A stretch of 64,000 nucleotides of DNA from Opitutia bacterium. GTDB taxonomy: Bacteria > Verrucomicrobiota > Verrucomicrobiae > Opitutales > Opitutaceae. This document shows, piece by piece, positions 1-64,000 of the stretch (position 1 is the stretch's first letter; every line of letters begins with the position of its first letter). The stretch is taken from the NCBI GenBank assembly GCA_947442255.1, contig CANEVO010000005.1:33956-97955 (forward strand). Direction: 5' to 3'. A program made the position numbers and the translations under genes. The notes beneath the pieces were generated by a model. It saw only the letters and a program-made list of their open reading frames with translations, was not told the DNA's origin and searched no databases.

Positions 1-261
1 GCCAGCGCCCGCGGCGTGAAGCGCGATTACGCCGAGGCGCTCTGCTGGCTGGTCCTCGCGACCAAGCGCGGTGCCGACGCCCAGGCCGAAACCGCCCTGC
101 GCCAGCATATCCAAACGATGAAACGCCCGGAGTGGACCGTCGCCGGCGAACGACGGGCGACGGAGATTGAGCAGGAGTTTGCCCGCGGCAAGGTCGCCGA
201 CTTTCTTCCGCCCCCGGAGCCATTGCTGTCCGTGCAGCCCCCGGCAGCCCCGAAGCGCTGA
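1..261 (+). CDS. Sel1-repeat (TPR-like) protein, C-terminal fragment
   Basis: The reading frame is open from the left edge of the window, so only the C-terminal ~86 residues are visible. The first residues (GVKRDYAEALCWLVLATKRG) match the second half of a Sel1 repeat: alternating small residues, then Y-x-x-A-x-x-W. After the repeat comes a helical stretch and a Pro-rich tail ending at residue P-K-R. Sel1 proteins are helical scaffolds for protein-protein contacts, often exported; whether this one has a signal peptide cannot be seen. Function beyond scaffold is unknown. Confidence 0.7.
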   Translation, partial: ASARGVKRDYAEALCWLVLATKRGADAQAETALRQHIQTMKRPEWTVAGERRATEIEQEFARGKVADFLPPPEPLLSVQPPAAPKR

Positions 262-326
262 TCGGCTGCGAATGGCGATACCAAACTTGAAGCACTTAAG
301 TTTAACCGGAAAGACGCAGAAGAACC

Positions 327-474
327 AACCGCTAATCCACGCTAATAAAGGCTAATCAATTAAATGCGTTCGAACTTCCGCAACCAGCCGCTTCACCTGA
401 TCGGTGAAGCTGAAAGCTTCGATGAATTTATTGCATCAGCTTTTTTAGCACCGATTAGCGAAGATTAGCGGTTA
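327..474. repeat. Inverted-repeat element, arms built on CGCTAATC
   Basis: The left arm at 327-356 reads AACCGCTAATCCACGCTAAT and continues with another GCTAAT unit. The right arm at 446-474, on the opposite strand, reads AACCGCTAATCTTCGCTAAT. The arms share AACCGCTAATC exactly and the next GCTAAT unit after a two-base difference. Between them sit two further hairpins. The element resembles a dispersed palindromic (MITE- or REP-like) repeat and encodes no protein. Copy number elsewhere cannot be judged from this window. Confidence 0.55.
414..446 (+). terminator. Terminator-like hairpin with T-run
   Basis: AAGCT (414-418) pairs with AGCTT (438-442), and GATG (421-424) pairs with CATC (434-437). 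A run of six T follows at 441-446. The hairpin lies about 150 bases past the Sel1 gene stop, inside the repeat element, and could end that transcript. Confidence 0.4.
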
Positions 475-625
475 ACCAACTGCGGAATTTGAGTTCAAAC
501 CGCTTTACCGCCGGCGCCACCGCGAGGCGCTCTGCAGATCGTTCGATCCGGTGAAGGCGTTCGACCCGAAATGGTTTGTCGATTGCGGCCCACCGCGGGG
601 TTCAGTTTGCTTTCCGTTCTCCGCC

Positions 626-1381
626 ATGTCCGCATCCGCTGAAATCCGCCCGTTGCCAACCGCGGCGGTTACCGTGCGCGAACCGGTGTTTCACGTCCGC
701 GGACTGGCGCGCGTTTACGGCGAGGGCTCGGCCGCCGTCACCGCGCTCGCCGGGGTCGATCTCGACCTGTACGCCGGGGAATTGATCGTGCTCCTCGGAG
801 CGTCGGGCAGCGGAAAATCCACCCTGCTCAACCAGCTCGGCGGCCTGGATTCGCCCACGGAGGGCACCCTGCTCTACCGCGGCGCCAACCTCGCGGCGTT
901 CGACGAACCGGAGCTGACGGTCTTTCGCCGGGATGCCGTGGGCTTCGTGTTTCAGGCCTACAATCTGATTCCCAGCCTCACCGCGCGCGAAAATGTCGCA
1001 CTGATCACCGAGATTTGCCGGGCGCCCATGGCGCCGGAGGAGGCGCTCGACCTCGTCGGGCTCGCCGATCGCATGGATCATTTTCCCGCCCAACTCTCCG
1101 GCGGCGAGCAACAGCGTGTCGCCATCGCCCGGGCCATCGCCAAGCGGCCGGACGTGTTGCTGTGCGACGAGCCCACCGGGGCCCTCGATTCGCGCACGGG
1201 GATCACGGTGCTCGAAGCCATCGAGCGCATCAATCGCGACATCGGCACCCTCGCGGTGATCATCACGCACAATGCCATCCTCGCGGACATGGCCGACCGG
1301 GTGTTCACGCTTTCGGACGGCCGGATCGTCAACCTGCGCACGAACCAACAGCGCGGTTCGGTGCGGGCGCTCGCGTGGTGA
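626..1381 (+). CDS. ABC transporter ATP-binding protein (MacB/LolD/DevA type)
   Basis: A 251-residue ATPase subunit that powers the FtsX-type permease encoded next. It carries Walker [10 protein letters not shown], a Q-loop ([10 protein letters not shown]), the signature [14 protein letters not shown], Walker [13 protein letters not shown] and a switch His (VIITHN). This is the pattern of the MacB/LolD/DevA branch, which handles export or extraction at the inner membrane rather than import. I chose ATG 626 because the longer reading from 551 adds 25 residues without family similarity. With the permease (1505) and HlyD-type adaptor (3936) it forms a three-gene exporter; the substrate cannot be told. 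Confidence 0.9.
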
Positions 1382-1504
1382 AGTCCCCATGAATCGCACC
1401 CGCGCCGGTCGAATTAACCGCGTTCGATGCCGTCCCGCGCATGGCGTCCTGCCCATGTCGATGCAGATGACCGCGCAGCGCATCCCGCGTGCAAAAATGC
1501 GCCG

Positions 1505-3871
1505 ATGAGCCTGCTGGACCGCAAACTTCTGCGCGATCTGCGGGCGCTCAAATCGCAAGCCCTCGCGGTCGCGCTCGTAATGGCCTGCGGCCTCGCGATG
1601 ATGGTGATGACGCGCTCGTTGATCCTCTCACTCGCGACAACGCGAGACACGTACTACGAGCACCATCGCTTCGCCGAGATTTTTGCGCGCCTCAAACGCG
1701 CCCCCGAAGCGGTGCGGTATCAGCTCGCCGCGATTCCCGGCGTAGCCGCCGTGGAAACGGGCATCGCCGCGCAGGTCACCCTGGACGTGCCCGGGCTCGC
1801 GGAACCGGCCGTCGGGCTGATCAACTCGATTCCGGAGCGCGGTGCCGCCGTCCTGAACCGGCTCTACGTTCGCAGCGGCCGGCTGCCGCTGGGCGGCGCG
1901 GCGCGGCGCGAAATCGCCGTGAGCGAGGCGTTCGCCGACACGCACGGGCTCAAGCCGGGCGGCGTGGTCGCCGCCGTGCTCAACGGCCGCAAACAAACCT
2001 TTCACCTGTCCGGCATCGTGCTGTCCCCCGAGTTTGTCTTCGAGGCCCCGCCTGGAGCCGCGCTGCCGGACAACAAGACCTACGGCGTGTTCTGGATGCC
2101 TTACAAGGAACTCGCGACGGCTTTCCAGCTCTACGGCGCCTTCAATTCGGTCGCCCTCACCCTCACCCCGGGGGCATCGGAACGGGAAGTGATCGCTGCG
2201 GTGAATCGCGTGCTCGCACCCTACGGCTGCCGCGGCGCGTACGGACGGATCGACCATCCCTCGAACCGCCGGGTCGACGACGAAATCCGTGTGTTGGAAG
2301 GACTCTCGATCGCGTTTCCGCTCGTGTTCCTGAGCGTCGCGGCGTTCATGACGAACTCGGTGATGAGCCGGCAGGTGGCGCTGCAGCGCGAGCAGATCGC
2401 GATGCTGAAAGCGTGCGGTTTCAGCAATGCGGAGGTCGGCGCGCACTATTTCAAATTTTCCCTCGCCATCGTTGGCGTCGGCGTCCTCGTCGGCGCGGTC
2501 GGCGGCACGGTGCTCGGGCGGAAACTCGTGGAGATGTACCATCTTTTTTTCCGGTTTCCCCAGCTGGATTTTCTACTGGATACGCGCGTACTGGTCTCAG
2601 CCGCCATCGTGAGCGCACTCGCGGCCTTCGCCGGGGTTGCCGGGGCCGTGCGGCGCGCCGTCCGCCTGCCGCCGGCCGAAGCGATGCGCCCCGAGGCGCC
2701 GGCGAGCTACCGGCCGGTCTTTGTCGAGCGCCTCGGGATCGCCCGCTGGTTCAGCGCCTCGTTTCGCATGGCGCTCCGCAACATCCAGCGGCGGCCGGTA
2801 CGCAGCGGACTCACCTGCCTTGCCCTTTCCCTCGCCACGGGAATCTTGATCGTGCCCAATTCGTTTCGCGACGGGATCGACTACGTGATCGATTTTCAAT
2901 GGGACGTCGTGCAACGGCAGACCGTCACGCTCTCCCTGGTCGAACCGGAGGCCGCGCGTTCGCTCGCTGATTTCAAGCATCTGCCCGGAGTCGTGCACGC
3001 GGAGCCGTTTCGTTTTGTGCCGGTGGAACTACGCGCCGGCCCGATCACCCGCCGGCTGATGATCCAGGGCTTGCCGGAACGCGGCACACTCAGCCGCGTC
3101 ATCGACGCGCAGCCCCGGCAACTGTCGCTTCCGCCGCGCGGCATCGTGATGTCCGCCAAACTCGCCGATGTACTACAGGTGCGACCCGGCGACCACGTCA
3201 TCGCACGCGTGCTCGAAGGACGGGAACGCGAGCTGACCGTGCCCGTGGTCGGCCTCGCCGAGGATTTTGCGGGCACCGCCGCCTACATGGAACTGCACGC
3301 GCTCAACCGCCTGCTGCTCGAGGGCGACACGATCAGCGGCGCCCACGTCGTGGTCGAGGCGGGCCGTTGGAGCGAATTCCTCAAGGCAGTCAAGAACACC
3401 CCGCGACTCGCGGGCTGCGTGATCAAGAATTCAATCCGCGAAGGCTTCCGCAAGACCACGGGTGAAAGCATCGGGCTGCTCCAAAAAATGTACATGATGT
3501 TCGCGACGATCGTGGCCTTTGGCATCATTTATAACAGCGCCCGCATCTCGCTTTCGGAGCGCGCCCGCGAACTCGCCACGCTCCGCGTACTTGGATTCAG
3601 CCGCGGCGAAGTGGGCGCCGTGCTCGTGGGCGAACTCGTATTGCTGACGCTGGCGGCCCTGCCGCTTGGTCTGGTGCTGGGCTCCGGGTTTGCGCGGGGC
3701 ATTTTGCAGGCGGTGAACACGGAAACCGTGCGCCTGCCCCTCGTTCTCACGGTGTCCAATTATGCCTTTGCCGTGCTCGTCGTCGCGGTCGCGTCGGCGC
3801 TTTCGGCGTTGTTTGCCGCGCGCAAGCTTGCCGATATCGATCTGGTCAGTGCGTTGAAGGCGCTCGATTGA
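1505..3871 (+). CDS. ABC transporter permease, FtsX/MacB family
   Basis: A 788-residue inner-membrane permease. One N-terminal membrane helix is followed by a large periplasmic domain (roughly residues 40-250), a cluster of membrane helices (about 270-390), a second periplasmic domain and a C-terminal FtsX-like helix block ending in LVSALKALD. The duplicated layout (two FtsX domains in one chain) fits the family whose ATPase is encoded just upstream. Met at 1505 directly precedes SLLDRKLLRDL, a typical cytoplasmic start; the 26 residues before it look non-coding. It should work with the adaptor at 3936 as a periplasm-spanning exporter. Confidence 0.88.
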   Translation: MSLLDRKLLRDLRALKSQALAVALVMACGLAMMVMTRSLILSLATTRDTYYEHHRFAEIFARLKRAPEAVRYQLAAIPGVAAVETGIAAQVTLDVPGLAEPAVGLINSIPERGAAVLNRLYVRSGRLPLGGAARREIAVSEAFADTHGLKPGGVVAAVLNGRKQTFHLSGIVLSPEFVFEAPPGAALPDNKTYGVFWMPYKELATAFQLYGAFNSVALTLTPGASEREVIAAVNRVLAPYGCRGAYGRIDHPSNRRVDDEIRVLEGLSIAFPLVFLSVAAFMTNSVMSRQVALQREQIAMLKACGFSNAEVGAHYFKFSLAIVGVGVLVGAVGGTVLGRKLVEMYHLFFRFPQLDFLLDTRVLVSAAIVSALAAFAGVAGAVRRAVRLPPAEAMRPEAPASYRPVFVERLGIARWFSASFRMALRNIQRRPVRSGLTCLALSLATGILIVPNSFRDGIDYVIDFQWDVVQRQTVTLSLVEPEAARSLADFKHLPGVVHAEPFRFVPVELRAGPITRRLMIQGLPERGTLSRVIDAQPRQLSLPPRGIVMSAKLADVLQVRPGDHVIARVLEGRERELTVPVVGLAEDFAGTAAYMELHALNRLLLEGDTISGAHVVVEAGRWSEFLKAVKNTPRLAGCVIKNSIREGFRKTTGESIGLLQKMYMMFATIVAFGIIYNSARISLSERARELATLRVLGFSRGEVGAVLVGELVLLTLAALPLGLVLGSGFARGILQAVNTETVRLPLVLTVSNYAFAVLVVAVASALSALFAARKLADIDLVSALKALD

Positions 3872-3935
3872 AGCCGTTTCCGCCATCGCGAACCCTCCAC
3901 GCAATCCGGCCTGATCCGCGATTCCTCCCTCCTTC

Positions 3936-5210
3936 ATGAAACCCTTCCCCCCTGCCCCGCCCACCGCCAAAAAATTCGCTGCCTCCGGCTGGCGCCGGCG
4001 GTTGCCGTGGTTGGGCGGAGCGGTCCTCGTCGCCCTGATCGTCGCCGGGCTCTGGCCGCGCGCCGTGCCGGTGGAATCGGGCACGGTGAAACGCGGGCCG
4101 CTCGTGGTCACGGTCGATCAGGAGGGCATGACCCGGGTAAAAAATCGTTACGTGGTGTCGGCACCGGTGGCAGGCCAGCTGCGACGCATCGAATGGAAAG
4201 CGGGCGCGGAAGTCATCGCGGGGAAAACGGTTCTCGCCGTGCTCGAGCCCGGCAACGTGGATTTTCTCGACGCCCGCTCGCAAGCGCAGGCCGAGGCGCG
4301 GGTACGGGCCGCCGAGGCCGCCCGCGACGCCGCCACCGCACGTTCGGCCCGGGCCACCGCCACCGCCCGGATGTCGACCGCTGAATTCGATCGGACAAAA
4401 CGACTCCGGGAGCAAAAGGTGCTTTCCGCGCAGGAATACGAGGCCGCCGAGATGCGGGCCGAAACCGCCAGTCAGGATGTGCGGGCCGCCGAGTTTGCCC
4501 TCAAGGTCGCGGAGTTCGAACTCCAGCAAGCGCAAGCCCTGCTCATCCGGGGGCAGCCAGTTTCACCGGGATCGGACCAGCCGCGGAATTCGGGCGCGGA
4601 GCCATTGGTCCTGACGTCCCCCGTCAGCGGGCATATCCTCCGCGTGTTGCAAGAAAGCGCACGGGTCGTGCCAGCTGGTTTTCCCCTGCTGGAAGTGGGC
4701 GCCGCCACGGATCTGGAATTACGCATCGAAGTCCTCTCGCGCGACGGCGTGGCGATCCGCCCGGGTGCGCGCGTGATGCTGGAGCAATGGGGCGGCCCGG
4801 AGCCGCTGGCGGCGCGGGTGCGGCTCGTGGAGCCGTCCGCCTTCACCAAGATTTCCGCGCTGGGCGTCGAGGAACAGCGCGTTTACGTGATCGCCGACTT
4901 CACCGATGCCATCGAGCGGCGCCCCACCCTCGGCGATGCCTATCGCGTCGAGGCGCGCGTCGTCACTTGGGAGAATCCGGCGGCCCTGCAAGCGCCGTCC
5001 GGCGCGCTGTTTCAACGCGGCGGAGCCTGGCAGGCCTTCGTGGCCGAAGGCGGCCGGGCCCGGTTGCGCACAGTTACGCCCGGTCGCGGCAACGGCATCG
5101 CCACCGAAATCCTCGACGGTCTGCGGGAGGGCGACCAGGTGGTGGTTTACCCCGGAGACAAGGTGGCCGATGGCACCCGGGTTTCCCCCCTGGTGATTAA
5201 CGCCCGCTGA
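3936..5210 (+). CDS. HlyD/MacA-type periplasmic adaptor (membrane fusion protein)
   Basis: A 424-residue adaptor linking an inner-membrane pump to an outer-membrane channel. A basic N-terminus and one membrane anchor (about 22-42) are followed by a lipoyl/barrel-sandwich half (VSAPVAGQLRRIEWKAGAEV), a long Ala/Glu/Arg-rich coiled-coil hairpin (about 110-200), the second lipoyl half (LTSPVSGHILRV) and a beta-barrel region. It lies 64 bases after the permease, in the same direction, completing an ATPase-permease-adaptor set of DevBCA/MacAB type. No outer-membrane TolC partner is present nearby. Confidence 0.85.
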   Translation: MKPFPPAPPTAKKFAASGWRRRLPWLGGAVLVALIVAGLWPRAVPVESGTVKRGPLVVTVDQEGMTRVKNRYVVSAPVAGQLRRIEWKAGAEVIAGKTVLAVLEPGNVDFLDARSQAQAEARVRAAEAARDAATARSARATATARMSTAEFDRTKRLREQKVLSAQEYEAAEMRAETASQDVRAAEFALKVAEFELQQAQALLIRGQPVSPGSDQPRNSGAEPLVLTSPVSGHILRVLQESARVVPAGFPLLEVGAATDLELRIEVLSRDGVAIRPGARVMLEQWGGPEPLAARVRLVEPSAFTKISALGVEEQRVYVIADFTDAIERRPTLGDAYRVEARVVTWENPAALQAPSGALFQRGGAWQAFVAEGGRARLRTVTPGRGNGIATEILDGLREGDQVVVYPGDKVADGTRVSPLVINAR

Positions 5211-5312
5211 GACGCGCCGCACCCGCGGGGAGACGCGGCCCGCCGAAAGGGCACGGCGTGCGGGGGCATTTGACTTGCCCGCACGAGGCCGGAAGGGTTT
5301 CCGGTCCCCTCC

Positions 5313-6668
5313 ATGCCGCACCATGCCGACACGATTGCCGCCCTCGCCACCCCGGTGGGCACGGCCGCGCTCGCCGTCCTGCGCATAAGCGGACCGGATA
5401 CGAGTCGGATCACCGCGGAGATTTGTCCCTCGCTCCCACCCCGGCAGGTACGCCATGCGGATTATCGCGACCGGCACGACCGGCTGGTGGACGACGTGGT
5501 CGTCACGTTCTTCCAAGGACCACGATCGTACACCGGGGAGGACGCGCTGGAGATTTCCTGCCACGGCAACCCGTTCATCGCACAGCGAATCCTTGAGGAC
5601 CTCTTTGCCCGCGGCTGCCGGCCGGCCGAGCCGGGGGAATTCACGCAGCGGGCCTTTCTCAACGGCCGGATGGATCTCAGCCAGGCCGAGGCGGTGATGG
5701 ACTTGATCCATGCCCGCAGCGAGCGAGCTCTCACCGCCGCCCAGCAACAGTTGCGCGGGGCCCTCGGCCACCGCATGAATGCCCTGGTGGAGGCGCTGCT
5801 CGGCGTCCTGGCGCGGGTGGAGGCCTACATCGACTTTCCCGACGAGGATCTGCCCCCGGAAGACCAGGGCGCCGTCGCCGCCGAGATCAAGCGGATGGCT
5901 CGTGAATCCGAACGCCTGCTCGCGACGAGCCACTATGGGGAACTCCTGCGCGACGGCATCAAGACCGTGATCGTCGGCGCACCCAACGTGGGCAAAAGCA
6001 GCCTGCTCAACCGACTGGTGGGTCGCGAGCGGGCGCTGGTGAGCCCGGAGCCGGGCACCACGCGTGATTTCATCGAAGAGCGAATCATCGTGGGGCCGCA
6101 CTGCCTCCGCATCATTGACACCGCCGGTCTGAACGCCTCCCCCGCCCCGCTCGAAAAACTCGGCATGGATAAAACGCTCGAACGGCTGGCGGAGGCTGAC
6201 CTCTTTCTCGTGGTGGCCGACGCCACCCGGCCCGCCGACGCGCTGCCGGAGGAATTGCTTTCCTGGATACGACCGGATCGGACCCTGGGGGTTCTGAATA
6301 AAATCGATGCGGCACCGGCGGCCCGGCCGCCGGAAGCCCTGCCTGGGGCGACAGAATGGGTGCGTGTATCGGCGATGACCGGCACCGGGATCGAGGAGCT
6401 CATCCGCCGTATCGTCGCCCGGGCCGACGCGTTTCAGCCGCTCGTCGGAGATGAAGTCATCGCCATCAATGCCCGCCATGCCCATGCCTTGCGCGCGGCG
6501 CAGGAAGGGCTTCAACGCGCCCTCGCCAAAGTCGAATCCGACGGGCCGGTGGAGCTCCTCGCCAGCGATCTCCGGACTGTGCTCGCGGCTTATGAGGAAA
6601 TTCTGGGAAAAGTGGACAATGAGCGGATGCTCGACCAACTCTTTGCCTCTTTTTGTATCGGGAAATAG
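5313..6668 (+). CDS. mnmE: tRNA uridine-5-carboxymethylaminomethyl GTPase MnmE
   Basis: MnmE (451 residues) works with MnmG to install the cmnm5/nm5 group at U34 of tRNAs. The N-terminal tetrahydrofolate-binding domain begins DTIAALATPVGTAALAVLRI. A helical domain is interrupted by the G domain, whose P-loop GAPNVGKSS lies at about residues 222-230, with DTAGL (G3) and NKID (G4). The protein ends in the invariant C-I-G-K. Its partner mnmG follows 44 bases downstream, which supports co-transcription. Confidence 0.97.
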   Translation: MPHHADTIAALATPVGTAALAVLRISGPDTSRITAEICPSLPPRQVRHADYRDRHDRLVDDVVVTFFQGPRSYTGEDALEISCHGNPFIAQRILEDLFARGCRPAEPGEFTQRAFLNGRMDLSQAEAVMDLIHARSERALTAAQQQLRGALGHRMNALVEALLGVLARVEAYIDFPDEDLPPEDQGAVAAEIKRMARESERLLATSHYGELLRDGIKTVIVGAPNVGKSSLLNRLVGRERALVSPEPGTTRDFIEERIIVGPHCLRIIDTAGLNASPAPLEKLGMDKTLERLAEADLFLVVADATRPADALPEELLSWIRPDRTLGVLNKIDAAPAARPPEALPGATEWVRVSAMTGTGIEELIRRIVARADAFQPLVGDEVIAINARHAHALRAAQEGLQRALAKVESDGPVELLASDLRTVLAAYEEILGKVDNERMLDQLFASFCIGK

Positions 6669-6712
6669 GCGAAGAGCGATCGCTTCAGCCGCCCAGATAA
6701 AGATTTATAACA

Positions 6713-8581
6713 TTGATTTACAACGATTTAAAGTTTGATGTCATCGTCTGCGGCGCGGGCCACGCCGGAGTTGAGGCCGCATTGGCAGCCGCACGGATGG
6801 GCGCCTCTACCCTACTCCTGACCGGCAATATCGATTCGATTGCCCAGATGAGCTGTAACCCGGCCATTGGTGGCCAAGCTAAGGGGCAAATGGTCCGCGA
6901 GATCGATGCGCTCGGGGGCGAGATGGCCATCAACACCGATGTCACGGCGATTCAATTCAGACTTCTCAATGAGTCCAAAGGCGCAGCCGTTCAATCGCCG
7001 CGCGCCCAATGCGACAAGAAAGCCTATCAGTTCCGGCTCAAACATACGCTGGAGCTGCAAGACGATCTTCAGGTATTCCAAGCCTTGGTCACGAGCCTCA
7101 TTTTCGAACACAATCGGGTTGTTGGTTGCCGGACAAATCTCGACATCGAATTTCGGGCTCCGGCGGTGGTCGTTACCACCGGGACATTTCTACGCGGCCT
7201 GATGCACATTGGTCAGAATAAAAATGAAGGCGGACGTTTGGGCGATTTCAGCGCAAAGACCCTCTCAGCAAGCCTGCAGGAGGCCGGCATAGAACTTCGC
7301 CGATTGAAGACCGGAACTCCGCCACGGTTGCTCGGGCGAAGCCTCAATTTCAGCAAGATGGAGGAACAACGCGGCGATCCGGACCCGACATTCTTTGCCT
7401 TCCACGATACCCGAGACCCCGAGAATCTGTTCCACGTGGAACATACCGGCGAACAGCGCTTGGGATGGAGCCCCGGATGTGAACAAGTTTCGTGCTGGAT
7501 GACTTACACAACGCAAGAGACGGCTCAGATCGTCCGGGACAACCTTCATCTCTCGGCAATGTATAGCGGTGAGATTGAGGGCGTGGGGCCAAGGTATTGC
7601 CCAAGTATCGAGGATAAATTCGTTCGCTTTGCCGACAAGCCCCGGCACCTGCTTTTCCTCGAACCCGAGGGCCGGACGACCAACGAATTTTATGTGAATG
7701 GCTTGTCAACAAGTTTGCCGTTCGACGTTCAGCTCCGCATGGTCCACAGCATCCCGGGCCTTGAAAAGGCCGTCTTACTGCGGCCGGCCTATGCCGTCGA
7801 ATACGACTTTGCGCCGCCTACGCAGCTTTATCCCACGCTTGAGTCAAAGAAGGTCGAGGGGTTGTTTTTTGCCGGACAGATCAACGGCACGTCAGGCTAC
7901 GAGGAAGCCGCCGTGCAGGGCTTGGTCGCGGGCGTAAATGCCGTAAATAAGGGGAGGGGAACGGCTCCGATGCTGATCCAGCGGCACGAAGGCTACACGG
8001 GCGTCCTCATCGACGACTTGGTCACTAAGGGCACAAATGAGCCCTATCGGATGTTTACCAGCCGGGCCGAACACCGGCTGCTCTTTAACCACGCTAGTGC
8101 CGAACTCCGTCTGGCTCACCATGCCGAGAAGCACGGGCTCGTTTCGAAGCCCCGGCTCGAGCGTATCGCGGCCAAAAGAAAAGCGATCACCGATTGGATT
8201 AAACGGCTGGAAACCACCCGGGGCCCAACTGGAACATGGGCGGAAATGATACGACGAGATCGAACCACCATCCTTCCACAAGATTTTACTGAACAGCCAC
8301 GGGCCGTGCGCGACGAGGTGATCTATCGTGTCAGTTACCAAGGCTATCTGGCACGCGAGGAGCGGCAGATCGAGAAGCTTTCACGGATCGAAGGGATTCG
8401 AATACCGAAATCGCTTAATTTTCTATCTATAAGTGGCTTAAGAAAAGAAAGCGCCTTGAAACTCACTGATATGCAACCGATGACGCTCGGCCAGGCGAGT
8501 CGCATTAGCGGGGTAAATCCAGCCGACATCATGGTCCTGTTGATTACCATTGAAGCGGGCAGGGGAAGAGAGGCGACCTAA
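6713..8581 (+). CDS. mnmG: tRNA uridine-5-carboxymethylaminomethyl synthesis FAD enzyme MnmG (GidA)
   Basis: MnmG (622 residues) is the FAD partner of MnmE. It has the dinucleotide fold [17 protein letters not shown] near the N-terminus, [20 protein letters not shown], the second nucleotide signature TGTFLRG, and the C-terminal helical domain that contacts MnmE and tRNA. The start is a TTG at 6713; no ATG in frame fits the conserved [11 protein letters not shown] start. The coding DNA is visibly less GC-rich than flanking genes. A segment around residues 230-250 looks longer than in typical MnmG proteins and contains the parS-like palindrome at 7428-7443. Confidence 0.96.
7428..7443. other. 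parS-like ParB-binding palindrome inside mnmG
   Basis: TGTTCCACGTGGAACA is a perfect 16-base palindrome. It matches the known chromosomal parS pattern (GTT-N-CACGTG-N-AAC) and is the same type of site as in pseudomonads. It overlaps codons 239-244 of mnmG (reading L-F-H-V-E-H). parS sites cluster near the replication origin and load ParB for chromosome segregation. parA/parB are not in this window. I saw no second perfect copy here. Confidence 0.7.
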
Positions 8582-8582
8582 C

Positions 8583-9227
8583 GTGGAAGAGGGCACCCCC
8601 AGTCGGGAATATCTCGGCATCTTGGCTGAGCGCCGAATGGCGTTGGCCCGCGAACTCGACGCCGCATTGGACGGGGCGACCGAGTTCGTCTGGGAACTCG
8701 GCAGCGGCCACGGCCACTTTCTCGCCGCCTATGCCGCCGCTCATCCAACCGTGTGTTGCATCGGAGTCGATATTGTCAGCGAACGGATCGAACGGGCGCG
8801 CCGCAAACGCGATCGCGCCCGGCTTACCAACCTTCATTTTCTGCGAACGGAAGGCCGGCTCTTCCTCGAAACCCTGCCGCCCACGACGCGAATCCGTGAT
8901 GCCTTCATTCTTTTCCCCGATCCATGGCCGAAATCACGGCACCACAAGCATAGAATAATACAACAATCTTTTCTTCAGCAGCTTGCATCACACGCTACTT
9001 TTGATTGCCGCTTGATTTTCCGCACCGATTTCGCGCCGTATTTCGAGGCGGCCCGAGCGACCGTGACCGCGAATGATCAATGGAAATTGACCGACGAACC
9101 CTGGCCTTTCGAGGCAGAAACCGTGTTTCAGAATCGCGCCCCAACTCACCATTCTTTGGTCGCCCGCCGGAGGCCGTCATTTCCACCGGCCATTAGCCCT
9201 CCCGCCCAAAAAGACGTTGAACCTTAA
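8583..9227 (+). CDS. trmB: tRNA (guanine-N7-)-methyltransferase TrmB
   Basis: A SAM-dependent methyltransferase making m7G46 in tRNA. It has the SAM motif WELGSGHGHFLAAYA, an acidic loop (GVDIVSERIERARRK) and the family signature AFILFPDPWPKSRHHKHRI. It gives about 214 residues from GTG 8583, which has a purine-rich GGGGAAGAGAGG ahead of it at good spacing. An ATG at 8550 would overlap mnmG by 32 bases and lacks such a site. The stop of mnmG is one base upstream, so translational coupling is likely. Confidence 0.93.
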   Translation: MEEGTPSREYLGILAERRMALARELDAALDGATEFVWELGSGHGHFLAAYAAAHPTVCCIGVDIVSERIERARRKRDRARLTNLHFLRTEGRLFLETLPPTTRIRDAFILFPDPWPKSRHHKHRIIQQSFLQQLASHATFDCRLIFRTDFAPYFEAARATVTANDQWKLTDEPWPFEAETVFQNRAPTHHSLVARRRPSFPPAISPPAQKDVEP

Positions 9228-9269
9228 TTGATCAGGGGGCCAAAGCAGCCGGCCATTTCCAAGGTTGAC

Positions 9270-9286
9270 GGGGGGGCGGGGGGTGG
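9270..9286 (+). other. G-run upstream of the ATP synthase operon
   Basis: Seven G, one C, six G, one T and two G follow one another in the 103-base gap between trmB and atpB, about 45 bases before the atpB start. It could fold or pause polymerase, but no function is shown by the sequence alone. A TTGACG hexamer sits just before it, without a clear -10 partner. Confidence 0.35.
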
Positions 9287-9330
9287 CCTTTCCTCCCCGT
9301 TCCTCTTCTTTTCACTTGCATCGCGCGCGC

Positions 9331-10200
9331 ATGTCACGGGTCACCAAACTCGCCACTCTTTTTGTTTTTCCAGCATTCAGCGCTTCTGCGTTTGCAGCTG
9401 AGTCGCATGGGCTTTCCGCCGCCGCGCAGGCCTTGTTTTATATAGGCCCATTGCCGGTAACAAACAGCATGGTTACAAGTTGGATCGTGGCTCTCGCTTT
9501 GGTCGTCGTCATTCGTATCGCGATCAAGAAACCGAAACTCGTTCCAACCCGCGGCCAAGCGGTCGTTGAGAACCTCGTGGAAGGCATCCTCGAACTTACT
9601 GCGCCGATTGTCGGTTCCAAAGTCGCGAAGCACACCTTTCCGCTACTGGTCGCGCTCTTCACGTATATTTTGATTCAGAATTGGAGCGGCCTGTTTCCGG
9701 GCGTCGGCACGATCTACTTTCACGGTCACGAACTCGTTCGGCCGGGGAACGCCGACCTCAATGGAACCATCGCCCTGGCGGTTGTTTCGATCGTTGCTTG
9801 GTTCTATTTTATCATGCGCTACGCGGGACCGACGCTGGTCCTGAAGGATATCTTCGGCAATAAGGCCGACAAGAGCGACGTGCCCGGCGTCATTTACTAC
9901 CCGCTTTTCCTCGTATTTTTTGCCGTCGGGCTTATCGAGGTCATTTCGATCGCGTTCCGGCCAATTTCGCTTTCGTTTCGTCTTTTTGGCAACGTGTTTG
10001 GTGGTGAGAATCTCCTCCATTCCATGTCGGCGATCACGCCATGGATTTTGCCGGTGCCGTTCTACTTTCTGGAACTCCTGATCGGCTTCGTACAGGCCCT
10101 TGTTTTCACCCTGCTAGTCAGCGTCTACATCGGGCTGATCTGCAATCACGGCGACGAGCCTCACGACTCCACCCACGGCCACGGCAAAGACGCGCATTGA
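9331..10200 (+). CDS. atpB: ATP synthase F0 subunit a
   Basis: Subunit a (289 residues) forms the two half-channels that carry protons to the c-ring. A signal-like start (MSRVTKLATLFVFPAFSASAFA) precedes five or six membrane helices. The conserved Arg segment SLSFRLFGNVFGGENL and the C-terminal LLIGFVQALVFTLLVSVYIG are present. It ends in a His-rich tail. ATG 9331 was chosen over the TTG at 9265, whose extra residues read through the G-run. First gene of the atpBEFHAGDC operon; no atpI was found before it. Confidence 0.95.
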   Translation: MSRVTKLATLFVFPAFSASAFAAESHGLSAAAQALFYIGPLPVTNSMVTSWIVALALVVVIRIAIKKPKLVPTRGQAVVENLVEGILELTAPIVGSKVAKHTFPLLVALFTYILIQNWSGLFPGVGTIYFHGHELVRPGNADLNGTIALAVVSIVAWFYFIMRYAGPTLVLKDIFGNKADKSDVPGVIYYPLFLVFFAVGLIEVISIAFRPISLSFRLFGNVFGGENLLHSMSAITPWILPVPFYFLELLIGFVQALVFTLLVSVYIGLICNHGDEPHDSTHGHGKDAH

Positions 10201-10269
10201 ACCTTTCCCGCCGGGAGCGTGCCACGCGTGCGCACGGCGGCAATCCAACCAACAACATAATAAAATCAC

Positions 10270-10479
10270 ATGATCACAGTCATCGCTGAAATAAGCGGCA
10301 GCATCCAAGGCGCTTTCGGTTGCCTCGCGGCGGCCATTGGTGTCGGTCTGGTCGGCGCCAAGGCCGTCGAAGGCGTCGGCCGCAATCCAGGTGCGTCGGG
10401 CAAGATCCTCGTCCAGTCCATCATCGGCATGGCGCTGGCTGAAGCTGTCGCGTTCTACGCGCTCTTCCTCGGCAAGTAA
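10270..10479 (+). CDS. atpE: ATP synthase F0 subunit c
   Basis: The 69-residue ring proteolipid: two membrane helices joined by the polar loop GRNPGASGK (the usual R-N/Q-P). The ion-binding carboxylate is Glu58 in [16 protein letters not shown]. Compared with the Na+-binding c subunit of Ilyobacter, the Gln ligand of helix 1 is replaced by Val25 and the Ser after the Glu by Ala59, so proton coupling is expected (inference). It lies 69 bases after atpB. Confidence 0.95.
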
Positions 10480-10535
10480 TTCCTCGCGCCGCCGCACCCG
10501 GCGGCGCGACCCTTTTCCTTCCTCAACGTCCCGCC

Positions 10536-11120
10536 ATGCTATCCTCTCTGCTTGTCCTCGCCGCGGCCGCGACCACGCACGCCGCTGAAGGCGCCCACGG
10601 TGAAGCCGCGTCCGGCATCACGAAGATCACGCAGGATTTCGGCATCAGCGTGCCCTTCATTCTGGCGCAGATTCTGAGCTTCTCGATCGTCGCTTTCATT
10701 CTGTGGAAACTCGCCTTCAAGCCGGTCCTTGCAACGCTCGACGAGCGGCAGCAGAAGATTGCCTCCGGCTTGGAGTACGCCGAGGAAATGCAGGCCAAGC
10801 TGGCCGCCACGCAGCAGGAAACCGCCGCCCTGATCAAAAAGGCCAACGTGGAAGCCTCCCGGATCGTCGACGACGCCCGCAAGACCGCGAAGGACTTTCT
10901 CGACAAGCAAACCCACGAAGCCACCGCCAAGGCCGGCGATCTTCTCGCCAAGGCGCAGCAGGCGATCGAGCTCGAGCACCGCAAGATGCTCGCCGACGCC
11001 CGCATCGAAATCGCCCGCCTCGTCGTAACGACCACCGAGCGCGTGCTGACCAAGAAGCTCTCCGACGCCGATCGCGCCGCCTACAACGACGCCGCCTCCC
11101 GCGAACTCACGAGCGTCTGA
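10536..11120 (+). CDS. atpF: ATP synthase F0 subunit b
   Basis: The 194-residue peripheral stalk subunit. A signal-like or Ala-rich leader (about 1-20) precedes a single membrane helix (about 37-57, [20 protein letters not shown]), then [20 protein letters not shown] and a long charged coiled coil. Having both a leader and an anchor is not unusual for b subunits of Gram-negative bacteria outside Proteobacteria. It sits between atpE and atpH. Confidence 0.93.
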
Positions 11121-11167
11121 CCCGGTTCTGGTCCGCCGTCACTTTCCACCCGTCCCTCCGCGCCGCA

Positions 11168-11563
11168 ATGGCCTCCGCCAAAAAACAAATTCAGCAGCTT
11201 GCCCGGCAGTTTTTCCAACTGAGTCTGGTCGAGGGACGCCTGTCCACCGATCGCGTGGCCGGCGTGCTCGAATATATCGAGAAGCACCGCCCCGCGAATA
11301 CACTGGCCGTCCTCAAGGCCTATCGGCGTCTCGCGACCGCGGAATTCGCCCGGGGCCAGGCGGTGGTGGAGCACGCCGGCAGCATGACGGACGCGGCGCT
11401 CGCCGCCATCGGCGCCGCCATGACTCAAAAATATCGCCGTCCGGTCGCGCCGATCGCCAAGCCGAACGCCGCGCTGCTCGCCGGTCTGCGCGTTCGCGTC
11501 GGCGACGACGTCTACGAATCCTCTGTCGCCGGCCAGCTCGCCACCCTGGCGTCCGCCGTCTGA
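11168..11563 (+). CDS. atpH: ATP synthase F1 subunit delta (OSCP), short form
   Basis: The position between atpF and atpA and the C-terminus (LRVRVGDDVYESSVAGQLA, the family's GD-x-x-x-x-S-V-x-G-Q-L block) identify delta, which ties the peripheral stalk to F1. At 131 residues it is about 45 shorter than usual (E. coli 177). The loss lies in the N-terminal helical bundle that binds alpha. No in-frame upstream start can add more than a few residues before the stop of atpF, so the short form seems genuine. Confidence 0.88.
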   Translation: MASAKKQIQQLARQFFQLSLVEGRLSTDRVAGVLEYIEKHRPANTLAVLKAYRRLATAEFARGQAVVEHAGSMTDAALAAIGAAMTQKYRRPVAPIAKPNAALLAGLRVRVGDDVYESSVAGQLATLASAV

Positions 11564-11605
11564 TCCCTTTTAGCCAACTGTATCCCCGTCCGAATATTTT
11601 CCGCG

Positions 11606-13132
<1,527 letters not shown>

Positions 13133-13235
13133 TGGGCGGCGAACCAAGCATCCAGCATCTGAGAGATCCCGCACGACGAAAGCTCACCCATTTGCTTCCG
13201 CATTCTGGATTCTGAATTTCTAGAAGTTCTTCCGC

Positions 13236-14114
13236 ATGGCTTCCACCCGCGATATCCGCCGACGCATCAAGTCGGTCAAAAACACCCGCCAGATTACCAA
13301 GGCGATGGAGCTGGTGGCCGCTTCGAAAATGAAGAAGGCCCAGCAGGCGACGCTGGCCGGCCGGCCTTACGCCGAGCTGCTCGCGACCATGCTGGCCGCC
13401 CTCGCGGAACGCGTGGAGGAATCCCAGCATCCCTTTCTCGCCCGCCGCGAAGTACGGACGCGCGGCATCATTCTCATCACCTCGGACAAAGGCCTCGCCG
13501 GGCCGCTCAACGCCAATGTCTTCAAGGCGGTGATCGACATCAAAACGCCGGCGAAGTACGCCGTGATCGGACGCAAGGGCACGCAGTTCATCGCCCGCAC
13601 CCGGCGCGATTTGCTCGCGGATTTTCCGGCGAACGACCGCGTGGCGTTTGCAGATGTGAAGGTCGTGGCCGAGTTCATGACCAAGCAGTTTCTCGCCGGC
13701 GTGGTGGACACGGTGGAAGTCATCTGGCCCCGTTTTCGCAACACTCTCGTGCAGGTGCCAACGGTGCTGCAGCTCCTGCCGCTGTCCAGCGTGCGGGCCG
13801 CCATCAGCGGGCTGAACGAAGAAACCGGCCCCTCGCGGGCCGCCGGGCCGGCCAACAACCAGATGCTGTTCGAACCCGCGCCGAAAACCGTGCTCGAGGC
13901 CCTGCTGCCGCTGTATATCAACCGCGAAGTGTATCATGCGGCCTTGGACGCCAAGGCGTCCGAACACAGCGCGCGCATGGTGGCGATGAAAACCGCCAAG
14001 GACAACGCCACCAAGCTGCTCGGCGACCTCACCCTCGAATACAACAAGGCGCGGCAGGCCGGCATCACGCAGGAAATCCTCGAAATCGCCGCCGCCCAGT
14101 TTAGCGCCGCCTGA
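13236..14114 (+). CDS. atpG: ATP synthase F1 subunit gamma
   Basis: The 292-residue rotor shaft. The N-terminal coiled-coil helix begins MASTRDIRRRIKSVKNTRQI followed by TKAMELVAASKM. The Rossmann-like middle contains ITSDKGLAGPLN. The C-terminal helix has ALDAKASEHSARMVAMKTA and ends LEIAAAQFSAA. The 103-base gap to atpA is larger than others in the operon and reads as non-coding, with no clear terminator. Confidence 0.97.
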   Translation: MASTRDIRRRIKSVKNTRQITKAMELVAASKMKKAQQATLAGRPYAELLATMLAALAERVEESQHPFLARREVRTRGIILITSDKGLAGPLNANVFKAVIDIKTPAKYAVIGRKGTQFIARTRRDLLADFPANDRVAFADVKVVAEFMTKQFLAGVVDTVEVIWPRFRNTLVQVPTVLQLLPLSSVRAAISGLNEETGPSRAAGPANNQMLFEPAPKTVLEALLPLYINREVYHAALDAKASEHSARMVAMKTAKDNATKLLGDLTLEYNKARQAGITQEILEIAAAQFSAA

Positions 14115-14150
14115 TCACGCCTCTCCAACTTCCGCAGCCCCTTTCCATAA

Positions 14151-15569
<1,419 letters not shown>

Positions 15570-15655
15570 AAACTAAAAGCTGACAGCTGATTCCCTCGCA
15601 CTAGCGAAACTTCCTCAGCTCTCAACCCTTTAGCCTTCGGTATTTCTTCCGCACC

Positions 15656-16063
15656 ATGCCGCTCACTCTCGAAATCGTCACCCCCGAAGCCCGGGTCTAT
15701 TCCGACACGATTGACACCGTCGTCATCCCGACGGCGGATGGCGAGATCGGCATCCTCCCAGGCCACATTCCCCTGCTCACCCAAGTGGAGCACGGGGAAT
15801 TGCGGGTGACGAAAAATGGCCAGACCCTGTGGCTCGCGGTCAGCGGCGGGTTCGTTGAGATCGAAGGCGACCGGGTTCACGTTTTGGCCGAACGGGCAAT
15901 CAGCGAAGAAAAAATCGACGAACATGCCGTCGAGGACGCCCTGAAGCGGGCTGGAGAAGAACTGCGGGCGGCCAGCCACATGGATCCCCAGGCTTACGAA
16001 CATTTGCAGAGCTTGGTGCGCTACGCGGGCGTTCAGCTCGCCGTCAAACGCCGCCGCCGTTAA
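15656..16063 (+). CDS. atpC: ATP synthase F1 subunit epsilon
   Basis: The 135-residue rotor-foot and regulatory subunit. The N-terminal beta-sandwich has EIVTPEARVYSDTIDTVVIP, GEIGILPGHIPLLTQVEHGE and SGGFVEIEGDRVHVLAE. A C-terminal helical hairpin follows, able in other species to inhibit hydrolysis. Last gene of the operon. After it, CCATCG (16076-16081) can pair with CGATGG (16092-16097), a weak hairpin that might help terminate transcription. Confidence 0.95.
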   Translation: MPLTLEIVTPEARVYSDTIDTVVIPTADGEIGILPGHIPLLTQVEHGELRVTKNGQTLWLAVSGGFVEIEGDRVHVLAERAISEEKIDEHAVEDALKRAGEELRAASHMDPQAYEHLQSLVRYAGVQLAVKRRRR

Positions 16064-16258
16064 TCCAGCTACCCTCCATCGTTGATCTCCCCGATGGGGT
16101 TGTTAACGAACGCAATGCAATACGACCGCGCCCACTTTTTGGCGCTGAGGTCGCGACACTCCCCTTGGGAAAAGCGTTGGTCGTGTGAATTTCATCCAGC
16201 GCCGCCGTTTTGCTTGCGCCGCCGCTGAAACCGAGTCTCAATACGCTTCCACCGAGAG

Positions 16259-16510
16259 ATGAGCCACCCTGTTTCCAATCCGGTTCTGACTTTATGCCAG
16301 CTGCCCGCTGGGGCCTTGGGTCGGGTCCGCGAACTGACCGGAGAAGCGGATTTTTGCCAGCGAGTGCGCGAAATGGGCTTCGGCGAATCTGCCTTCGTCA
16401 CCAAAGTGGGAGGTTCGGGACCTTTCATTTGCCAGGTCAACGGGACCCGTATTGCCCTCAGCCACGGCGCGGCCCGGTGCATCATCGTCGAGCAACTCGG
16501 TCGGCGCTGA
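16259..16510 (+). CDS. feoA: FeoA-family SH3-like protein (first copy)
   Basis: An 83-residue small beta-barrel of the FeoA type. It has LCQLPAGALGRVREL, an R-E-M-G-F-G-E turn in the position of the usual R-L-x-x-M-G, a beta-strand pair, and a C-terminal CIIVEQL strand. FeoA proteins bind the cytosolic part of FeoB and are needed for ferrous iron uptake. It starts a feoA-feoA-feoB run. No clear Fur box was seen in the 195-base region upstream. Confidence 0.82.
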   Translation: MSHPVSNPVLTLCQLPAGALGRVRELTGEADFCQRVREMGFGESAFVTKVGGSGPFICQVNGTRIALSHGAARCIIVEQLGRR

Positions 16511-16529
16511 CCACCGCCAGTCCGCGCCG

Positions 16530-16766
16530 ATGAAACTTTCCGAACTCGCCGTCGGCGCGACCGCTGCCATCCGCAGCTTCCCTCCGAGCGGGTCGGCGTT
16601 TGTCCGCCTCCGGGAAATGGGGCTGATTGCGGGAACTCCCGTGACGCTTGTCCGGACCGCCCCGCTCGGCGACCCGCTGGAAATCAAACTCCGTGGTTAC
16701 CACCTCACGCTGAGAAAATCCGAGGCAGAACACATCATCGTGGAACTCTTGAAAGCGGAGCCCTGA
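16530..16766 (+). CDS. feoA: FeoA-family protein (second copy)
   Basis: A 78-residue canonical FeoA: MKLSELAVGATAAIRSF, RLREMGLIAGTPVTLVRTAP, GDPLEIKLRGYHLTLRKSEA, then IIVEL. ATG 16530 lies 20 bases after the first feoA and 23 bases before feoB, so all three should be co-transcribed. The two FeoA copies share only the fold-level pattern, so this is an old duplication or two separate roles. Confidence 0.9.
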   Translation: MKLSELAVGATAAIRSFPPSGSAFVRLREMGLIAGTPVTLVRTAPLGDPLEIKLRGYHLTLRKSEAEHIIVELLKAEP

Positions 16767-16788
16767 AAGCCGGACCCGCCGTCCCACG

Positions 16789-18924
16789 ATGCGTGCACCC
16801 GCTCATGTCTTTCAACCTTCCGTCGTCCAATCGTCCTCCGCGGACCGCCGGACCCCGGTTTACGCGCTCGTCGGAAATCCGAACTGCGGCAAAAGCACGC
16901 TTTTTAACGCCCTTACCGGCCTGAAGCAAAAAGTCGGGAATTATCCCGGCGTCACGGTGGAGAAGAAGGTCGGCACCGCATACTCGCAACACGGCCAGCC
17001 GATCACCGTCATCGATTTGCCCGGGGCTTATTCGCTCGCCGCACGGTCGCCCGACGAAGCGGTCACCCGGGACGTGCTGCTCGGTCGCCGCGCCGATACG
17101 GAACAACCCGATCGCATCCTGTGCATCGTGGATGCGACGAACCTCGAGCGGAATCTTTATCTCGTTCATCAAATTCTCGATCTGGGCCGACCCGTCATCC
17201 TCGTCCTTAACATGATGGACCTGGCGGCGGAGGCCGGACTCGACATCCGCGTGGCCCGGCTCGAACACGAACTCGGCATTCCCGTCATCGCCTGCGAAGC
17301 CGTCCACGGCAAAGGCCTCATCGATCTGAAGCTCGCGATGAGCCGGACCGACCTGCCGCTTTCGCGCCATGCCTGGAACATCCCGGCGCCGATCGCGCCC
17401 GCGGTGGCCGAGCTACAAGCCTCTCTGACCGCCAGCGATGGCAAGTCGCCCCTCATCGCCCGCGCCGAGGCCCTGCTCCTGCTCACCGATCAGGACAGCG
17501 TGCGCGTCGCCGGCTCGACGCCGCTCAGCGCTCGCACCGGGGAGATTTTGCACGGCTGGCAGAAACGCTGGGCGGGCGAGGGAACCGACTGGGCCGGTTC
17601 GCTGGTCAGCTCCCGTTACGACGCCATCGGCCGCATCGCCGCCGAGGTGGTGCTACGCACCGGCAGCACCGGCCCAACCGTTTCGGACAAAATCGACGCC
17701 GTTGCCACCCATCCGCTCTGGGGCTGGCTCATGCTCGGCTCGGTGATGACGCTGCTGTTCGTGAGCATCTTCACGCTGGCCGAGATTCCGATGAACTGGA
17801 TCGACGACCAGACCGCGGCGCTCGCCAACTGGGTCAAACACGCGATGACCGCGGGCGACCTGCGCGATCTCGTCACCGACGGCGCGATCGGCGGCGTCGG
17901 CGGCGTGATCAAGTTTCTCCCGCAAATCCTGATTCTGTTTTTCTTCATCGGACTGCTCGAAAGCACCGGTTACATGGCCCGCGCCGCATTTATCATGGAC
18001 CGGCTGATGAGCCGCGTCGGATTGAACGGAAAAAGTTTCATCCCGCTCCTCAGCTCCTACGCGTGTGCCATCCCCGGCATCATGGCTACGCGCACCATCG
18101 AGGATCCCAAGGACCGCCTCGTCACCATCCTCGTCGCCCCGTTGATGAGCTGCTCCGCCCGCCTGCCGGTCTATTTGCTGATGATCGCCGCGCTCCTGCC
18201 GGGTGACCGGGTGTCGCTCGGCGCGAAGGTCGGTCTTATGCTGCTAATGTACTCTCTCGGCACGCTCGGCGCGTTCGGTTTCGCCTGGCTGTTCAAGTGC
18301 ACGCTGCTGAAGGGCGCGCCGCCGCTGATGATCATGGAGCTTCCGCCCTACCGGCTACCGCGGGTGAAGGATGTGGCCATCCATATGTTCGAACGCGCCT
18401 GGGTCTTCGTGCGCCGCGCCGGCACCGTCATCCTCGGCATCAGCATCGTGCTGTGGTTTCTCGCCGCCTACCCAAAGGCGCCCGCCGGCGCGACCCCGAC
18501 CGCACAACTCGCGCAAAGCTTCGCCGGCCGCGCCGGCCACGCGCTCGAACCGGTGATCAAACCGCTCGGCTTCGACTGGCAGATTGGCATCGGTCTCATC
18601 ACCTCGTTTGCCGCGCGCGAGGTGTTCGTCTCGACCATGGGTGTCGTCTTCAACGCCGAATCCTCCGACGAAAACATCGCCCCGCTGCGTCACGCGATGC
18701 TCGCCGCCAAATGGCCCGACGGCCGCGCGCTCTTCACGCCGCTGGTTTGTTTCACGCTGATGATCTTCTACGTCTTCGCGATGCAGTGCGTGAGCACGAT
18801 CGCCGTCGTGAAACGCGAAACCAACGGCTGGAAGTGGCCGGTCTTCCAAACATTTTACATGACTGGCACCGCCTGGATTGTGTGCTTCATTGTCTTCCAA
18901 GCCGGCCGCGCGCTTGGCTTCTAA
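16789..18924 (+). CDS. feoB: Ferrous iron transporter FeoB
   Basis: A 711-residue inner-membrane Fe2+ transporter with an N-terminal G domain. G1 is GNPNCGKST (residues 29-37), G3 is DLPGAYSLAARSPDE and G4 is NMMD. A short helical spacer follows, then two Gate domains (SYACAIPGIMATRTI with the conserved Cys, and FAAREVFVSTMGVVF) among about ten membrane helices. Length is slightly below the usual 750-780. The partner feoA genes lie directly upstream and a Cys-rich peptide directly downstream. Confidence 0.96.
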   Translation: MRAPAHVFQPSVVQSSSADRRTPVYALVGNPNCGKSTLFNALTGLKQKVGNYPGVTVEKKVGTAYSQHGQPITVIDLPGAYSLAARSPDEAVTRDVLLGRRADTEQPDRILCIVDATNLERNLYLVHQILDLGRPVILVLNMMDLAAEAGLDIRVARLEHELGIPVIACEAVHGKGLIDLKLAMSRTDLPLSRHAWNIPAPIAPAVAELQASLTASDGKSPLIARAEALLLLTDQDSVRVAGSTPLSARTGEILHGWQKRWAGEGTDWAGSLVSSRYDAIGRIAAEVVLRTGSTGPTVSDKIDAVATHPLWGWLMLGSVMTLLFVSIFTLAEIPMNWIDDQTAALANWVKHAMTAGDLRDLVTDGAIGGVGGVIKFLPQILILFFFIGLLESTGYMARAAFIMDRLMSRVGLNGKSFIPLLSSYACAIPGIMATRTIEDPKDRLVTILVAPLMSCSARLPVYLLMIAALLPGDRVSLGAKVGLMLLMYSLGTLGAFGFAWLFKCTLLKGAPPLMIMELPPYRLPRVKDVAIHMFERAWVFVRRAGTVILGISIVLWFLAAYPKAPAGATPTAQLAQSFAGRAGHALEPVIKPLGFDWQIGIGLITSFAAREVFVSTMGVVFNAESSDENIAPLRHAMLAAKWPDGRALFTPLVCFTLMIFYVFAMQCVSTIAVVKRETNGWKWPVFQTFYMTGTAWIVCFIVFQAGRALGF

Positions 18925-18925
18925 G

Positions 18926-19096
18926 ATGAGTTCTCAAATCCAAACCTACGTTGCCCTCGCCGTCGTCGCTCTCGCGGCGACTTGGCTCGTACTCCGCGCG
19001 ATCGCGAAGCGCAAGCATCCCGGCTGCGGCAGCGATTGCGGCGCCGTCAGCCCGGAAATCAAGAAGCTGCAGGCGCACCTCAGGCACCAGCCGTAG
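18926..19096 (+). CDS. FeoB-associated Cys-rich membrane peptide
   Basis: A 56-residue protein starting one base after the feoB stop: one membrane helix (IQTYVALAVVALAATWLVLRA) followed by KRKHPGCGSDCGA and a short charged helix. Small single-pass proteins with a C-x-x-x-C type motif commonly follow feoB and may stand in for FeoC. The role here is inferred from position. Its 3' end overlaps the end of the convergent MFS gene by 17 bases. Confidence 0.75.
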   Translation: MSSQIQTYVALAVVALAATWLVLRAIAKRKHPGCGSDCGAVSPEIKKLQAHLRHQP

Positions 19097-20372
19097 CCGG
19101 CGTCAGGTTTTTCGTCCGCGCGATGGGCAGGACCGCCAGCGCGGCCATCACGCAAAGCGCCCCGGCCCCAATGAACGCCGGGGCATAGCTGCCCGCCTGG
19201 GTGCGAATCGCCCCCGCCGCGAACGCCGCAAACGCGGCGCCGACCTGATGCGCTGCCCCAATCCAACCGAAGACAATGCTCGCGCGTTCGCGACCAAACA
19301 CCGTGCCGGTCAAGCGCACGGTGGGCGGAACCGTCGCGATCCAATCAAGCCCGTAAAACACGGCGAACACGCCGAGCCCGGCGGCGGGGCCGAGCAAGGC
19401 CTGCGGCAGAAACATCAGGGACAATCCCCGCAACCCGTAGTACCCGAAGAGCAGGTAGCGACAATTGTAGCGGTCGCTGAGCCAGCCGGACGCCGTGGTG
19501 CCGACGAGATCGAAAAGTCCCATCAACGCCAGCAAGCTGGCGGCCCGGACTTCCGGAATGCCGCAATCGAACGAGGCCGCCACGAGATGCGTGCCGACCA
19601 AACCGTTCGTGCTCGCGCCGCAGACAAAAAACGAACCGGCTAGCAGCCAGAAATCGCGCACGCGCGCCGCTTCCACCAATACCGCAACCGCGCGGGCGGC
19701 CGGATTTCCGGGATGCGCCGGCGCTTTCGCCGCTGGCTCGACCGCGCCCGTTTCTCCGTACGGACGCTGTCCCACGTCGCGCGGATCGTCGCGCATCAGG
19801 AGCCAGATCCCGGGGACCACCGCGAGCGTCGCCGCTGCGACGATCAGCGGCGCGGCCCGCCAACCCTCCGCCGTCACCGCGCGGGCCAGTGCCGGCAGAA
19901 AAACCAATTGTCCCGTCGCCGTGCTGGCCGTGAGCACCCCCATGACCAGCCCGCGGCGTTCCGTGAACCAGCGATTGGCCACCGCCGCCCCGAGAACCGT
20001 CGCCGCCATACCCGATCCGACTCCGACCACCACGCCCCACAGGAGCACGAATTGCCAATAGGCGGTCACAAACGTCGAGCCGCCATAGCCCGTGCTCACC
20101 AGCAGCATCGCCGCCACCATGGTGCGCCTCAGTCCGAATCGTTGGTAAAGCGCCGCGGCAAAAGGGCCGACCAAGCCGTACAAAAAGATGTTGATCGAAA
20201 TGACCGATGACACCTTCGCCCGGCTCCATTGAAACTCGTTGCCAAAAGGCAGGATGATCACGCCGGGTGTGGCGCGCGCACCCGCCGCGGCGAGCAACGT
20301 GACAAATGTTACTCCCGCCACGATCCATGCGTAGTGAAACTTCGGTTGCGTGGTTGCTGCCGCCGGGCTCAT
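19080..20372 (-). CDS. MFS transporter, oxalate/formate antiporter-like
   Basis: A 430-residue, 12-helix major facilitator. The first helix is FHYAWIVAGVTFVTLLAAAG. The loop between helices 2 and 3 has YQRFGLRRTMV (family G-x-x-x-D/R-R motif), and the centre is a charged loop near EPAAKAPAHPGNPAARA. The overall order resembles the OFA/monocarboxylate branch. Start chosen at MSPAAATTQPKFHYAW; a longer reading to 20453 adds 27 poorly conserved residues. Substrate is unknown, and the neighbours give no hint. Confidence 0.8.
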   Translation of the reverse strand: MSPAAATTQPKFHYAWIVAGVTFVTLLAAAGARATPGVIILPFGNEFQWSRAKVSSVISINIFLYGLVGPFAAALYQRFGLRRTMVAAMLLVSTGYGGSTFVTAYWQFVLLWGVVVGVGSGMAATVLGAAVANRWFTERRGLVMGVLTASTATGQLVFLPALARAVTAEGWRAAPLIVAAATLAVVPGIWLLMRDDPRDVGQRPYGETGAVEPAAKAPAHPGNPAARAVAVLVEAARVRDFWLLAGSFFVCGASTNGLVGTHLVAASFDCGIPEVRAASLLALMGLFDLVGTTASGWLSDRYNCRYLLFGYYGLRGLSLMFLPQALLGPAAGLGVFAVFYGLDWIATVPPTVRLTGTVFGRERASIVFGWIGAAHQVGAAFAAFAAGAIRTQAGSYAPAFIGAGALCVMAALAVLPIARTKNLTPATAGA

Positions 20373-20486
20373 GGGTGCGGCCGAAAGGGTGCAGGCCGGC
20401 CCAGCCGCCGCAAGCACCGGCCCGCGGCGTTCCCGCAATTGCTGGAATCCCACTTCGCGGCGAGGCCGGGGGCCCCGGCGCCGGTT

Positions 20487-21197
20487 TCAAGACCCGTTGA
20501 TCGCACTACGCAGCCAGTTCCAGGCATACTGCACGCCCTCCACCCCAAAGACGGCGATCGCGCCAAAAAAACCCACGGTCACCAGCGTCGCGCCGTGCCC
20601 TGCGATGATGAACGCCCCATCGCGCTCCAGCAGCCCGCCGGCGATCAGCAGGATGGCCCAGGCGGGAACCACGTTGCTGAAAGGAATCGGCAGCGGCAGC
20701 AACAACATCGCCGCGCAGATCACCACGGAAATTGCATGCAACTGCTCCAAACGCGGCGAAGCCGTCACCCACAGGAAACGGGGCCGCAGCAACCGTTCGA
20801 ACCAGATCAGAATCTTCTGCGTGACGGCAAAAACCTTTGCGAAGAATTTCGGCGGCAACCGGGTGTCGAGCAACCGGGCCGGCAGCCAGGGCTTCTCGCC
20901 GAGGGCCAGCCGGATGCCGATCAACCCAATCACGAGTCCGAACGGGGTCGACAACCCGGGCAACGGGATCGGGCCGCAGAACGGCAGCGCCAGCAGCATC
21001 ATCAGCAGCATATAGCCCCGCCAGTGCAGCAAACCCATCACCTCGCGCAGCGTCACGGTTTCCACTTCAAACTCGCGCAGGATCATCGCGAACTCCTCCG
21101 ACAATTTGCGCGGCCGTAGCGGATCGGCCGGCACGATGACGGAGTGGCCGGGCACGGGAACCCGCGACGGATTCTCAGGTTCCGCGCCGGTTGCCAT
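20487..21197 (-). CDS. ExoD-family membrane protein
   Basis: A 236-residue protein with the ExoD pattern: an N-terminal cytoplasmic helix (LREVMGLLHWRGYMLLMMLL), the signature PFCGPIPLPGLSTPFGLVIG, then GEKPWLPARLLDTRLPP and three C-terminal membrane helices. ExoD was first linked to exopolysaccharide production and alkali tolerance in Sinorhizobium; its biochemical role is unclear. Its start overlaps the end of queE by 23 bases on the same strand, suggesting co-transcription but not a shared function. Confidence 0.85.
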   Translation of the reverse strand: MATGAEPENPSRVPVPGHSVIVPADPLRPRKLSEEFAMILREFEVETVTLREVMGLLHWRGYMLLMMLLALPFCGPIPLPGLSTPFGLVIGLIGIRLALGEKPWLPARLLDTRLPPKFFAKVFAVTQKILIWFERLLRPRFLWVTASPRLEQLHAISVVICAAMLLLPLPIPFSNVVPAWAILLIAGGLLERDGAFIIAGHGATLVTVGFFGAIAVFGVEGVQYAWNWLRSAINGS

Positions 21198-21870
21198 AAA
21201 GTTCGAGGTGCAGGCGGTGCGCGTAGCGATAGCCCCGGGCCTTGCACAGCTCTCCCAGCCACTCCGCCCGCCCGAGGATTTTTTCCAGCGTCGTGCCCTC
21301 CGGCATCAGCAGCACCTTGTGCCGTGGAACGTCGCGCTTCAGCGCCGCGAGCATGGCCTCGAGTTCATCGACATCCTCCGGCCGTGCGACCACGAACTTG
21401 AATTGATAGGGATAGCGATCGATCCAGGCCCGCACCACGTCCGGCTGCCAGCGGGTGGCTTCGTGCTTTTTGCGCCACGCCGCGTGCTCGATTGGATCCG
21501 GCGCGGAGTTCAACAGCTTGGGCGACAGCGACGCGAGATCGCAGGCGATGTCGCCCGGCGCAATCGTTGCCGCGGTTTCGATGGTGATATGGCGGCCGCT
21601 TTTCCTCAGCTCGGCCGCGAGATCGCGCAGCTCCTGGGCGAGCATCGGTTCACCCCCGGTCAGAACAACGTGGCGCGTCCGGGGATGCGCTTCCACCGCC
21701 GCGACGATCTGCGCCACGGTCCGGTGCTCCCCCTCGGGATTCCACGAGGCATAGGGCGTGTCGCACCACGTGCAGCGCAAATTGCAGCCGCTCGTGCGCA
21801 CAAAAACCGACGGCATGCCAGTGAGCTCACCCTCACCCTGGAGCGAATGGAATATCTCGGCGATCAGCAT
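21175..21870 (-). CDS. queE: 7-carboxy-7-deazaguanine synthase QueE
   Basis: A 231-residue radical SAM enzyme of queuosine synthesis, turning carboxy-tetrahydropterin into 7-carboxy-7-deazaguanine. It has FHSLQGEGELTGMPSVFVRT then C29-x3-C33-x2-C36 (CNLRCTWCDT) for the 4Fe-4S cluster and the SAM site VLTGGEPML. It follows queC on the same strand, and QueC uses its product. Only a hairpin repeat separates the two genes; the start codon is adjacent to the repeat. Confidence 0.95.
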   Translation of the reverse strand: MLIAEIFHSLQGEGELTGMPSVFVRTSGCNLRCTWCDTPYASWNPEGEHRTVAQIVAAVEAHPRTRHVVLTGGEPMLAQELRDLAAELRKSGRHITIETAATIAPGDIACDLASLSPKLLNSAPDPIEHAAWRKKHEATRWQPDVVRAWIDRYPYQFKFVVARPEDVDELEAMLAALKRDVPRHKVLLMPEGTTLEKILGRAEWLGELCKARGYRYAHRLHLELYGNRRGT

Positions 21871-21872
21871 CG

Positions 21873-21946
21873 AACAAAGAGAACGAGAACGATTACGAGC
21901 AGGAGAACGAGCTGCGATTTCCTCGTTCTCTTAATCATTCTCTTTT
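21873..21946 (-). repeat. Hairpin repeat between queC and queE, GAACGA-type arms
   Basis: On the minus strand, GAGAATGATTAAGAGAACGAG-like sequence is followed by a 10-base loop region and a complementary arm rich in CGTTCT (CTCGTTCTC pairs perfectly with GAGAACGAG). The first arm encodes the last residues and the TAA stop of queC. The queE start codon follows within a few bases of the second arm. The arms resemble those flanking the four-helix-bundle gene at 60.4-60.9 kb (both contain GATTA-AGA/CGA within A/G-C-GA repeats). Confidence 0.6.
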
Positions 21947-22626
21947 TTCGGTTTGGCCGGCAGTAGCGCCAACGAGGCGTAAACCGTCGGATCCACCAGC
22001 TCCGCCGCGACAAAGGCCTCCCGCCGTTCGACGCAGGTGCCGCATTTGCCGCAATGCATCGGCCCGCCTTTGTAGCACGACCAGGTGCGCGCGAAATCCA
22101 CCCCGAGCCGGGTCCCCTCAACCGCAATTCCGGCTTTGTTCAGCGCGATGAAAGGACGGAGCAGCTGTACTTCGACATAGGTGCCAAGCCGCATCGCATC
22201 GCCCATCGCCCGCATGAAGTCCTCGCGGCAGTCCGGATAGATCGCGTGGTCGCCGCCGTGCGCTGCGATCACGAGTCCCGCCGCACCCACGCTCTCCGCG
22301 AAACCGGCGGCAATCGAAAGCATGATGGCATTCCGAAACGGCACGACCGTCTGCTTCATGTTTTCCGCCTCGTAATGGCCCTCCGGAATCTCGCCACCGC
22401 TCTTCAGTAGGTCAGACGCAAACAGCCGGTTCACGAAATCGAGCACGATCACCTCGTGCCGCGCGCCGATCCGCGCAGCGTGCTCCGCGGCAAACGGGAT
22501 CTCCCGATGGTTGTGCTTTGCGCCGTAGTCGAAGCTCACGGCCGCGACCACCTCATGTCCGGACCGCGCCCAATGGAGCGCCGTCACGGAATCCATGCCG
22601 CCAGAGCAAAGCACTACGACTTTCAT
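21931..22626 (-). CDS. queC: 7-cyano-7-deazaguanine synthase QueC
   Basis: A 231-residue ATP-dependent enzyme making preQ0 from the QueE product. The PP-loop is VVLCSGGMDSVTALHWA. The zinc site is CYKGGPMHCGKCGTCVERR. ATG 22626 directly precedes KVVVLCSGGMDS; longer readings are out of family. The C-terminal K-E-N-D and stop codon lie in the adjoining repeat. queD and queF are not in the window. Confidence 0.96.
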   Translation of the reverse strand: MKVVVLCSGGMDSVTALHWARSGHEVVAAVSFDYGAKHNHREIPFAAEHAARIGARHEVIVLDFVNRLFASDLLKSGGEIPEGHYEAENMKQTVVPFRNAIMLSIAAGFAESVGAAGLVIAAHGGDHAIYPDCREDFMRAMGDAMRLGTYVEVQLLRPFIALNKAGIAVEGTRLGVDFARTWSCYKGGPMHCGKCGTCVERREAFVAAELVDPTVYASLALLPAKPKKEND

Positions 22627-22715
22627 CGCCGCACCCTGTCGCGGGATTGTCCCGGTTGCAAAATTCTTCTCCGGCCGGCGGCTCCGCTCGAGCGCCCGCC
22701 GCCTTGCGGCCCGGC

Positions 22716-24134
22716 CTACTTCGAAAGCCGGTCGAGGATGTTCTTCGTGATTTGCTCGACGGCCTTGTCCCCGCCGCGCAAGCCATGCGCCCAATCCGTC
22801 GTGCCGGCCGTGAAAACCGTGCCGCCCTTGGTGTAGACGCCCAGGCTAGCGGCGCCCGTGCGGCCCTTTTCCCAGCGCTCATACCATTCGCTGTCGTCCG
22901 GATGCCAGCGCACCGGACAGGTGCCGAGCACCGTGAACGTCTCCGGCGTGCCGTCGCGATGCGTGGCAAACGGCAGCCCGTCCCGCCATTCGAGTTCGGC
23001 GCCGTCCGCTTCGTAACCGACGATGGTGTCCTTCGCGCCAAACACGTCGCCGCGCTTGAGGCCGCTGCCCTCGAAAACCCAGTGTTCGGGCCGGTGCACC
23101 GTGAACTCCGCCGGTTCATTCATGAACTGGCCGTGGCTCTTGCGGTATCCGCCCCAGAGGAAGCCGACGCCGGAAAGCTGGTTCTCCGGACGCTTCAAAA
23201 GGTGGTGACTCCAGAGCGTGGACAGGGTCTTGAAATCGCCGGTCTGGTAGACGGGGTCGGAATGATAGTTCTGCTTCCAGCAAACCAGCGCCCGGCTGCT
23301 GTCTTCGCTGCGCACCTGCCAGCAAATCGAATTGCCGCTGAAAAACGCGACGTTGCCGCCCTTGGCGATGAAAGCCTCCAAGTTGTCGCGCATCGGCGTG
23401 CTCCAGTACTCATCGTGGCCCACGCTGAGGACGAGACGGTAGTGGTTGAGCAGCTCGGGACGGACCTCGAGATCGCTGTTCACCGCGTAGTCGAGCGTAT
23501 AGCCATTGCTTTCCGCCCAAGCGACGAAGGGATGTTCCCACGTGTTGAACTGCGACTGCGGCGGACGGTCGAACGACACCCGGCTGCCCTGATTTTTTCC
23601 GAGGCCGTTGAAAGCGTAGAGACTGAAGCCGCCCCAATTATTGTAGGCGTTGTAAGTATTGGCCGAGAGTTGGATCAGAATCTTGGTTTTCGAACCCGGT
23701 TCGGCGGCCCGCACCACGAACCAAGCCTCGGCCTCGGCCTTGCGCCGGCCGCGCTGCGACCATTGCCCGCCACGATCCTCGATCCGGAAGGTCGCGAGAT
23801 AGTAACCGCTGCGCCAGTCCTTCGGGATCGTCACGCGAAACGCCTCCGGCCAGGCGCAGCCGCGCGACGACGCGCTTTCCGGCACCGGGTGCGTGCGGCC
23901 TGGAATGTTTTCCTTCGACCAAACCACGTCGCTGGTGGCGCCCACGCGTTTGATTTCGACGGAGAACTTCTGCGCCCCGGTCGACACGTGAAACGTCACG
24001 TCCTCCCCGGGGGCCACGCTGAGCTGGCCGGTGTATCCTTCGATAAAGAAGGGCGGAGCTTCCGCGGCCGACCCGGCCGAATGAAAACCAGACGAAATGA
24101 GCAGGAGGGCGAGGAGGAAGCGGGGCAGTTTCAC
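22716..24134 (-). CDS. Secreted protein with N,N-dimethylformamidase beta-subunit-like domain
   Basis: About 472 residues starting from a GTG that gives a clean signal peptide (V-KLPRFLLALLLISSG, cleavage near SAAEA); an ATG at 24176 adds 14 residues. An N-terminal beta-sandwich (about 30-150) is followed by the DMFase large-subunit-type region: NWGGFSLYAF, VLSVGHDEYWSTPMRD, GGNVAFFSGNSICWQVR, and GTTDWAHGL near the end. Proteins with this domain are rarely characterised, so real substrate is unknown; exported location is clear. Confidence 0.75.
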   Translation of the reverse strand: MKLPRFLLALLLISSGFHSAGSAAEAPPFFIEGYTGQLSVAPGEDVTFHVSTGAQKFSVEIKRVGATSDVVWSKENIPGRTHPVPESASSRGCAWPEAFRVTIPKDWRSGYYLATFRIEDRGGQWSQRGRRKAEAEAWFVVRAAEPGSKTKILIQLSANTYNAYNNWGGFSLYAFNGLGKNQGSRVSFDRPPQSQFNTWEHPFVAWAESNGYTLDYAVNSDLEVRPELLNHYRLVLSVGHDEYWSTPMRDNLEAFIAKGGNVAFFSGNSICWQVRSEDSSRALVCWKQNYHSDPVYQTGDFKTLSTLWSHHLLKRPENQLSGVGFLWGGYRKSHGQFMNEPAEFTVHRPEHWVFEGSGLKRGDVFGAKDTIVGYEADGAELEWRDGLPFATHRDGTPETFTVLGTCPVRWHPDDSEWYERWEKGRTGAASLGVYTKGGTVFTAGTTDWAHGLRGGDKAVEQITKNILDRLSK

Positions 24135-24219
24135 GATCGGCGAGCCTGCGCCGCATGCGTTTTGCCGCAACCGCAAATGTCTGGAACTCGAATCTCCACC
24201 CCGCTACATCAGCCCCGAT

Positions 24220-25383
24220 ATGCGCGCGAAGCGAATGGGCCTGGCGGTGGTGTTCCCGGCGTTCGCCGTGCTGCTGGCCGCGAGGGTGGAAAAGCCCGCG
24301 CCCACCAACGTCCTTCCGCCCGGGATGGAACTCGCCGCGCTCCCGCTGGCCGCCCCCGATCCCGTGGACAATCCGATCACACCCGCCAAGATCGCACTCG
24401 GCCGCCTGCTGTTCTTCGATCCGGTTCTTTCGGCCACCAAAGACGTGGCGTGCGCCACCTGCCACCATCCCGCCTTCGGGTGGGCGGACGGACGCTCCAC
24501 CCCGATCGGTGTCGACGGCGCGGGCCCCGGTCCGGCGCGGGTGTTTCGCACGACGAGCAACCGGCCGCTGCTCACCCGCAACACGCCTTCGATCGTCAAC
24601 GCCGCGTTCAACGGCCTGCTCAGCGGCACGGCCCTGGATCCCGCCAAGTCGCCGATGTTTTGGGACGCACGGGTCGCCGGGCTGGAAACCCAGGCGTTCG
24701 TGCCGCTGCGATCGCACGAAGAAATGCGCGGCGATGTTTGTGCGGAGGCGGACGCCGTCGCCCGGGCCGTCGGGGCCGTCGGCTCGATCGCCGAATACCG
24801 CGAGCGATTCGCGGTGGCATTCGGCCGGCCGGCGGCCGGCGCCGTGACCGCCGAAACGCTCGCCAAGGCCATCGCGGCGTTCGAACGGTCGCTGGTCGCG
24901 CCGCACACACCCTTCGACCGGTTTCAACGCGGCGAGACCGCCGCCCTGGACGTGGAGGCGCAGCGGGGCCTGAAGGTCTTTCGGGATGCCGGGTGCATCC
25001 TTTGCCACGGCGGACCGATGTTTTCGGATTTCAAACTGCATTTCATCGGCGTGACCGATGCGACGGCGGGTGGGGGAGGCGCCGTCCGCACGCCCACGTT
25101 GCGCAATCTTCCCCGAACGGCTCCCTACATGCATGACGGCAGCTTCCGTTCCCTTGGGGATGTCTTTACTTTCTACGAGCAGCTGGGCGACCGCGCCAGC
25201 GAAACCCTGGATGGCGGGGACAAAAGCGCCCCCATCCCGCTCGACCCGTTGCTGCAGCAGATCGACCTCGCGCCGGAGAACTTTCCCGCGCTCGAAGCCT
25301 TTCTTCGCGCACTGAACGATGACGGTTACGACCGGACCGTTCCCACCCAGGTGCCCAGCGGTCTGCCGGTGGCCGGGAATTAG
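24220..25383 (+). CDS. Di-haem cytochrome c peroxidase / MauG-family protein
   Basis: A 387-residue exported protein with two haem c sites, CATCHH (Cys78, Cys81, His82) and CILCHG in the second half. The family landmarks ALGRLLFFDPVLSATKDVAC and RNTPSIVNAAFNGLL are present, as is PTLRNLPRTAPYMHDGSF. It begins with a membrane or signal helix (GLAVVFPAFAVLLAARVE). It should act on peroxide or as a MauG-like oxidase in the periplasm. It diverges from the DMFase-like gene across about 85 bases. Confidence 0.88.
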   Translation: MRAKRMGLAVVFPAFAVLLAARVEKPAPTNVLPPGMELAALPLAAPDPVDNPITPAKIALGRLLFFDPVLSATKDVACATCHHPAFGWADGRSTPIGVDGAGPGPARVFRTTSNRPLLTRNTPSIVNAAFNGLLSGTALDPAKSPMFWDARVAGLETQAFVPLRSHEEMRGDVCAEADAVARAVGAVGSIAEYRERFAVAFGRPAAGAVTAETLAKAIAAFERSLVAPHTPFDRFQRGETAALDVEAQRGLKVFRDAGCILCHGGPMFSDFKLHFIGVTDATAGGGGAVRTPTLRNLPRTAPYMHDGSFRSLGDVFTFYEQLGDRASETLDGGDKSAPIPLDPLLQQIDLAPENFPALEAFLRALNDDGYDRTVPTQVPSGLPVAGN

Positions 25384-25401
25384 AATTCCCCCCCCGCCGG
25401 T

Positions 25402-26661
25402 CTAGCCGGCGAACGTCGTCATCAACTCGGCGTATATCTTCGCACTCGCGAGCAATTCGGACACTTTCGCGCGTTCGTTGACGCCATGGTAATCCACTCC
25501 GCCCGGTCCGTAGCCCAGCGTGGGAATTCGCCGATGGTAGGAGAAGAAATGCATGTCGTTGAACCCCGTCGAAACGTTGAAGGCCGCTTTCTCCCGCCGG
25601 ACCCGGCCGACACAGTCCGCCATCGTCGCGAAAAGCGGACCGGTGGGCGGCGAAAAGCACGCAAAGTTTTCCGAGATCTTGCGCAGCGTGATTTTGCACC
25701 CCGAAATTTTCCGCGCGGCCGCCGCGAGGAAGGCCCGCAACTCGCGTTCGGCGGCGGCGTGGTCTTCGACGGGCAATACCCGGCGATCGATCGTGAACCG
25801 CGCCAGCGCCGGCACGGTGTTGATCTTGGCCCCGCTGCCACAGTCGAACTCACCCCCGACGTTGATCGTCGGCCGCATCGTCTTGCCTTCCGGCGTCCGC
25901 CAGCGGCGGCCGGCCAGCCTTCGCTGGTAGGTTTTGAGGGCCAGGACGAGCGCGGCCATTTTTTCGAGTGCGTTAACGCCGAGTTCCGGCTGCGAGCCGT
26001 GGGCCGCGCGGCCCTGCACCGTGACTTCGAGCCAGAGGCAGCCGTTGTGCCCGCAGCAAACGGTGCGGCCCTCGCCACCTTCCATCACCACGGCGTAATC
26101 CGGCCGGATGGGTGCATGCGCCACGAGCCAGCCGGACCCCAGGGCCGAATCGGTTTCCTCATCGGCCGTGAATGAGACCTCGATATTGAGCCGCGGCGAC
26201 CGGCCGGTGGCGCGCAGGGCGCGCAACGCCATCAGGAGGCTCGCGATCGAACCCTTCATGTCGGCGGTGCCGCGCCCGTAAATCCAGCCGCGCGCGATCG
26301 CTCCACTGAAGGCGCTGCCATGCTTCCACCGTCCAGAAACGGGCACCACGTCGTAATGCGCGTTGAAATGCAGGGTTTTCTTCGCGCCGCGCACGGCCAT
26401 CCGGCCCAGCAAATTGAACCGGGGAAACGCGTGCTGCTCCGGCGGGAGCGAGCGTTTCAAAACCGCCGCCGGGATCGTATAACGCTTCGCCCGGAGACCC
26501 ACCGCTTCCAGTTCGGCGCGCAGCCAGGCGGTGATCGTGTCGTAGTTTTCCCCCGGCGGGTTGATCGTGGAGACGCCGACCAGCTGCTGCAGCCGACCCA
26601 ACAACTCGTCGGGATTGCGTTCGATGAAATCGGCGGGAGTCACGAGACGGATAAGATCCAC
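25402..26661 (-). CDS. M20-family metallopeptidase (ArgE/DapE/CPG2 type)
   Basis: A 419-residue cytosolic zinc hydrolase removing acyl or amino-acid groups. Metal and catalytic landmarks are HFNAHYDVVPVSGRW, YGRGTADMKGS, TADEETDSALGS and the late His segment MHFFSYHRRIPTLGYGPGGV. The dimerisation insert (about 190-300) is present. The exact substrate (N-acetyl-ornithine, succinyl-diaminopimelate or a dipeptide) cannot be told. It ends 18 bases from the convergent peroxidase gene. Confidence 0.85.
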   Translation of the reverse strand: MDLIRLVTPADFIERNPDELLGRLQQLVGVSTINPPGENYDTITAWLRAELEAVGLRAKRYTIPAAVLKRSLPPEQHAFPRFNLLGRMAVRGAKKTLHFNAHYDVVPVSGRWKHGSAFSGAIARGWIYGRGTADMKGSIASLLMALRALRATGRSPRLNIEVSFTADEETDSALGSGWLVAHAPIRPDYAVVMEGGEGRTVCCGHNGCLWLEVTVQGRAAHGSQPELGVNALEKMAALVLALKTYQRRLAGRRWRTPEGKTMRPTINVGGEFDCGSGAKINTVPALARFTIDRRVLPVEDHAAAERELRAFLAAAARKISGCKITLRKISENFACFSPPTGPLFATMADCVGRVRREKAAFNVSTGFNDMHFFSYHRRIPTLGYGPGGVDYHGVNERAKVSELLASAKIYAELMTTFAG

Positions 26662-26752
26662 GGATCAACGCCAAACGCCAGCCGCCAGCACTTGGGCCCT
26701 TCGTGTCAGATGACTTTTGACAGTGCGGGACGGCCTGCCCACCTTGACTTTC

Positions 26753-27388
26753 GTGCCACTGGCCGAACTCAGAAAAGACTATTCCCTCGCCGGACTCGCC
26801 GAAAAGGATCTGGCGCGCGATCCCTTCCGCCAGTTCGAAAAATGGTTTCAGGAAGCGGAGGCGGCCAAGGTGGTCGAGCCCAACGCGATGACTCTGGCCA
26901 CGGCCGGAAAGGACGGACGGCCTTCCGCGCGGACCGTTTTGCTGAAGGGCGTCGATGGGCGCGGCTTCGTTTTCTATTCGAACTACGAAAGCCGCAAGGG
27001 CCGGGAACTGGAAATCAACCCGCACGCGACCCTCGTGTTTCCGTGGCTCACTTTGGAACGCCAGGTCATCGTCGAGGGGCCGGTGGTCAAAGTCGCGCGC
27101 GAGGAGAGCGAGGCTTATTTTCACTCGCGACCGCGCGCCAGCCAGCTCGGCGCCTGGGTGTCGCAGCAAAGCTCGATCATCGTCGGCCGGAAGGTGCTGG
27201 AAAGTGCGTTGAAGGAGCTGGAGACGAAGTACGCCGGCCAGGAGGTGCCGTTGCCGCCGCATTGGGGTGGATGGCGCCTGGCGCCGGAAACCGTGGAATT
27301 CTGGCAGGGAAGGCGCAGCCGCCTGCATGACCGGTTGCGGTACCGCCGCCACCAAGACGGCTGGTCGGTCGAACGCCTCGCTCCGTGA
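26753..27388 (+). CDS. pdxH: Pyridoxamine 5'-phosphate oxidase PdxH
   Basis: An FMN enzyme making pyridoxal 5'-phosphate. Family blocks are present in order: LRKDYSLAGLAEKDLARDP, FQEAEAAKVVEPNAMTLATA, GRPSARTVLLKGVDGRGFVF, FYSNYESRKGRELE, and the C-terminal substrate block WGGWRLAPETVEFWQGR-x-x-RLHDR. The start is uncertain: GTG 26753 fits family length, while TTG 26717 or GTG 26723 add about ten residues. Its stop overlaps the next gene's start by four bases (GTGA). Confidence 0.93.
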   Translation: MPLAELRKDYSLAGLAEKDLARDPFRQFEKWFQEAEAAKVVEPNAMTLATAGKDGRPSARTVLLKGVDGRGFVFYSNYESRKGRELEINPHATLVFPWLTLERQVIVEGPVVKVAREESEAYFHSRPRASQLGAWVSQQSSIIVGRKVLESALKELETKYAGQEVPLPPHWGGWRLAPETVEFWQGRRSRLHDRLRYRRHQDGWSVERLAP

Positions 27389-28917
27389 GCGCCAAAAAGA
27401 CCTCTTCCTCAGCCGCCTTGCTGGCGGCGGGCCTCCGGGCCCAAAGCGAAGGCGTCTTCATCGCGGAACGCCGCCCGCGTTCGCGGGCGCTGAAGATCAT
27501 TTTTGTCAACGACAGCTTCTGCGCGATGACCGGCTATACCGCGGCGCAGCTGGTCGGCCGGCCGCACCGTCTGCTGCAAACCGACCGCACCGAGATGGAC
27601 CGCCTCGTGCGGTCCATTGCCCAGGCTCCGACCGGGTCTCCGGTCAGCGGCGACGGCTTCGTCGTACGCGCCGACGGCAGCACCGTGAGCGCCGCCTGGA
27701 ATTTCAATTCGATCTGCGATGCGCAGGGCCGGGTCACCCACGTAGTCGCGACCTATCGCGACCAGACCGAGAAGCGCCGGCTGCAGGAAGCCCTGGTGCA
27801 TTCGCAACGCCTCGACGCGGTCGGCCGGCTCGCCGGCGGCGTGGCGCACGATTTCAACAACCTCCTCTCCGTCATCAACGGATATTGCGAAATGCTCGCC
27901 GCGCACGTCTCCGCCAATCCGCAGGCGTTGCGCGAGGTCGCCGAAATTCACCATGCGGGCCGCAAGGCGGCGGCCCTCACCCAGCAGCTGCTCGCGTTCA
28001 GCCGGCGGCAGCCGCTCAATTCGCGCGTCATCAATCTGAACGATTTGATCCGCGACAACGCGGAAATCCTGCGCCGCCTGATCGGCGAAGCGGGCCGGAT
28101 CGACTTCGAGCTGCGCGAGGGGCTTGCCAACGTACGCACCGATCCCGCGCAGTTTCAGCAGGTCTTGTTGAATCTCGTCCTGAACGCCCGCGATGCCTTG
28201 CGCGATCGAGGTCGCATCGTGGTCACCACGGAAAACCGCGAAATACCCTCGGATAAAAACCGCCGCGTCACCGACACTCCGCCCGGCACCTACGTCGCCC
28301 TCACCGTCGAGGACAACGGCACCGGCATGGACGCCGACACGCAGGCGCATCTCTTCGAGCCTTTTTTCACCACGAAGCCGGAAGGGAAGGGCACCGGGCT
28401 CGGCCTCGCCCTGGTCTACGGCGTCGTCCAGCAAAGCGGAGGGTTCATCAAGGTGAAAAGCGTGCTGCTCGTCGGCTCCACCTTCGAGGTACTGCTGCCG
28501 GCGACCAGCGCTCCGGTCGAGAAGACGCCGACCCCGGTGGCGCCCCTGCCGTCGGTGCGCGGAAGCGAAAGCATTCTGCTGGTCGAGGAGGACGAGGTCG
28601 TGCGCAAGATGGTCGCCGGGATTCTCACCGCGGACGGTTACCGCGTCACGGCCGCCAAAACGTTTGCCGCGCTGGCGCGCGACGACGCGCCAGCTTCGCG
28701 CCCGGTCCAGCTGTTGATCACCAATCTCGTCGGGGAAGGGGAAAAATTCGCCAAGCGGCTGCACACTGTCCAGCCCGGCCTCCGCGTCCTGTGCACCGGC
28801 AACTACGATTTCAAGATGCCGGTCGACTGGCTCCCGGGCGATCGCCAAGTCTGCCTCAACAAACCCTACGCGTTGAGCGAACCCCTCCGGACCGTCCGCA
28901 AATTGCTGGACGCTTAA
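27385..28917 (+). CDS. PAS-domain hybrid histidine kinase with degenerate receiver
   Basis: A 510-residue soluble kinase without membrane segments. A PAS domain spans about 15-130 (IIFVNDSFCAMTGYTAAQLVG). The phospho-His is His155 in GGVAHDFNNLLSVING. The ATPase domain carries N-box NLVLNARDAL, G1 VEDNGTGMD and G2 GKGTGLGLAL. The C-terminal receiver (about 394-510) keeps the acidic EED pair and Lys493, but the phosphoacceptor Asp is Asn447 (LLITNLVG). It probably cannot be phosphorylated there. It starts with GTG overlapping the pdxH stop; sixA follows 90 bases downstream. Confidence 0.88.
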   Translation: MSAKKTSSSAALLAAGLRAQSEGVFIAERRPRSRALKIIFVNDSFCAMTGYTAAQLVGRPHRLLQTDRTEMDRLVRSIAQAPTGSPVSGDGFVVRADGSTVSAAWNFNSICDAQGRVTHVVATYRDQTEKRRLQEALVHSQRLDAVGRLAGGVAHDFNNLLSVINGYCEMLAAHVSANPQALREVAEIHHAGRKAAALTQQLLAFSRRQPLNSRVINLNDLIRDNAEILRRLIGEAGRIDFELREGLANVRTDPAQFQQVLLNLVLNARDALRDRGRIVVTTENREIPSDKNRRVTDTPPGTYVALTVEDNGTGMDADTQAHLFEPFFTTKPEGKGTGLGLALVYGVVQQSGGFIKVKSVLLVGSTFEVLLPATSAPVEKTPTPVAPLPSVRGSESILLVEEDEVVRKMVAGILTADGYRVTAAKTFAALARDDAPASRPVQLLITNLVGEGEKFAKRLHTVQPGLRVLCTGNYDFKMPVDWLPGDRQVCLNKPYALSEPLRTVRKLLDA

Positions 28918-29007
28918 GGCCCGGTCGGAGAATCGAGCGAAGCCCCACCTCCACGCGTCCCCGCTTCCGCCGGTCATTGTTTTTCCGTCAACCGCCTCTC
29001 TCCTGCG

Positions 29008-29472
29008 ATGCTGCTTTATCTCATCCGCCATGGTCACGCCGTCGACCACGCAGACGACGCTGCGCGCCCCCTGAGCCGGCAAGGCCGGGACCAGGTGCGG
29101 GCGATGGCGGATTTTCTCCGGGCCTCCGGGGAATTTACGCCAGCTGAGATGTGGCACAGCTCGCTGGTGCGGGCCCGGGAAACCGCGGAGCTCTTTGCCG
29201 AGCAGATGAAAAAGCCGCCGCAGTTGATCGAAACGGCCGGCCTGCATCCGGAGGATTCTCCCGATCGGATTCTGACGCGGCTCGCGCACGCCAACGTCGA
29301 ATCGCTTGCGCTTGTCGGCCACGAGCCCCACCTCGGCACGCTGGCCTCGCTGCTCGTCGCCCGGTCTCCGGAGCCCCGCTTTGTATTCAAGAAATGCACC
29401 GTGCTCGCGCTGGAAGGCACGCCGCCTTGGTGTCAGGTGCGCTGGCAAATCTCCCCGGAGCTCCTACCATGA
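29008..29472 (+). CDS. sixA: Phosphohistidine phosphatase SixA-like
   Basis: A 154-residue histidine-phosphatase-superfamily enzyme. The catalytic RHG motif (LYLIRHGHAVDHADDAARPL, His8) and the second His in LVGHEPHLGTLASLL are present, with the SixA-typical LSRQGRDQVRAMADFL and MWHSSLVRARETAELF. SixA removes phosphate from histidine in signalling or PTS proteins. Its place right after a histidine kinase suggests, but does not prove, that it acts on that pathway. Confidence 0.88.
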   Translation: MLLYLIRHGHAVDHADDAARPLSRQGRDQVRAMADFLRASGEFTPAEMWHSSLVRARETAELFAEQMKKPPQLIETAGLHPEDSPDRILTRLAHANVESLALVGHEPHLGTLASLLVARSPEPRFVFKKCTVLALEGTPPWCQVRWQISPELLP

Positions 29473-29533
29473 ATTCCCGCCCCGGCAGGCCTCGGTCCAC
29501 GGTCCCACACCCGGTGCGCTCCCGCCCGAATCC

Positions 29534-30463
29534 ATGACGATCTTCCTCGCCGGCGCATCCGGACTGGTCGGATCGGCGTTCGCCCACGCCGCCGCCCGAC
29601 GCGGGCACCGCGTCGTCGGCACTGTCGGAAGTTTCACCGGCGAGATCGAGGGCGTGGAAAGAAAGCTCACGCTGGATCTCTCGCGCGAAGACGCGATCAC
29701 CGCCGCGGTGCTCGAGGAACTTCCGGGCGCGATCGTCAACTGCGCCGCCGCATCGGTGTCAGAGGCCTGCGACGCGGATCCGGTCCTGGCGCAGGCGTTG
29801 AACGTCGCCCTGCCGGCGATGCTGGCAAAGCTAGCGCACCACGTCAGTGCCCGCCTCGTGCACCTCTCCTCGGAGCAGGTTTTCGACGGGGCGCGTCCGG
29901 CGCCATACGCACGGGACGATGCGATTTCGCCCATCAACCTTTACGGTCGCCAGAAAGTTGCGAGCGAACGCGCCGTGCATGCTGCCGCGCCGGACTTCGC
30001 CGTGACGCTGCGCGCCCCGCTCCTCATGGGCAACAGCGCAGCCGGCCGACGCAGTCTGCACGAGCGGTTGTTTGCCGACTGGGTGGCCGGTCGCACACCC
30101 CGACTCTTCTCCGACGAATTCCGCCAGCCCTGCACCGCCGAGAACCTGGCCGACGTGATGGTGGAATTGTGCGAGCGGCCGGAAATCCGCGGGGTTTTTC
30201 ATTGGGCCGGGGCGGAACTGCTTTCGCGCCACGATCTGGGCTGCCGGATCCGTGCCCACTTCAAGCTCACGGATCGACCGGCGCCCCTCACGGCCGCGAC
30301 GCGCGCCGAAGTGCCGGGCGCCGCCGAAAAACGCCACGCCTGCCTGGCGCTGGATCTCACGCCGCTGGTGGGAAAGCTGAAAACGCGTCCGCAAACCATC
30401 GCCGAACAACTGCCGGGGTTGGTCGTGCCGGTGCCCTGCCGGGAGTGGTATCGATCGGCCTGA
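29534..30463 (+). CDS. RmlD-like NAD(P)-dependent sugar-nucleotide reductase
   Basis: A 309-residue extended SDR of the dTDP-4-dehydrorhamnose reductase type. It has a nucleotide-binding start (IFLAGASGLVGSAFAHAAAR), IVNCAAASVSEACDADP, HLSSEQVFDGA (the RmlD S-T-D-x-V-F-D-G block) and the catalytic NLYGRQKVASERA (Y-x-x-x-K). No other rhamnose genes are nearby, so it may act on another substrate. A short pro-rich frame upstream is not part of the gene. Confidence 0.78.
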   Translation: MTIFLAGASGLVGSAFAHAAARRGHRVVGTVGSFTGEIEGVERKLTLDLSREDAITAAVLEELPGAIVNCAAASVSEACDADPVLAQALNVALPAMLAKLAHHVSARLVHLSSEQVFDGARPAPYARDDAISPINLYGRQKVASERAVHAAAPDFAVTLRAPLLMGNSAAGRRSLHERLFADWVAGRTPRLFSDEFRQPCTAENLADVMVELCERPEIRGVFHWAGAELLSRHDLGCRIRAHFKLTDRPAPLTAATRAEVPGAAEKRHACLALDLTPLVGKLKTRPQTIAEQLPGLVVPVPCREWYRSA

Positions 30464-30553
30464 GGCGCCGGCGGCGGTCGCCACGCGCAGGAAGCGGGAG
30501 AAATTCTTTCCGAGGTTTGGCTTTTCTCCGTTCCATCGGTTTCCTCCCGAAGA

Positions 30554-31294
30554 ATGGTCCTGCATCTTTTGCCCGAACGCACTGGCGGCGCCGCGGAAAA
30601 CATGGCGCTCGATTTCCTGTTGCTACAGCGCTACCCGGCCGCGACGCAGCCCCGGTTCCGCCACTACGGTTGGCGCGGTCCGGCGTTCACCTTCGGGCTG
30701 AGTCAGAAGCTGGAGTTCGTCCAGACGCAGCTGCCGCCGGACGAAACCTTCGATCTCTGCCGGCGCCCCACCGGCGGCGGCGTGGTGGATCATCGCGCCG
30801 ACTGGACGTATGCGCTCGTCATTCCCCGCGGACACCCGCTGGAGGAATTGCGCGCCACTCAGAGCTATCGGGTGGTCCACGAAGCGCTCGCGGCCGCGTT
30901 GCGCGCGCAAAATGTCGCCGCGGCGACGAAGGAACGGCTGGAGCCCGATCTCCCGGCTCCGACCCCCACCGCCGCCCCGGCGGCCGGCCCCGCGGGCGTT
31001 TGTTTTCAACGCGCGGAAATCTACGACGTCATCAACGCGCACACGGGTGAAAAAATCGCCGGCGCGGCGCAAAAGCGCAACAAGCACGGCCTGCTTTTCC
31101 AGGGTTCGATCTGGCAGCGGGCCGCCGGCGGCGACGCCGTCGATTGGGATAAATTCCAAGCAGACTTCACCGCGGGACTGGCGGCGGCACTTGGGATGGC
31201 GGGCGAACCCACGCCGTGGCCCGATTTCAACGAAGACGAAGTTTCGGGGCTCATCGAACAATACTCGTCGCCCGAGTGGAACGAGCATCGCTGA
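30554..31294 (+). CDS. Lipoate-protein ligase A-like protein (LplA/LipB/BPL fold)
   Basis: A 246-residue member of the biotin/lipoate ligase fold. It has an N-terminal GGAAENMALDFLLLQRYP, the substrate loop RRPTGGGVVDHRADWTYALV, and the Lys-bearing block KIAGAAQKRNKHGLLFQGS. It should attach or transfer lipoyl or octanoyl groups to carrier domains. A linker of Pro/Ala (about 135-148) separates the halves. Which of LplA, LipM or a distant relative it is cannot be settled by eye. Confidence 0.75.
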   Translation: MVLHLLPERTGGAAENMALDFLLLQRYPAATQPRFRHYGWRGPAFTFGLSQKLEFVQTQLPPDETFDLCRRPTGGGVVDHRADWTYALVIPRGHPLEELRATQSYRVVHEALAAALRAQNVAAATKERLEPDLPAPTPTAAPAAGPAGVCFQRAEIYDVINAHTGEKIAGAAQKRNKHGLLFQGSIWQRAAGGDAVDWDKFQADFTAGLAAALGMAGEPTPWPDFNEDEVSGLIEQYSSPEWNEHR

Positions 31295-31328
31295 ACTCCC
31301 GGCGAAACGGTTCGCCGCCGTCACGACG

Positions 31329-32408
31329 TCACTCCGGAATCAATTCGGGCACGACGGGCCGGCCAATGTGCCGGCGGATCGACTCCAGGTTTTCGCGGAT
31401 GAGCGCGCCCATGGTTTCGCAGCGGAGGTAATCCTTGCGGCCGAAGTGGTCGGCGAGCGATTCGCGCAGCCGATGCACTTTTTCCACCGGCGCGATCGGA
31501 TCGCGCGCCATGTCGTGCAGCAGCAGGCCGAGCCGCTCGGAGGCGAGCGCGGCGCGCTGCAGGATGAGGGTTTGCTCCTCGCGCTCGTACTGCCGGGCGG
31601 TTTCCGGGCGGAGATGCTTGATGCAGAAGCGCACCAACGAGGCGTTCTCCTTGAAGAATTGCGGCAGGTAGAACTTCTTCCGTCCATCGTAGCTTTGCTG
31701 GTCGAAGTCCATGGCACGGATGCGCAGCTGGGATTCCTCGAAATCAGGCGTGATCACGAAGACAAAATTGTAGGACCGCATGTCGCCGAGCAGCCGGATG
31801 AAGCAGCGCTCGTTGAACTTCACCAGTTCCTTGGCGACGCGAATCGGCTTCAGATCGGGCCGGCCCAGCCAGTGCTCGATAAACATGTCGCCGGGAATGC
31901 CCGCGACGTGCTCCTCGACGAGCGTGTTACCGTGCGTAATGAAGTTGAGACGGTTCGGCGACAACAGGTGCTCAAGTTCGAGTCCGTAAACCCGCGAGGC
32001 GTCGGCCTTCTTGACGTAAAAGTAGTCCTGGTTGTCGTTGTAGGCATTGACGATCCGGATGCGAAAGGGCGTCGAGTTGCCGAACGTGCAGAAATCCACG
32101 CGGTCGACGTAAAGATGGCCGACCACCGAGAGGTCGCCATCGACCTTGAGCCACGCGTAAACCTGTTTCAGCGCCTCGTTGAGCGCGGGCATCTCGTTCG
32201 CATCGTAGATGACCGTGTCCCAGAGCGTGGGCCGGCCATTGTCATCTGTGAGCGGGATCACTTCCTGAAAGGCCCGCAGCCGCTCATAGGTCACCGGCAG
32301 TTCGCGTTCCCGTTTGTAACGGCGCAGGTAACCGCGCAAATCCGGGGCAATCGGAAAACTCGGTTTGCGCTGCGTCGGCGCCAGCTGCGCCGTCACGTAA
32401 TCGGCCAT
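31329..32408 (-). CDS. Conserved hypothetical protein with kinase-like catalytic motif
   Basis: A 359-residue soluble protein I do not recognise. The middle reads GDMRSYNFVFVI, then about 16 residues later RIRAMDFDQQSYDG. The spacing Asp-x4-Asn followed by an Asp-Phe-Asp mimics the catalytic loop and metal-binding Asp of protein-kinase or aminoglycoside-kinase folds. An obvious nucleotide-binding Lys/Gly loop was not found in the N-terminal half, so this is only a suggestion. The start at 32408 gives MADYVTAQLAP; upstream residues look non-coding. It converges with the ligase gene, 34 bases apart. Confidence 0.6.
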   Translation of the reverse strand: MADYVTAQLAPTQRKPSFPIAPDLRGYLRRYKRERELPVTYERLRAFQEVIPLTDDNGRPTLWDTVIYDANEMPALNEALKQVYAWLKVDGDLSVVGHLYVDRVDFCTFGNSTPFRIRIVNAYNDNQDYFYVKKADASRVYGLELEHLLSPNRLNFITHGNTLVEEHVAGIPGDMFIEHWLGRPDLKPIRVAKELVKFNERCFIRLLGDMRSYNFVFVITPDFEESQLRIRAMDFDQQSYDGRKKFYLPQFFKENASLVRFCIKHLRPETARQYEREEQTLILQRAALASERLGLLLHDMARDPIAPVEKVHRLRESLADHFGRKDYLRCETMGALIRENLESIRRHIGRPVVPELIPE

Positions 32409-32706
32409 GGCGCCAAGGCTGGAAATACCGCGGATCGGACGCAACCCCCGGAGCGACCCTGCGCAATGCCCACCTTTCGCACCCAACTGCGCAGGCCTCG
32501 CCCACCCCAACCACGTTGTCAATTATTGGTTGACGCCATGATTTGAGTAGCGCTCGCGAGGGGGAGTACCGCACATAAATTCCCTCTGGGGCCTGGAGTT
32601 CGCTGATCGGAGTCCGTACGACGCCGGCCGACATCCCTGGCGCTCCGGCTCCCGGCGCCGATCCCCCGAGACTTGCCTCGGATCTCGCGAATAACGACCC
32701 TCGGAC
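32409..32706. other. Divergent intergenic region
   Basis: About 298 bases between two divergent genes. A short AT-rich patch near 32518-32545 contains TTGACA on the minus strand and TTGACG on the plus strand, but neither has a good -10 box at the right distance. I see no RNA gene, repeat or terminator. Confidence 0.4.
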
Positions 32707-33111
32707 ATGTCGTTCGAATCGCGACTGCGGAAGGAATCCCCGCGCTGGGTCGCGGCAGGAGTCATTTCGCCCGAGCAGGCGGAGCGTCTGCGCGCCCTGC
32801 ATCCGGAGGCGGACGGAGCCGCGGCCTCGCGCTTCCTGACGATCATCAGCCTCCTCGGCGCGGTGCTCTGTGTCGTCGCGGCGTGGCGCAAATGGGGGGA
32901 ATGGCGGCGGCTTTCTCAGTGGCTCGTGAACCTTGCGATCGCGTGCATCGCCCTGAACCTGTTCACGCGCTACTTCGACATCTTCAGCTGGATGCTGAAC
33001 CAGGGGCTGATGTTCCTCGTGAGCGGAGCCGTCGTGCTCGGGCTCGGCTGGTACCTCGAACGCAAACGCCGCGCCCTGCTCGGCGTCATCCGCCGCGGAG
33101 GTGCGACATGA
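32707..33111 (+). pseudogene. DUF2157 membrane protein, internally deleted
   Basis: The reading frame is open for 134 residues. The first ~57 residues match the start of DUF2157 proteins (ESPRWVAAGVISPEQAERLR, then the first membrane helix). The last ~65 match the end of the same family (LVNLAIACIALNLFTRYFDI, then GLGWYLERKRRALLG). The usual 200-300 residues of membrane helices between them are missing, and the two ends are joined in frame. I infer an in-frame deletion; a small functional relic cannot be excluded. It overlaps the next gene by four bases (ATGA), the normal layout of a DUF2157-GDYXXLXY pair. Confidence 0.65.
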
Positions 33112-33440
33112 ACCGCGCCCGCTGGCTTGCCCTCGTCGTTGGCCTGCAGGTGGCGTTGCTCGTGGGCTGGGCGGGCTACCACGAATGGAACCGCCCCACC
33201 GCCCCGACGATCCTGCTCGAAACCGTGCCGGTGGATCCGCGCGATTTGTTGCGCGGCGACTACATGATTCTTTCCTACAAGATCAGCCGCGTGCCCGCAC
33301 CACCCACCGGAGGAGACGCTGGCACGCGGGGACGCGAAATCTGAGTCACGTTGCGGCAAAGCGGGCGGTTCCACGAAGTCGCCAGCGCGTCCTGGACACC
33401 GCCGGACACCGGCGCGGCCGGGCGCCAACCTTTGCCGATT
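33108..33440 (+). pseudogene. GDYXXLXY-domain protein, broken by an in-frame stop
   Basis: The intact frame gives 78 residues: one membrane anchor (LALVVGLQVALLVGWAGY), then DPRDLLRGDYMILSYKIS, which is the G-D-Y-x-x-L-x-Y motif that names the family. A TGA at 33342-33344 stops it. The same frame continues in family style after the stop (VTLRQSGRFHEVASASWTPP), consistent with a TGG to TGA change. The C-terminal third is then missing where the convergent gene ends. Normal members are about 170-190 residues. Confidence 0.7.
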
Positions 33441-33441
33441 G

Positions 33442-34380
33442 TCAGGCGGTGGCCAGCAGCCGCTCGCAAAGCGCGATGAGGCGGGAACGCAACGGCTCTC
33501 CCCGGGCGGTAAACTCGCGCTGCCGCCGTTCATAGTCGGTCCGACCGGCCACTGTCTCGACCGTGATCGGTTCGAACCCCAGTGCGCGCAGGTCGTAGGG
33601 ACTCGCGCGCATGTCCACCTCACGGATGTCGCGGGCCAGCTCGAAGCCATCCGCCACCAGCTCCGCGGGCGTGAAGGGCGCGAGCTTAAACGCCCATTTG
33701 TAGAGGTCCATGTTCGCGTGCAGGCAACCGCGCTGTTCGAGCTGGCCGGCATCCGTCCGCGCCGGCTGCAGGCGATTGAGCGGCCGGGCCGGCGCGGTGA
33801 AAAAGCGAAACGCATCGAAATGCGAGCAGCAGATCGCGCTGGATTCGACGATGGCGGCGAGTTCGTCCGCGGCGAAGCGCAGGGGATGGGCATTGTGCCG
33901 GGTTTCCGCGACGGTTTGCCGGTAAACCATCGCCCACTCGTGCCACCCGTAACACCCGAAAAAGGCGGGCCGATCCCGCATCGCCCCGAGCAAGCCGTGC
34001 AGCCACGCCACAAATTCTCGGCGGCGGGCCGGCAACGCGGCCGGGTCGAGCGCAATGCCACCGGTTGTTTCCCGATAACTCGGCCACCGTAGAAATTCAC
34101 GCGCCGCCTCGCCGCCGAGCACCACATCCGGCCCCGGATGCCAGCGGCGCAGCCAGGCCGGACGGAACGCGTAATAGGTGAAGAGAAAATCGTAGACCGG
34201 ATGCTTCTCGCCGCGCGCCGCCCGCGCCTGGTGCGAGTCGGTCCACGCCCGCACGCGCTGCTCGTGCCCAAGCCGCCGGCCGGTCCAGTCCGTTTCGGAC
34301 AAAATCGTCACTGGCGCGGTGGAAGCTGAAAGGCTCGAGTGCAAACGCCCCAACGATGCAACGGACCGCGTCGCGGGCAA
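33442..34380 (-). CDS. Conserved protein of the family annotated 3-methyladenine DNA glycosylase
   Basis: A 312-residue protein. It shares strong landmarks with an actinobacterial family carried in databases as 3-methyladenine DNA glycosylase: HEQRVRAWTDSHQARAARGE, KHPVYDFLFTYYAFRPAWLR, RWHPGPDVVLGGEA and GCYGWHEWAMVYRQ, plus a late HANMDLYKWAFKLAPF. I know of no firm biochemical proof for that name, and no helix-hairpin-helix or AlkA-like motif is visible. Function is therefore uncertain. Its end lies against the truncated GDYXXLXY remnant. Confidence 0.72.
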   Translation of the reverse strand: MPATRSVASLGRLHSSLSASTAPVTILSETDWTGRRLGHEQRVRAWTDSHQARAARGEKHPVYDFLFTYYAFRPAWLRRWHPGPDVVLGGEAAREFLRWPSYRETTGGIALDPAALPARRREFVAWLHGLLGAMRDRPAFFGCYGWHEWAMVYRQTVAETRHNAHPLRFAADELAAIVESSAICCSHFDAFRFFTAPARPLNRLQPARTDAGQLEQRGCLHANMDLYKWAFKLAPFTPAELVADGFELARDIREVDMRASPYDLRALGFEPITVETVAGRTDYERRQREFTARGEPLRSRLIALCERLLATA

Positions 34381-34446
34381 ATCTTCTACACCGGCTTCAG
34401 CGGGACGATCGCGGCGCGTCCCTCCTGGCGCGGAAAACGCCGGCGT

Positions 34447-34929
34447 TCAAAAAGTCCGCTCGATCGACCCACCCGGCACCACGGGCCGCCAGGCCGCGCC
34501 AAACTCCCGCAGCGCGCCACGCACCCGCTCGAGCTCGTCGGCCGTGATTTCCGGCGGAGGCACACCGCGCCGGCGGCACATGGCGATCAGGTTCTGCGCA
34601 AATGCGGCGGGATCAGCCGCACCTTCCCACTGGTTGGCCTGCAGGCATTCGACGAGCGACTCGCTTTGCTGCGCCTGCGTGTTTCTGGCCCATTCGCGAT
34701 TCTGCGCATGAAGGCGGACGGAGACCTCGGCAAGCGCCCCTCCGGCCGACACCTGGCCCAAAAATGCATCGCGCCAGCCGAGGGTCGACTCGACCACGAA
34801 ATGAAAAGCGGCATGCGGCAAAATTCCCTGCCGCGGCATCACGTCGGTCGTCGTGCTGCCGTCGGGCCTTACGCACGTCAACGTATCGGCCAGGCTGGTG
34901 GGAAGGTTCTTGGTAAACCGGACGAGCAT
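34447..34929 (-). CDS. Conserved hypothetical protein
   Basis: A 160-residue soluble protein I do not recognise. It begins with a beta-rich stretch (MLVRFTKNLPTSLADTLTCV), followed by MPRQGILPHAAFHFVVESTL and GWRDAFLGQVSAGGALAE, then a charged helical C-terminus with a short Cys-Arg-Arg-Arg-Gly turn. No signal peptide, membrane helix or metal motif is seen. It has the same direction as its two neighbours, with modest gaps. Confidence 0.6.
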   Translation of the reverse strand: MLVRFTKNLPTSLADTLTCVRPDGSTTTDVMPRQGILPHAAFHFVVESTLGWRDAFLGQVSAGGALAEVSVRLHAQNREWARNTQAQQSESLVECLQANQWEGAADPAAFAQNLIAMCRRRGVPPPEITADELERVRGALREFGAAWRPVVPGGSIERTF

Positions 34930-35026
34930 GCGCGGGAGTGAGGGTGTGAGGCTGGCCCGACGCGCACAAGCCGCGCAAGGTTACGAAAAAGTCAAAGTGG
35001 CAGACGGGCCAACTTGGCGCCCCCGT

Positions 35027-35929
35027 TCAGGCTCGCCGCAACAACCGGCGGATGCCGTCGACGGGCGATCCTTCCACGGGAACCAGCGGCAGGTGTGAGG
35101 TGGCCGCGAACGCGCGGGTGACAACCGGGTGGGTGAGAATTGGCCCGCTCAACCCCGCTCGCAGGGCCTCGGGGCCAACGCCGGGGAATAATTTTCCCAT
35201 GACCTGCGTCGCCAGCGTCAGCAGCCCGGCCGTGGATTCGATTACGATCTGATGGGCCACCGCTTCGCCCTCGCCGGCGAGGCGCAGGACTGCGGGGGAA
35301 AGGCCCGCGATTTCCCGGTTGGGCTCGGGATGCTGGTAAAAGTACCGCGTGATCGCTGCCGCATCCGCCGTCTCGCCCAGCGGAGTGGCGGCTCGCACCG
35401 CCGCAGTGAGTCGCGACAGCGGCGCCCAGCCCTGCAACTCGAGCAGCGCGCAGGCGATCGCCCGGCGCCCCAGATCATAACCACTGCCCGGATCCCCGAA
35501 CCGCCAACCCAGTCCGCCGGCATAGTGCGTGCTGCCGTCGGGCGCGCGGGCGGCGACAAACGAACCCGTTCCCGCATGGAGCACGAGCCCGGGCTGGCCG
35601 TGCGTCGCCAGCTCGAGCACCGGCAAAGCGTCATGGAACACCGCGACCTCGCCGCAACCGGTGAGCAGGCGTGCCACGTCGAGCCAAAAGGAACGGCTGC
35701 CCGCCATGTAGAGATGGGTCAGCACGGGCGGCGGCGTTCCCGCCGGCGTCAGGGCGCGCAAGGCTTCGAGCGCGGCCGTGACGATATGCCGGGCCTGCTC
35801 GGGACCGACCACGTTGGGGTTGGAGGCCGGCGCGAGGTGACGGGCCACGATCGCGCCGCTTGCATCAAGCAAGACGCACTCCGTCTTCGTGCCCCCACCA
35901 TCAACGCCGATTTTGAAGCCGGAACTCAT
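35027..35929 (-). CDS. BadF/BadG-type ATPase, probable N-acetylglucosamine kinase
   Basis: A 300-residue ASKHA-fold kinase: phosphate-1 loop KIGVDGGGTKTECVLLD, second phosphate loop VLHAGTGSFVAARAPDG, then GGLGWRFGDPGSGYDLGRRA and SGPILTHP. That block order is typical of bacterial N-acetylglucosamine/N-acetylmuramic acid kinases in the BadF/BadG/BcrA/BcrD family. The SIS-domain gene just upstream on the same strand supports an amino-sugar role. Start placed at MSSGFKIGVDGG; seven more residues are possible. Confidence 0.8.
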   Translation of the reverse strand: MSSGFKIGVDGGGTKTECVLLDASGAIVARHLAPASNPNVVGPEQARHIVTAALEALRALTPAGTPPPVLTHLYMAGSRSFWLDVARLLTGCGEVAVFHDALPVLELATHGQPGLVLHAGTGSFVAARAPDGSTHYAGGLGWRFGDPGSGYDLGRRAIACALLELQGWAPLSRLTAAVRAATPLGETADAAAITRYFYQHPEPNREIAGLSPAVLRLAGEGEAVAHQIVIESTAGLLTLATQVMGKLFPGVGPEALRAGLSGPILTHPVVTRAFAATSHLPLVPVEGSPVDGIRRLLRRA

Positions 35930-36022
35930 GGGGTCGTGACGAGGTGGCAATCAGGAGATCGAGGAACCGCATTATTTTGCCGGCCGCCTTTTCTAATTTT
36001 CACTCTTCGCCCGGTTTCGTTC

Positions 36023-36751
36023 TCACGCGAGCTGGCGGCTGAGGCGCGCTTTGTATTTCTGGCCGAGTTCGCGATTGTACTCGATCGCGCCGGGCAGGTT
36101 TTGACTGCGCAGGATGGGGAGCGGATGGCCGTGCGTTTTCAGCCATTCGATGGTGGCGAGGGTCAGCCAGTTGAGGACTGAGCAACCGATCAAGGTGGAG
36201 GTCGGCCCGGCCTTGATGCCGTCGGCCAGATCGACGATCGCATCGCCGGGCACCCCTCCGTTATCGAGCACGTAGTCGGCCACCTCGAAGAGCCGCCGGC
36301 CGCTCGCATGTTGCGAGGGCGTGACACGCGACATGGCCATGCACGTCAGTGCCACGACGGTCAGGCCCTTTTGCTTCGCGTAGAGCGCCACATCGATCGG
36401 CGAGCCGTTTTTGCCGGAATTGGAAATGACCACGATCACCTCACCGGCCAGAAGCTGATACTGACGGTCGTAGCGCTCGACGAGTTTCATGCCGTAGCCC
36501 GGCAGGTTTTCGATGAAGCCGCCGGTCGGATCGATGATGCCGGTGATGCAAACGAGGCCACCCGCGCGACCGATGATCTCGCGGGAGACGAGTTCGCTGT
36601 GCCCGCTGCCGAAGGTGTGCACGACGCCGCCCCGGGCAATCGAGGCCCCGAGGAGGGGCGCCAGCTGTGCAATGGTCGGGGCGTTGGTCGTCCACGCCTG
36701 GGCGAGCAGGTCGTTGGCGCGGGCAAAATAGGCGTCGGCGAGCGAAGACAT
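36023..36751 (-). CDS. SIS-domain protein (UPF0309-like)
   Basis: A 242-residue phosphosugar-binding protein. The SIS core has GGVVHTFGSGHSELVSREII and VIVVISNSGKNGSPIDVALY, the phosphate-binding Ser-rich loops, and ends with a helical dimerisation region (LTLATIEWLKTHGHPLPILR). Such proteins isomerise or regulate with phosphorylated sugars. It lies upstream of the BadF-type kinase on the same strand; together they suggest amino-sugar recycling, possibly of cell-wall sugars. Exact reaction is unknown. Confidence 0.82.
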   Translation of the reverse strand: MSSLADAYFARANDLLAQAWTTNAPTIAQLAPLLGASIARGGVVHTFGSGHSELVSREIIGRAGGLVCITGIIDPTGGFIENLPGYGMKLVERYDRQYQLLAGEVIVVISNSGKNGSPIDVALYAKQKGLTVVALTCMAMSRVTPSQHASGRRLFEVADYVLDNGGVPGDAIVDLADGIKAGPTSTLIGCSVLNWLTLATIEWLKTHGHPLPILRSQNLPGAIEYNRELGQKYKARLSRQLA

Positions 36752-36782
36752 CGAGGGAGGTTACGCGAGAGGTTGAACGAGC

Positions 36783-36812
36783 AAAGCCCGAAAGGGATTC
36801 CCGCGGGCTTTT
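36783..36812. terminator. Probable rho-independent terminator after holA
   Basis: AAAGCCCG (36783-36790) pairs perfectly with CGGGCTTT (36804-36811), and the loop holds a further GGG/CCC pair. It lies just past the holA stop, before the SIS gene, where a terminator for holA is expected. The T-run is short, and is better on the plus strand. Confidence 0.55.
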
Positions 36813-36824
36813 ACGCCGCCAGAC

Positions 36825-37922
36825 CTACGCGGCGAGACAGCGGACCGCGAGCTCACGCAAAACTTCCTCCTGCTCGTTGGGCCGGCGGATGATTTCCTCG
36901 AAAGCGCCAATAAATTCCTGCTGATTGTCGATCAAACGGCGCAGGGTCGGCAGTTTCGCCCCGCCCGCGAGTTTGCCGACATACCAGGGGTTTTGCGTGA
37001 ACAGATTGAACGAACTTTTTTCCGAGGCGCCGACGAAACGCGCCCCGTAGGCCGCCGCCGCGCGGGGCAGGCCGTCGAGTCCACGCGGCCCGAGGCGCGC
37101 GTCGCCCGCATCCAGCAGCGCCCGCACCTGCAGCAGGATGCGGTTGCGATTCTGCAGCGCGCTGATGACGGGCCGGGCATCGCCTCCCGTGAAAAAATGC
37201 CGGTGCAGCGCATGGAGCGTCCACTTGAGGTCGCCGCTGAAAAAAGCCTCGGCCGACTCGAAGAAATCCCCCTCGGCGACATTCGGGGTGAGTTCCGCGA
37301 CATGCGCCTCCTCGATGAGCGCGCTCTCTCCCGCATACGTCGCCAGCTTGCGGGTTTCCTCCACCAGCAGGCGAGTATTGGCCCCGACCCGGGCGAGCAG
37401 CAACTCGACCGCCCCCGGGGCAAAGCCGGACCCCAGCGACTTCGCCTCGGCCAGCACAACGCCAGCGAGTGCCTCGCCGCCGCCGTCGCCTTCGCCGGCA
37501 ACGAGCGTGAAATCGCCCTGCTTTTCGCACCACTTGAGGAACGAACGCCGCCGGTCGACCGGCGCGGCGGTGATCAGCACCGTGGTTTCGTCGGGTTTGA
37601 CGCCCGCCAAAATCTGCTGGAGGTCCTCGACGAGCTTCAGCGTGCTTTCGGCCCGCCCGGTGACGGTGTCGGCCAGGAAATTCACGTCCTTCAACCACAC
37701 CACGCGCCGGCCCCCGAACATCGAAACAGTGCTCACCGCGTCACGAAACCGGTTCACCGCGCTTTCCACCTCGCTGACGTTGGCGGCAAATCCGTTGATC
37801 GTCTCGCGCGAAAACTCATCGGCCACACCGGCGGCCAGCACCTCGAAGCGCTCCCGTCCCATCCGGCCGACCAGAAAGTCGTCGGAACCGCAGATGAACG
37901 TGAAATTCCTGGTCGCCGCCAT
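36825..37922 (-). CDS. holA: DNA polymerase III subunit delta HolA
   Basis: The 365-residue clamp-loader delta subunit. The N-terminal domain starts FTFICGSDDFLVGR, followed by VSTVSMFGGRRVVWLKDVNF (the delta 'F-G-x-R-R-x-V' block), and the C-terminal collar domain is helical with KLPTLRRLIDNQQEFIGAFE. It opens the beta clamp during replication. Start at 37922 precedes AATRNFTFICGSDD; the longer open frame to 38210 overlaps arnT and is not coding. It diverges from arnT. Confidence 0.85.
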   Translation of the reverse strand: MAATRNFTFICGSDDFLVGRMGRERFEVLAAGVADEFSRETINGFAANVSEVESAVNRFRDAVSTVSMFGGRRVVWLKDVNFLADTVTGRAESTLKLVEDLQQILAGVKPDETTVLITAAPVDRRRSFLKWCEKQGDFTLVAGEGDGGGEALAGVVLAEAKSLGSGFAPGAVELLLARVGANTRLLVEETRKLATYAGESALIEEAHVAELTPNVAEGDFFESAEAFFSGDLKWTLHALHRHFFTGGDARPVISALQNRNRILLQVRALLDAGDARLGPRGLDGLPRAAAAYGARFVGASEKSSFNLFTQNPWYVGKLAGGAKLPTLRRLIDNQQEFIGAFEEIIRRPNEQEEVLRELAVRCLAA

Positions 37923-38013
37923 GAGGGGGGCAATCTGGTGGCGAACGCGGGGCGGGTGCACGAAAAAAATCGCCACATCCGCCGGGCACCGTGACGCTCG
38001 CTCGCCCTTCCTC

Positions 38014-39702
38014 ATGCTGCCTCCAAAAAACCCTGTGACGCCCCCCACGGTTTCGTGGCGGAAAGACCTCCTTTTGCTCGCGATGGTGTTCGGTGCCCTG
38101 AACTTCTTCGCTCTGGGCAACCACCCGCTCGCCAATCCCGATGAGGGCCGGTACGCCGAGATTCCGCGAGAGATGCTCGCGACGGGCGACTGGGTGACCC
38201 CACGGCTCAATGCCGTGCCTTATTTCGAGAAGCCGCCCTTCGTTTACTGGTGCGTGGCCGGGTGCCTGAAATTTTTCGGCCCCGGCGAAGCGTCTGTCCG
38301 CCTGACCCCGGTGATCTTCGGCCTCGGCGGCGTGCTGCTGACGTACGCGGCCGCCAGGCGGCTGCACGGGCGCAACGCGGGCCTCGCCGCCGCCGCCGTG
38401 CTCGGCACCGGCCTGCTCTACTTTGCACTTTCACGCCTGCTGATCCTAGACATGGCCGTGTCGGTACTGATGTCAGCGACGCTCTATTGCTTTATTCTCG
38501 GTGTGCGCGAACCGGGGGGAAACCGGCGGCGCTGGCTCTTCTACGGGCTCTATGCCAGTTCCGCGCTGGCCACTCTTTCGAAGGGCCTCATCGGATTTCT
38601 GGTGACCGGCGCCGTGATGTTCCTGTGGCTGCTGATCTTCAACCAATGGAAGCGGCTGCGACCGCTTTATCTGCCGACGGGCGTCCTGCTGTTTCTGGCG
38701 ATTACCCTGCCGTGGCACCTGCTGGTGGCGCAGCGCAATCCGGGCTGGGCGGAGTTTTATTTCGTCCACGAACATTGGAACCGGTTCACCACGACCGCCC
38801 ACGGCCGCTACGAACCATGGTGGTATTTCATCCCCGTCGTGCTGCTCGGGCTGTTTCCGTGGGTGGGCTTCCTGTGGCAAGCGCTCCGTGACGGGCTGGC
38901 CGGGGGCTGGGCCCGGCGCAAGGAAAACGCCGACGCCTGGTTCCTCGTCACCTGGGCCGCTTTTATCTTTTTGTTTTTCTCCAAGTCGCAGTCGAAATTG
39001 ATCCCGTATATTCTGCCGGTCTTTCCACCGCTGGCCGTGTTAACCGGCGTCTGGCTGGCGCAGCGTTGGGCGGAAGACGTGACTCCGCGACTGCGCATTG
39101 GATTGCGCGTATTCGCGTTTCTTTGCGGTTTGTTTGCGGTGGCATTTCTGGTCGTGGCGCTAAAGCCCGGCGTGTTGCGCGAACCGGGGCAGGCGGACGC
39201 CATCCGACCCTATGCGTTCGCCATGGCCACCATCCTCCTGATCGGTGGCGTGGTCGCTCCATGGGCCGCAAAAGTACGCGGAGCTCGCGCTGGACTCGGC
39301 ACGGTGCTGGCCACCATGGTCGGATTCTCCCTCGTCTTGGTGGCCGGCGTCCCGGAAATCCGCAGCACCAAGGAACTTGCCCTGATCGCCCGCGCGCGGG
39401 TCCGGCCCGGAGACCGCGTCTATCACTACCACGCTTTCTTTCACGATTTTGTTTACTACCTGCAGTGGCCCGTCGGCCTCGTGCACTATCAGGACGAACT
39501 CGAGCTCCAGTTCCTCGACCCCGCGGAGCGCGCGACTCGGTTCATCGAGGACGACGAGTTTCGCCGCCAGTGGAACGGAGCCGGGCGGGTCTGGATCGTG
39601 GCCCGTAAGCACGAGGTGAAGGAACTCCTCGAGGACGCCACGTTTCGTTATCATTTGATCGGCGAGAGCCAGACCCATTACCTCTGGAGCAATCAACCCT
39701 GA
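38014..39702 (+). CDS. arnT: ArnT-like lipid A 4-amino-4-deoxy-L-arabinose transferase
   Basis: A 562-residue, 12-helix GT-C/PMT-family glycosyltransferase that moves Ara4N from undecaprenyl phosphate to lipid A on the periplasmic side. The first loop has the conserved acidic ALGNHPLANPDEGRYAEIPR and VPYFEKPPFVYW. Further landmarks are GLIGFLVTGAV and LPWHLLVAQRNPGWAEFYFV. It is the first gene of a run containing arnB, arnC, arnA and arnD, which settles its assignment among related transferases. Confidence 0.88.
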   Translation: MLPPKNPVTPPTVSWRKDLLLLAMVFGALNFFALGNHPLANPDEGRYAEIPREMLATGDWVTPRLNAVPYFEKPPFVYWCVAGCLKFFGPGEASVRLTPVIFGLGGVLLTYAAARRLHGRNAGLAAAAVLGTGLLYFALSRLLILDMAVSVLMSATLYCFILGVREPGGNRRRWLFYGLYASSALATLSKGLIGFLVTGAVMFLWLLIFNQWKRLRPLYLPTGVLLFLAITLPWHLLVAQRNPGWAEFYFVHEHWNRFTTTAHGRYEPWWYFIPVVLLGLFPWVGFLWQALRDGLAGGWARRKENADAWFLVTWAAFIFLFFSKSQSKLIPYILPVFPPLAVLTGVWLAQRWAEDVTPRLRIGLRVFAFLCGLFAVAFLVVALKPGVLREPGQADAIRPYAFAMATILLIGGVVAPWAAKVRGARAGLGTVLATMVGFSLVLVAGVPEIRSTKELALIARARVRPGDRVYHYHAFFHDFVYYLQWPVGLVHYQDELELQFLDPAERATRFIEDDEFRRQWNGAGRVWIVARKHEVKELLEDATFRYHLIGESQTHYLWSNQP

Positions 39703-39703
39703 C

Positions 39704-40867
39704 ATGTCCGCTCCTGTCGCTCCCACCGCGCCCTTTCTTCCGCTGACGCGGCCCACGATCGATGAGGAAACGATCGCCGGTGTGGCGGAAGTGCTGCGCT
39801 CGGGCTGGATTACGTCGGGCCCGAAGGTAAAGGAGCTCGAGGCGAAGCTTTCCGAGTGCTGCGGCGGCCGCCCCGTGCGCCTGTTCAACTCGGGGACCTG
39901 CACGATGGAGATCGCCCTGCGGATCGCCGGCATCGGCCCGGGCGACGAGGTGATCACGACCCCGCTTTCCTGGGTCGCGACGAGCAATGTGATACTCGAA
40001 GTCGGCGCGCGGCCCGTCTTCGTCGATATCGACCCCGTGACGCGCAACCTCGATCCGGCGCGTGTCGAGGCGGCCATCACACCCCGCACCCGGGCGATCC
40101 TGCCGGTCGATCTCGCGGGCCTGCCGGTCGATCGCGACCGGTTGTACGCCGTTGCCCGGCAGCACAACCTGCGCGTGGTGGAGGATGCCGCGCAGTCGTT
40201 CGGCAGCAACTGGCAGGGCCGCCGCATCGGCGCCACCGGCGATTTCGTTTCGATCAGTTTTCACCCGAACAAGAACATCACGACCATCGAGGGCGGCGCG
40301 CTGGTGATGAACGACGAACGCGAAGCGAAACTCGCCGAGCAATACCGCCTCCAGGGCGTGGTCCGCTCCGGTTTCGACGGCATGGAAGTCGAACTCGTCG
40401 GAGGCAAATTCAATCTCACGGATGTGGCCGCGCGGGTCGGGCTCGGTCAGTTGCCGCGGCTCGAGGAATTTAACGCGCGCCGGCGGGAACTGGCGCGGAT
40501 CTATTTCGAACTGCTCGACACTGCAGCGGGTCAGGCCCTGGGCCTCGGTTTGCCGCCGCGGGACTTCGCGCAAAGCAACTGGCACATGTTTCAAGTCGTG
40601 CTGCCCGAGGAGCGGCTGACCATCCGCCGCGCCGGGGTGATGGCGAAGTTGCACGCGGCCGGAATCGGCACGGGCGTGCACTATCCTGCGATCCATTTGT
40701 TCGCCGTCTACCGGCGGCTCGGCTGGAACGACGGCGATTTACCGATCGCGGAGAAAGTCTGCCGGAACATCCTCACGCTGCCGCTGTTTCCCGCGATGAC
40801 GCGGGATGACGTCGCACGCGTCGTCCGCGAACTCACCGCCGTCCTCGAAGCCCACTGCCTGTCATGA
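39704..40867 (+). CDS. arnB: UDP-4-amino-4-deoxy-L-arabinose aminotransferase ArnB
   Basis: A 387-residue DegT/DnrJ/EryC1 PLP enzyme that aminates UDP-4-keto-pentose. Key blocks are RSGWITSGPKVKELEAKL, DEVITTPLSWVATSNVILE, VVEDAAQSFGSNWQGR and SFHPNKNITTIEGGALV, with the PLP lysine at 190. The C-terminal GVHYPAIHLFAVYRRLGW contacts substrate. It starts one base after the arnT stop and overlaps arnC by four bases, so translation is coupled. Confidence 0.93.
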   Translation: MSAPVAPTAPFLPLTRPTIDEETIAGVAEVLRSGWITSGPKVKELEAKLSECCGGRPVRLFNSGTCTMEIALRIAGIGPGDEVITTPLSWVATSNVILEVGARPVFVDIDPVTRNLDPARVEAAITPRTRAILPVDLAGLPVDRDRLYAVARQHNLRVVEDAAQSFGSNWQGRRIGATGDFVSISFHPNKNITTIEGGALVMNDEREAKLAEQYRLQGVVRSGFDGMEVELVGGKFNLTDVAARVGLGQLPRLEEFNARRRELARIYFELLDTAAGQALGLGLPPRDFAQSNWHMFQVVLPEERLTIRRAGVMAKLHAAGIGTGVHYPAIHLFAVYRRLGWNDGDLPIAEKVCRNILTLPLFPAMTRDDVARVVRELTAVLEAHCLS

Positions 40868-41811
40868 GCACCGCGCCCGAACTCTCCATCGTCATTCCCG
40901 TCTACAACGAGGAGCTCAACCTGCCGATGCTCTTTGCCCGCCTGTACCCGGCGCTCGACGGGCTCGGCCGCAGTTACGAGATCATCTTCACCAACGATGG
41001 CAGTGCGGACCGCTCGATGGAGTTGCTCCGCGCGCAGTTTACCCGGCGCCCGGACGTGACGCGCGTGATCGATTTCAACACCAACTACGGCCAGCACATG
41101 GCCATCATGGCGGCGTTTGAGCGGGTGCAGGGCCAAATCGTGGTGACGCTCGACGCCGATCTGCAAAATCCGCCGGAGGAAATCGGCCAGCTCCTCATCC
41201 AGATGGACGCCGGGCACGACTACGTCGGCGGCTACCGGCTCAACCGGCAGGACTCGCTGTTCCGCACCTACGCTTCGAAGGTGATCAACTTCGTCCGGGA
41301 AAAAACGACGAACATCGAAATGACCGACCAGGGCTGTATGTTGCGCGCCTACTCCCGGCCGATCATCGACGCCATCGTGCGGAGCGGCGCCATCAACACC
41401 TTCATCCCCGCCCTGGCCTACAGCTTCTCGGGCAATCCCGCCGAGGTGGGGGTAAAGCACGAAGAACGGCACGCCGGCGTTTCGAACTACTCGTTCTACA
41501 AACTGATCCGGCTGAATTTCGATCTGATCACCGGCTTCTCGATCGCGCCGCTGCAATATTTTACGATGTTTGCCGGCGTGAGTGCCGCGGGCAGCTTCGC
41601 GCTTGTCGGTCTGCTGCTGGTGCGGCGCTTCGTGTTCAACCTCGACCGCGAGACCTTCGGGGTGTTCACCCTGCTGGCGATCGTGCTTTTCCTGCTCAGC
41701 TTAGCAATGATCGGTATTGGTCTGATCGGAGAATACGTAGGACGAACTTATCAGGTTGTGCGCGCGCGCCAGCGCTATTTTGTAAAAGAAGTGTTGGAAA
41801 ACAAGTCCTAG
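40864..41811 (+). CDS. arnC: Undecaprenyl-phosphate 4-deoxy-4-formamido-L-arabinose transferase ArnC
   Basis: A 315-residue GT-2 membrane glycosyltransferase. The GT-A domain has LSIVIPVYNEELNLPMLF, TNDGSADRSMELL and the DxD-type VTLDADLQNPPEEI. Two C-terminal membrane helices follow (about 235-300) with IGLIGEYVGRTYQVVRARQR. It loads formyl-Ara4N onto the lipid carrier. The pattern is shared with dolichol-phosphate-mannose-like enzymes, but the operon context fixes ArnC. It is followed by a pilin remnant rather than directly by arnA. Confidence 0.92.
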   Translation: MSTAPELSIVIPVYNEELNLPMLFARLYPALDGLGRSYEIIFTNDGSADRSMELLRAQFTRRPDVTRVIDFNTNYGQHMAIMAAFERVQGQIVVTLDADLQNPPEEIGQLLIQMDAGHDYVGGYRLNRQDSLFRTYASKVINFVREKTTNIEMTDQGCMLRAYSRPIIDAIVRSGAINTFIPALAYSFSGNPAEVGVKHEERHAGVSNYSFYKLIRLNFDLITGFSIAPLQYFTMFAGVSAAGSFALVGLLLVRRFVFNLDRETFGVFTLLAIVLFLLSLAMIGIGLIGEYVGRTYQVVRARQRYFVKEVLENKS

Positions 41812-41839
41812 CCGTTTTTCCGTTGCTCGCATTCAGCGT

Positions 41840-42190
41840 ATGAGTCTTTCGAAACAACTTTGCCGGCGCGGAACGCCGCCTTCACCATCATCGAGATAAT
41901 GGTGACCGTTAGCGTCCTGAGCATTTGCATGGCCGTGGTCGTGCCGCGGCTCACCAGCACGAAACGCTAGGCGATCAGCCACGACCGTCGGCAACGACCT
42001 CTTGATGAAGTTCGCCGCGGCGTTCGACGTCTAAGCCCAGGAGCGGGGCCAGTTTCCCGCGGAGACGGAGGCCGGCGTCTTCCCCCCTGAAATGGCAGAG
42101 CGAATCAACAGCCAAGCCTGGACCCGGATGACCCCGATGGGCGGCCAATACAACTGGGACAACAACCAGACCCACTACGGCACACGTGCC
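41840..42190 (+). pseudogene. Type II secretion / type IV pilin-like protein remnant
   Basis: Pieces of one pilin-like gene can be read across shifted frames. ATG 41840 gives MSLSKQLCRRG. A frameshift then leads to AFTIIEIMVTVSVLSICMAV, the prepilin N-terminal helix with its Glu5, and PRLTSTKR before an in-frame TAG (41968-41970). A second frameshift leads to KFAAAFDV, an in-frame TAA (42032-42034), AQERGQFPAETEAGVFPPEM and TPMGGQYNWDNNQTHYGTR. Homology then ends. Two frameshifts and two stops mark a dead gene lying inside the arn operon. The open frame from 42092 is part of it, not an arnA extension. Confidence 0.8.
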
Positions 42191-42253
42191 ACGCCGCCGT
42201 CCTCGCTTCAACGCTCGCATTTTTCCACCGGTCTGCGCCACCCTTGGCGGGAA

Positions 42254-43168
42254 ATGACGACGCCTCGCGTTCTCTTCTTCGGCTACAGTGAGGTCGGCTA
42301 CGAATGCTTCTCTCTCCTGCTGGAGCGCGGTGCCAATGTGATCGCCCTCATCACGCACGAGGACAATCCGCACGAGAAAATCTGGTTCAAGACCCCCGCC
42401 GTGGCCGCCCGCGAGAAGGGCATTCCCGTTTTCACGCCGGAAAAAATGAACACCCCCGAATGGATCACCCGCATCGCGACGCTCCAGCCCGACCTGATCC
42501 TGTCCGTTTACTACCGCAACATGATCAGTTCGAAGATCCTCGAACTGCCGCGGCTGGGCGCGTTCAACCTGCATGGTTCGCTGCTGCCGAAATACCGGGG
42601 ACGGGCGCCCATCAACTGGGCGGTGCTCCACGGTGAATCACGCATCGGCATGACACTGCACCGGATGGTAAAAAGCGCCGACGCCGGCGCGATCGTGGAT
42701 CAGGAAGGAGTCGACCTCGACCCGCGCGACACCGCCGAACAGGCCTTTCGGAAAGTGCTGCCGTGTGGCCGTCGGGTACTCGCCCGCCAGATCGACGCGC
42801 TGCTCGCGGGCAGGGCGCCGGAAATACCCCAGGACGACACCCAGGCCACATATTTCGGCGGGCGCAAACCCGAGGACGGCCGGATCGACTGGCGGCAATC
42901 CGCCGGTCAAATCTTCAATCTCATCCGGGCGGTGACCGACCCCTATCCCGGCGCGTTCACCGACGTCGGCGACGCACGGCTGATGGTGTGGTGGGCGGAG
43001 CCGGCCGCGCGGCCGGCCATCGGCCAGGGTGGAACGCTCCCGACCCCAGGCACGGTCCTCTCCGTCACACCGGTTATGATCGCGACCGCCGACGGCTCGC
43101 TCGAACTCACCCGCACCGAGTGGCGGGGCACGGCGATTCCGAAGTTACGCGTAGGCCAGATCCTGTAG
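42254..43168 (+). CDS. arnA: ArnA formyltransferase domain protein (UDP-Ara4N formyltransferase)
   Basis: A 304-residue stand-alone formyltransferase matching the N-terminal half of ArnA. It has RVLFFGYSEVGYECFSLLLE, LSVYYRNMISSKIL, the catalytic Asn-x-His block FNLHGSLLPKYRGRAPINWA and VKSADAGAIVDQE with the catalytic Asp. It formylates UDP-Ara4N using formyl-tetrahydrofolate. ATG 42254 starts the family match; the 54 residues upstream in frame belong to the pilin remnant. The decarboxylase half is a separate gene 78 bases downstream, so ArnA is split here. Confidence 0.9.
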   Translation: MTTPRVLFFGYSEVGYECFSLLLERGANVIALITHEDNPHEKIWFKTPAVAAREKGIPVFTPEKMNTPEWITRIATLQPDLILSVYYRNMISSKILELPRLGAFNLHGSLLPKYRGRAPINWAVLHGESRIGMTLHRMVKSADAGAIVDQEGVDLDPRDTAEQAFRKVLPCGRRVLARQIDALLAGRAPEIPQDDTQATYFGGRKPEDGRIDWRQSAGQIFNLIRAVTDPYPGAFTDVGDARLMVWWAEPAARPAIGQGGTLPTPGTVLSVTPVMIATADGSLELTRTEWRGTAIPKLRVGQIL

Positions 43169-43246
43169 CCCGAACGCCCGGCCCGGCTCAGATTCGTCCC
43201 CTCTTTTCCATTTCCCAATCTTGGTATTTCCCGATTCTGTCCGCTC

Positions 43247-44284
43247 ATGCCTCTTCGTGTTCTCATCCTCGGCGCCAACGGCTTCATCGGCAGCTCGCTC
43301 ACGCGCGCTATCCTCACCAAAAAGGACTGGGAGGTCTACGGGATGGACATCGGGTCCCACAAACTGGACGACTCCATCGGCGATCCCCGTTTTCACTTTG
43401 TGGAGGGCGATATCACGATCAACCGCGAGTGGATCGAATATCATGTGAAGAAATGCGACGCGGTCATCCCGCTCGTCGCGATCGCAAACCCGATCCAATA
43501 CGTGAAGGACCCGCTGCGGGTTTTCGAGCTCGATTTCGAAGCCAATCTCGAAATCGTCCGCAAGTGCGCGAAGTACAAAAAGCGCATCATCTTCCCGTCG
43601 ACGTCCGAGGTCTACGGCATGTGCCCGGATCGGGAGCTCGATGAAGCCACCAGTACGCTGGTCTACGGCCCGATCGAGCGCCAGCGCTGGATTTATGCCT
43701 GCTCGAAACAACTGCTCGACCGCGTGATCTACGCCTACGGGGTGCGCGATGGGGTCGATTACACGCTCTTCCGCCCGTTCAACTGGATCGGGCCGAAACT
43801 CGACGACATTCTGGAGCCGAAGGAGGGCAGCTCGCGGCTCTTCACCCAGTTCATCTCCAATGTGATTTTCAAGAAGCCGCTGCAACTGGTCGACGGCGGC
43901 AAACAGGGCCGCTCGTTCACCTTCATCGACGACGGCGTCGAGGCGCTGCTGCGCATCATCGAAAACAAGAATGGCTGCGCCTCGCGCCAGATCTTCAATC
44001 TCGGCAATCCCAAGAACGACGTGAGCGTCGCCCAGCTGGCCAAGCTGATCATCGCCGCCTTCAGGGAATTTCCCGAGTACCGCGAACACGCCGCGCAGGC
44101 CCGGACCGCCGTGGTCCCTTCCGGAAAATATTTCGGCAAATATTATCAAGATATCCAGCGCCGTGTCCCGTCGATCGCCAACGCAAAGAAGCGGCTCGGC
44201 TGGACCCCCAAGGTGGATTTGAAACAGGCCATCAAGCTCACGCTCGATTACCACCTCGCGCACAAAGACTATCGGTTGGAGTGA
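43247..44284 (+). CDS. arnA: ArnA-type UDP-glucuronate C4-dehydrogenase/decarboxylase
   Basis: A 345-residue SDR corresponding to the C-terminal half of ArnA, which oxidises and decarboxylates UDP-glucuronate to the 4-keto-pentose. It has the NAD fold VLILGANGFIGSSLTRAI, PLVAIANPIQYVKDPLRVFE, PSTSEVYGM (Ser/Glu of the decarboxylation site), YACSKQLLDR (Y-x-x-x-K), RPFNWIGPKLD and the Arg-containing GRSFTFIDDGVEALLRI. Presence of those ArnA-specific residues separates it from ordinary epimerases. Confidence 0.92.
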   Translation: MPLRVLILGANGFIGSSLTRAILTKKDWEVYGMDIGSHKLDDSIGDPRFHFVEGDITINREWIEYHVKKCDAVIPLVAIANPIQYVKDPLRVFELDFEANLEIVRKCAKYKKRIIFPSTSEVYGMCPDRELDEATSTLVYGPIERQRWIYACSKQLLDRVIYAYGVRDGVDYTLFRPFNWIGPKLDDILEPKEGSSRLFTQFISNVIFKKPLQLVDGGKQGRSFTFIDDGVEALLRIIENKNGCASRQIFNLGNPKNDVSVAQLAKLIIAAFREFPEYREHAAQARTAVVPSGKYFGKYYQDIQRRVPSIANAKKRLGWTPKVDLKQAIKLTLDYHLAHKDYRLE

Positions 44285-44433
44285 ATGAGGCGGGAGGTTT
44301 TTGTGCCCCGAAATCCGCCCCCACGCCGTAAGTCGCGCCGTTTGCCGCCCTGCGGGCCAGCGGGGCGACCAAGCCTCCCCGGTCGCCGCGCCGCGCCACC
44401 GTTGAACAACCCTTCGACCCGCCCGACCCCAAC

Positions 44434-45336
44434 ATGCCCATCCGCCTCGCGCTGAAAGTCGATGTGGACACCGATCGCGGCACGCGCGAAGGCGTGCCGA
44501 ATCTCGTCCACGACTGCCAGGCGGTGGATGCGCCGGCCTGCTTCCTTTTTTCTCTCGGACCCGACCAGACGGGCCGGGCGATCACGCGCGTATTACGGCC
44601 GGGATTTCTCAAGAAAGTCAGCCGTACCAGCGTCGTGCAGCTCTACGGGATTCGCACGCTGTTCAACGGCACGCTGCTGCCCGCGCCCCACATCGGCCGG
44701 CGCAACGGCCACATCATGCGCGCCGTGCACGACGCCGGCTTCGAGGTCGGCATCCATTGTTACAACCACTATCGCTGGCAGGATTACCTGTCGCGCATGA
44801 CGCTCGGGGAGGTCGGCGCGGAGCTCGAGGCCGCGTTCCGCGAGTTTCTGCGGATCTTTGGGCGCCAGGCGGAAACGGCCGGTGCCGCCGGCTGGCAAAG
44901 CACCGCGTACAGTCGCGAGATCTACGACCGCGCCGGGCTGCTCTACTCGAGCGATACGCGGGGCACCGCCCCGTTTTTTCCGCGGATCGCGGGCCGGGTT
45001 TTTCGCACGCTCGAAATCCCCAGCACGCTCCCGACGTTCGACGAACTGCTCGGCCGGCCGGAGTTTCCCGACCACCAGATCGTGCCGCACTACCTTTCGC
45101 TGCTGCGAGCCGACCGGCCCAACGTCTTCACGCTCCACGCCGAGGTCGAAGGCCTGGGCAGGCGCACGCTCTTTCGCGCGCTGCTTGACGCCTGCCGAAG
45201 TGCGGGTGTCGAATTCATCCGCCTCGACGATCTCGCGCGCGAGTTGCTCGCCCACCGTGCGGAAATTCCGGTGTGCGACCAGGTGATGGCGGAAATCGAC
45301 GGGCGTTCCGGCCTGGTCGCGACGCAAGCCGCCTGA
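44434..45336 (+). CDS. arnD: 4-deoxy-4-formamido-L-arabinose-phosphoundecaprenol deformylase ArnD
   Basis: A 300-residue NodB-fold polysaccharide-deacetylase-type enzyme. Metal and catalytic landmarks are ALKVDVDTDRGTREGVPNLV, EVGIHCYNHYRWQDYLSRM (His pair), GWQSTAYSREIYDRAGLLYS and VFTLHAEVEGLG. It removes the formyl group from the lipid-linked sugar before ArnT acts. It closes the arn cluster, 149 bases after the decarboxylase gene. arnE/arnF flippase genes are not seen. Confidence 0.92.
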   Translation: MPIRLALKVDVDTDRGTREGVPNLVHDCQAVDAPACFLFSLGPDQTGRAITRVLRPGFLKKVSRTSVVQLYGIRTLFNGTLLPAPHIGRRNGHIMRAVHDAGFEVGIHCYNHYRWQDYLSRMTLGEVGAELEAAFREFLRIFGRQAETAGAAGWQSTAYSREIYDRAGLLYSSDTRGTAPFFPRIAGRVFRTLEIPSTLPTFDELLGRPEFPDHQIVPHYLSLLRADRPNVFTLHAEVEGLGRRTLFRALLDACRSAGVEFIRLDDLARELLAHRAEIPVCDQVMAEIDGRSGLVATQAA

Positions 45337-45380
45337 TCACCCCTCGGCCCGCGCTCGGAACGGATGCGCCGTTGCGACGG

Positions 45381-46532
45381 TTACCGCTCCATCCGCCGGA
45401 ACAGCCCCGCGCCCACCGCGATAAACAACAGGTTGGGCAGCCAGAGCAGCAGGTCGGGCCGGAACTCCGGCCGCCCGTCGAGCCACTTCACCATGACGGT
45501 CAGCAAATAGTACCCCATGACCAACAGCAGCGCGATGCCGAGATTCGCCGACGTTTCGCGGCGTGAGACCTTGATGCCCAGCGGCACACCGACGAGCGCG
45601 AACGAAAATACAGCGAGGGAAAGGTTAAGTTTTTCGTGGAGGATGAGCGACAGTTTCATTTCCTCGCGCGCGCGTTCCTTCGCCTGGGCGGGCGGCCCGG
45701 GCGGCCTGGCCGCGAGTCGCGCCTGTTCCGCCCGCAACGGCCTATAGGTCATCCACTCCGGTTTGGCTTTGTTGATCGTCTGACTCAGATAGCGATCGAG
45801 GGAGAGGCGCAAAAGATCGTTCCCCGCTTTTTGCACCGCGGGCGCATAAGGCGACTTGGCGAAATCCTCGGGGTTCTCCGTATTCCGCTCCTCGGTCCGC
45901 GCGTTGAGCAAATGTGGCACGAGACTGTTGGTCGCCTCGTCGAAGTCGACCCGGCCGGACTCCGCGCGAATGAACCGGGTCACGCGCCGCTGGTCGTCGA
46001 GCTCCCATACCCAGATGTCGCGCAACAACCTTCCTTCCTGCTCGCCGACGTAGATCACGATGCCCTTGAAATCGCGGATGAACGTGCGCGGCACGATGAA
46101 GCTCAGGGGATTGGTGCGGACCGCGACCGCAAACTCACGGTGATATTGCGAACGCGCCCAGGGGGCCGATTCCAGATTGATATAAAGCGCGCCGATCATA
46201 CCGAGCGTCGCCAGGATGAAGACTGGCCGCGCCGCCCGCCCCAACCCGATGCCGGCGGCCCGCATCGCGGTCACTTCACTGTCGGCGGAAAGCCGGCCCA
46301 GCGTCAGCAACACCCCGGTAAGGATGCCCGCCGGAAGCGCAAACGAAACGGCGAACGGAAAAATCAGCAGGGTCAGCTGCACGGCGGTTTCGGTCGTCAG
46401 TTGCCCGGCCAGCAGCGGCCCGACCAAATCCCGGATAACATTGGGCAGCACCACCACGAACGTGAACAGACCCACTGCCGCGACGCAGGTGAACAGCACG
46501 CTTTTGAAAATGTGGCGGTCGAGAAGATTCAA
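45381..46532 (-). CDS. LptF/LptG-family LPS export permease
   Basis: A 383-residue YjgP/YjgQ protein. It begins MNLLDRHIFKSVLFTCVAAV, has three N-terminal membrane helices with RLSADSEVTAMRAAGIGLGR (coupling loop to LptB), a periplasmic beta-jellyroll (about 120-280), and three C-terminal helices (NLSLAVFSFALVGVPLGIK). LptF and LptG form the inner-membrane channel that lifts LPS out. Only one homologue is here, so F or G cannot be assigned firmly. It converges with the arn operon, fitting an LPS-related neighbourhood. Confidence 0.85.
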   Translation of the reverse strand: MNLLDRHIFKSVLFTCVAAVGLFTFVVVLPNVIRDLVGPLLAGQLTTETAVQLTLLIFPFAVSFALPAGILTGVLLTLGRLSADSEVTAMRAAGIGLGRAARPVFILATLGMIGALYINLESAPWARSQYHREFAVAVRTNPLSFIVPRTFIRDFKGIVIYVGEQEGRLLRDIWVWELDDQRRVTRFIRAESGRVDFDEATNSLVPHLLNARTEERNTENPEDFAKSPYAPAVQKAGNDLLRLSLDRYLSQTINKAKPEWMTYRPLRAEQARLAARPPGPPAQAKERAREEMKLSLILHEKLNLSLAVFSFALVGVPLGIKVSRRETSANLGIALLLVMGYYLLTVMVKWLDGRPEFRPDLLLWLPNLLFIAVGAGLFRRMER

Positions 46533-46618
46533 GCGGAAGAACCGGAAACGGCGGCAGGTTCATCGCAGACCCGCCGCGCACGCACAAGGTTTCATCGCCA
46601 GCGACCGGCGCCCCGGCT

Positions 46619-47335
46619 TCACAACCCCAGGGAAAATTGAGCGGCGCCCGCGCCGGGCGGCGGCACTTCGACGCGGTCGATACATTCGGGGCCGTCCACT
46701 CCCACCCCGTTGACCACGGGCGAAACCGGCCACACCACCATCTGCTCCGCCGGGTAAGGACGCAGCAGGGGGGTCAACCGGGCTGGATCTTCGAAGCGCC
46801 GGTCCAGCCACATGTCGATACCGGAACCGTTGAGCAAAACGGGCATCCGATCGTGGACCGTTTGCACCACTTCGTTGGCGGTCGTGGTGATCAGCGCACA
46901 GGTCTCGATCGCCCCGCCATCGGGACCGCGCCAGCTTTCCCATAATCCGGCAAACACTGGACCCTCTCCGTCACGGAAGGAAAAATACCACGGTTGCTTC
47001 GCCCGACCGAGCGTCTGCCACTCGTAAAAACCGCTCAATGGCAGCACGCAGCGACGCCAGCGCAACGCGTCGCGAAATGCCGGCTTGTCCGCGATACTTT
47101 CCGCGCGGGCGTTCGCGTGCCGCGCCCCGGCCGTTGCGTCCTTCGCCCACGAGGGTACGAGGCCCCAGCCCAGGCCGACCGCTTCGCGCGCGGAGCCGGC
47201 CGCCGCGCGAATCGCCGGCAGCTTCGACGTCGGCGGAATATTAAACCGGCTCTGAAACTCCGCGAGCCCACGCAGCCCCAATCGCGCCAGAATCGCCTCG
47301 AGGTCCTTTCGTTTCAGCACGTAACGGCCACACAT
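46619..47335 (-). CDS. SOS response-associated peptidase YedK/HMCES
   Basis: A 238-residue SRAP-domain protein that crosslinks to abasic sites in single-stranded DNA and shields them. The catalytic Cys2 follows the start (MCGRYVLKRKDLEAIL), so ATG 47335 must be used rather than the one two codons earlier. Other family blocks are RFNIPPTSKLPAIR, WGLVPSWAKD, ARHANARAESIADKPAFRDA, RRCVLPLSGFYEWQ and VHDRMPVLLNGSG with the conserved His. Confidence 0.93.
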   Translation of the reverse strand: MCGRYVLKRKDLEAILARLGLRGLAEFQSRFNIPPTSKLPAIRAAAGSAREAVGLGWGLVPSWAKDATAGARHANARAESIADKPAFRDALRWRRCVLPLSGFYEWQTLGRAKQPWYFSFRDGEGPVFAGLWESWRGPDGGAIETCALITTTANEVVQTVHDRMPVLLNGSGIDMWLDRRFEDPARLTPLLRPYPAEQMVVWPVSPVVNGVGVDGPECIDRVEVPPPGAGAAQFSLGL

Positions 47336-47365
47336 GATCAAGCCACTACAGCGCGGCGCGTCGGT

Positions 47366-48433
47366 TCAGAAAAGCGCCAACTGCTCGCCCGGTTTCCGAA
47401 AGTGCGCGGCGGAAAGGGCCAGCGCCTCCCGGTTCAACCCCGCGCGCCGGGCCGACATCTCGAAAAGATCGCGCAACTGCTCCGCGAAAATACCTTCGCC
47501 CCGCAGGCGGCTGCCCCACGCGCTGTCGCAGAGTTTCCCGCCCCGGAGTACTTTCGTGCGATCGAGCACCCGTGCCTTTTTTCCCGGCGCATGCGCATCG
47601 AGCCACTGGGTGAAAACCTCCTTCACGGCATGCGGCAGCCGCAGGAGCACGTAGCCCGCGCGTTTCGCCCCAGCTTCGGCGGCAGCCGCGAGGATGGCCG
47701 GCAGCTCGTGGTCGGTGAGACCGGGGATCACCGGCGCCACCATCACGCCCACCGGAATCCCGGCGGCGCTCAGTTCCCGGATGGCGCGCAACCGGGCCGG
47801 CGGCCGCGACGCGCGGGGCTCGAGCTTCCCCGCGAGATCCGCATCGAGCGTTGTCACCGAAATGTGCACGGCGATGCACTGATGGCGGTTCAATTCCACC
47901 AGCAGGTCGAGGTCTCGCGTCACCAGCGCGTTCTTGGTGATGATGAAGATCGGGTGTCTCAGCTCGGCGCACACCGCCAGGCAGCCGCGCGTGAGCCGGA
48001 AGGTGCGTTCCGCCGGTTGATAACAATCCGTCGCGCCGCTCATCGCGATGTGCTGCGGCTGCCAGCGCCGCGCCGAAAGCTCGCGCCGCAGCAACTCGGG
48101 CCCGCGCAGTTTTACCATGATCTTTGTCTCGAAATCCAATCCGCTCGAGAAGCCGAGGTACTCATGGTACGGCCGGGCAAAACAATAAGCGCAGCCGTGC
48201 TCGCAGCCCCGGTAGCAGTTCAGGCCGGCGGTAAAACCGAGATCCGGGCTATCGTTTTTCGTCAGCAGGGACTCGGAGGCATCGGGGAAAAACTGCGTGC
48301 GGGGGTGCGGTCGTTCCTCCGGGTCGCAATCCGGATCCGGGTCGACCTGCAGGCGCTCGAAGCGATTGGGGGGATTCGACTGCGCCCCGCGCCCCGGGGG
48401 TGGCGCAGGCAACGCCGGCTTTTGCGTGTTCAT
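47366..48433 (-). CDS. PA0069-family radical SAM protein
   Basis: A 355-residue radical SAM protein of the SplB-like PA0069 group. The cluster motif is C77-x3-C81-x2-C84 in GLNCYRGCEHGCAYCFARPY. Other blocks are GFSSGLDFETKIMVKLRGPE, IAMSGATDCYQPAERTFRLT and VHISVTTLDADLAGKLEPRA. Substrate and reaction are unknown for the family. It lies 30 bases upstream of yedK on the same strand, so the two may be co-expressed in DNA damage. Confidence 0.88.
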   Translation of the reverse strand: MNTQKPALPAPPPGRGAQSNPPNRFERLQVDPDPDCDPEERPHPRTQFFPDASESLLTKNDSPDLGFTAGLNCYRGCEHGCAYCFARPYHEYLGFSSGLDFETKIMVKLRGPELLRRELSARRWQPQHIAMSGATDCYQPAERTFRLTRGCLAVCAELRHPIFIITKNALVTRDLDLLVELNRHQCIAVHISVTTLDADLAGKLEPRASRPPARLRAIRELSAAGIPVGVMVAPVIPGLTDHELPAILAAAAEAGAKRAGYVLLRLPHAVKEVFTQWLDAHAPGKKARVLDRTKVLRGGKLCDSAWGSRLRGEGIFAEQLRDLFEMSARRAGLNREALALSAAHFRKPGEQLALF

Positions 48434-48488
48434 GCGAACACGTTGGCAAAAAACGTGGCGATGCCACTCTCTTTTGTTTCATTGGAGC

Positions 48489-49304
48489 ATGTCGTTCGCC
48501 AACGCCCTGCGCACCAAATCGATCAGCCGCATCGAAAACGGCGCGGCCGGAGCCACCCAGGAGGACGTGGTCGCCGCCGAGGAACCGCTGGAACTGCGGG
48601 TGGCGGGTCACAGCGTCGCCGTGGTGATGCGAACGCCGGGGCATGACCGGGAACTCGCCGCCGGATTTCTCGTCACCGAGGGCCTGATCCGCCACCGCGA
48701 CGAGATCGTGGATTTGGTTTACTGCCGCGGCGGCGCGGCTGAACCCGAGGAGAACATTCTCGATGTGCTGCTTGCGCCCGGCGTGAGCGTCGATTTCGCG
48801 CGGTTGAGCCGGAATGTGTTCACGTCGTCGAGCTGCGGGATCTGCAGCAAGGCCACGATCGAGGCCGTGCGCCGGCAGTATGCGCCGCTGGCCCGTCCGC
48901 TGGCTCCGCGCCGCGAGGTGTTGTTTGGCCTGCCAGCGAAATTGGAGGCGGCCCAGGCGGCTTTTGCGGCCACCGGCGGCCTGCATGCCAGCGCTCTCTT
49001 CGACCCCGCCGGCCGGCTGGCGGTGGTGCGCGAGGACGTCGGCCGGCACAACGCACTCGACAAGGTGATCGGCCACGCGTTTTTCGCCGAGCGCCTGCCA
49101 TTGACCGACACCCTCTTGCTCGTCAGCGGCCGCGTCTCTTTTGAAATCATGCAAAAGGCCCTGGCGGGCGGGATTCCCTGCGTGGCTGCGATTTCGGCCC
49201 CCACCAGCGCGGCCATCGAGCTCGCGCAGGAAAGCGGTCAGACCCTCGTGGGTTTTCTCCGCGGCGGGCGAATGAACGTTTACGCCGGCACCTTGTCCGG
49301 TTGA
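48489..49304 (+). CDS. fdhD: Formate dehydrogenase accessory sulfurtransferase FdhD
   Basis: A 271-residue protein that passes sulfur to the molybdenum cofactor of formate dehydrogenases. The loop with two cysteines is SSSCGICSKATIEAV (Cys116, Cys119). Further blocks are EEPLELRVAGHSVAVVMRTP, DRELAAGFLVTEGLI, GGLHASALFDPAGRLAVVRE, EDVGRHNALDKVIG and SGRVSFEIMQKALAGGIP. No formate dehydrogenase genes are nearby. The start follows the family alignment; an open frame runs further upstream without similarity. Confidence 0.93.
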   Translation: MSFANALRTKSISRIENGAAGATQEDVVAAEEPLELRVAGHSVAVVMRTPGHDRELAAGFLVTEGLIRHRDEIVDLVYCRGGAAEPEENILDVLLAPGVSVDFARLSRNVFTSSSCGICSKATIEAVRRQYAPLARPLAPRREVLFGLPAKLEAAQAAFAATGGLHASALFDPAGRLAVVREDVGRHNALDKVIGHAFFAERLPLTDTLLLVSGRVSFEIMQKALAGGIPCVAAISAPTSAAIELAQESGQTLVGFLRGGRMNVYAGTLSG

Positions 49305-49360
49305 GGGTGTCGGACTGCACTCGCTCCCTTTTTAAACACCGCTTACACCCGATGGTAAGG

Positions 49361-50251
49361 ATGAAAACCCAGAGAACAATGGCCGCTTGCTTCACGTGGG
49401 CGCCGACGACCTTCGCGCCTATCGTGGTTTCGCTGCTGTTGGGTTGCGCGCTGCCCCTGCGGGCCGCCGACAGCGAATCGATGGCTGACCGGTCGTTGCG
49501 GCGCATCGTCGATCGGCAGAAGGCCCTTTTGGCCGAAGCCTTGAAACAAGGGGATAAACTCGACGAAGCCACCTTGCGCGCCCAAGTGCAGGCGCTCACA
49601 CACGAGTATGAGTTGCTGCTGCGCGACAACCCAAAGTTTGCCGCGGGTTACGCGGCCTACGGCTATCTCCTGGGCAAGGTCGACATGCGCAAGGAAGCCG
49701 CGGCGATGCTGCTCAAAGCCAACCAGTTCGATCCCGACATCCCGCTCGTCAAGAACCAGCTCGGCAACTTCATGGCCGAGGAGGGCAAGCCGCTGCAGGC
49801 GGCGCCCTACTACATCGCGGCCATCAAGCTCGCCCCGAACGAACCGCTTTACCACTACCAGCTCGGCACCTTGCTATCGGAAGCCCGGGACGAGTTCCTG
49901 AAAAGCGGCGAGTGGGCCCGCGAAACGCTCGATGCGGCGATGTTCAACGCCTTCAAACGCGCCGCGGAGCTTTCGCCGGACCGCATCGAGTTTGCCTACC
50001 GGCACGCGGAGTCGTTCTACGATCTCGAGCAGCCGGATTGGAACGTCGCGCTCAAAGCTTGGAGCGCATTGGAGGAAAAGGCGACGACCGCGATCGAGCG
50101 CCAGACCATGCGGCTGCACGCCGCCAACATCTGCGTGAAGCTGGGCAAACGCGACCACGCCCAAGCCCTGCTCAAGATGGTCGACGAGGAAAAGTTGCAG
50201 GGACAGAAGCAGAAGATCCTGCGCGAACTCGAGGCCGCCGACAAAAAGTAG
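49361..50251 (+). CDS. Exported TPR-repeat protein
   Basis: About 296 residues with an N-terminal export or lipoprotein-like leader (FAPIVVSLLLGCALPLRAAD) and then at least four TPR-like helical pairs: NPKFAAGYAAYGYLLGKVDM, MLLKANQFDPDIPLVKNQLG, YYIAAIKLAPNEPLYHYQLG and a later AFKRAAELSPDRIEFAYRHA. TPR arrays mediate protein contacts; partner unknown. ATG 49361 is one of three close candidates (49352, 49361, 49379). Confidence 0.75.
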   Translation: MKTQRTMAACFTWAPTTFAPIVVSLLLGCALPLRAADSESMADRSLRRIVDRQKALLAEALKQGDKLDEATLRAQVQALTHEYELLLRDNPKFAAGYAAYGYLLGKVDMRKEAAAMLLKANQFDPDIPLVKNQLGNFMAEEGKPLQAAPYYIAAIKLAPNEPLYHYQLGTLLSEARDEFLKSGEWARETLDAAMFNAFKRAAELSPDRIEFAYRHAESFYDLEQPDWNVALKAWSALEEKATTAIERQTMRLHAANICVKLGKRDHAQALLKMVDEEKLQGQKQKILRELEAADKK

Positions 50252-50381
50252 GCCGCGTTTCGCCGGCCCGACCCCGCGTTGGTTCCCGGCCAAAGGGCGC
50301 CCGGGGCAGGCTCCGGCCGCCGCCGCTGCGGCCTTCGCTTGCGCTCCGCCCGGCGTTCCCCGCAATGTTTTGTTTTTCGTA

Positions 50382-51197
50382 ATGTCCCTCCTCGATAAAC
50401 TGGAACGCGCCCTCGGTCGCTTCGCCGTTCCCAACCTCTCCCTCTACCTGGTCATCGGCCAGGTGTTCGTCCTGCTCGCGTGGATGCTGGGTCAGCTCGA
50501 CCTCGGGCTGTTCGTGCTCGTGCCGGAGCTCGTGAAAGCAGGGGAATGGTGGCGGCTCTTCAGCTTTCTGCTCCTGCCGCCTCCACCGGGCATGTTCGGT
50601 TACCTGTTCGTCGCGTTCGCGTGGTATATGTTTTATCTCATGGGTGGCGCGCTGGAATCGTTCTGGGGCGCGTTTCGCTACAACCTGTTCCTGTTGGCAG
50701 GCCTCGGGCTGACGCTGATCGCGGCGTTCCTCACGCCGGGGCAGGCGGCCACGAACGCCTTCATCGCCGGTTCGGTGTTTCTGGCCTTCGCCTACCTGCA
50801 CCCGGACTTCGAGCTCGCGCTGTTTTTGATCCTGCCGGTGAAGATCAAGTGGCTCGCGCTGCTCACGTGGGTGCTTTACGCGGTATCGTTCGTGCGCGGC
50901 GACTGGTCGACGCGCTTCCAGATCCTGGCGTCGGTCGGCAACATCCTCCTTTTCTTCGGCGCGGACATGATCCGCTCGGTGCGCTACCGCAGCCGCCGGG
51001 CGGCCACCGCCACCCAAAAAGCGGCCCGCGAGGAGGAGCCGCGCCATCGCTGCTACGTGTGCGGCAAGACCGATCGTTCGCATCCCCAGCTCGATTTCCG
51101 CTACTGCTCGAAATGCGCCGGCGACCAGTGCTACTGCCCCGAACACATCCAGAACCACGCCCACGTGGTGTCGGCCGATGAAGCGAAAGCGCGCTGA
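50382..51197 (+). CDS. Rhomboid-like membrane protein with C-terminal zinc-ribbon
   Basis: About 271 residues. Five or six membrane helices carry rhomboid-fold hallmarks: AGEWWRLFSFLLLPPPPG, the helix FVAFAWYMFYLMGGALESFW and a helix pair after it. The protease Gly-x-Ser-Gly is absent (the equivalent helix reads AFIAGSVFLAFAYL), so it is probably a non-proteolytic relative. The C-terminal tail has CYVCGKTDRSH, then YCSKCAGDQCYCPEHI, which should bind one or two zinc ions. Its end overlaps the prmB start by 20 bases. Confidence 0.68.
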   Translation: MSLLDKLERALGRFAVPNLSLYLVIGQVFVLLAWMLGQLDLGLFVLVPELVKAGEWWRLFSFLLLPPPPGMFGYLFVAFAWYMFYLMGGALESFWGAFRYNLFLLAGLGLTLIAAFLTPGQAATNAFIAGSVFLAFAYLHPDFELALFLILPVKIKWLALLTWVLYAVSFVRGDWSTRFQILASVGNILLFFGADMIRSVRYRSRRAATATQKAAREEEPRHRCYVCGKTDRSHPQLDFRYCSKCAGDQCYCPEHIQNHAHVVSADEAKAR

Positions 51198-52092
51198 TCC
51201 CTTCTCCGCGGCGGCGCGGCTGGCCACGCCGGGCGACTGGCTGGGTTTCGCGGAAAAGCTCTACGCCCGCGAAAAGCTTGCCCTCGGGCAGGTGGCCACG
51301 AACCCGCACGACGAGGCGCTTTATCTCCTGCTGCACGCCCTTCACCTCCCGCTCGACAGCGAGCCCACGGTGCTGACGAAAAAACTCGCCGCTGGCGAGC
51401 GCCGGGCCGTGGAAAAAATCCTGCGCCGGCGGGTGCTTGACCGCGTGCCGGCCGCCTACCTGACCCACGAAGCCTGGCTCGGACCGCATCGCTTTTACGT
51501 CGACGAGCGCGTCATCATCCCGCGCAGCTATTTCCTCGAAATCATCCCGGAGCAGCTCGACGCCTGGCTGCCCGCCGGCCGGAAGGTGCAACGCGTGGCT
51601 GACGTGTGCACCGGCTCGGGTTGCCTCGCCATTCTACTCGCGCACCAGTTTCCGTCCGCTCGCGTCGAAGCGTGCGATCTTTCCGCCGAGGCGCTGGAGG
51701 TAGCGAAAATCAACGTGCGGGCCCATCACCTTACCCACCGGGTGAAACTTCATGCCTCCGACGTTTTCGACAGCGTGCCGGCGGCGCGCTATGACGTGAT
51801 CCTCAGCAACCCGCCGTACGAGCCCAGCGCCTTGGTGGATGCGCAGGCCCCGGAATTCGCCGCGGAACCGCGCCTGGCCCACGATGGCGGCCGCGACGGC
51901 CTCCAGATCATTCGCAAGCTCATGCGCCAGGCACCCGCCCGCCTGCAGCCGCACGGCCTCCTCGCAATCGAGGTGGGCGGCCTGCGCGCCGACATCGATC
52001 GTGAGTTCGCCGCGTTCGAGCCGCACTGGCTGCACACCGGGGACGGCACGGACTGCGTCGTCCTCTTCCAGGCCGCGCGGTTGCGAGGATAG
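51178..52092 (+). CDS. prmB: Ribosomal protein L3 N5-glutamine methyltransferase PrmB-like
   Basis: A 304-residue HemK-family methyltransferase. The PrmB-type N-terminus has NPHDEALYLLLHALHLPLD and RVPAAYLTHEAWLGPHRFYV, followed by VIIPRSYFLEIIPEQL. The SAM-binding site is VADVCTGSGCLAILLAHQFP and the catalytic N-P-P-Y lies in DVILSNPPYEPSALV. The N-terminal half resembles PrmB more than PrmC. It targets a Gln in a G-G-Q-type or L3 loop; L3 is inferred from family. Confidence 0.86.
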   Translation: MKRKRADPFSAAARLATPGDWLGFAEKLYAREKLALGQVATNPHDEALYLLLHALHLPLDSEPTVLTKKLAAGERRAVEKILRRRVLDRVPAAYLTHEAWLGPHRFYVDERVIIPRSYFLEIIPEQLDAWLPAGRKVQRVADVCTGSGCLAILLAHQFPSARVEACDLSAEALEVAKINVRAHHLTHRVKLHASDVFDSVPAARYDVILSNPPYEPSALVDAQAPEFAAEPRLAHDGGRDGLQIIRKLMRQAPARLQPHGLLAIEVGGLRADIDREFAAFEPHWLHTGDGTDCVVLFQAARLRG

Positions 52093-52160
52093 GCCCGGGC
52101 GTTATCGCGAAAAGGCTCCGCTCCCCGCCAACGCAACGGGGCCAACCCGCGCTCGGCAGC

Positions 52161-52574
52161 TCAAGGCTTCTTTTCCGCCGGCTTTTCCACCTGGCGCACA
52201 GGCAACCCGGCGTCGGCCCATTCCTTCATCCCGCCCGCGTTCGCGGCCTTGACGCCTTTTTCCGCAAGCGCCGCCGCGATGATGCCGGAACGCCGGCCAG
52301 TGCGACAATACAGGATCACCTGCTTGTCCCCGTTCTTCGCGAGAAAATCCTTCCACTGCTTCTGTTCACCGTCGAAATCGCTCTTCGCCAGCAGCACCGC
52401 CGGCTTCGCAACGCCCGTCTCGGCCCACTCGGCCGGTTCGCGCACGTCGACGAGCACGGCCTTGCCCGCGGCCACGAGTTTGGCGGCATCGGCCGGCGTG
52501 ATTTTTTGCACCTCTGCGGCCAGGGCGAGCGAGGCGGAGGCGAGGAGACTGGCGAGGACAGAATGAAGTTTCAT
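52161..52574 (-). CDS. Exported single-domain rhodanese
   Basis: A 137-residue periplasmic protein with signal peptide MKLHSVLASLLASASLALAA and one rhodanese domain: AVLVDVREPAEWAETGVA, the active-site loop VILYCRTGRRSGIIAAALAE (Cys90) and NAGGMKEWADAGLPV. It should transfer sulfur from thiosulfate or a persulfide, or act in redox relay. A short Lys/Pro tail follows. Two more residues upstream are possible. Confidence 0.85.
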   Translation of the reverse strand: MKLHSVLASLLASASLALAAEVQKITPADAAKLVAAGKAVLVDVREPAEWAETGVAKPAVLLAKSDFDGEQKQWKDFLAKNGDKQVILYCRTGRRSGIIAAALAEKGVKAANAGGMKEWADAGLPVRQVEKPAEKKP

Positions 52575-52702
52575 GGGCAAATGCTGCTAAAGTTCGAAAA
52601 GTCTACGCTACCGGGCGAAAACTGCAATCCGCGTGATTGCCGTGACGCCCTCCCGCCGGCCAACGGCCCAACCGTTACCCGCGGAGAGACTCCTTTCACC
52701 GC

Positions 52703-53605
52703 TCAAAACAACCGGTCCGGATAAACCCCCGCCCGCACCAACGCTGCGATCGCGGCCTGGACCCGTGGCCGGTCCTCGCGATACGTGACCCCGAACCAGG
52801 TGGCCGCGGTCGGCAGCACGCGCACGACCGCCTCCTTCGCCGCAATCATCGCCGAAACCGCCGCCGGCAGATAAAATTCCGCCTTCGCCTCGCCCGCGCG
52901 CGTCCCGAGAAACTCGCGCAACTGGGTATCGAGCCGGGGGAAAAGTGCCGGAGAAAAACCCCAGCAGTTCATCGAAACAATCTCGGCGCCGGCGAATTTT
53001 TGTCGGGCCCCGACATCGGCCGGCAGGATGTTCGTCTGCTCGACAATGGACTCCAACTCTCCGGCGACATCGATCCCGCACACCCCCCGCGAGACCGCGC
53101 CGTGCTCCGAAAGGGTGTTCGCAAGGCGAAAACCCACGAGCGCGAATTCCGCCGGACTGGCGGAGGGCCGTCCCGCCGGCACGGGCACGCCGCAACGCAG
53201 AAAGTCCGCCAGCTGCCGGAAGGAATCGGCCCCGTAGAAATCGTCCGCGTTGATCACCGCAAAATTCCCGGTCACCGCCTCGCGGGCACACCAGACGGCG
53301 TGACCCGTGCCCCAGGGTTTTTCGCGGCCCACCGGCGGGTTGAAGCCCGGGGGCAGCGCATCGAGCGACTGAAACACGGTGTCGACCGCAATCCGCCCCG
53401 TGTAACGCGCTCCGATCTTCTCGCGAAACAACGCTTCGAAATCCCGGCGAATCACAAAAACCACGCGATCGAACCCGGCGCGGATCGCATCAAACACGGC
53501 GTAGTCGAGCACCGTTTCTCCCGACGGACCGACCGGATCGATCTGTTTGAGTCCGCCATAGCGCGAGCCAAGACCGGCGGCGAGAACGACGAGCGTGAGC
53601 GACAT
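52703..53605 (-). CDS. Sugar-phosphate nucleotidyltransferase-like protein
   Basis: A 300-residue NTP-transferase-fold protein. It starts MSLTLVVLAAGLGSRYGGLK (the L-A-A-G-x-G-x-R nucleotide loop), with KPWGTGHAVWCAREAV, FAVINADDFYGADSF (metal-binding Asp) and EIVSMNCWGFSPALF. It probably links a sugar phosphate to a nucleotide, but the usual P-K loop after the signature is altered (GLKQIDPVGPSGETVLDY). The substrate is unknown. ATG 53605 was chosen; the longer open frame upstream is Arg-rich noise. Confidence 0.75.
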   Translation of the reverse strand: MSLTLVVLAAGLGSRYGGLKQIDPVGPSGETVLDYAVFDAIRAGFDRVVFVIRRDFEALFREKIGARYTGRIAVDTVFQSLDALPPGFNPPVGREKPWGTGHAVWCAREAVTGNFAVINADDFYGADSFRQLADFLRCGVPVPAGRPSASPAEFALVGFRLANTLSEHGAVSRGVCGIDVAGELESIVEQTNILPADVGARQKFAGAEIVSMNCWGFSPALFPRLDTQLREFLGTRAGEAKAEFYLPAAVSAMIAAKEAVVRVLPTAATWFGVTYREDRPRVQAAIAALVRAGVYPDRLF

Positions 53606-53705
53606 TCTCGCGAGAAGAAGGGATTGCCGTCGCCGGTCAACCCGGGTCTTGCCACCCCGGTTCACCCGAGGGCCGCGAGTCACCCGAACCGGCTCCGCCA
53701 CCGGC

Positions 53706-55052
53706 CTAACGAAGCACGCCCTGCGCCTCCGCCACGAGCGGCGATGCCGCGAGGGCAACATCGGCGGGTCGGGCGAGACCGAGCCGGGCCATCCGGGCTT
53801 GCAGCGTCAGGTAAGCCAGCGACGCCATCTCGCTTCCCGCCGCCTGTTCGGCGGCTTGGGCCACCGCTTCGGCCGGAATTGTCGCCGGATCCACCGGCAG
53901 GAGCTTCTTCTCCGCCAGAAACAACCCGAGCGAAACATCCAGCGTATCCAGCCACGCGCGCGGCCGCGCAGATGGCGTAAAGACGAATTGCGCCGACGCC
54001 GGCGACCACTCCATGAACGTGCGCAGCTGGTTGTGCAGTTTGGCCAGCTCGGCATCCGCCGTGGCGGGCGTCCAGCGCACCTGAAACATCTTTCTTTCGC
54101 GGAATTTCCTCACCTCCCAGACCCGGAGCACCAGTTCGTAGTCGCCCGACTGCTGGCGCAGGGCGCCGGTGAAAGCATAGTCGACGCCGCCTTCGACCGA
54201 ATCAACGAGCTGGCGGAGGTTCTCGGTGGTCAACTCCGCCTCGAAAATCGCCGGGGCGCTCGGCCCGTCCGGACGGTTCATCAGGCCGACCGCGGTGACG
54301 GGGGCATACTGCGCCGCAAAGGAAAACGTTTCCGTCAACCACAGCGGGATCGCGAGCGCCAGCCGGTTGAGTTCGGCGCCTGGGCTTTTTTCGCCGCCAG
54401 CGGGAGAGCCGGGCACCGCCAGGTGGCAAAAGGCCAGCGTCCGGCTCCGCCCGGATTTCGTCGGTAGAATCCGTTCCGCCAGCGGCTCCAGGCCGTAGAA
54501 CCAGATCGGCTTGCTGATGCTGATCATCGAGAGTTTTGGTGCTTCCGGCTGCGCGCCGCCGTCGGGCACGCCCAGCGCCGCCGGACTCACGTCGAGCATC
54601 ATATCGGCGATGACATTCGAAAAGCCGTGGAGCCGTTCCTCGAGTTCCGGCCGGTTCAGCGCAAACAGAAGGTCGAGCACATGCTGCGCGGCGTCCGCGT
54701 TACGGACCGCGATATACGCCTGCAGCAGATTCAATCCCGTCGCCGGCCCGTGCCGGTCGGCGTCGTAACGCGGCGCGATGAGCTCGATGATCTGCGTGAT
54801 ATGCCCCTGCGAACCGAGGTCCCCGGAGATCGTCACCAACACGTCGGCCCGCTCGCCCGCCGTAGCGAGCATCTCCTCGTAGATAGCCAAGGCGCCTGCG
54901 AGATCCTTCGCTTCAAGTTTTTCCCGCGCCACCATCAGGTTGGATTTCACTCCGCCACTGGTTGGCGGCGGCGGGACCGAGGCCTCGGGAACAGTTCGCG
55001 GCGAGGGGTCCGGCCCCTGCTTCTTCGAGGAAAAATGGTCGAAAAATCCCAT
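53706..55052 (-). CDS. Conserved hypothetical protein with N-terminal TPR-like region
   Basis: A 448-residue protein I do not recognise. It begins MGFFDHFSSKKQGPDPSPRT, a low-complexity Pro stretch, then TPR-like helices (REKLEAKDLAGALAIYEEML) and a longer alpha/beta region with WFYGLEPLAERILPTK and GGVDYAFTGALRQQSGDYEL. No signal peptide or membrane helix is seen. The open frame extends to 55655, but that extension runs through the rhombosortase remnant in the wrong frame and is not coding. Confidence 0.65.
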   Translation of the reverse strand: MGFFDHFSSKKQGPDPSPRTVPEASVPPPPTSGGVKSNLMVAREKLEAKDLAGALAIYEEMLATAGERADVLVTISGDLGSQGHITQIIELIAPRYDADRHGPATGLNLLQAYIAVRNADAAQHVLDLLFALNRPELEERLHGFSNVIADMMLDVSPAALGVPDGGAQPEAPKLSMISISKPIWFYGLEPLAERILPTKSGRSRTLAFCHLAVPGSPAGGEKSPGAELNRLALAIPLWLTETFSFAAQYAPVTAVGLMNRPDGPSAPAIFEAELTTENLRQLVDSVEGGVDYAFTGALRQQSGDYELVLRVWEVRKFRERKMFQVRWTPATADAELAKLHNQLRTFMEWSPASAQFVFTPSARPRAWLDTLDVSLGLFLAEKKLLPVDPATIPAEAVAQAAEQAAGSEMASLAYLTLQARMARLGLARPADVALAASPLVAEAQGVLR

Positions 55053-55117
55053 GCTGGCAGCAAATGCGACCTCGCCGGGCTGGCGACCACGAAATCGTTT
55101 CCGGCCCGGGCGCGCCG

Positions 55118-55693
55118 TCAGGGACTCTCGCCCCGCCGCCGCCACGGGCACGGCAGCAGGAATCCGACTGCAGCGCAAAGCACTCCCGCCACATGGGCGA
55201 GCGGCACGGGCTGCGCCTCGGCATAATCGAACTCGGCCAGCATCGACCGCCGCGCGTAGGCTTCGGCCGCGATCTTGAGCGCGATGAGCACCAGCACGGA
55301 GTGCCAGAACCAGCGCCCACGCCAGCAGGGCGAGCACCCCCCGCGGCCACGCCCGACAATCCGCGGTAGTTTGCCATCTCCCGGTCAAAGGCGAGCAACA
55401 CCAGGCCGATGAACGGCGATCCGACCAGGTAGAAAAACCGCGTCCGCCACGGCACCAGCCGCTCCGCCCAAATGCCGGCGGGCAAAAAGATGGCCAGATT
55501 CCAGAAAAGGTGGCTCCCGCCGAAATGCACGATGTAGGCCGTCCACAGCCGCGACCAGACGCGGGAGAAGGCCCGGTTAATTTCCAGCGCGTCCTCCGCC
55601 CCCCGGCCAAGCTTGGACCGCAAGCGCGAGCACGGCCACGGTGAACGTGGCTCAAGGCAGCCGGCTTTGCGTGACTCGCCAGCCCGGTTTCAT
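55118..55693 (-). pseudogene. Rhombosortase (rhomboid-family protease), broken
   Basis: The gene is readable only across frames. ATG 55693 gives MKPGWRVTQSRLP, an in-frame TGA (55652-55654), then TFTVAVLALAVQAW. A shift in a G-run leads to ALEINRAFSRVWSRLWTAYI, VHFGGSHLFWNLAIFLPAG and the catalytic ANYRGLSGVAAG (Ser). A shift in the C-run at 55337-55342 leads to VLALLAW. A third shift leads to WFWHSVLVLIALKIAAEAYA and PVPLAHVAGVLCAAVGFLLP (catalytic His). Order and motifs match rhombosortase. One stop and three frameshifts make it a pseudogene, unless the assembly is in error. It starts one base after the rhombotarget gene. Confidence 0.8.
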
Positions 55694-55694
55694 G

Positions 55695-56546
55695 TCAACG
55701 CCTCCGCCTCCACTCGCGCACGCCGACGAGCAACGCAAGGATCAGCACGAATCCGGCGTCGAAGGATCCGCCTTCCCGGCAGCCGGGCTTGTGCTCGATT
55801 CTCGCCACGGCCCCGGGGGCCTGTTTCACCCGGGTGCGAAAATCCTCGAGCTGCGTTTTCAGATTCTTGATGAGATCGTCCGTCGCCAGATCGAAGCCCT
55901 TGGCGCTGTCCTGGCGCAAACGGGCCTGCACGTAGACGCCGGCGGCACCGTCTGTGACCTGGCTGCCACCCGGCGCCCGAAACAACAGGTGCCGGCTCGG
56001 GATGTCGTAAACGGCGGCCTCGAGCAGCGTCTGCGTATCGTTCTTGTTCCCCTGGAAAATGTAGGCGCCCACGATCGTCCAATACGCCAGGGAAAGGAAA
56101 TTCGCATCCGTGAACTGGACCTGATCGTAGGCCACCAACGCCACGATGTCGAAATTCAACAACCGACGGACCTAGTCGAGGTTCTCGAACCCGCCCGCAG
56201 CGTGCAGATAAGTCGCGGGCACGACCTCGATGGACTCGATATACTCGATGCCCTGGAATTGCGCGGCCACCCGCTCCAACAAAGCGTTTTTCTGCAACGG
56301 AGAGATTTCGCCCGCGCCGCCGCTGGGGACAAACGCTATGCCGACGCGCAGAGGCAGGCGCAGCACGGGAATATCGGTGGGCGGAGGGGGGTTCGCCCGT
56401 TTTGGGTAAAGGAACGCGACGACGCTACTTGAGCGCTGCGCCCTCTGCCGGCCGGACCCATGGAAACAGCCAACGGCGCCCAAGAAGATGCCCCCCGCCA
56501 CCGCGAGCACGAGGGCGAGTCGAACACGCGCACACCCAATAGCCAT
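55695..56546 (-). pseudogene. Rhombotarget lipoprotein, interrupted by an amber stop
   Basis: Two open pieces lie in one frame. The first (from 56546) has a lipoprotein leader ending AVGC and runs to GGFENLD. An in-frame TAG (56172-56174) follows, then VRRLLNFDIVALVAYDQVQF, SLAYWTIVGAYIFQGNKND and YDIPSRHLLFRAPGGSQVTD. The C-terminus is Gly-Gly, a hydrophobic helix and Arg-rich (GGSFDAGFVLILALLVGVRE then W-R-R-R-R), a GlyGly-CTERM type sorting signal for rhombosortase. Family order matches rhombotarget lipoproteins, which sit next to rhombosortase. A single CAG to TAG change would explain the break. Confidence 0.8.
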
Positions 56547-56644
56547 GACGTGATCCAGTCGCGGAAATTGCACCGCTTCAACGCGAAAGAATGGCCGAAT
56601 GCAGGCTCCGCGCGGTCATCGCCGGCGCCAGCTCGACGGCCACC

Positions 56645-56930
56645 TCATTTCGGCCAGATCGGCGGAAGGGCGAGCACCCAGACGTCGCTCCGGTAGCCAC
56701 TGTCCTCGCCGAAGTAATATTTATCCGCGCCGCCCGTTATACCAGCCCCCCAGCAGCCACATCCGGTCCTTGAAAACCATTTCTCCAGAAGAGTCCCGGG
56801 GGTCGAATTCGGTGTTGCGCGTCACCAGTTTCCAATCCGGCGCCTGCGCGCGAGCTGGGGCGTGAAATGCGAACGCCCCCGCGAGAATCGCTGCGCCGAA
56901 AAGTGTCCGGATAATGGATGACGATATCAT
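56645..56930 (-). pseudogene. Secreted kelch-like protein remnant
   Basis: The first piece has a signal peptide (MISSSIIRTLFGAAILAGAF, cleavage near ARAQA), then DWKLVTRNTEFDPRDSSGEM and VFKDRMWLLGGWYN, a kelch-like start. It stops soon after. In another frame, immediately downstream, ADKYYFGEDSGYRSDVWVLA leads to LPPIWPK and a stop, which looks like the C-terminus of a kelch-like protein. The repeats in between are missing. I infer a large deletion plus frameshift. It lies in the same decayed zone as the rhombosortase pair. Confidence 0.55.
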
Positions 56931-57041
56931 GGTGCGGATAATTACACCTCGGACGTGAACCGCGTTGATCACTGGATCACCGCGAAAGGTTTGGGCGGGG
57001 AAACCCGGCCGGCCAGCGGCATGTTTTTCCCCGCCCCTGTG

Positions 57042-58076
57042 TCAGGGTTTTCGCGGCGCGACAATTTTTTCGGGCGACACTCCGGCCCGCAGCGCCACCA
57101 AGGCGTACACCTTGGGCACATACATCCGCGTCTCCGCCGGCAGCGCGTCGGCGACGCCGGCGAAATCCTTCACGCCTTTTTTTGTCAGCGCCCGGCTCAC
57201 GCGGCCCTCGCCGGCGTTGTAGGCGGCGAGCGCCAGCGGCCAGTCGCCAAACCGTGCATGCAGCGTCCGCAAGTATCGCGCCGCCGCGTGACCGGATTTC
57301 TCCGGGTTGGTGCGCTCATCCGGCAGGAACGTGCTCAGGCCCAGGGACTGCGCCGTTTCCGGCATGAACTGAAAAAGTCCCTTTGCCCCCGACGGACTGC
57401 GGGCCGCCGGGTTGAGCGAACTCTCCGCCTCGGCCAGCCAGGCAAGTTCCGCCGGGACGCCTTCCGCCACAAACGCCGCCCGCAACCCCGGCATCAACGC
57501 CGCGGCCCGCTCCGGGAGCGCGCGCCCGCTAACGCGGGTAACCCAGAGATCGTAGTGAGGCACGCGCGCAGACACCGCCGTGGACGGCCGCGGGACTGGA
57601 CCGGCCTTGGGCGGGGGCGTCGGAGCGGATGGTCGCGGCCCCGGTGGAGCCGGAACGGGCGGCGGGGTTGATTTCGTAATTTCTTCCGCGGCCTCAATCT
57701 CATCGATCCGTTGCTCCAGCCAGTCGGCGTAGTCCTCATACCCGGGCACCGCGCGCAATGCGGTGAGGGTGAGGCGCGCCTCCGGTAAATAAACGGCGAG
57801 GTCCGCGAGCGAATCGCTCTCGAGCGCGCGCTGCAGCCGCAGGCCAAACGCATCCCACTTTTCCTTCGTCGGAAATTCGAACTGCGCCTTGATCTCCGGC
57901 GAGGCGTAGGCGTCGAACAATTGCCTGCCAAGTTGGAAAAGATCGTCGGCCCCGGCGGGCTCCGGGGAGGCGGCCGGAGCCGCTGGCGAAGGCGCAGCCG
58001 TCTGGGCGGGCGCCGCAATCACCGCGGCCAGCACCGCCAAAACCATGCTGATGTCGCGCCCGGGTTTCATATCCAT
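57042..58076 (-). CDS. Exported lytic transglycosylase (SLT domain)
   Basis: About 344 residues. A signal peptide (SMVLAVLAAVIAAPAQTAA) is followed by a helical N-terminal region, a long Pro-rich linker (about 135-165) and a C-terminal SLT domain: the catalytic Glu in LAWLAEAESSLNPAARSPSG, AKGLFQFMPETAQSLGL, and DWPLALAAYNAGEGRVSRAL. It cleaves peptidoglycan strands in the periplasm. Its ATG overlaps the stop of the upstream phosphoesterase by one base (TGATG), so the two are coupled. Confidence 0.88.
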   Translation of the reverse strand: MDMKPGRDISMVLAVLAAVIAAPAQTAAPSPAAPAASPEPAGADDLFQLGRQLFDAYASPEIKAQFEFPTKEKWDAFGLRLQRALESDSLADLAVYLPEARLTLTALRAVPGYEDYADWLEQRIDEIEAAEEITKSTPPPVPAPPGPRPSAPTPPPKAGPVPRPSTAVSARVPHYDLWVTRVSGRALPERAAALMPGLRAAFVAEGVPAELAWLAEAESSLNPAARSPSGAKGLFQFMPETAQSLGLSTFLPDERTNPEKSGHAAARYLRTLHARFGDWPLALAAYNAGEGRVSRALTKKGVKDFAGVADALPAETRMYVPKVYALVALRAGVSPEKIVAPRKP

Positions 58077-58891
58077 CAATTTGCCGGCGCCAGGGCGGCG
58101 AGAACGGCCGCTTTCAATTTCAGCGTCGGGTGCTCACGCCACGCGATGGCCGGCGGGCCGAAGTAGCGGTCGGAATTCTTCGCGCCCCAATCCGTCGTGG
58201 CGATGCGGTAGGATCCTGCCGGATCGATTCCGGCCAGCCGGCCGGCCGCGAAACTGAATTCGCCGCTGCGCTGCGCGAAAGGCGTTTCGGGGCCTTCGTT
58301 CGCGAGCGCGGCAAGCTTTTGCAATCGCGTCCCGTCGACTTCGGCGGTGAAGACCGGGCCGTCGAACCGCACGCAGGCGTCGAAGTCCACGCGGTGCACA
58401 AAACGAAGATGGTCGTGCGCTCCCGCAAACAGGGTGCCCGCGGGCACGAGCGGGAGCACGGTCGAGGCGGGCGCCAGCGGTTGGCCCGTGTTCCGGTCGC
58501 GGGCGTTGCCACTGATGACCCCGACGGCCCGCAGTTTCGCGACGGTTTCCACCGGGTCTTGGAAATCGGGTTCGTGGTTGCCCAGGTTCAGGACCACGGG
58601 CGCGCGTTTCACCAACGCCGCAAACACGGCAAGGTCGATCCGGGCCGCGCTCCGGCGGGCGACCACGTTGCCGTATTCGAACGAGTCGCCGTTGATCAGG
58701 ACGGCGAGGGGCACGCCCGGATTCTCTCCCTTCAAGCGATCGCCGTGGGCGACGAGTTGCGCCGCCTTCTCGAAAGCGGAATGCTGGTCGCCAAGCACGA
58801 CCAACAGCGCCTTGGGCGCGGTCGCCGACGCCACTGGCAATGCGACGAAGGCGCATAGCCACCCGACACCGGAGCTGATAATGCGGCGCAT
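58076..58891 (-). CDS. Exported metallophosphoesterase
   Basis: About 271 residues. A signal peptide (MRRIISSGVGWLCAFVALPV, then ASAT) is followed by a calcineurin-type core: KALLVVLGDQHSAFEKAAQL, VLINGDSFEYGNVVARRS and VVLNLGNHEPDFQDPVE. The first block has D-Q-H where D-x-H is usual, which still satisfies the family. It resembles the N-terminal domain of 5'-nucleotidases but lacks their C-terminal domain. The following transglycosylase gene is coupled, suggesting envelope maintenance. Confidence 0.78.
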   Translation of the reverse strand: MRRIISSGVGWLCAFVALPVASATAPKALLVVLGDQHSAFEKAAQLVAHGDRLKGENPGVPLAVLINGDSFEYGNVVARRSAARIDLAVFAALVKRAPVVLNLGNHEPDFQDPVETVAKLRAVGVISGNARDRNTGQPLAPASTVLPLVPAGTLFAGAHDHLRFVHRVDFDACVRFDGPVFTAEVDGTRLQKLAALANEGPETPFAQRSGEFSFAAGRLAGIDPAGSYRIATTDWGAKNSDRYFGPPAIAWREHPTLKLKAAVLAALAPAN

Positions 58892-59004
58892 AGAGAAAAA
58901 GCGATCTCCAGACAGTGCGACCGCCACGGAAACCGGTCAACTCGACCACCGGCTTTCCCGTTTGACCCTCCCGGGGCGCCGGCTACCTCTGACCCTCCAC
59001 TAAT

Positions 59005-60417
59005 TTGAACCGGGTACACATCAAAACCTACGGCTGTCAGATGAACGAGCGCGACAGCGAGGCGGTCGCGGCAATGCTGCGTGCGCGGGGTTATCGGATC
59101 GTGGGCGATGAAAACGACTGCGACATCCTGCTGCTCAACACCTGCAGCGTGCGCGATGCCGCCGAGCAAAAGGCCATCGGCAAGGCCGGCTACCTCCAGC
59201 AGCGCAAGAAGAAGCAGCCGGACTTCGTCCTCGGGATCCTCGGCTGCATGGCGCAGAACCGCGGGGCCTCGCTCCTCGAACAGTTGCCCGACCTCGACCT
59301 GATCATCGGCACCCAGAAATTTCACCAAGTGCCCGGCTATCTCGACAACCTGCGCGCCGCGCGGGAGTCCGGGGTGCCAATCGGTGAGACCATTGTCGAC
59401 ATCGGCGAGGAGGCGGGTTCGCAGAACACGATCAAGGATCACCTGATTTCCGGGCCGGAAAGCGACGGAACGGCCGAAACCGTCGAACGGCAGGTGACCG
59501 CCTTCGTTTCGATCCAGCAGGGCTGCAACATGGATTGCGCGTTCTGCATCGTCCCTAAAACCCGTGGCGACGAACGCTCGCGGCCGATGGATGAAATCGT
59601 GACCGAATGCCGTGCCTTGGCCGAGCGGGGCGTGCGCGAAATCACCCTGTTGGGCCAGATCGTCACCAGTTACGGCCGCCGCGATTACGAACACACGGGC
59701 GGCATCTCGCCCTTCGTGCAGCTGCTCGAGCGCGTGCATGGCATCGAGGGCATCGAGCGGATCCGCTTCACGTCGCCGCACCCGCGCGGCTTCAAGGACG
59801 ACCTCGTGGCCGCCTACGCCCGCCTGCCGAAACTCTGCGGCTACGTGCACCTGCCGATGCAGTCCGGGAGCAACCGGATCCTGCGCGCGATGAACCGGCC
59901 CTACACGCGCGAACGCTACCGCGAGATCGTCGACGCGTTGCGCGCCGCGCAACCGGACATGGTTTTCTCGACCGACGTCATCGTGGGCTTCCCCGGCGAG
60001 ACCGACGAGGATTTCGACCAGACGCGCGAGCTGTTCGAGGCGTGCAACTACGACATGGCGTACGTCTTCAAGTATTCGATCCGCACCGGCACGCCCGCGG
60101 CGGAACTGGCCGACCAGGTACCGGAAGAGGTGAAGGAACACCGCAACCAAGTGTTGCTCGATATTCTCCAGAAAAACTCGCTGCGCCGGACCGCGGCGCA
60201 GATCGGCACGATCGAGGAGGTGCTGGTGGACGGCCGCGACAAGAGCGGCACCCGCTTCACCGGCCGGACCCGCGGCAACCGCGTGTGCGTATTCGACGCC
60301 GACGCGCGGCTGATCGGCTCGCTCGTGCCGTTGAAAATCGAACGCGCGAGCGTAAGCACGCTGTATGGGGAGTTGGTGCTGAGCGGGGTGGGGAATGCTG
60401 CATCGGCTTGCCCGTGA
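59005..60417 (+). CDS. miaB: tRNA-2-methylthio-N6-dimethylallyladenosine synthase MiaB
   Basis: A 470-residue methylthiotransferase modifying A37 of tRNAs. The N-terminal UPF0004 domain has VHIKTYGCQMNERDSEAV with three cluster cysteines (others in CSVRDAAEQKA and GCMAQNRG). The radical SAM motif is QQGCNMDCAFCIVPKTRG. A C-terminal TRAM domain (RTAAQIGTIEEVLVDGRDKS) follows. The start is TTG 59005; no ATG fits. The stop codon lies in the left repeat arm of the four-helix-bundle cassette, and the last few residues may come from that insertion. Confidence 0.95.
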   Translation: MNRVHIKTYGCQMNERDSEAVAAMLRARGYRIVGDENDCDILLLNTCSVRDAAEQKAIGKAGYLQQRKKKQPDFVLGILGCMAQNRGASLLEQLPDLDLIIGTQKFHQVPGYLDNLRAARESGVPIGETIVDIGEEAGSQNTIKDHLISGPESDGTAETVERQVTAFVSIQQGCNMDCAFCIVPKTRGDERSRPMDEIVTECRALAERGVREITLLGQIVTSYGRRDYEHTGGISPFVQLLERVHGIEGIERIRFTSPHPRGFKDDLVAAYARLPKLCGYVHLPMQSGSNRILRAMNRPYTRERYREIVDALRAAQPDMVFSTDVIVGFPGETDEDFDQTRELFEACNYDMAYVFKYSIRTGTPAAELADQVPEEVKEHRNQVLLDILQKNSLRRTAAQIGTIEEVLVDGRDKSGTRFTGRTRGNRVCVFDADARLIGSLVPLKIERASVSTLYGELVLSGVGNAASACP

Positions 60418-60446
60418 TCATGATCGTAATCCTCGGATTCATGCTC
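60411..60446 (+). repeat. Left inverted-repeat arm of four-helix-bundle cassette
   Basis: The arm contains GTGATCATGATCGTAATC followed by GATTCATGCTC. Its match to the reverse complement of the right arm (60861-60894: GTGGTCGTGATCTTAATC then GATCTTGCTC) is clear with a few substitutions and a short gap. It supplies the TGA of miaB (60415-60417). Confidence 0.6.
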
Positions 60447-60878
60447 ATGTCCAAAATCTACTTCGATCACGAGAAGCTCCGTGTGTATCAGCGTGCGCTG
60501 CAGTTTGTAGCTTTCGTGCATCCCATCGTTGCGGAACTCCCGGCTAAACTTTCCGCACGCGACCAGCTTGAGCGGGCACCCACCAGCATCCTCCTGAACC
60601 TAGCGGAGGGAAACGGGAAGCGCGCGAAAGTTGATCGCTGCCGCTATTTGGGCATCGCCAGTGGATCGGCCCTCGAGTGTGCCGCTTGCCTGGACATTTT
60701 GGTGCTGAAGCGACACCTCGATCCGACCAAAGCCGCCGAAGGAAAAGACCTGCTCGTGGCGATCGTTTCCATGCTAATGGGGCTTCTAGATGTGTTTGGA
60801 GCGCAGTTGCACGAAGAGCCTGCACCCGATGGGGCACGGGCGGATTCGAACATTCCGGCCGAGCAAGATCACGATTAA
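60447..60878 (+). CDS. Four-helix-bundle protein (S23/IVP family)
   Basis: A 143-residue member of the four-helix-bundle family first known from 23S rRNA intervening sequences. It begins SKIYFDHEKLRVYQRALQFV, with ARDQLERAPTSILLNLAEGN (the family's conserved loop), RYLGIASGSALECAACLDIL and a fourth helix. The C-terminal tail ending E-Q-D-H-D is encoded by the right repeat arm, which also supplies the TAA. Related proteins (bAvd) serve diversity-generating retroelements, but no reverse transcriptase is present. It is not inside an rRNA gene. Function unknown. Upstream in-frame ATGs at 60420 and 60441 are possible. Confidence 0.85.
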   Translation: MSKIYFDHEKLRVYQRALQFVAFVHPIVAELPAKLSARDQLERAPTSILLNLAEGNGKRAKVDRCRYLGIASGSALECAACLDILVLKRHLDPTKAAEGKDLLVAIVSMLMGLLDVFGAQLHEEPAPDGARADSNIPAEQDHD

Positions 60879-60894
60879 GATCACGACCACGATT
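60861..60894 (+). repeat. Right inverted-repeat arm of four-helix-bundle cassette
   Basis: The arm reads GAGCAAGATCACGATTAAG and continues with ATCACGACCACGATT. It is the degenerate inverse of the arm at 60411-60446. It encodes the last five residues and stop of the four-helix-bundle gene. The next gene starts nine bases after it. Confidence 0.6.
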
Positions 60895-60902
60895 TTCCAC
60901 CC

Positions 60903-61442
60903 ATGTCCCTCCTCACCGCCACGCTTGTTCCCGCCGCCCTGCTCCTCGCGCTGGGATTCCCGCTGCTGCTCAACCATTCGGGTTTCATCGCGACCCTGAA
61001 GGCGCTGCCGCGGTCGACGACAGCCGCCTACCTTTTTTTCGGCACGGGGGCGGCGTGGTTTCTTTACGCGATCTGGCACCTCTCGCCCGCCGACTTCGGC
61101 GAATACCGCGGCTGGCTCCTGCTGGGTTTTGGTGCGGTCGCGGTGCTGTCGTTCCGGAGCGTGCCTGACTTTCTGGCGGTGCGGGGCCTCTGCGCGCTGG
61201 TGCTCCTGGGCGCGATGCCTTTCCTTGATGCGGCCTACATGCAATTCGACCAGCCCCAGCGGCTGTTCATGGTCACCTTGGTCTACGCCGCGCTGGCCCT
61301 GGCCATCTGGCTCGGAGCCCAACCGTGGCGGTTGCGGGATTTCCTGGGCTGGCTCTTCGCACGCCCGGGCCGGGCCCGTGGTTTTGGCGGCCTGATCGCG
61401 GCCTACGGCCTGCTGCTCGGCGTCGTGGCTTTCACCTACTAA
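60903..61442 (+). CDS. Conserved multi-pass membrane protein
   Basis: A 179-residue protein with about six membrane helices (for example TATLVPAALLLALGFPLLLN, YLFFGTGAAWFLYAIWHLSP, GLCALVLLGAMPFLDAAYMQ). I do not recognise a family. Charged loop residues D-F-G-E-Y-R-G-W and F-D-Q-P-Q-R-L-F might matter. It follows the cassette closely and lies 10 bases before gmk, so it probably belongs to the miaB-gmk transcript. Confidence 0.65.
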   Translation: MSLLTATLVPAALLLALGFPLLLNHSGFIATLKALPRSTTAAYLFFGTGAAWFLYAIWHLSPADFGEYRGWLLLGFGAVAVLSFRSVPDFLAVRGLCALVLLGAMPFLDAAYMQFDQPQRLFMVTLVYAALALAIWLGAQPWRLRDFLGWLFARPGRARGFGGLIAAYGLLLGVVAFTY

Positions 61443-61452
61443 CGATCGTCGC

Positions 61453-62058
61453 ATGGCCCAGCCCACCGCGCCTGTTCTGCTCGTGATCGCCGGTCCCGCG
61501 GGATCCGGCAAAAGCACGCTCTGCGACCGCCTCGTGACGGCGCGCCCGGAGTTCGCCCGCGTGGTGACCACGACGACGCGAGCCCCGCGGGTCGGAGAAA
61601 TCGACGGCTTGCATTATCATTTCCTGACGCCCGCGCAGTTCGATGTGCGGGTGGCCGCGGGCGAATTTCTCGAATGGGCCTGGGTCCACGGCGACCGCCG
61701 CTACGGCACGCTCAAGTCGAGCGTCCTCGACCCGCTGGCCCACGGTCAGCCCCTCGTGATGAGCATCGACGTCCAGGGCGTCGACACCTTGCGGCGCGTG
61801 GCCCAGACCGACGCTCGCCTGTGCCGCGCGATGACCACGGTGTTCATCGTGGTCGACCACGAGCGTCTGGTGGCCCGCATGCGGGCCCGGGCGCAGGATC
61901 ACGAGGAGGAAATCGAGCGCCGGATCGCGACGGCGGAAGCCGAGTTGCGCGAGGCGGCAAAGTTCGACTTCATCATCGAAAGCGGATCACGCGACGAGGA
62001 CTTCGCGGCGCTGCTCAGAGTCCTCGTGCACGCCCGGGCCAAAAGCGCCCAAGCCTGA
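61453..62058 (+). CDS. gmk: Guanylate kinase
   Basis: A 201-residue enzyme making GDP from GMP. It has the P-loop VIAGPAGSGKSTLCDRL, the GMP site TTTTRAPRVGEIDGLHYHFL, FLEWAWVHGDRRYGT (usual FxExAxxxGxxYGT) and VMSIDVQGVDTLR. The lid region has ARMRARAQDHEEEIERRIAT, in which the usual R-G-R/T is reworked to R-A-Q-D. It lies 10 bases after the membrane-protein gene. Confidence 0.94.
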   Translation: MAQPTAPVLLVIAGPAGSGKSTLCDRLVTARPEFARVVTTTTRAPRVGEIDGLHYHFLTPAQFDVRVAAGEFLEWAWVHGDRRYGTLKSSVLDPLAHGQPLVMSIDVQGVDTLRRVAQTDARLCRAMTTVFIVVDHERLVARMRARAQDHEEEIERRIATAEAELREAAKFDFIIESGSRDEDFAALLRVLVHARAKSAQA

Positions 62059-62095
62059 GCCGCAATGCCGGGCGGGCCTGGGAACTGACGTTCAC

Positions 62096-62332
62096 TCAAA
62101 GCTTCTTGTGCGTGCCGTCGCAGAACGTTCCGTTCTGCATGTGTTTGCAGCCGCACCAAGCCACCCTGCCCTCGGTGGCAATCTCCACTTTTTTCGGCGA
62201 AAACTCGGTGCCCTTGTGCGCCCCATCGCAAAAGGGCTGGTTCTTCGAACCACCGCACGCACACCACCAATAAGTGCCGGGTTTCATGTCGAGGACATAC
62301 GGCGACTTCTGGGCGATGATGGGTTCGGGCAT
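62096..62332 (-). CDS. Double-CDGSH iron-sulfur protein
   Basis: A 78-residue protein with two CDGSH-type 2Fe-2S sites. The first is WWCACGGSKNQPFCDGAHKG (Cys24, Cys26, Cys35, His39). The second is AWCGCKHMQNGTFCDGTHKK (Cys60, Cys62, Cys71, His75). This is the miniature two-cluster type found in many bacteria, probably for electron or cluster transfer. The Met at 62332 starts the domain; a longer open frame upstream lies within nadB's end and is noise. Same strand as nadB. Confidence 0.88.
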   Translation of the reverse strand: MPEPIIAQKSPYVLDMKPGTYWWCACGGSKNQPFCDGAHKGTEFSPKKVEIATEGRVAWCGCKHMQNGTFCDGTHKKL

Positions 62333-62391
62333 GGGGCGGACGCTGCGCTCCGCGTACCGACGGAGCAACCACCAATCGGAAGGGCTCCAGG

Positions 62392-63948
62392 TCAGGACTC
62401 CTCGGTCACGTAATGACAGCCCCGGCTGCGCGGGTTGAGTGACGCGGCGTGAACGACCAGCAGCGCGGTCTGAATCGCGTTGCGCAACTCGATCAAGTCC
62501 CGCGTCAGGCGGCAGCCCCGATAGAAACTTTGGATCTCCTCGCGCAGCTCCAGCAGGATCCGCCGCGCCCGCGTCAGCCGCTTCGGCGAACGCACGATGC
62601 CGGCGTAGTTCCACATCGTATGCTGGATCTGCAGCATGTCCTGGCGGACCAGTACGGGATCGGCCTCGCGCGTCGGGCTCTCCCAGTCGCGCGGCTCGGG
62701 CAGCCGGAACGTCTCGCGCCCGATGTCGGCGCCATCGGCGATGGCCGCGAACTTCGCACTGACCAAGCACTCCAGGAGCGACGTGCTCGCCAGCCGGTTC
62801 GCCCCGTGCAGGCCGGTGCAACCCGTCTCGCCGATCGCGTTGAGATGCCGAATGCTGGCACGGCCATGCAGGTCGGCGTGCACGCCGCCGCAGGCGAAGT
62901 GCGCCGCGGGCACGACCGGAATCGCCTCCCGCGTGATGTCGAGGCCGTGTTCGAGGCAGCGCTGGTAGATGCTGGGAAACCGCTCCCGCACTAATTCCGG
63001 CTTCATTGCCGACAGATCGAGCAACACATTGGGTTCCCCGCTCGCCGCCAGTTCCTGCTTGATCGCCCGCGCCACAATATCGCGTGAGGCCAGCGAGCCG
63101 CGCGCGTCGATTGCATCCATGAAGCGTCCGCCCTGCGCGTTCAGCAGCACCGCGCCCTCACCCCGCAGCGCTTCCGTGATCAGAAACCGCGGGGCGTGCT
63201 TCTTCGCAAACACCGTGGGATGGAACTGGACGTATTCGAGATCGATGAGCCGCGCACCCACCCGATAGGCCATCGCCACCCCGTGGCCGACACTGCCGGA
63301 TACATTGGTCGTGTGCAGGAAAATCTGTCCGAGCCCCCCCGTTGCCAGGATGGTCTTCTTCGCGACGATCGCGACGATCGCACCTGTACCCGTGTCGAGC
63401 ACGTAGGCACCGAAGCACGTGAGCGGTTCGTACTTGTCCGTCGCGTCGACGGAGTTGTGCGAAAGCGTGAGCAGGTCGATGGCGACCCAGCCCGCGCGGC
63501 GGGTGATGCGTGGCGTGGTGTCGACGCGTCGCGCCACGGCGGCGAGAATGGCGTGACCGGTTGCATCCTTGGCGTGAATGATCCGCCGTTCGCTGTGGCC
63601 GCCTTCGCGTGTGAAATCGAGACCGCCGCCGGCGTCCCGGTCGAAACCGACGTTCAGCTCGTCGAGCAGCAGTTCCTCGACGGCCTTCGGTCCCTCGCGC
63701 ACGAGATGTTGCACCGCCTTGGGATTCGCGGTGCGGTCGCTGGCCTCGAAAATATCCCGCGCCAGCGCCGCCGGGTCCTTCGCCACGTCGTAGATGATGC
63801 CACCCTGCGCCCAATCGCTGTTGGCGGCCAACGGCTCCGCCAGCGACAGCAATTCGACCGAGAGGCCCTGCTTCGCGGCCCGCAGCGCATAGGCCGAGCC
63901 CGCGAGGCCGGCGCCGATCACCAGACAGTCGGTGTGAAGAACCTGCAT
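62392..63948 (-). CDS. nadB: L-aspartate oxidase NadB
   Basis: A 518-residue FAD enzyme oxidising aspartate to iminoaspartate for NAD synthesis. It has the nucleotide fold DCLVIGAGLAGSAYALRAAK, the loop LAANSDWAQGGIIYDVAKDP, GHSERRIIHAKDATGHAILA, LEYVQFHPTVFAKKHAPRFL, LITEALRGEGAVLLNAQG and PAAHFACGGVHADLHGRASI with GANRLASTSLLECL. Asp-oxidase rather than succinate dehydrogenase is supported by free-standing context and length. nadA and nadC are not in the window. Confidence 0.93.
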   Translation of the reverse strand: MQVLHTDCLVIGAGLAGSAYALRAAKQGLSVELLSLAEPLAANSDWAQGGIIYDVAKDPAALARDIFEASDRTANPKAVQHLVREGPKAVEELLLDELNVGFDRDAGGGLDFTREGGHSERRIIHAKDATGHAILAAVARRVDTTPRITRRAGWVAIDLLTLSHNSVDATDKYEPLTCFGAYVLDTGTGAIVAIVAKKTILATGGLGQIFLHTTNVSGSVGHGVAMAYRVGARLIDLEYVQFHPTVFAKKHAPRFLITEALRGEGAVLLNAQGGRFMDAIDARGSLASRDIVARAIKQELAASGEPNVLLDLSAMKPELVRERFPSIYQRCLEHGLDITREAIPVVPAAHFACGGVHADLHGRASIRHLNAIGETGCTGLHGANRLASTSLLECLVSAKFAAIADGADIGRETFRLPEPRDWESPTREADPVLVRQDMLQIQHTMWNYAGIVRSPKRLTRARRILLELREEIQSFYRGCRLTRDLIELRNAIQTALLVVHAASLNPRSRGCHYVTEES

Positions 63949-64000
63949 TTCGAGTTACAGCGGACACGGCGCGGGCCGGGAGGTCACGCCGGAAAAACAA

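Follow-up and report, generated by a model that had tools for sequence, protein, structure and literature searches.

Dedicated pairs of a rhombosortase and an adjacent target protein are already known, and Opitutus terrae PB90-1 appears in a table of adjacent rhombosortase/GlyGly-CTERM pairs in Haft and Varghese 2011 (PMC3237569). The same paper mentions "decaying systems" and a rhombosortase fragment in Vibrio mimicus. PMC6219818 reports that in Vibrio cholerae the tail of VesB is cut by rhombosortase, which exposes the second Gly, and that this Gly carries a glycerophosphoethanolamine moiety. The NCBIfam model TIGR04179, which describes rhombotarget lipoproteins, serves as a tail marker in PMC5300114; our literature search found no assigned role for these lipoproteins in the texts it returned. 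Searches on rhombosortase likewise returned no study of an Opitutaceae pair, and those on rhombosortase, rhombotarget/rhombotail and GlyGly-CTERM pseudogenes returned no joint decay of such a pair.

Here we describe a decayed member of this known kind in a 64,000-nucleotide stretch of DNA (the window; 64.3% GC, without N). Like the dedicated pairs of PMC3237569, the window has a protease next to what is probably its single target, but in contrast to the one-sided absences among the cases drawn from that paper, enzyme and target are here broken together at a single locus. The pair resembles VesB and its rhombosortase in having a similar tripartite tail and a protease of the same family, although VesB is a T2SS-dependent surface protease (PMC6219818) whereas the target here is a lipoprotein. 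The locus is, with good probability, a dedicated rhombosortase/rhombotarget pair that was inactivated recently in an Opitutaceae-like bacterium.

Lesions in the lipoprotein and rhombosortase genes

Table 1. Features of the locus and its surroundings (positions in the window)
Feature	Position	Strand	Remarks
Metallophosphoesterase	58076-58927	minus	two in-frame internal losses (~63 and ~115 aa), ORF open
Lytic transglycosylase (SLT)	57042-58079	minus	open, in conserved gene order
Probable gene remnant	56640-56972	minus	between transglycosylase and lipoprotein; signal-peptide-like start
Rhombotarget lipoprotein (TIGR04179)	55695-56549	minus	ATG to TGA, split by one in-frame TAG
In-frame TAG of lipoprotein	56172-56174	minus	at invariant column
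C-terminal sorting tail of lipoprotein	55698-55784	minus	Gly-rich motif, hydrophobic stretch, Arg-rich end
Rhombosortase (TIGR03902 / Pfam Rhomboid) pseudogene	55118-55693	minus	in-frame TGA, three frame changes, ~10 codons missing
In-frame TGA near rhombosortase start	55652-55654	minus	
TPR-like protein	53706-55052	minus	open, downstream neighbour in conserved gene order

The original prediction, made from the sequence alone, named a rhombosortase and a rhombotarget lipoprotein, and searches with TIGR04179, TIGR03902 and the Pfam Rhomboid profile match both families. The predicted split of the lipoprotein by one in-frame TAG is borne out, with an open piece matching TIGR04179 on either side at profile positions 3-102 (E 1.1e-27) and 104-258 (E 1.9e-60) of 259; the TAG is therefore the sole visible break in the gene. 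The C-terminal piece scores 204.3 bits and the N-terminal piece 97 bits, against a curated cut-off of 150 bits and with the gene interrupted. An intact relative, P0001 (283 aa, 98% identical), reaches 326.6 bits against the same cut-off, and its closeness agrees with the earlier view that the loss is recent. In the window the product is predicted to stop after 125 of 283 residues, ahead of the tail. Together the two pieces match nearly the whole profile, as in the TIGR04179 family, but the window gene differs from members of that family in being interrupted and in its tail motif.

Both the lipobox cysteine, called by eye, and the Gly-rich/hydrophobic/basic tail can be read in the window lipoprotein, and the residues G26-C27 are invariant in 15 of 15 relatives. 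The tail had been described as still readable, which it is, but its motif is altered: two differences from P0001 lie beside the Gly-Gly, at P0001 residues 256 and 258, both of them columns invariant in 15/15 aligned relatives. By pattern scan it is the sole such tail in stop-to-stop frames of at least 100 codons in the window. The GlyGly-CTERM model TIGR03501 (22 positions) has no match in the C-terminal piece at E up to 10 and none in the intact proteins P0001 or P0035 at E up to 1; in a six-frame search of ten genomes it was silent everywhere, controls included, and is therefore uninformative on further targets. Across 75 columns that are 98% conserved, the two lipoprotein pieces show 4 deviations, whereas P0001 has 2 and the median relative none, and 4 are reached by one of 120 relatives; this is weak evidence.

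The rhombosortase gene starts one base past the lipoprotein stop, in keeping with the predicted adjacency, and its homology is spread over three frames. A model built from 16 relatives matches at positions 2-31 (E 2.4e-4) and 31-120 (E 6.8e-46), continues from 120 in a short weak stretch (E 0.085) whose residues are readable, and returns in the first frame at 136-195 (E 3.1e-22). The gene carries a TGA and three frame changes, two of them in homopolymer runs, as had been claimed; the runs are 6-base G runs at 55337 and 55599, and we read the third change as accompanying a deletion of about ten codons in comparison with P0122. TIGR03902 matches at 15-89 (E 1.1e-15) in one frame and at 106-152 (E 9.8e-4) in another, and Pfam Rhomboid matches at E 1.3e-6. 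Because the gene is broken, the TIGR03902 pieces fall short of the 84-bit cut-off (best 57.9 bits, second 19.1 bits); the gene is a pseudogene of this family and no working member of it. The GLSG and His segments are both readable, as predicted, though in different frames; we take the catalytic residues to be the Ser in GLSG and the His in the last helix. A search of close relatives for intact copies, proposed with the original prediction, yielded P0122 besides P0001. P0122 (200 aa, 97% identical over 88 core residues) scores 91.6 bits against 84, and with P0123 it gives two intact relatives in a single frame.

Extent of the damage around the pair

The gene order MiaB, metallophosphoesterase, transglycosylase, lipoprotein, rhombosortase, TPR is complete in four loci of relatives (L001, L003, L006 and L018), and transglycosylase, lipoprotein and rhombosortase occur together in 17 of 80 loci, these being the best 80 of 122 in a genome scan for the lipoprotein. 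In the window the transglycosylase and TPR genes are full-length. The metallophosphoesterase, a 5'-nucleotidase-like protein encoded two genes upstream of the lipoprotein, has 283 aa against about 450 in relatives. One of its losses falls in the 5'-nucleotidase C-terminal region, and the other lost block holds a THxGL-type stretch that we assume to be a metal ligand. The protein is probably inactive, but with its damage in frame and its ORF open it may be functional after all. The putative remnant beside the lipoprotein has 83 open codons before it goes out of frame and looks Kelch-like by eye; it gave no Pfam match at E 0.1, and a tblastn comparison with the 80 loci (L001-L080) found nothing at E 0.01.

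A 400-kb stretch of a related genome (G005, contig C70) spans most of the window at 0.5-22.6, 25.4-36.8 and 53.7-64 kb. Compared with it, the window's genes are single continuous matches except for the rhombosortase, the lipoprotein stop and the metallophosphoesterase; we read one further split, at 21178-22243, as overlapping alternative-frame ORFs. Contig C70 has almost nothing that corresponds to the region 36.8-53.7 kb, where the ORFs are open and look like coding sequence; of ten ORFs scanned between 36.8 and 52.1 kb, nine have Pfam matches, with no truncation visible by eye. A scripted count found 3 internal stops in 39 alignments (12,463 aa) in the compared parts of the window, among which the lipoprotein TAG appears, by our reading, to be the only one in a real reading frame.

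A script counting genes with lesions flagged 5 of 30 in the window, 2 of 48 in G005, 2 of 3 in G178 and 4 of 14 in G068 (the latter two are taken up below), and its list does not include the window rhombosortase. Of the window's five, the lipoprotein stands and the other four were rejected (two with margin stops, one with an overlapping-gene frame and one with a "frameshift" from alternative-frame ORFs), as were the three in G068 besides the lipoprotein, which have stops at alignment margins only. As far as the comparison goes, the damage appears local but wider than the pair, reaching the metallophosphoesterase and possibly the neighbouring remnant.

The pair in related genomes

In the family of genome G001, the lipoprotein is over the cut-off in 49 of 252 genomes, every one of which also has a TIGR03902 match (48 over the cut-off; G142 at 74 bits). 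By coordinates, the rhombosortase lies within 750 nt of the lipoprotein in 45 of the 49; the best TIGR03902 match is elsewhere in G133, G192 and G240, and in G002 the two genes sit at the ends of different contigs. The reverse does not apply: among 250 genomes, a rhombosortase over the cut-off is present in 135, of which 47 also have the lipoprotein and 88 are without a rhombotarget lipoprotein over the cut-off.

The lipoprotein is broken in two of the 49 genomes, by a TAA in G068 and by a frame change in G178, and the adjacent rhombosortase is broken in both. In G178 it carries an in-frame TGA; in G068 a frame change lies just ahead of the catalytic-His segment, with the rhombosortase model matching at 17-167 in one frame and at 167-197 in another (weak, E 0.1, exactly collinear). 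None of the best rhombosortase matches in the other 47 genomes has a stop or frame break (that of G209 is cut by a contig end). A flag on the rhombosortase of G020 proved to be its natural stop, and a stop at locus L057 lies just before the lipoprotein start; neither was kept as a lesion.

G178 was demoted as a strong second case of joint loss by the stops across its other genes: 10 internal stops, with all three stop codons, in 36 alignments (7,319 aa). Either many genes of G178 are decaying together with the pair or the assembly is of low quality, and the genome does not speak for a specific link. The stretch around its locus (L132, G178:C1:1260001-1660000) holds many internal stops, as in genome-wide decay or poor assembly. 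G068 has 3 internal stops in 45 alignments (16,439 aa), two of them in the margin before an apparent start codon, and by our reading the lipoprotein stop is probably its only real one. This genome is the one clean independent case of joint loss, apparently local. On the lipoprotein tree P0001, the proxy for the window, is far from both G068 and G178, which belong to the same group of ten rows (support 100/99) without being neighbours in it, and which carry different lesions.

In the genus of G271 (Zoogloea), 20 of 23 genomes have the lipoprotein. All 16 tailed copies are directly followed by a rhombosortase match (15 over the cut-off, G293 at 64 bits). The lipoproteins of G268, G269, G271 and G273 keep the body and have no tail (loci L058, L059, L061 and L066, around 6700), and these genomes have no rhombosortase over the cut-off, only a general rhomboid of about 400 aa. 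The four form one clade (support 100/100), and the change is therefore probably one event. DNA similarity between tail-less and tailed copies ends inside the lipoprotein and returns at the next gene, whose likely start is about 90 nt past the stop of the shortened lipoprotein. On the simplest reading, a single deletion would have taken tail and protease and left the body open, which is possible with the coding sequence of the tail lying next to the protease gene. The clade thus shows a body kept without processing, not two separate losses.

Other genomes follow other patterns. In the Zoogloea genome G266, a counter-example, the lipoprotein carries a stop and the rhombosortase is intact; the stops in G266 and G068 could be errors. 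At a Thioploca locus (L064) the tail is gone and no protease is encoded next to the lipoprotein, although the genome has a rhombosortase, and G255 and G281, which may be incomplete, keep the tail without a rhombosortase over the cut-off. Gallionella-type loci (L044, 351-1996; L067, around 5730-6880) carry two tandem rhombotarget lipoproteins, the upstream one without a tail; in L067 the upstream copy is a partial match only.

Origin and meaning of the losses

In intact relatives, the lipoprotein would be exported and, judging from its lipobox, acylated, and its Gly-Gly/hydrophobic/Arg tail would park it in the inner membrane until the rhomboid protease of the next gene downstream cuts the tail. 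A lipid may then be joined to the new C-terminus, by analogy with VesB of Vibrio cholerae (PMC6219818), and it is from this analogy that we infer VesB-type processing in intact Opitutaceae pairs. In the window the lipoprotein would end before its tail and the protease could not be made in one frame, which would leave neither partner whole. Selection would relax on both genes once either was lost, because they are close neighbours with probably one shared purpose. The lesions, the family assignments, the intact relatives and the gene order are observed directly, whereas co-transcription, the shared purpose, the order of events and the pair's loss of function are what we infer; as the damage also reaches the metallophosphoesterase, the gene that broke first cannot be told.

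It is unlikely that sequencing or assembly errors made the stops and frame changes and that both genes are intact in the organism. Two of the three frame changes do sit at 6-base G runs, and a protein from a separate 5,576-base ENA contig, P0121, lacks the change at 55599, which is therefore a polymorphic or assembly difference. When the protein database was queried with the C-terminal lipoprotein piece, none of the 40 hits at E <= 1e-40 was a TAG-truncated copy, the best reaching 76% identity, so the window is the one source for the TAG. However, P0121 matches the window at 100% identity over 229 aa, and the match extends into the wrong-frame stretch that follows the core; P0121 thus has the later frame change and the missing stretch in common with the window. 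That it starts at the first start codon past the place of the TGA suggests that it carries the TGA too, although P0121 and the window may derive from the same reads. Both stops are in register with homology on either side, and so look like substitutions and not indels, and in the compared parts the damage is confined to 55.1-58.9 kb despite 19 G or C runs of at least 6 in the window. Part of the window damage may nonetheless be an assembly difference. Far less credible still, to the point of deserving hardly any weight, is programmed recoding, in which stop read-through or frameshifting would keep the products functional: it would suit the lipoprotein, with its single stop and nearly unchanged second half, but not the four separate rhombosortase lesions and missing stretch, the relatives P0122 and P0123 with their single intact frame, or the changed invariant residues of the tail.

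A different cause for the same pseudogenes would be regional relaxation or hitch-hiking decay of 55-59 kb that has nothing to do with whether protease and lipoprotein depend on each other; this differs from the reading of a lost dedicated pair in cause alone, and we regard it as a real if rather doubtful possibility. The internal deletions of the metallophosphoesterase, the adjacent remnant and the joint loss in G178 amid stops in many genes fit such decay. Against it, the transglycosylase in between and the TPR gene after the pair are open and full-length, and in G068 the rhombosortase is broken beside what we read as the only real stop of that set of alignments. The original prediction held that a complete dedicated pair was lost together: both genes are indeed broken, but the metallophosphoesterase was hit as well and one frame change is missing from P0121. 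A dependence of protease and lipoprotein does not follow from one locus, and shared decay had been put forward as a test of it; run on the relatives, that test finds support in G068 and the Zoogloea clade, nothing informative in G178 and a counter-example in G266, so that the relatives give limited support.

Under the reading of the window as an inactivated dedicated pair, its main interest lies in the similar losses in some relatives. Tail and protease may form one removable module on a conserved lipoprotein, a suggestion we make tentatively and hold as possible more than probable, that is lost together either through joint decay, as in the window and G068, or through clean excision, as in G268, G269, G271 and G273. 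Dedicated sorting pairs have so far been inferred from co-occurrence, and joint loss of enzyme and signal, above all in the tail-less Zoogloea clade, would give natural experiments on what this lipoprotein gains from C-terminal processing.
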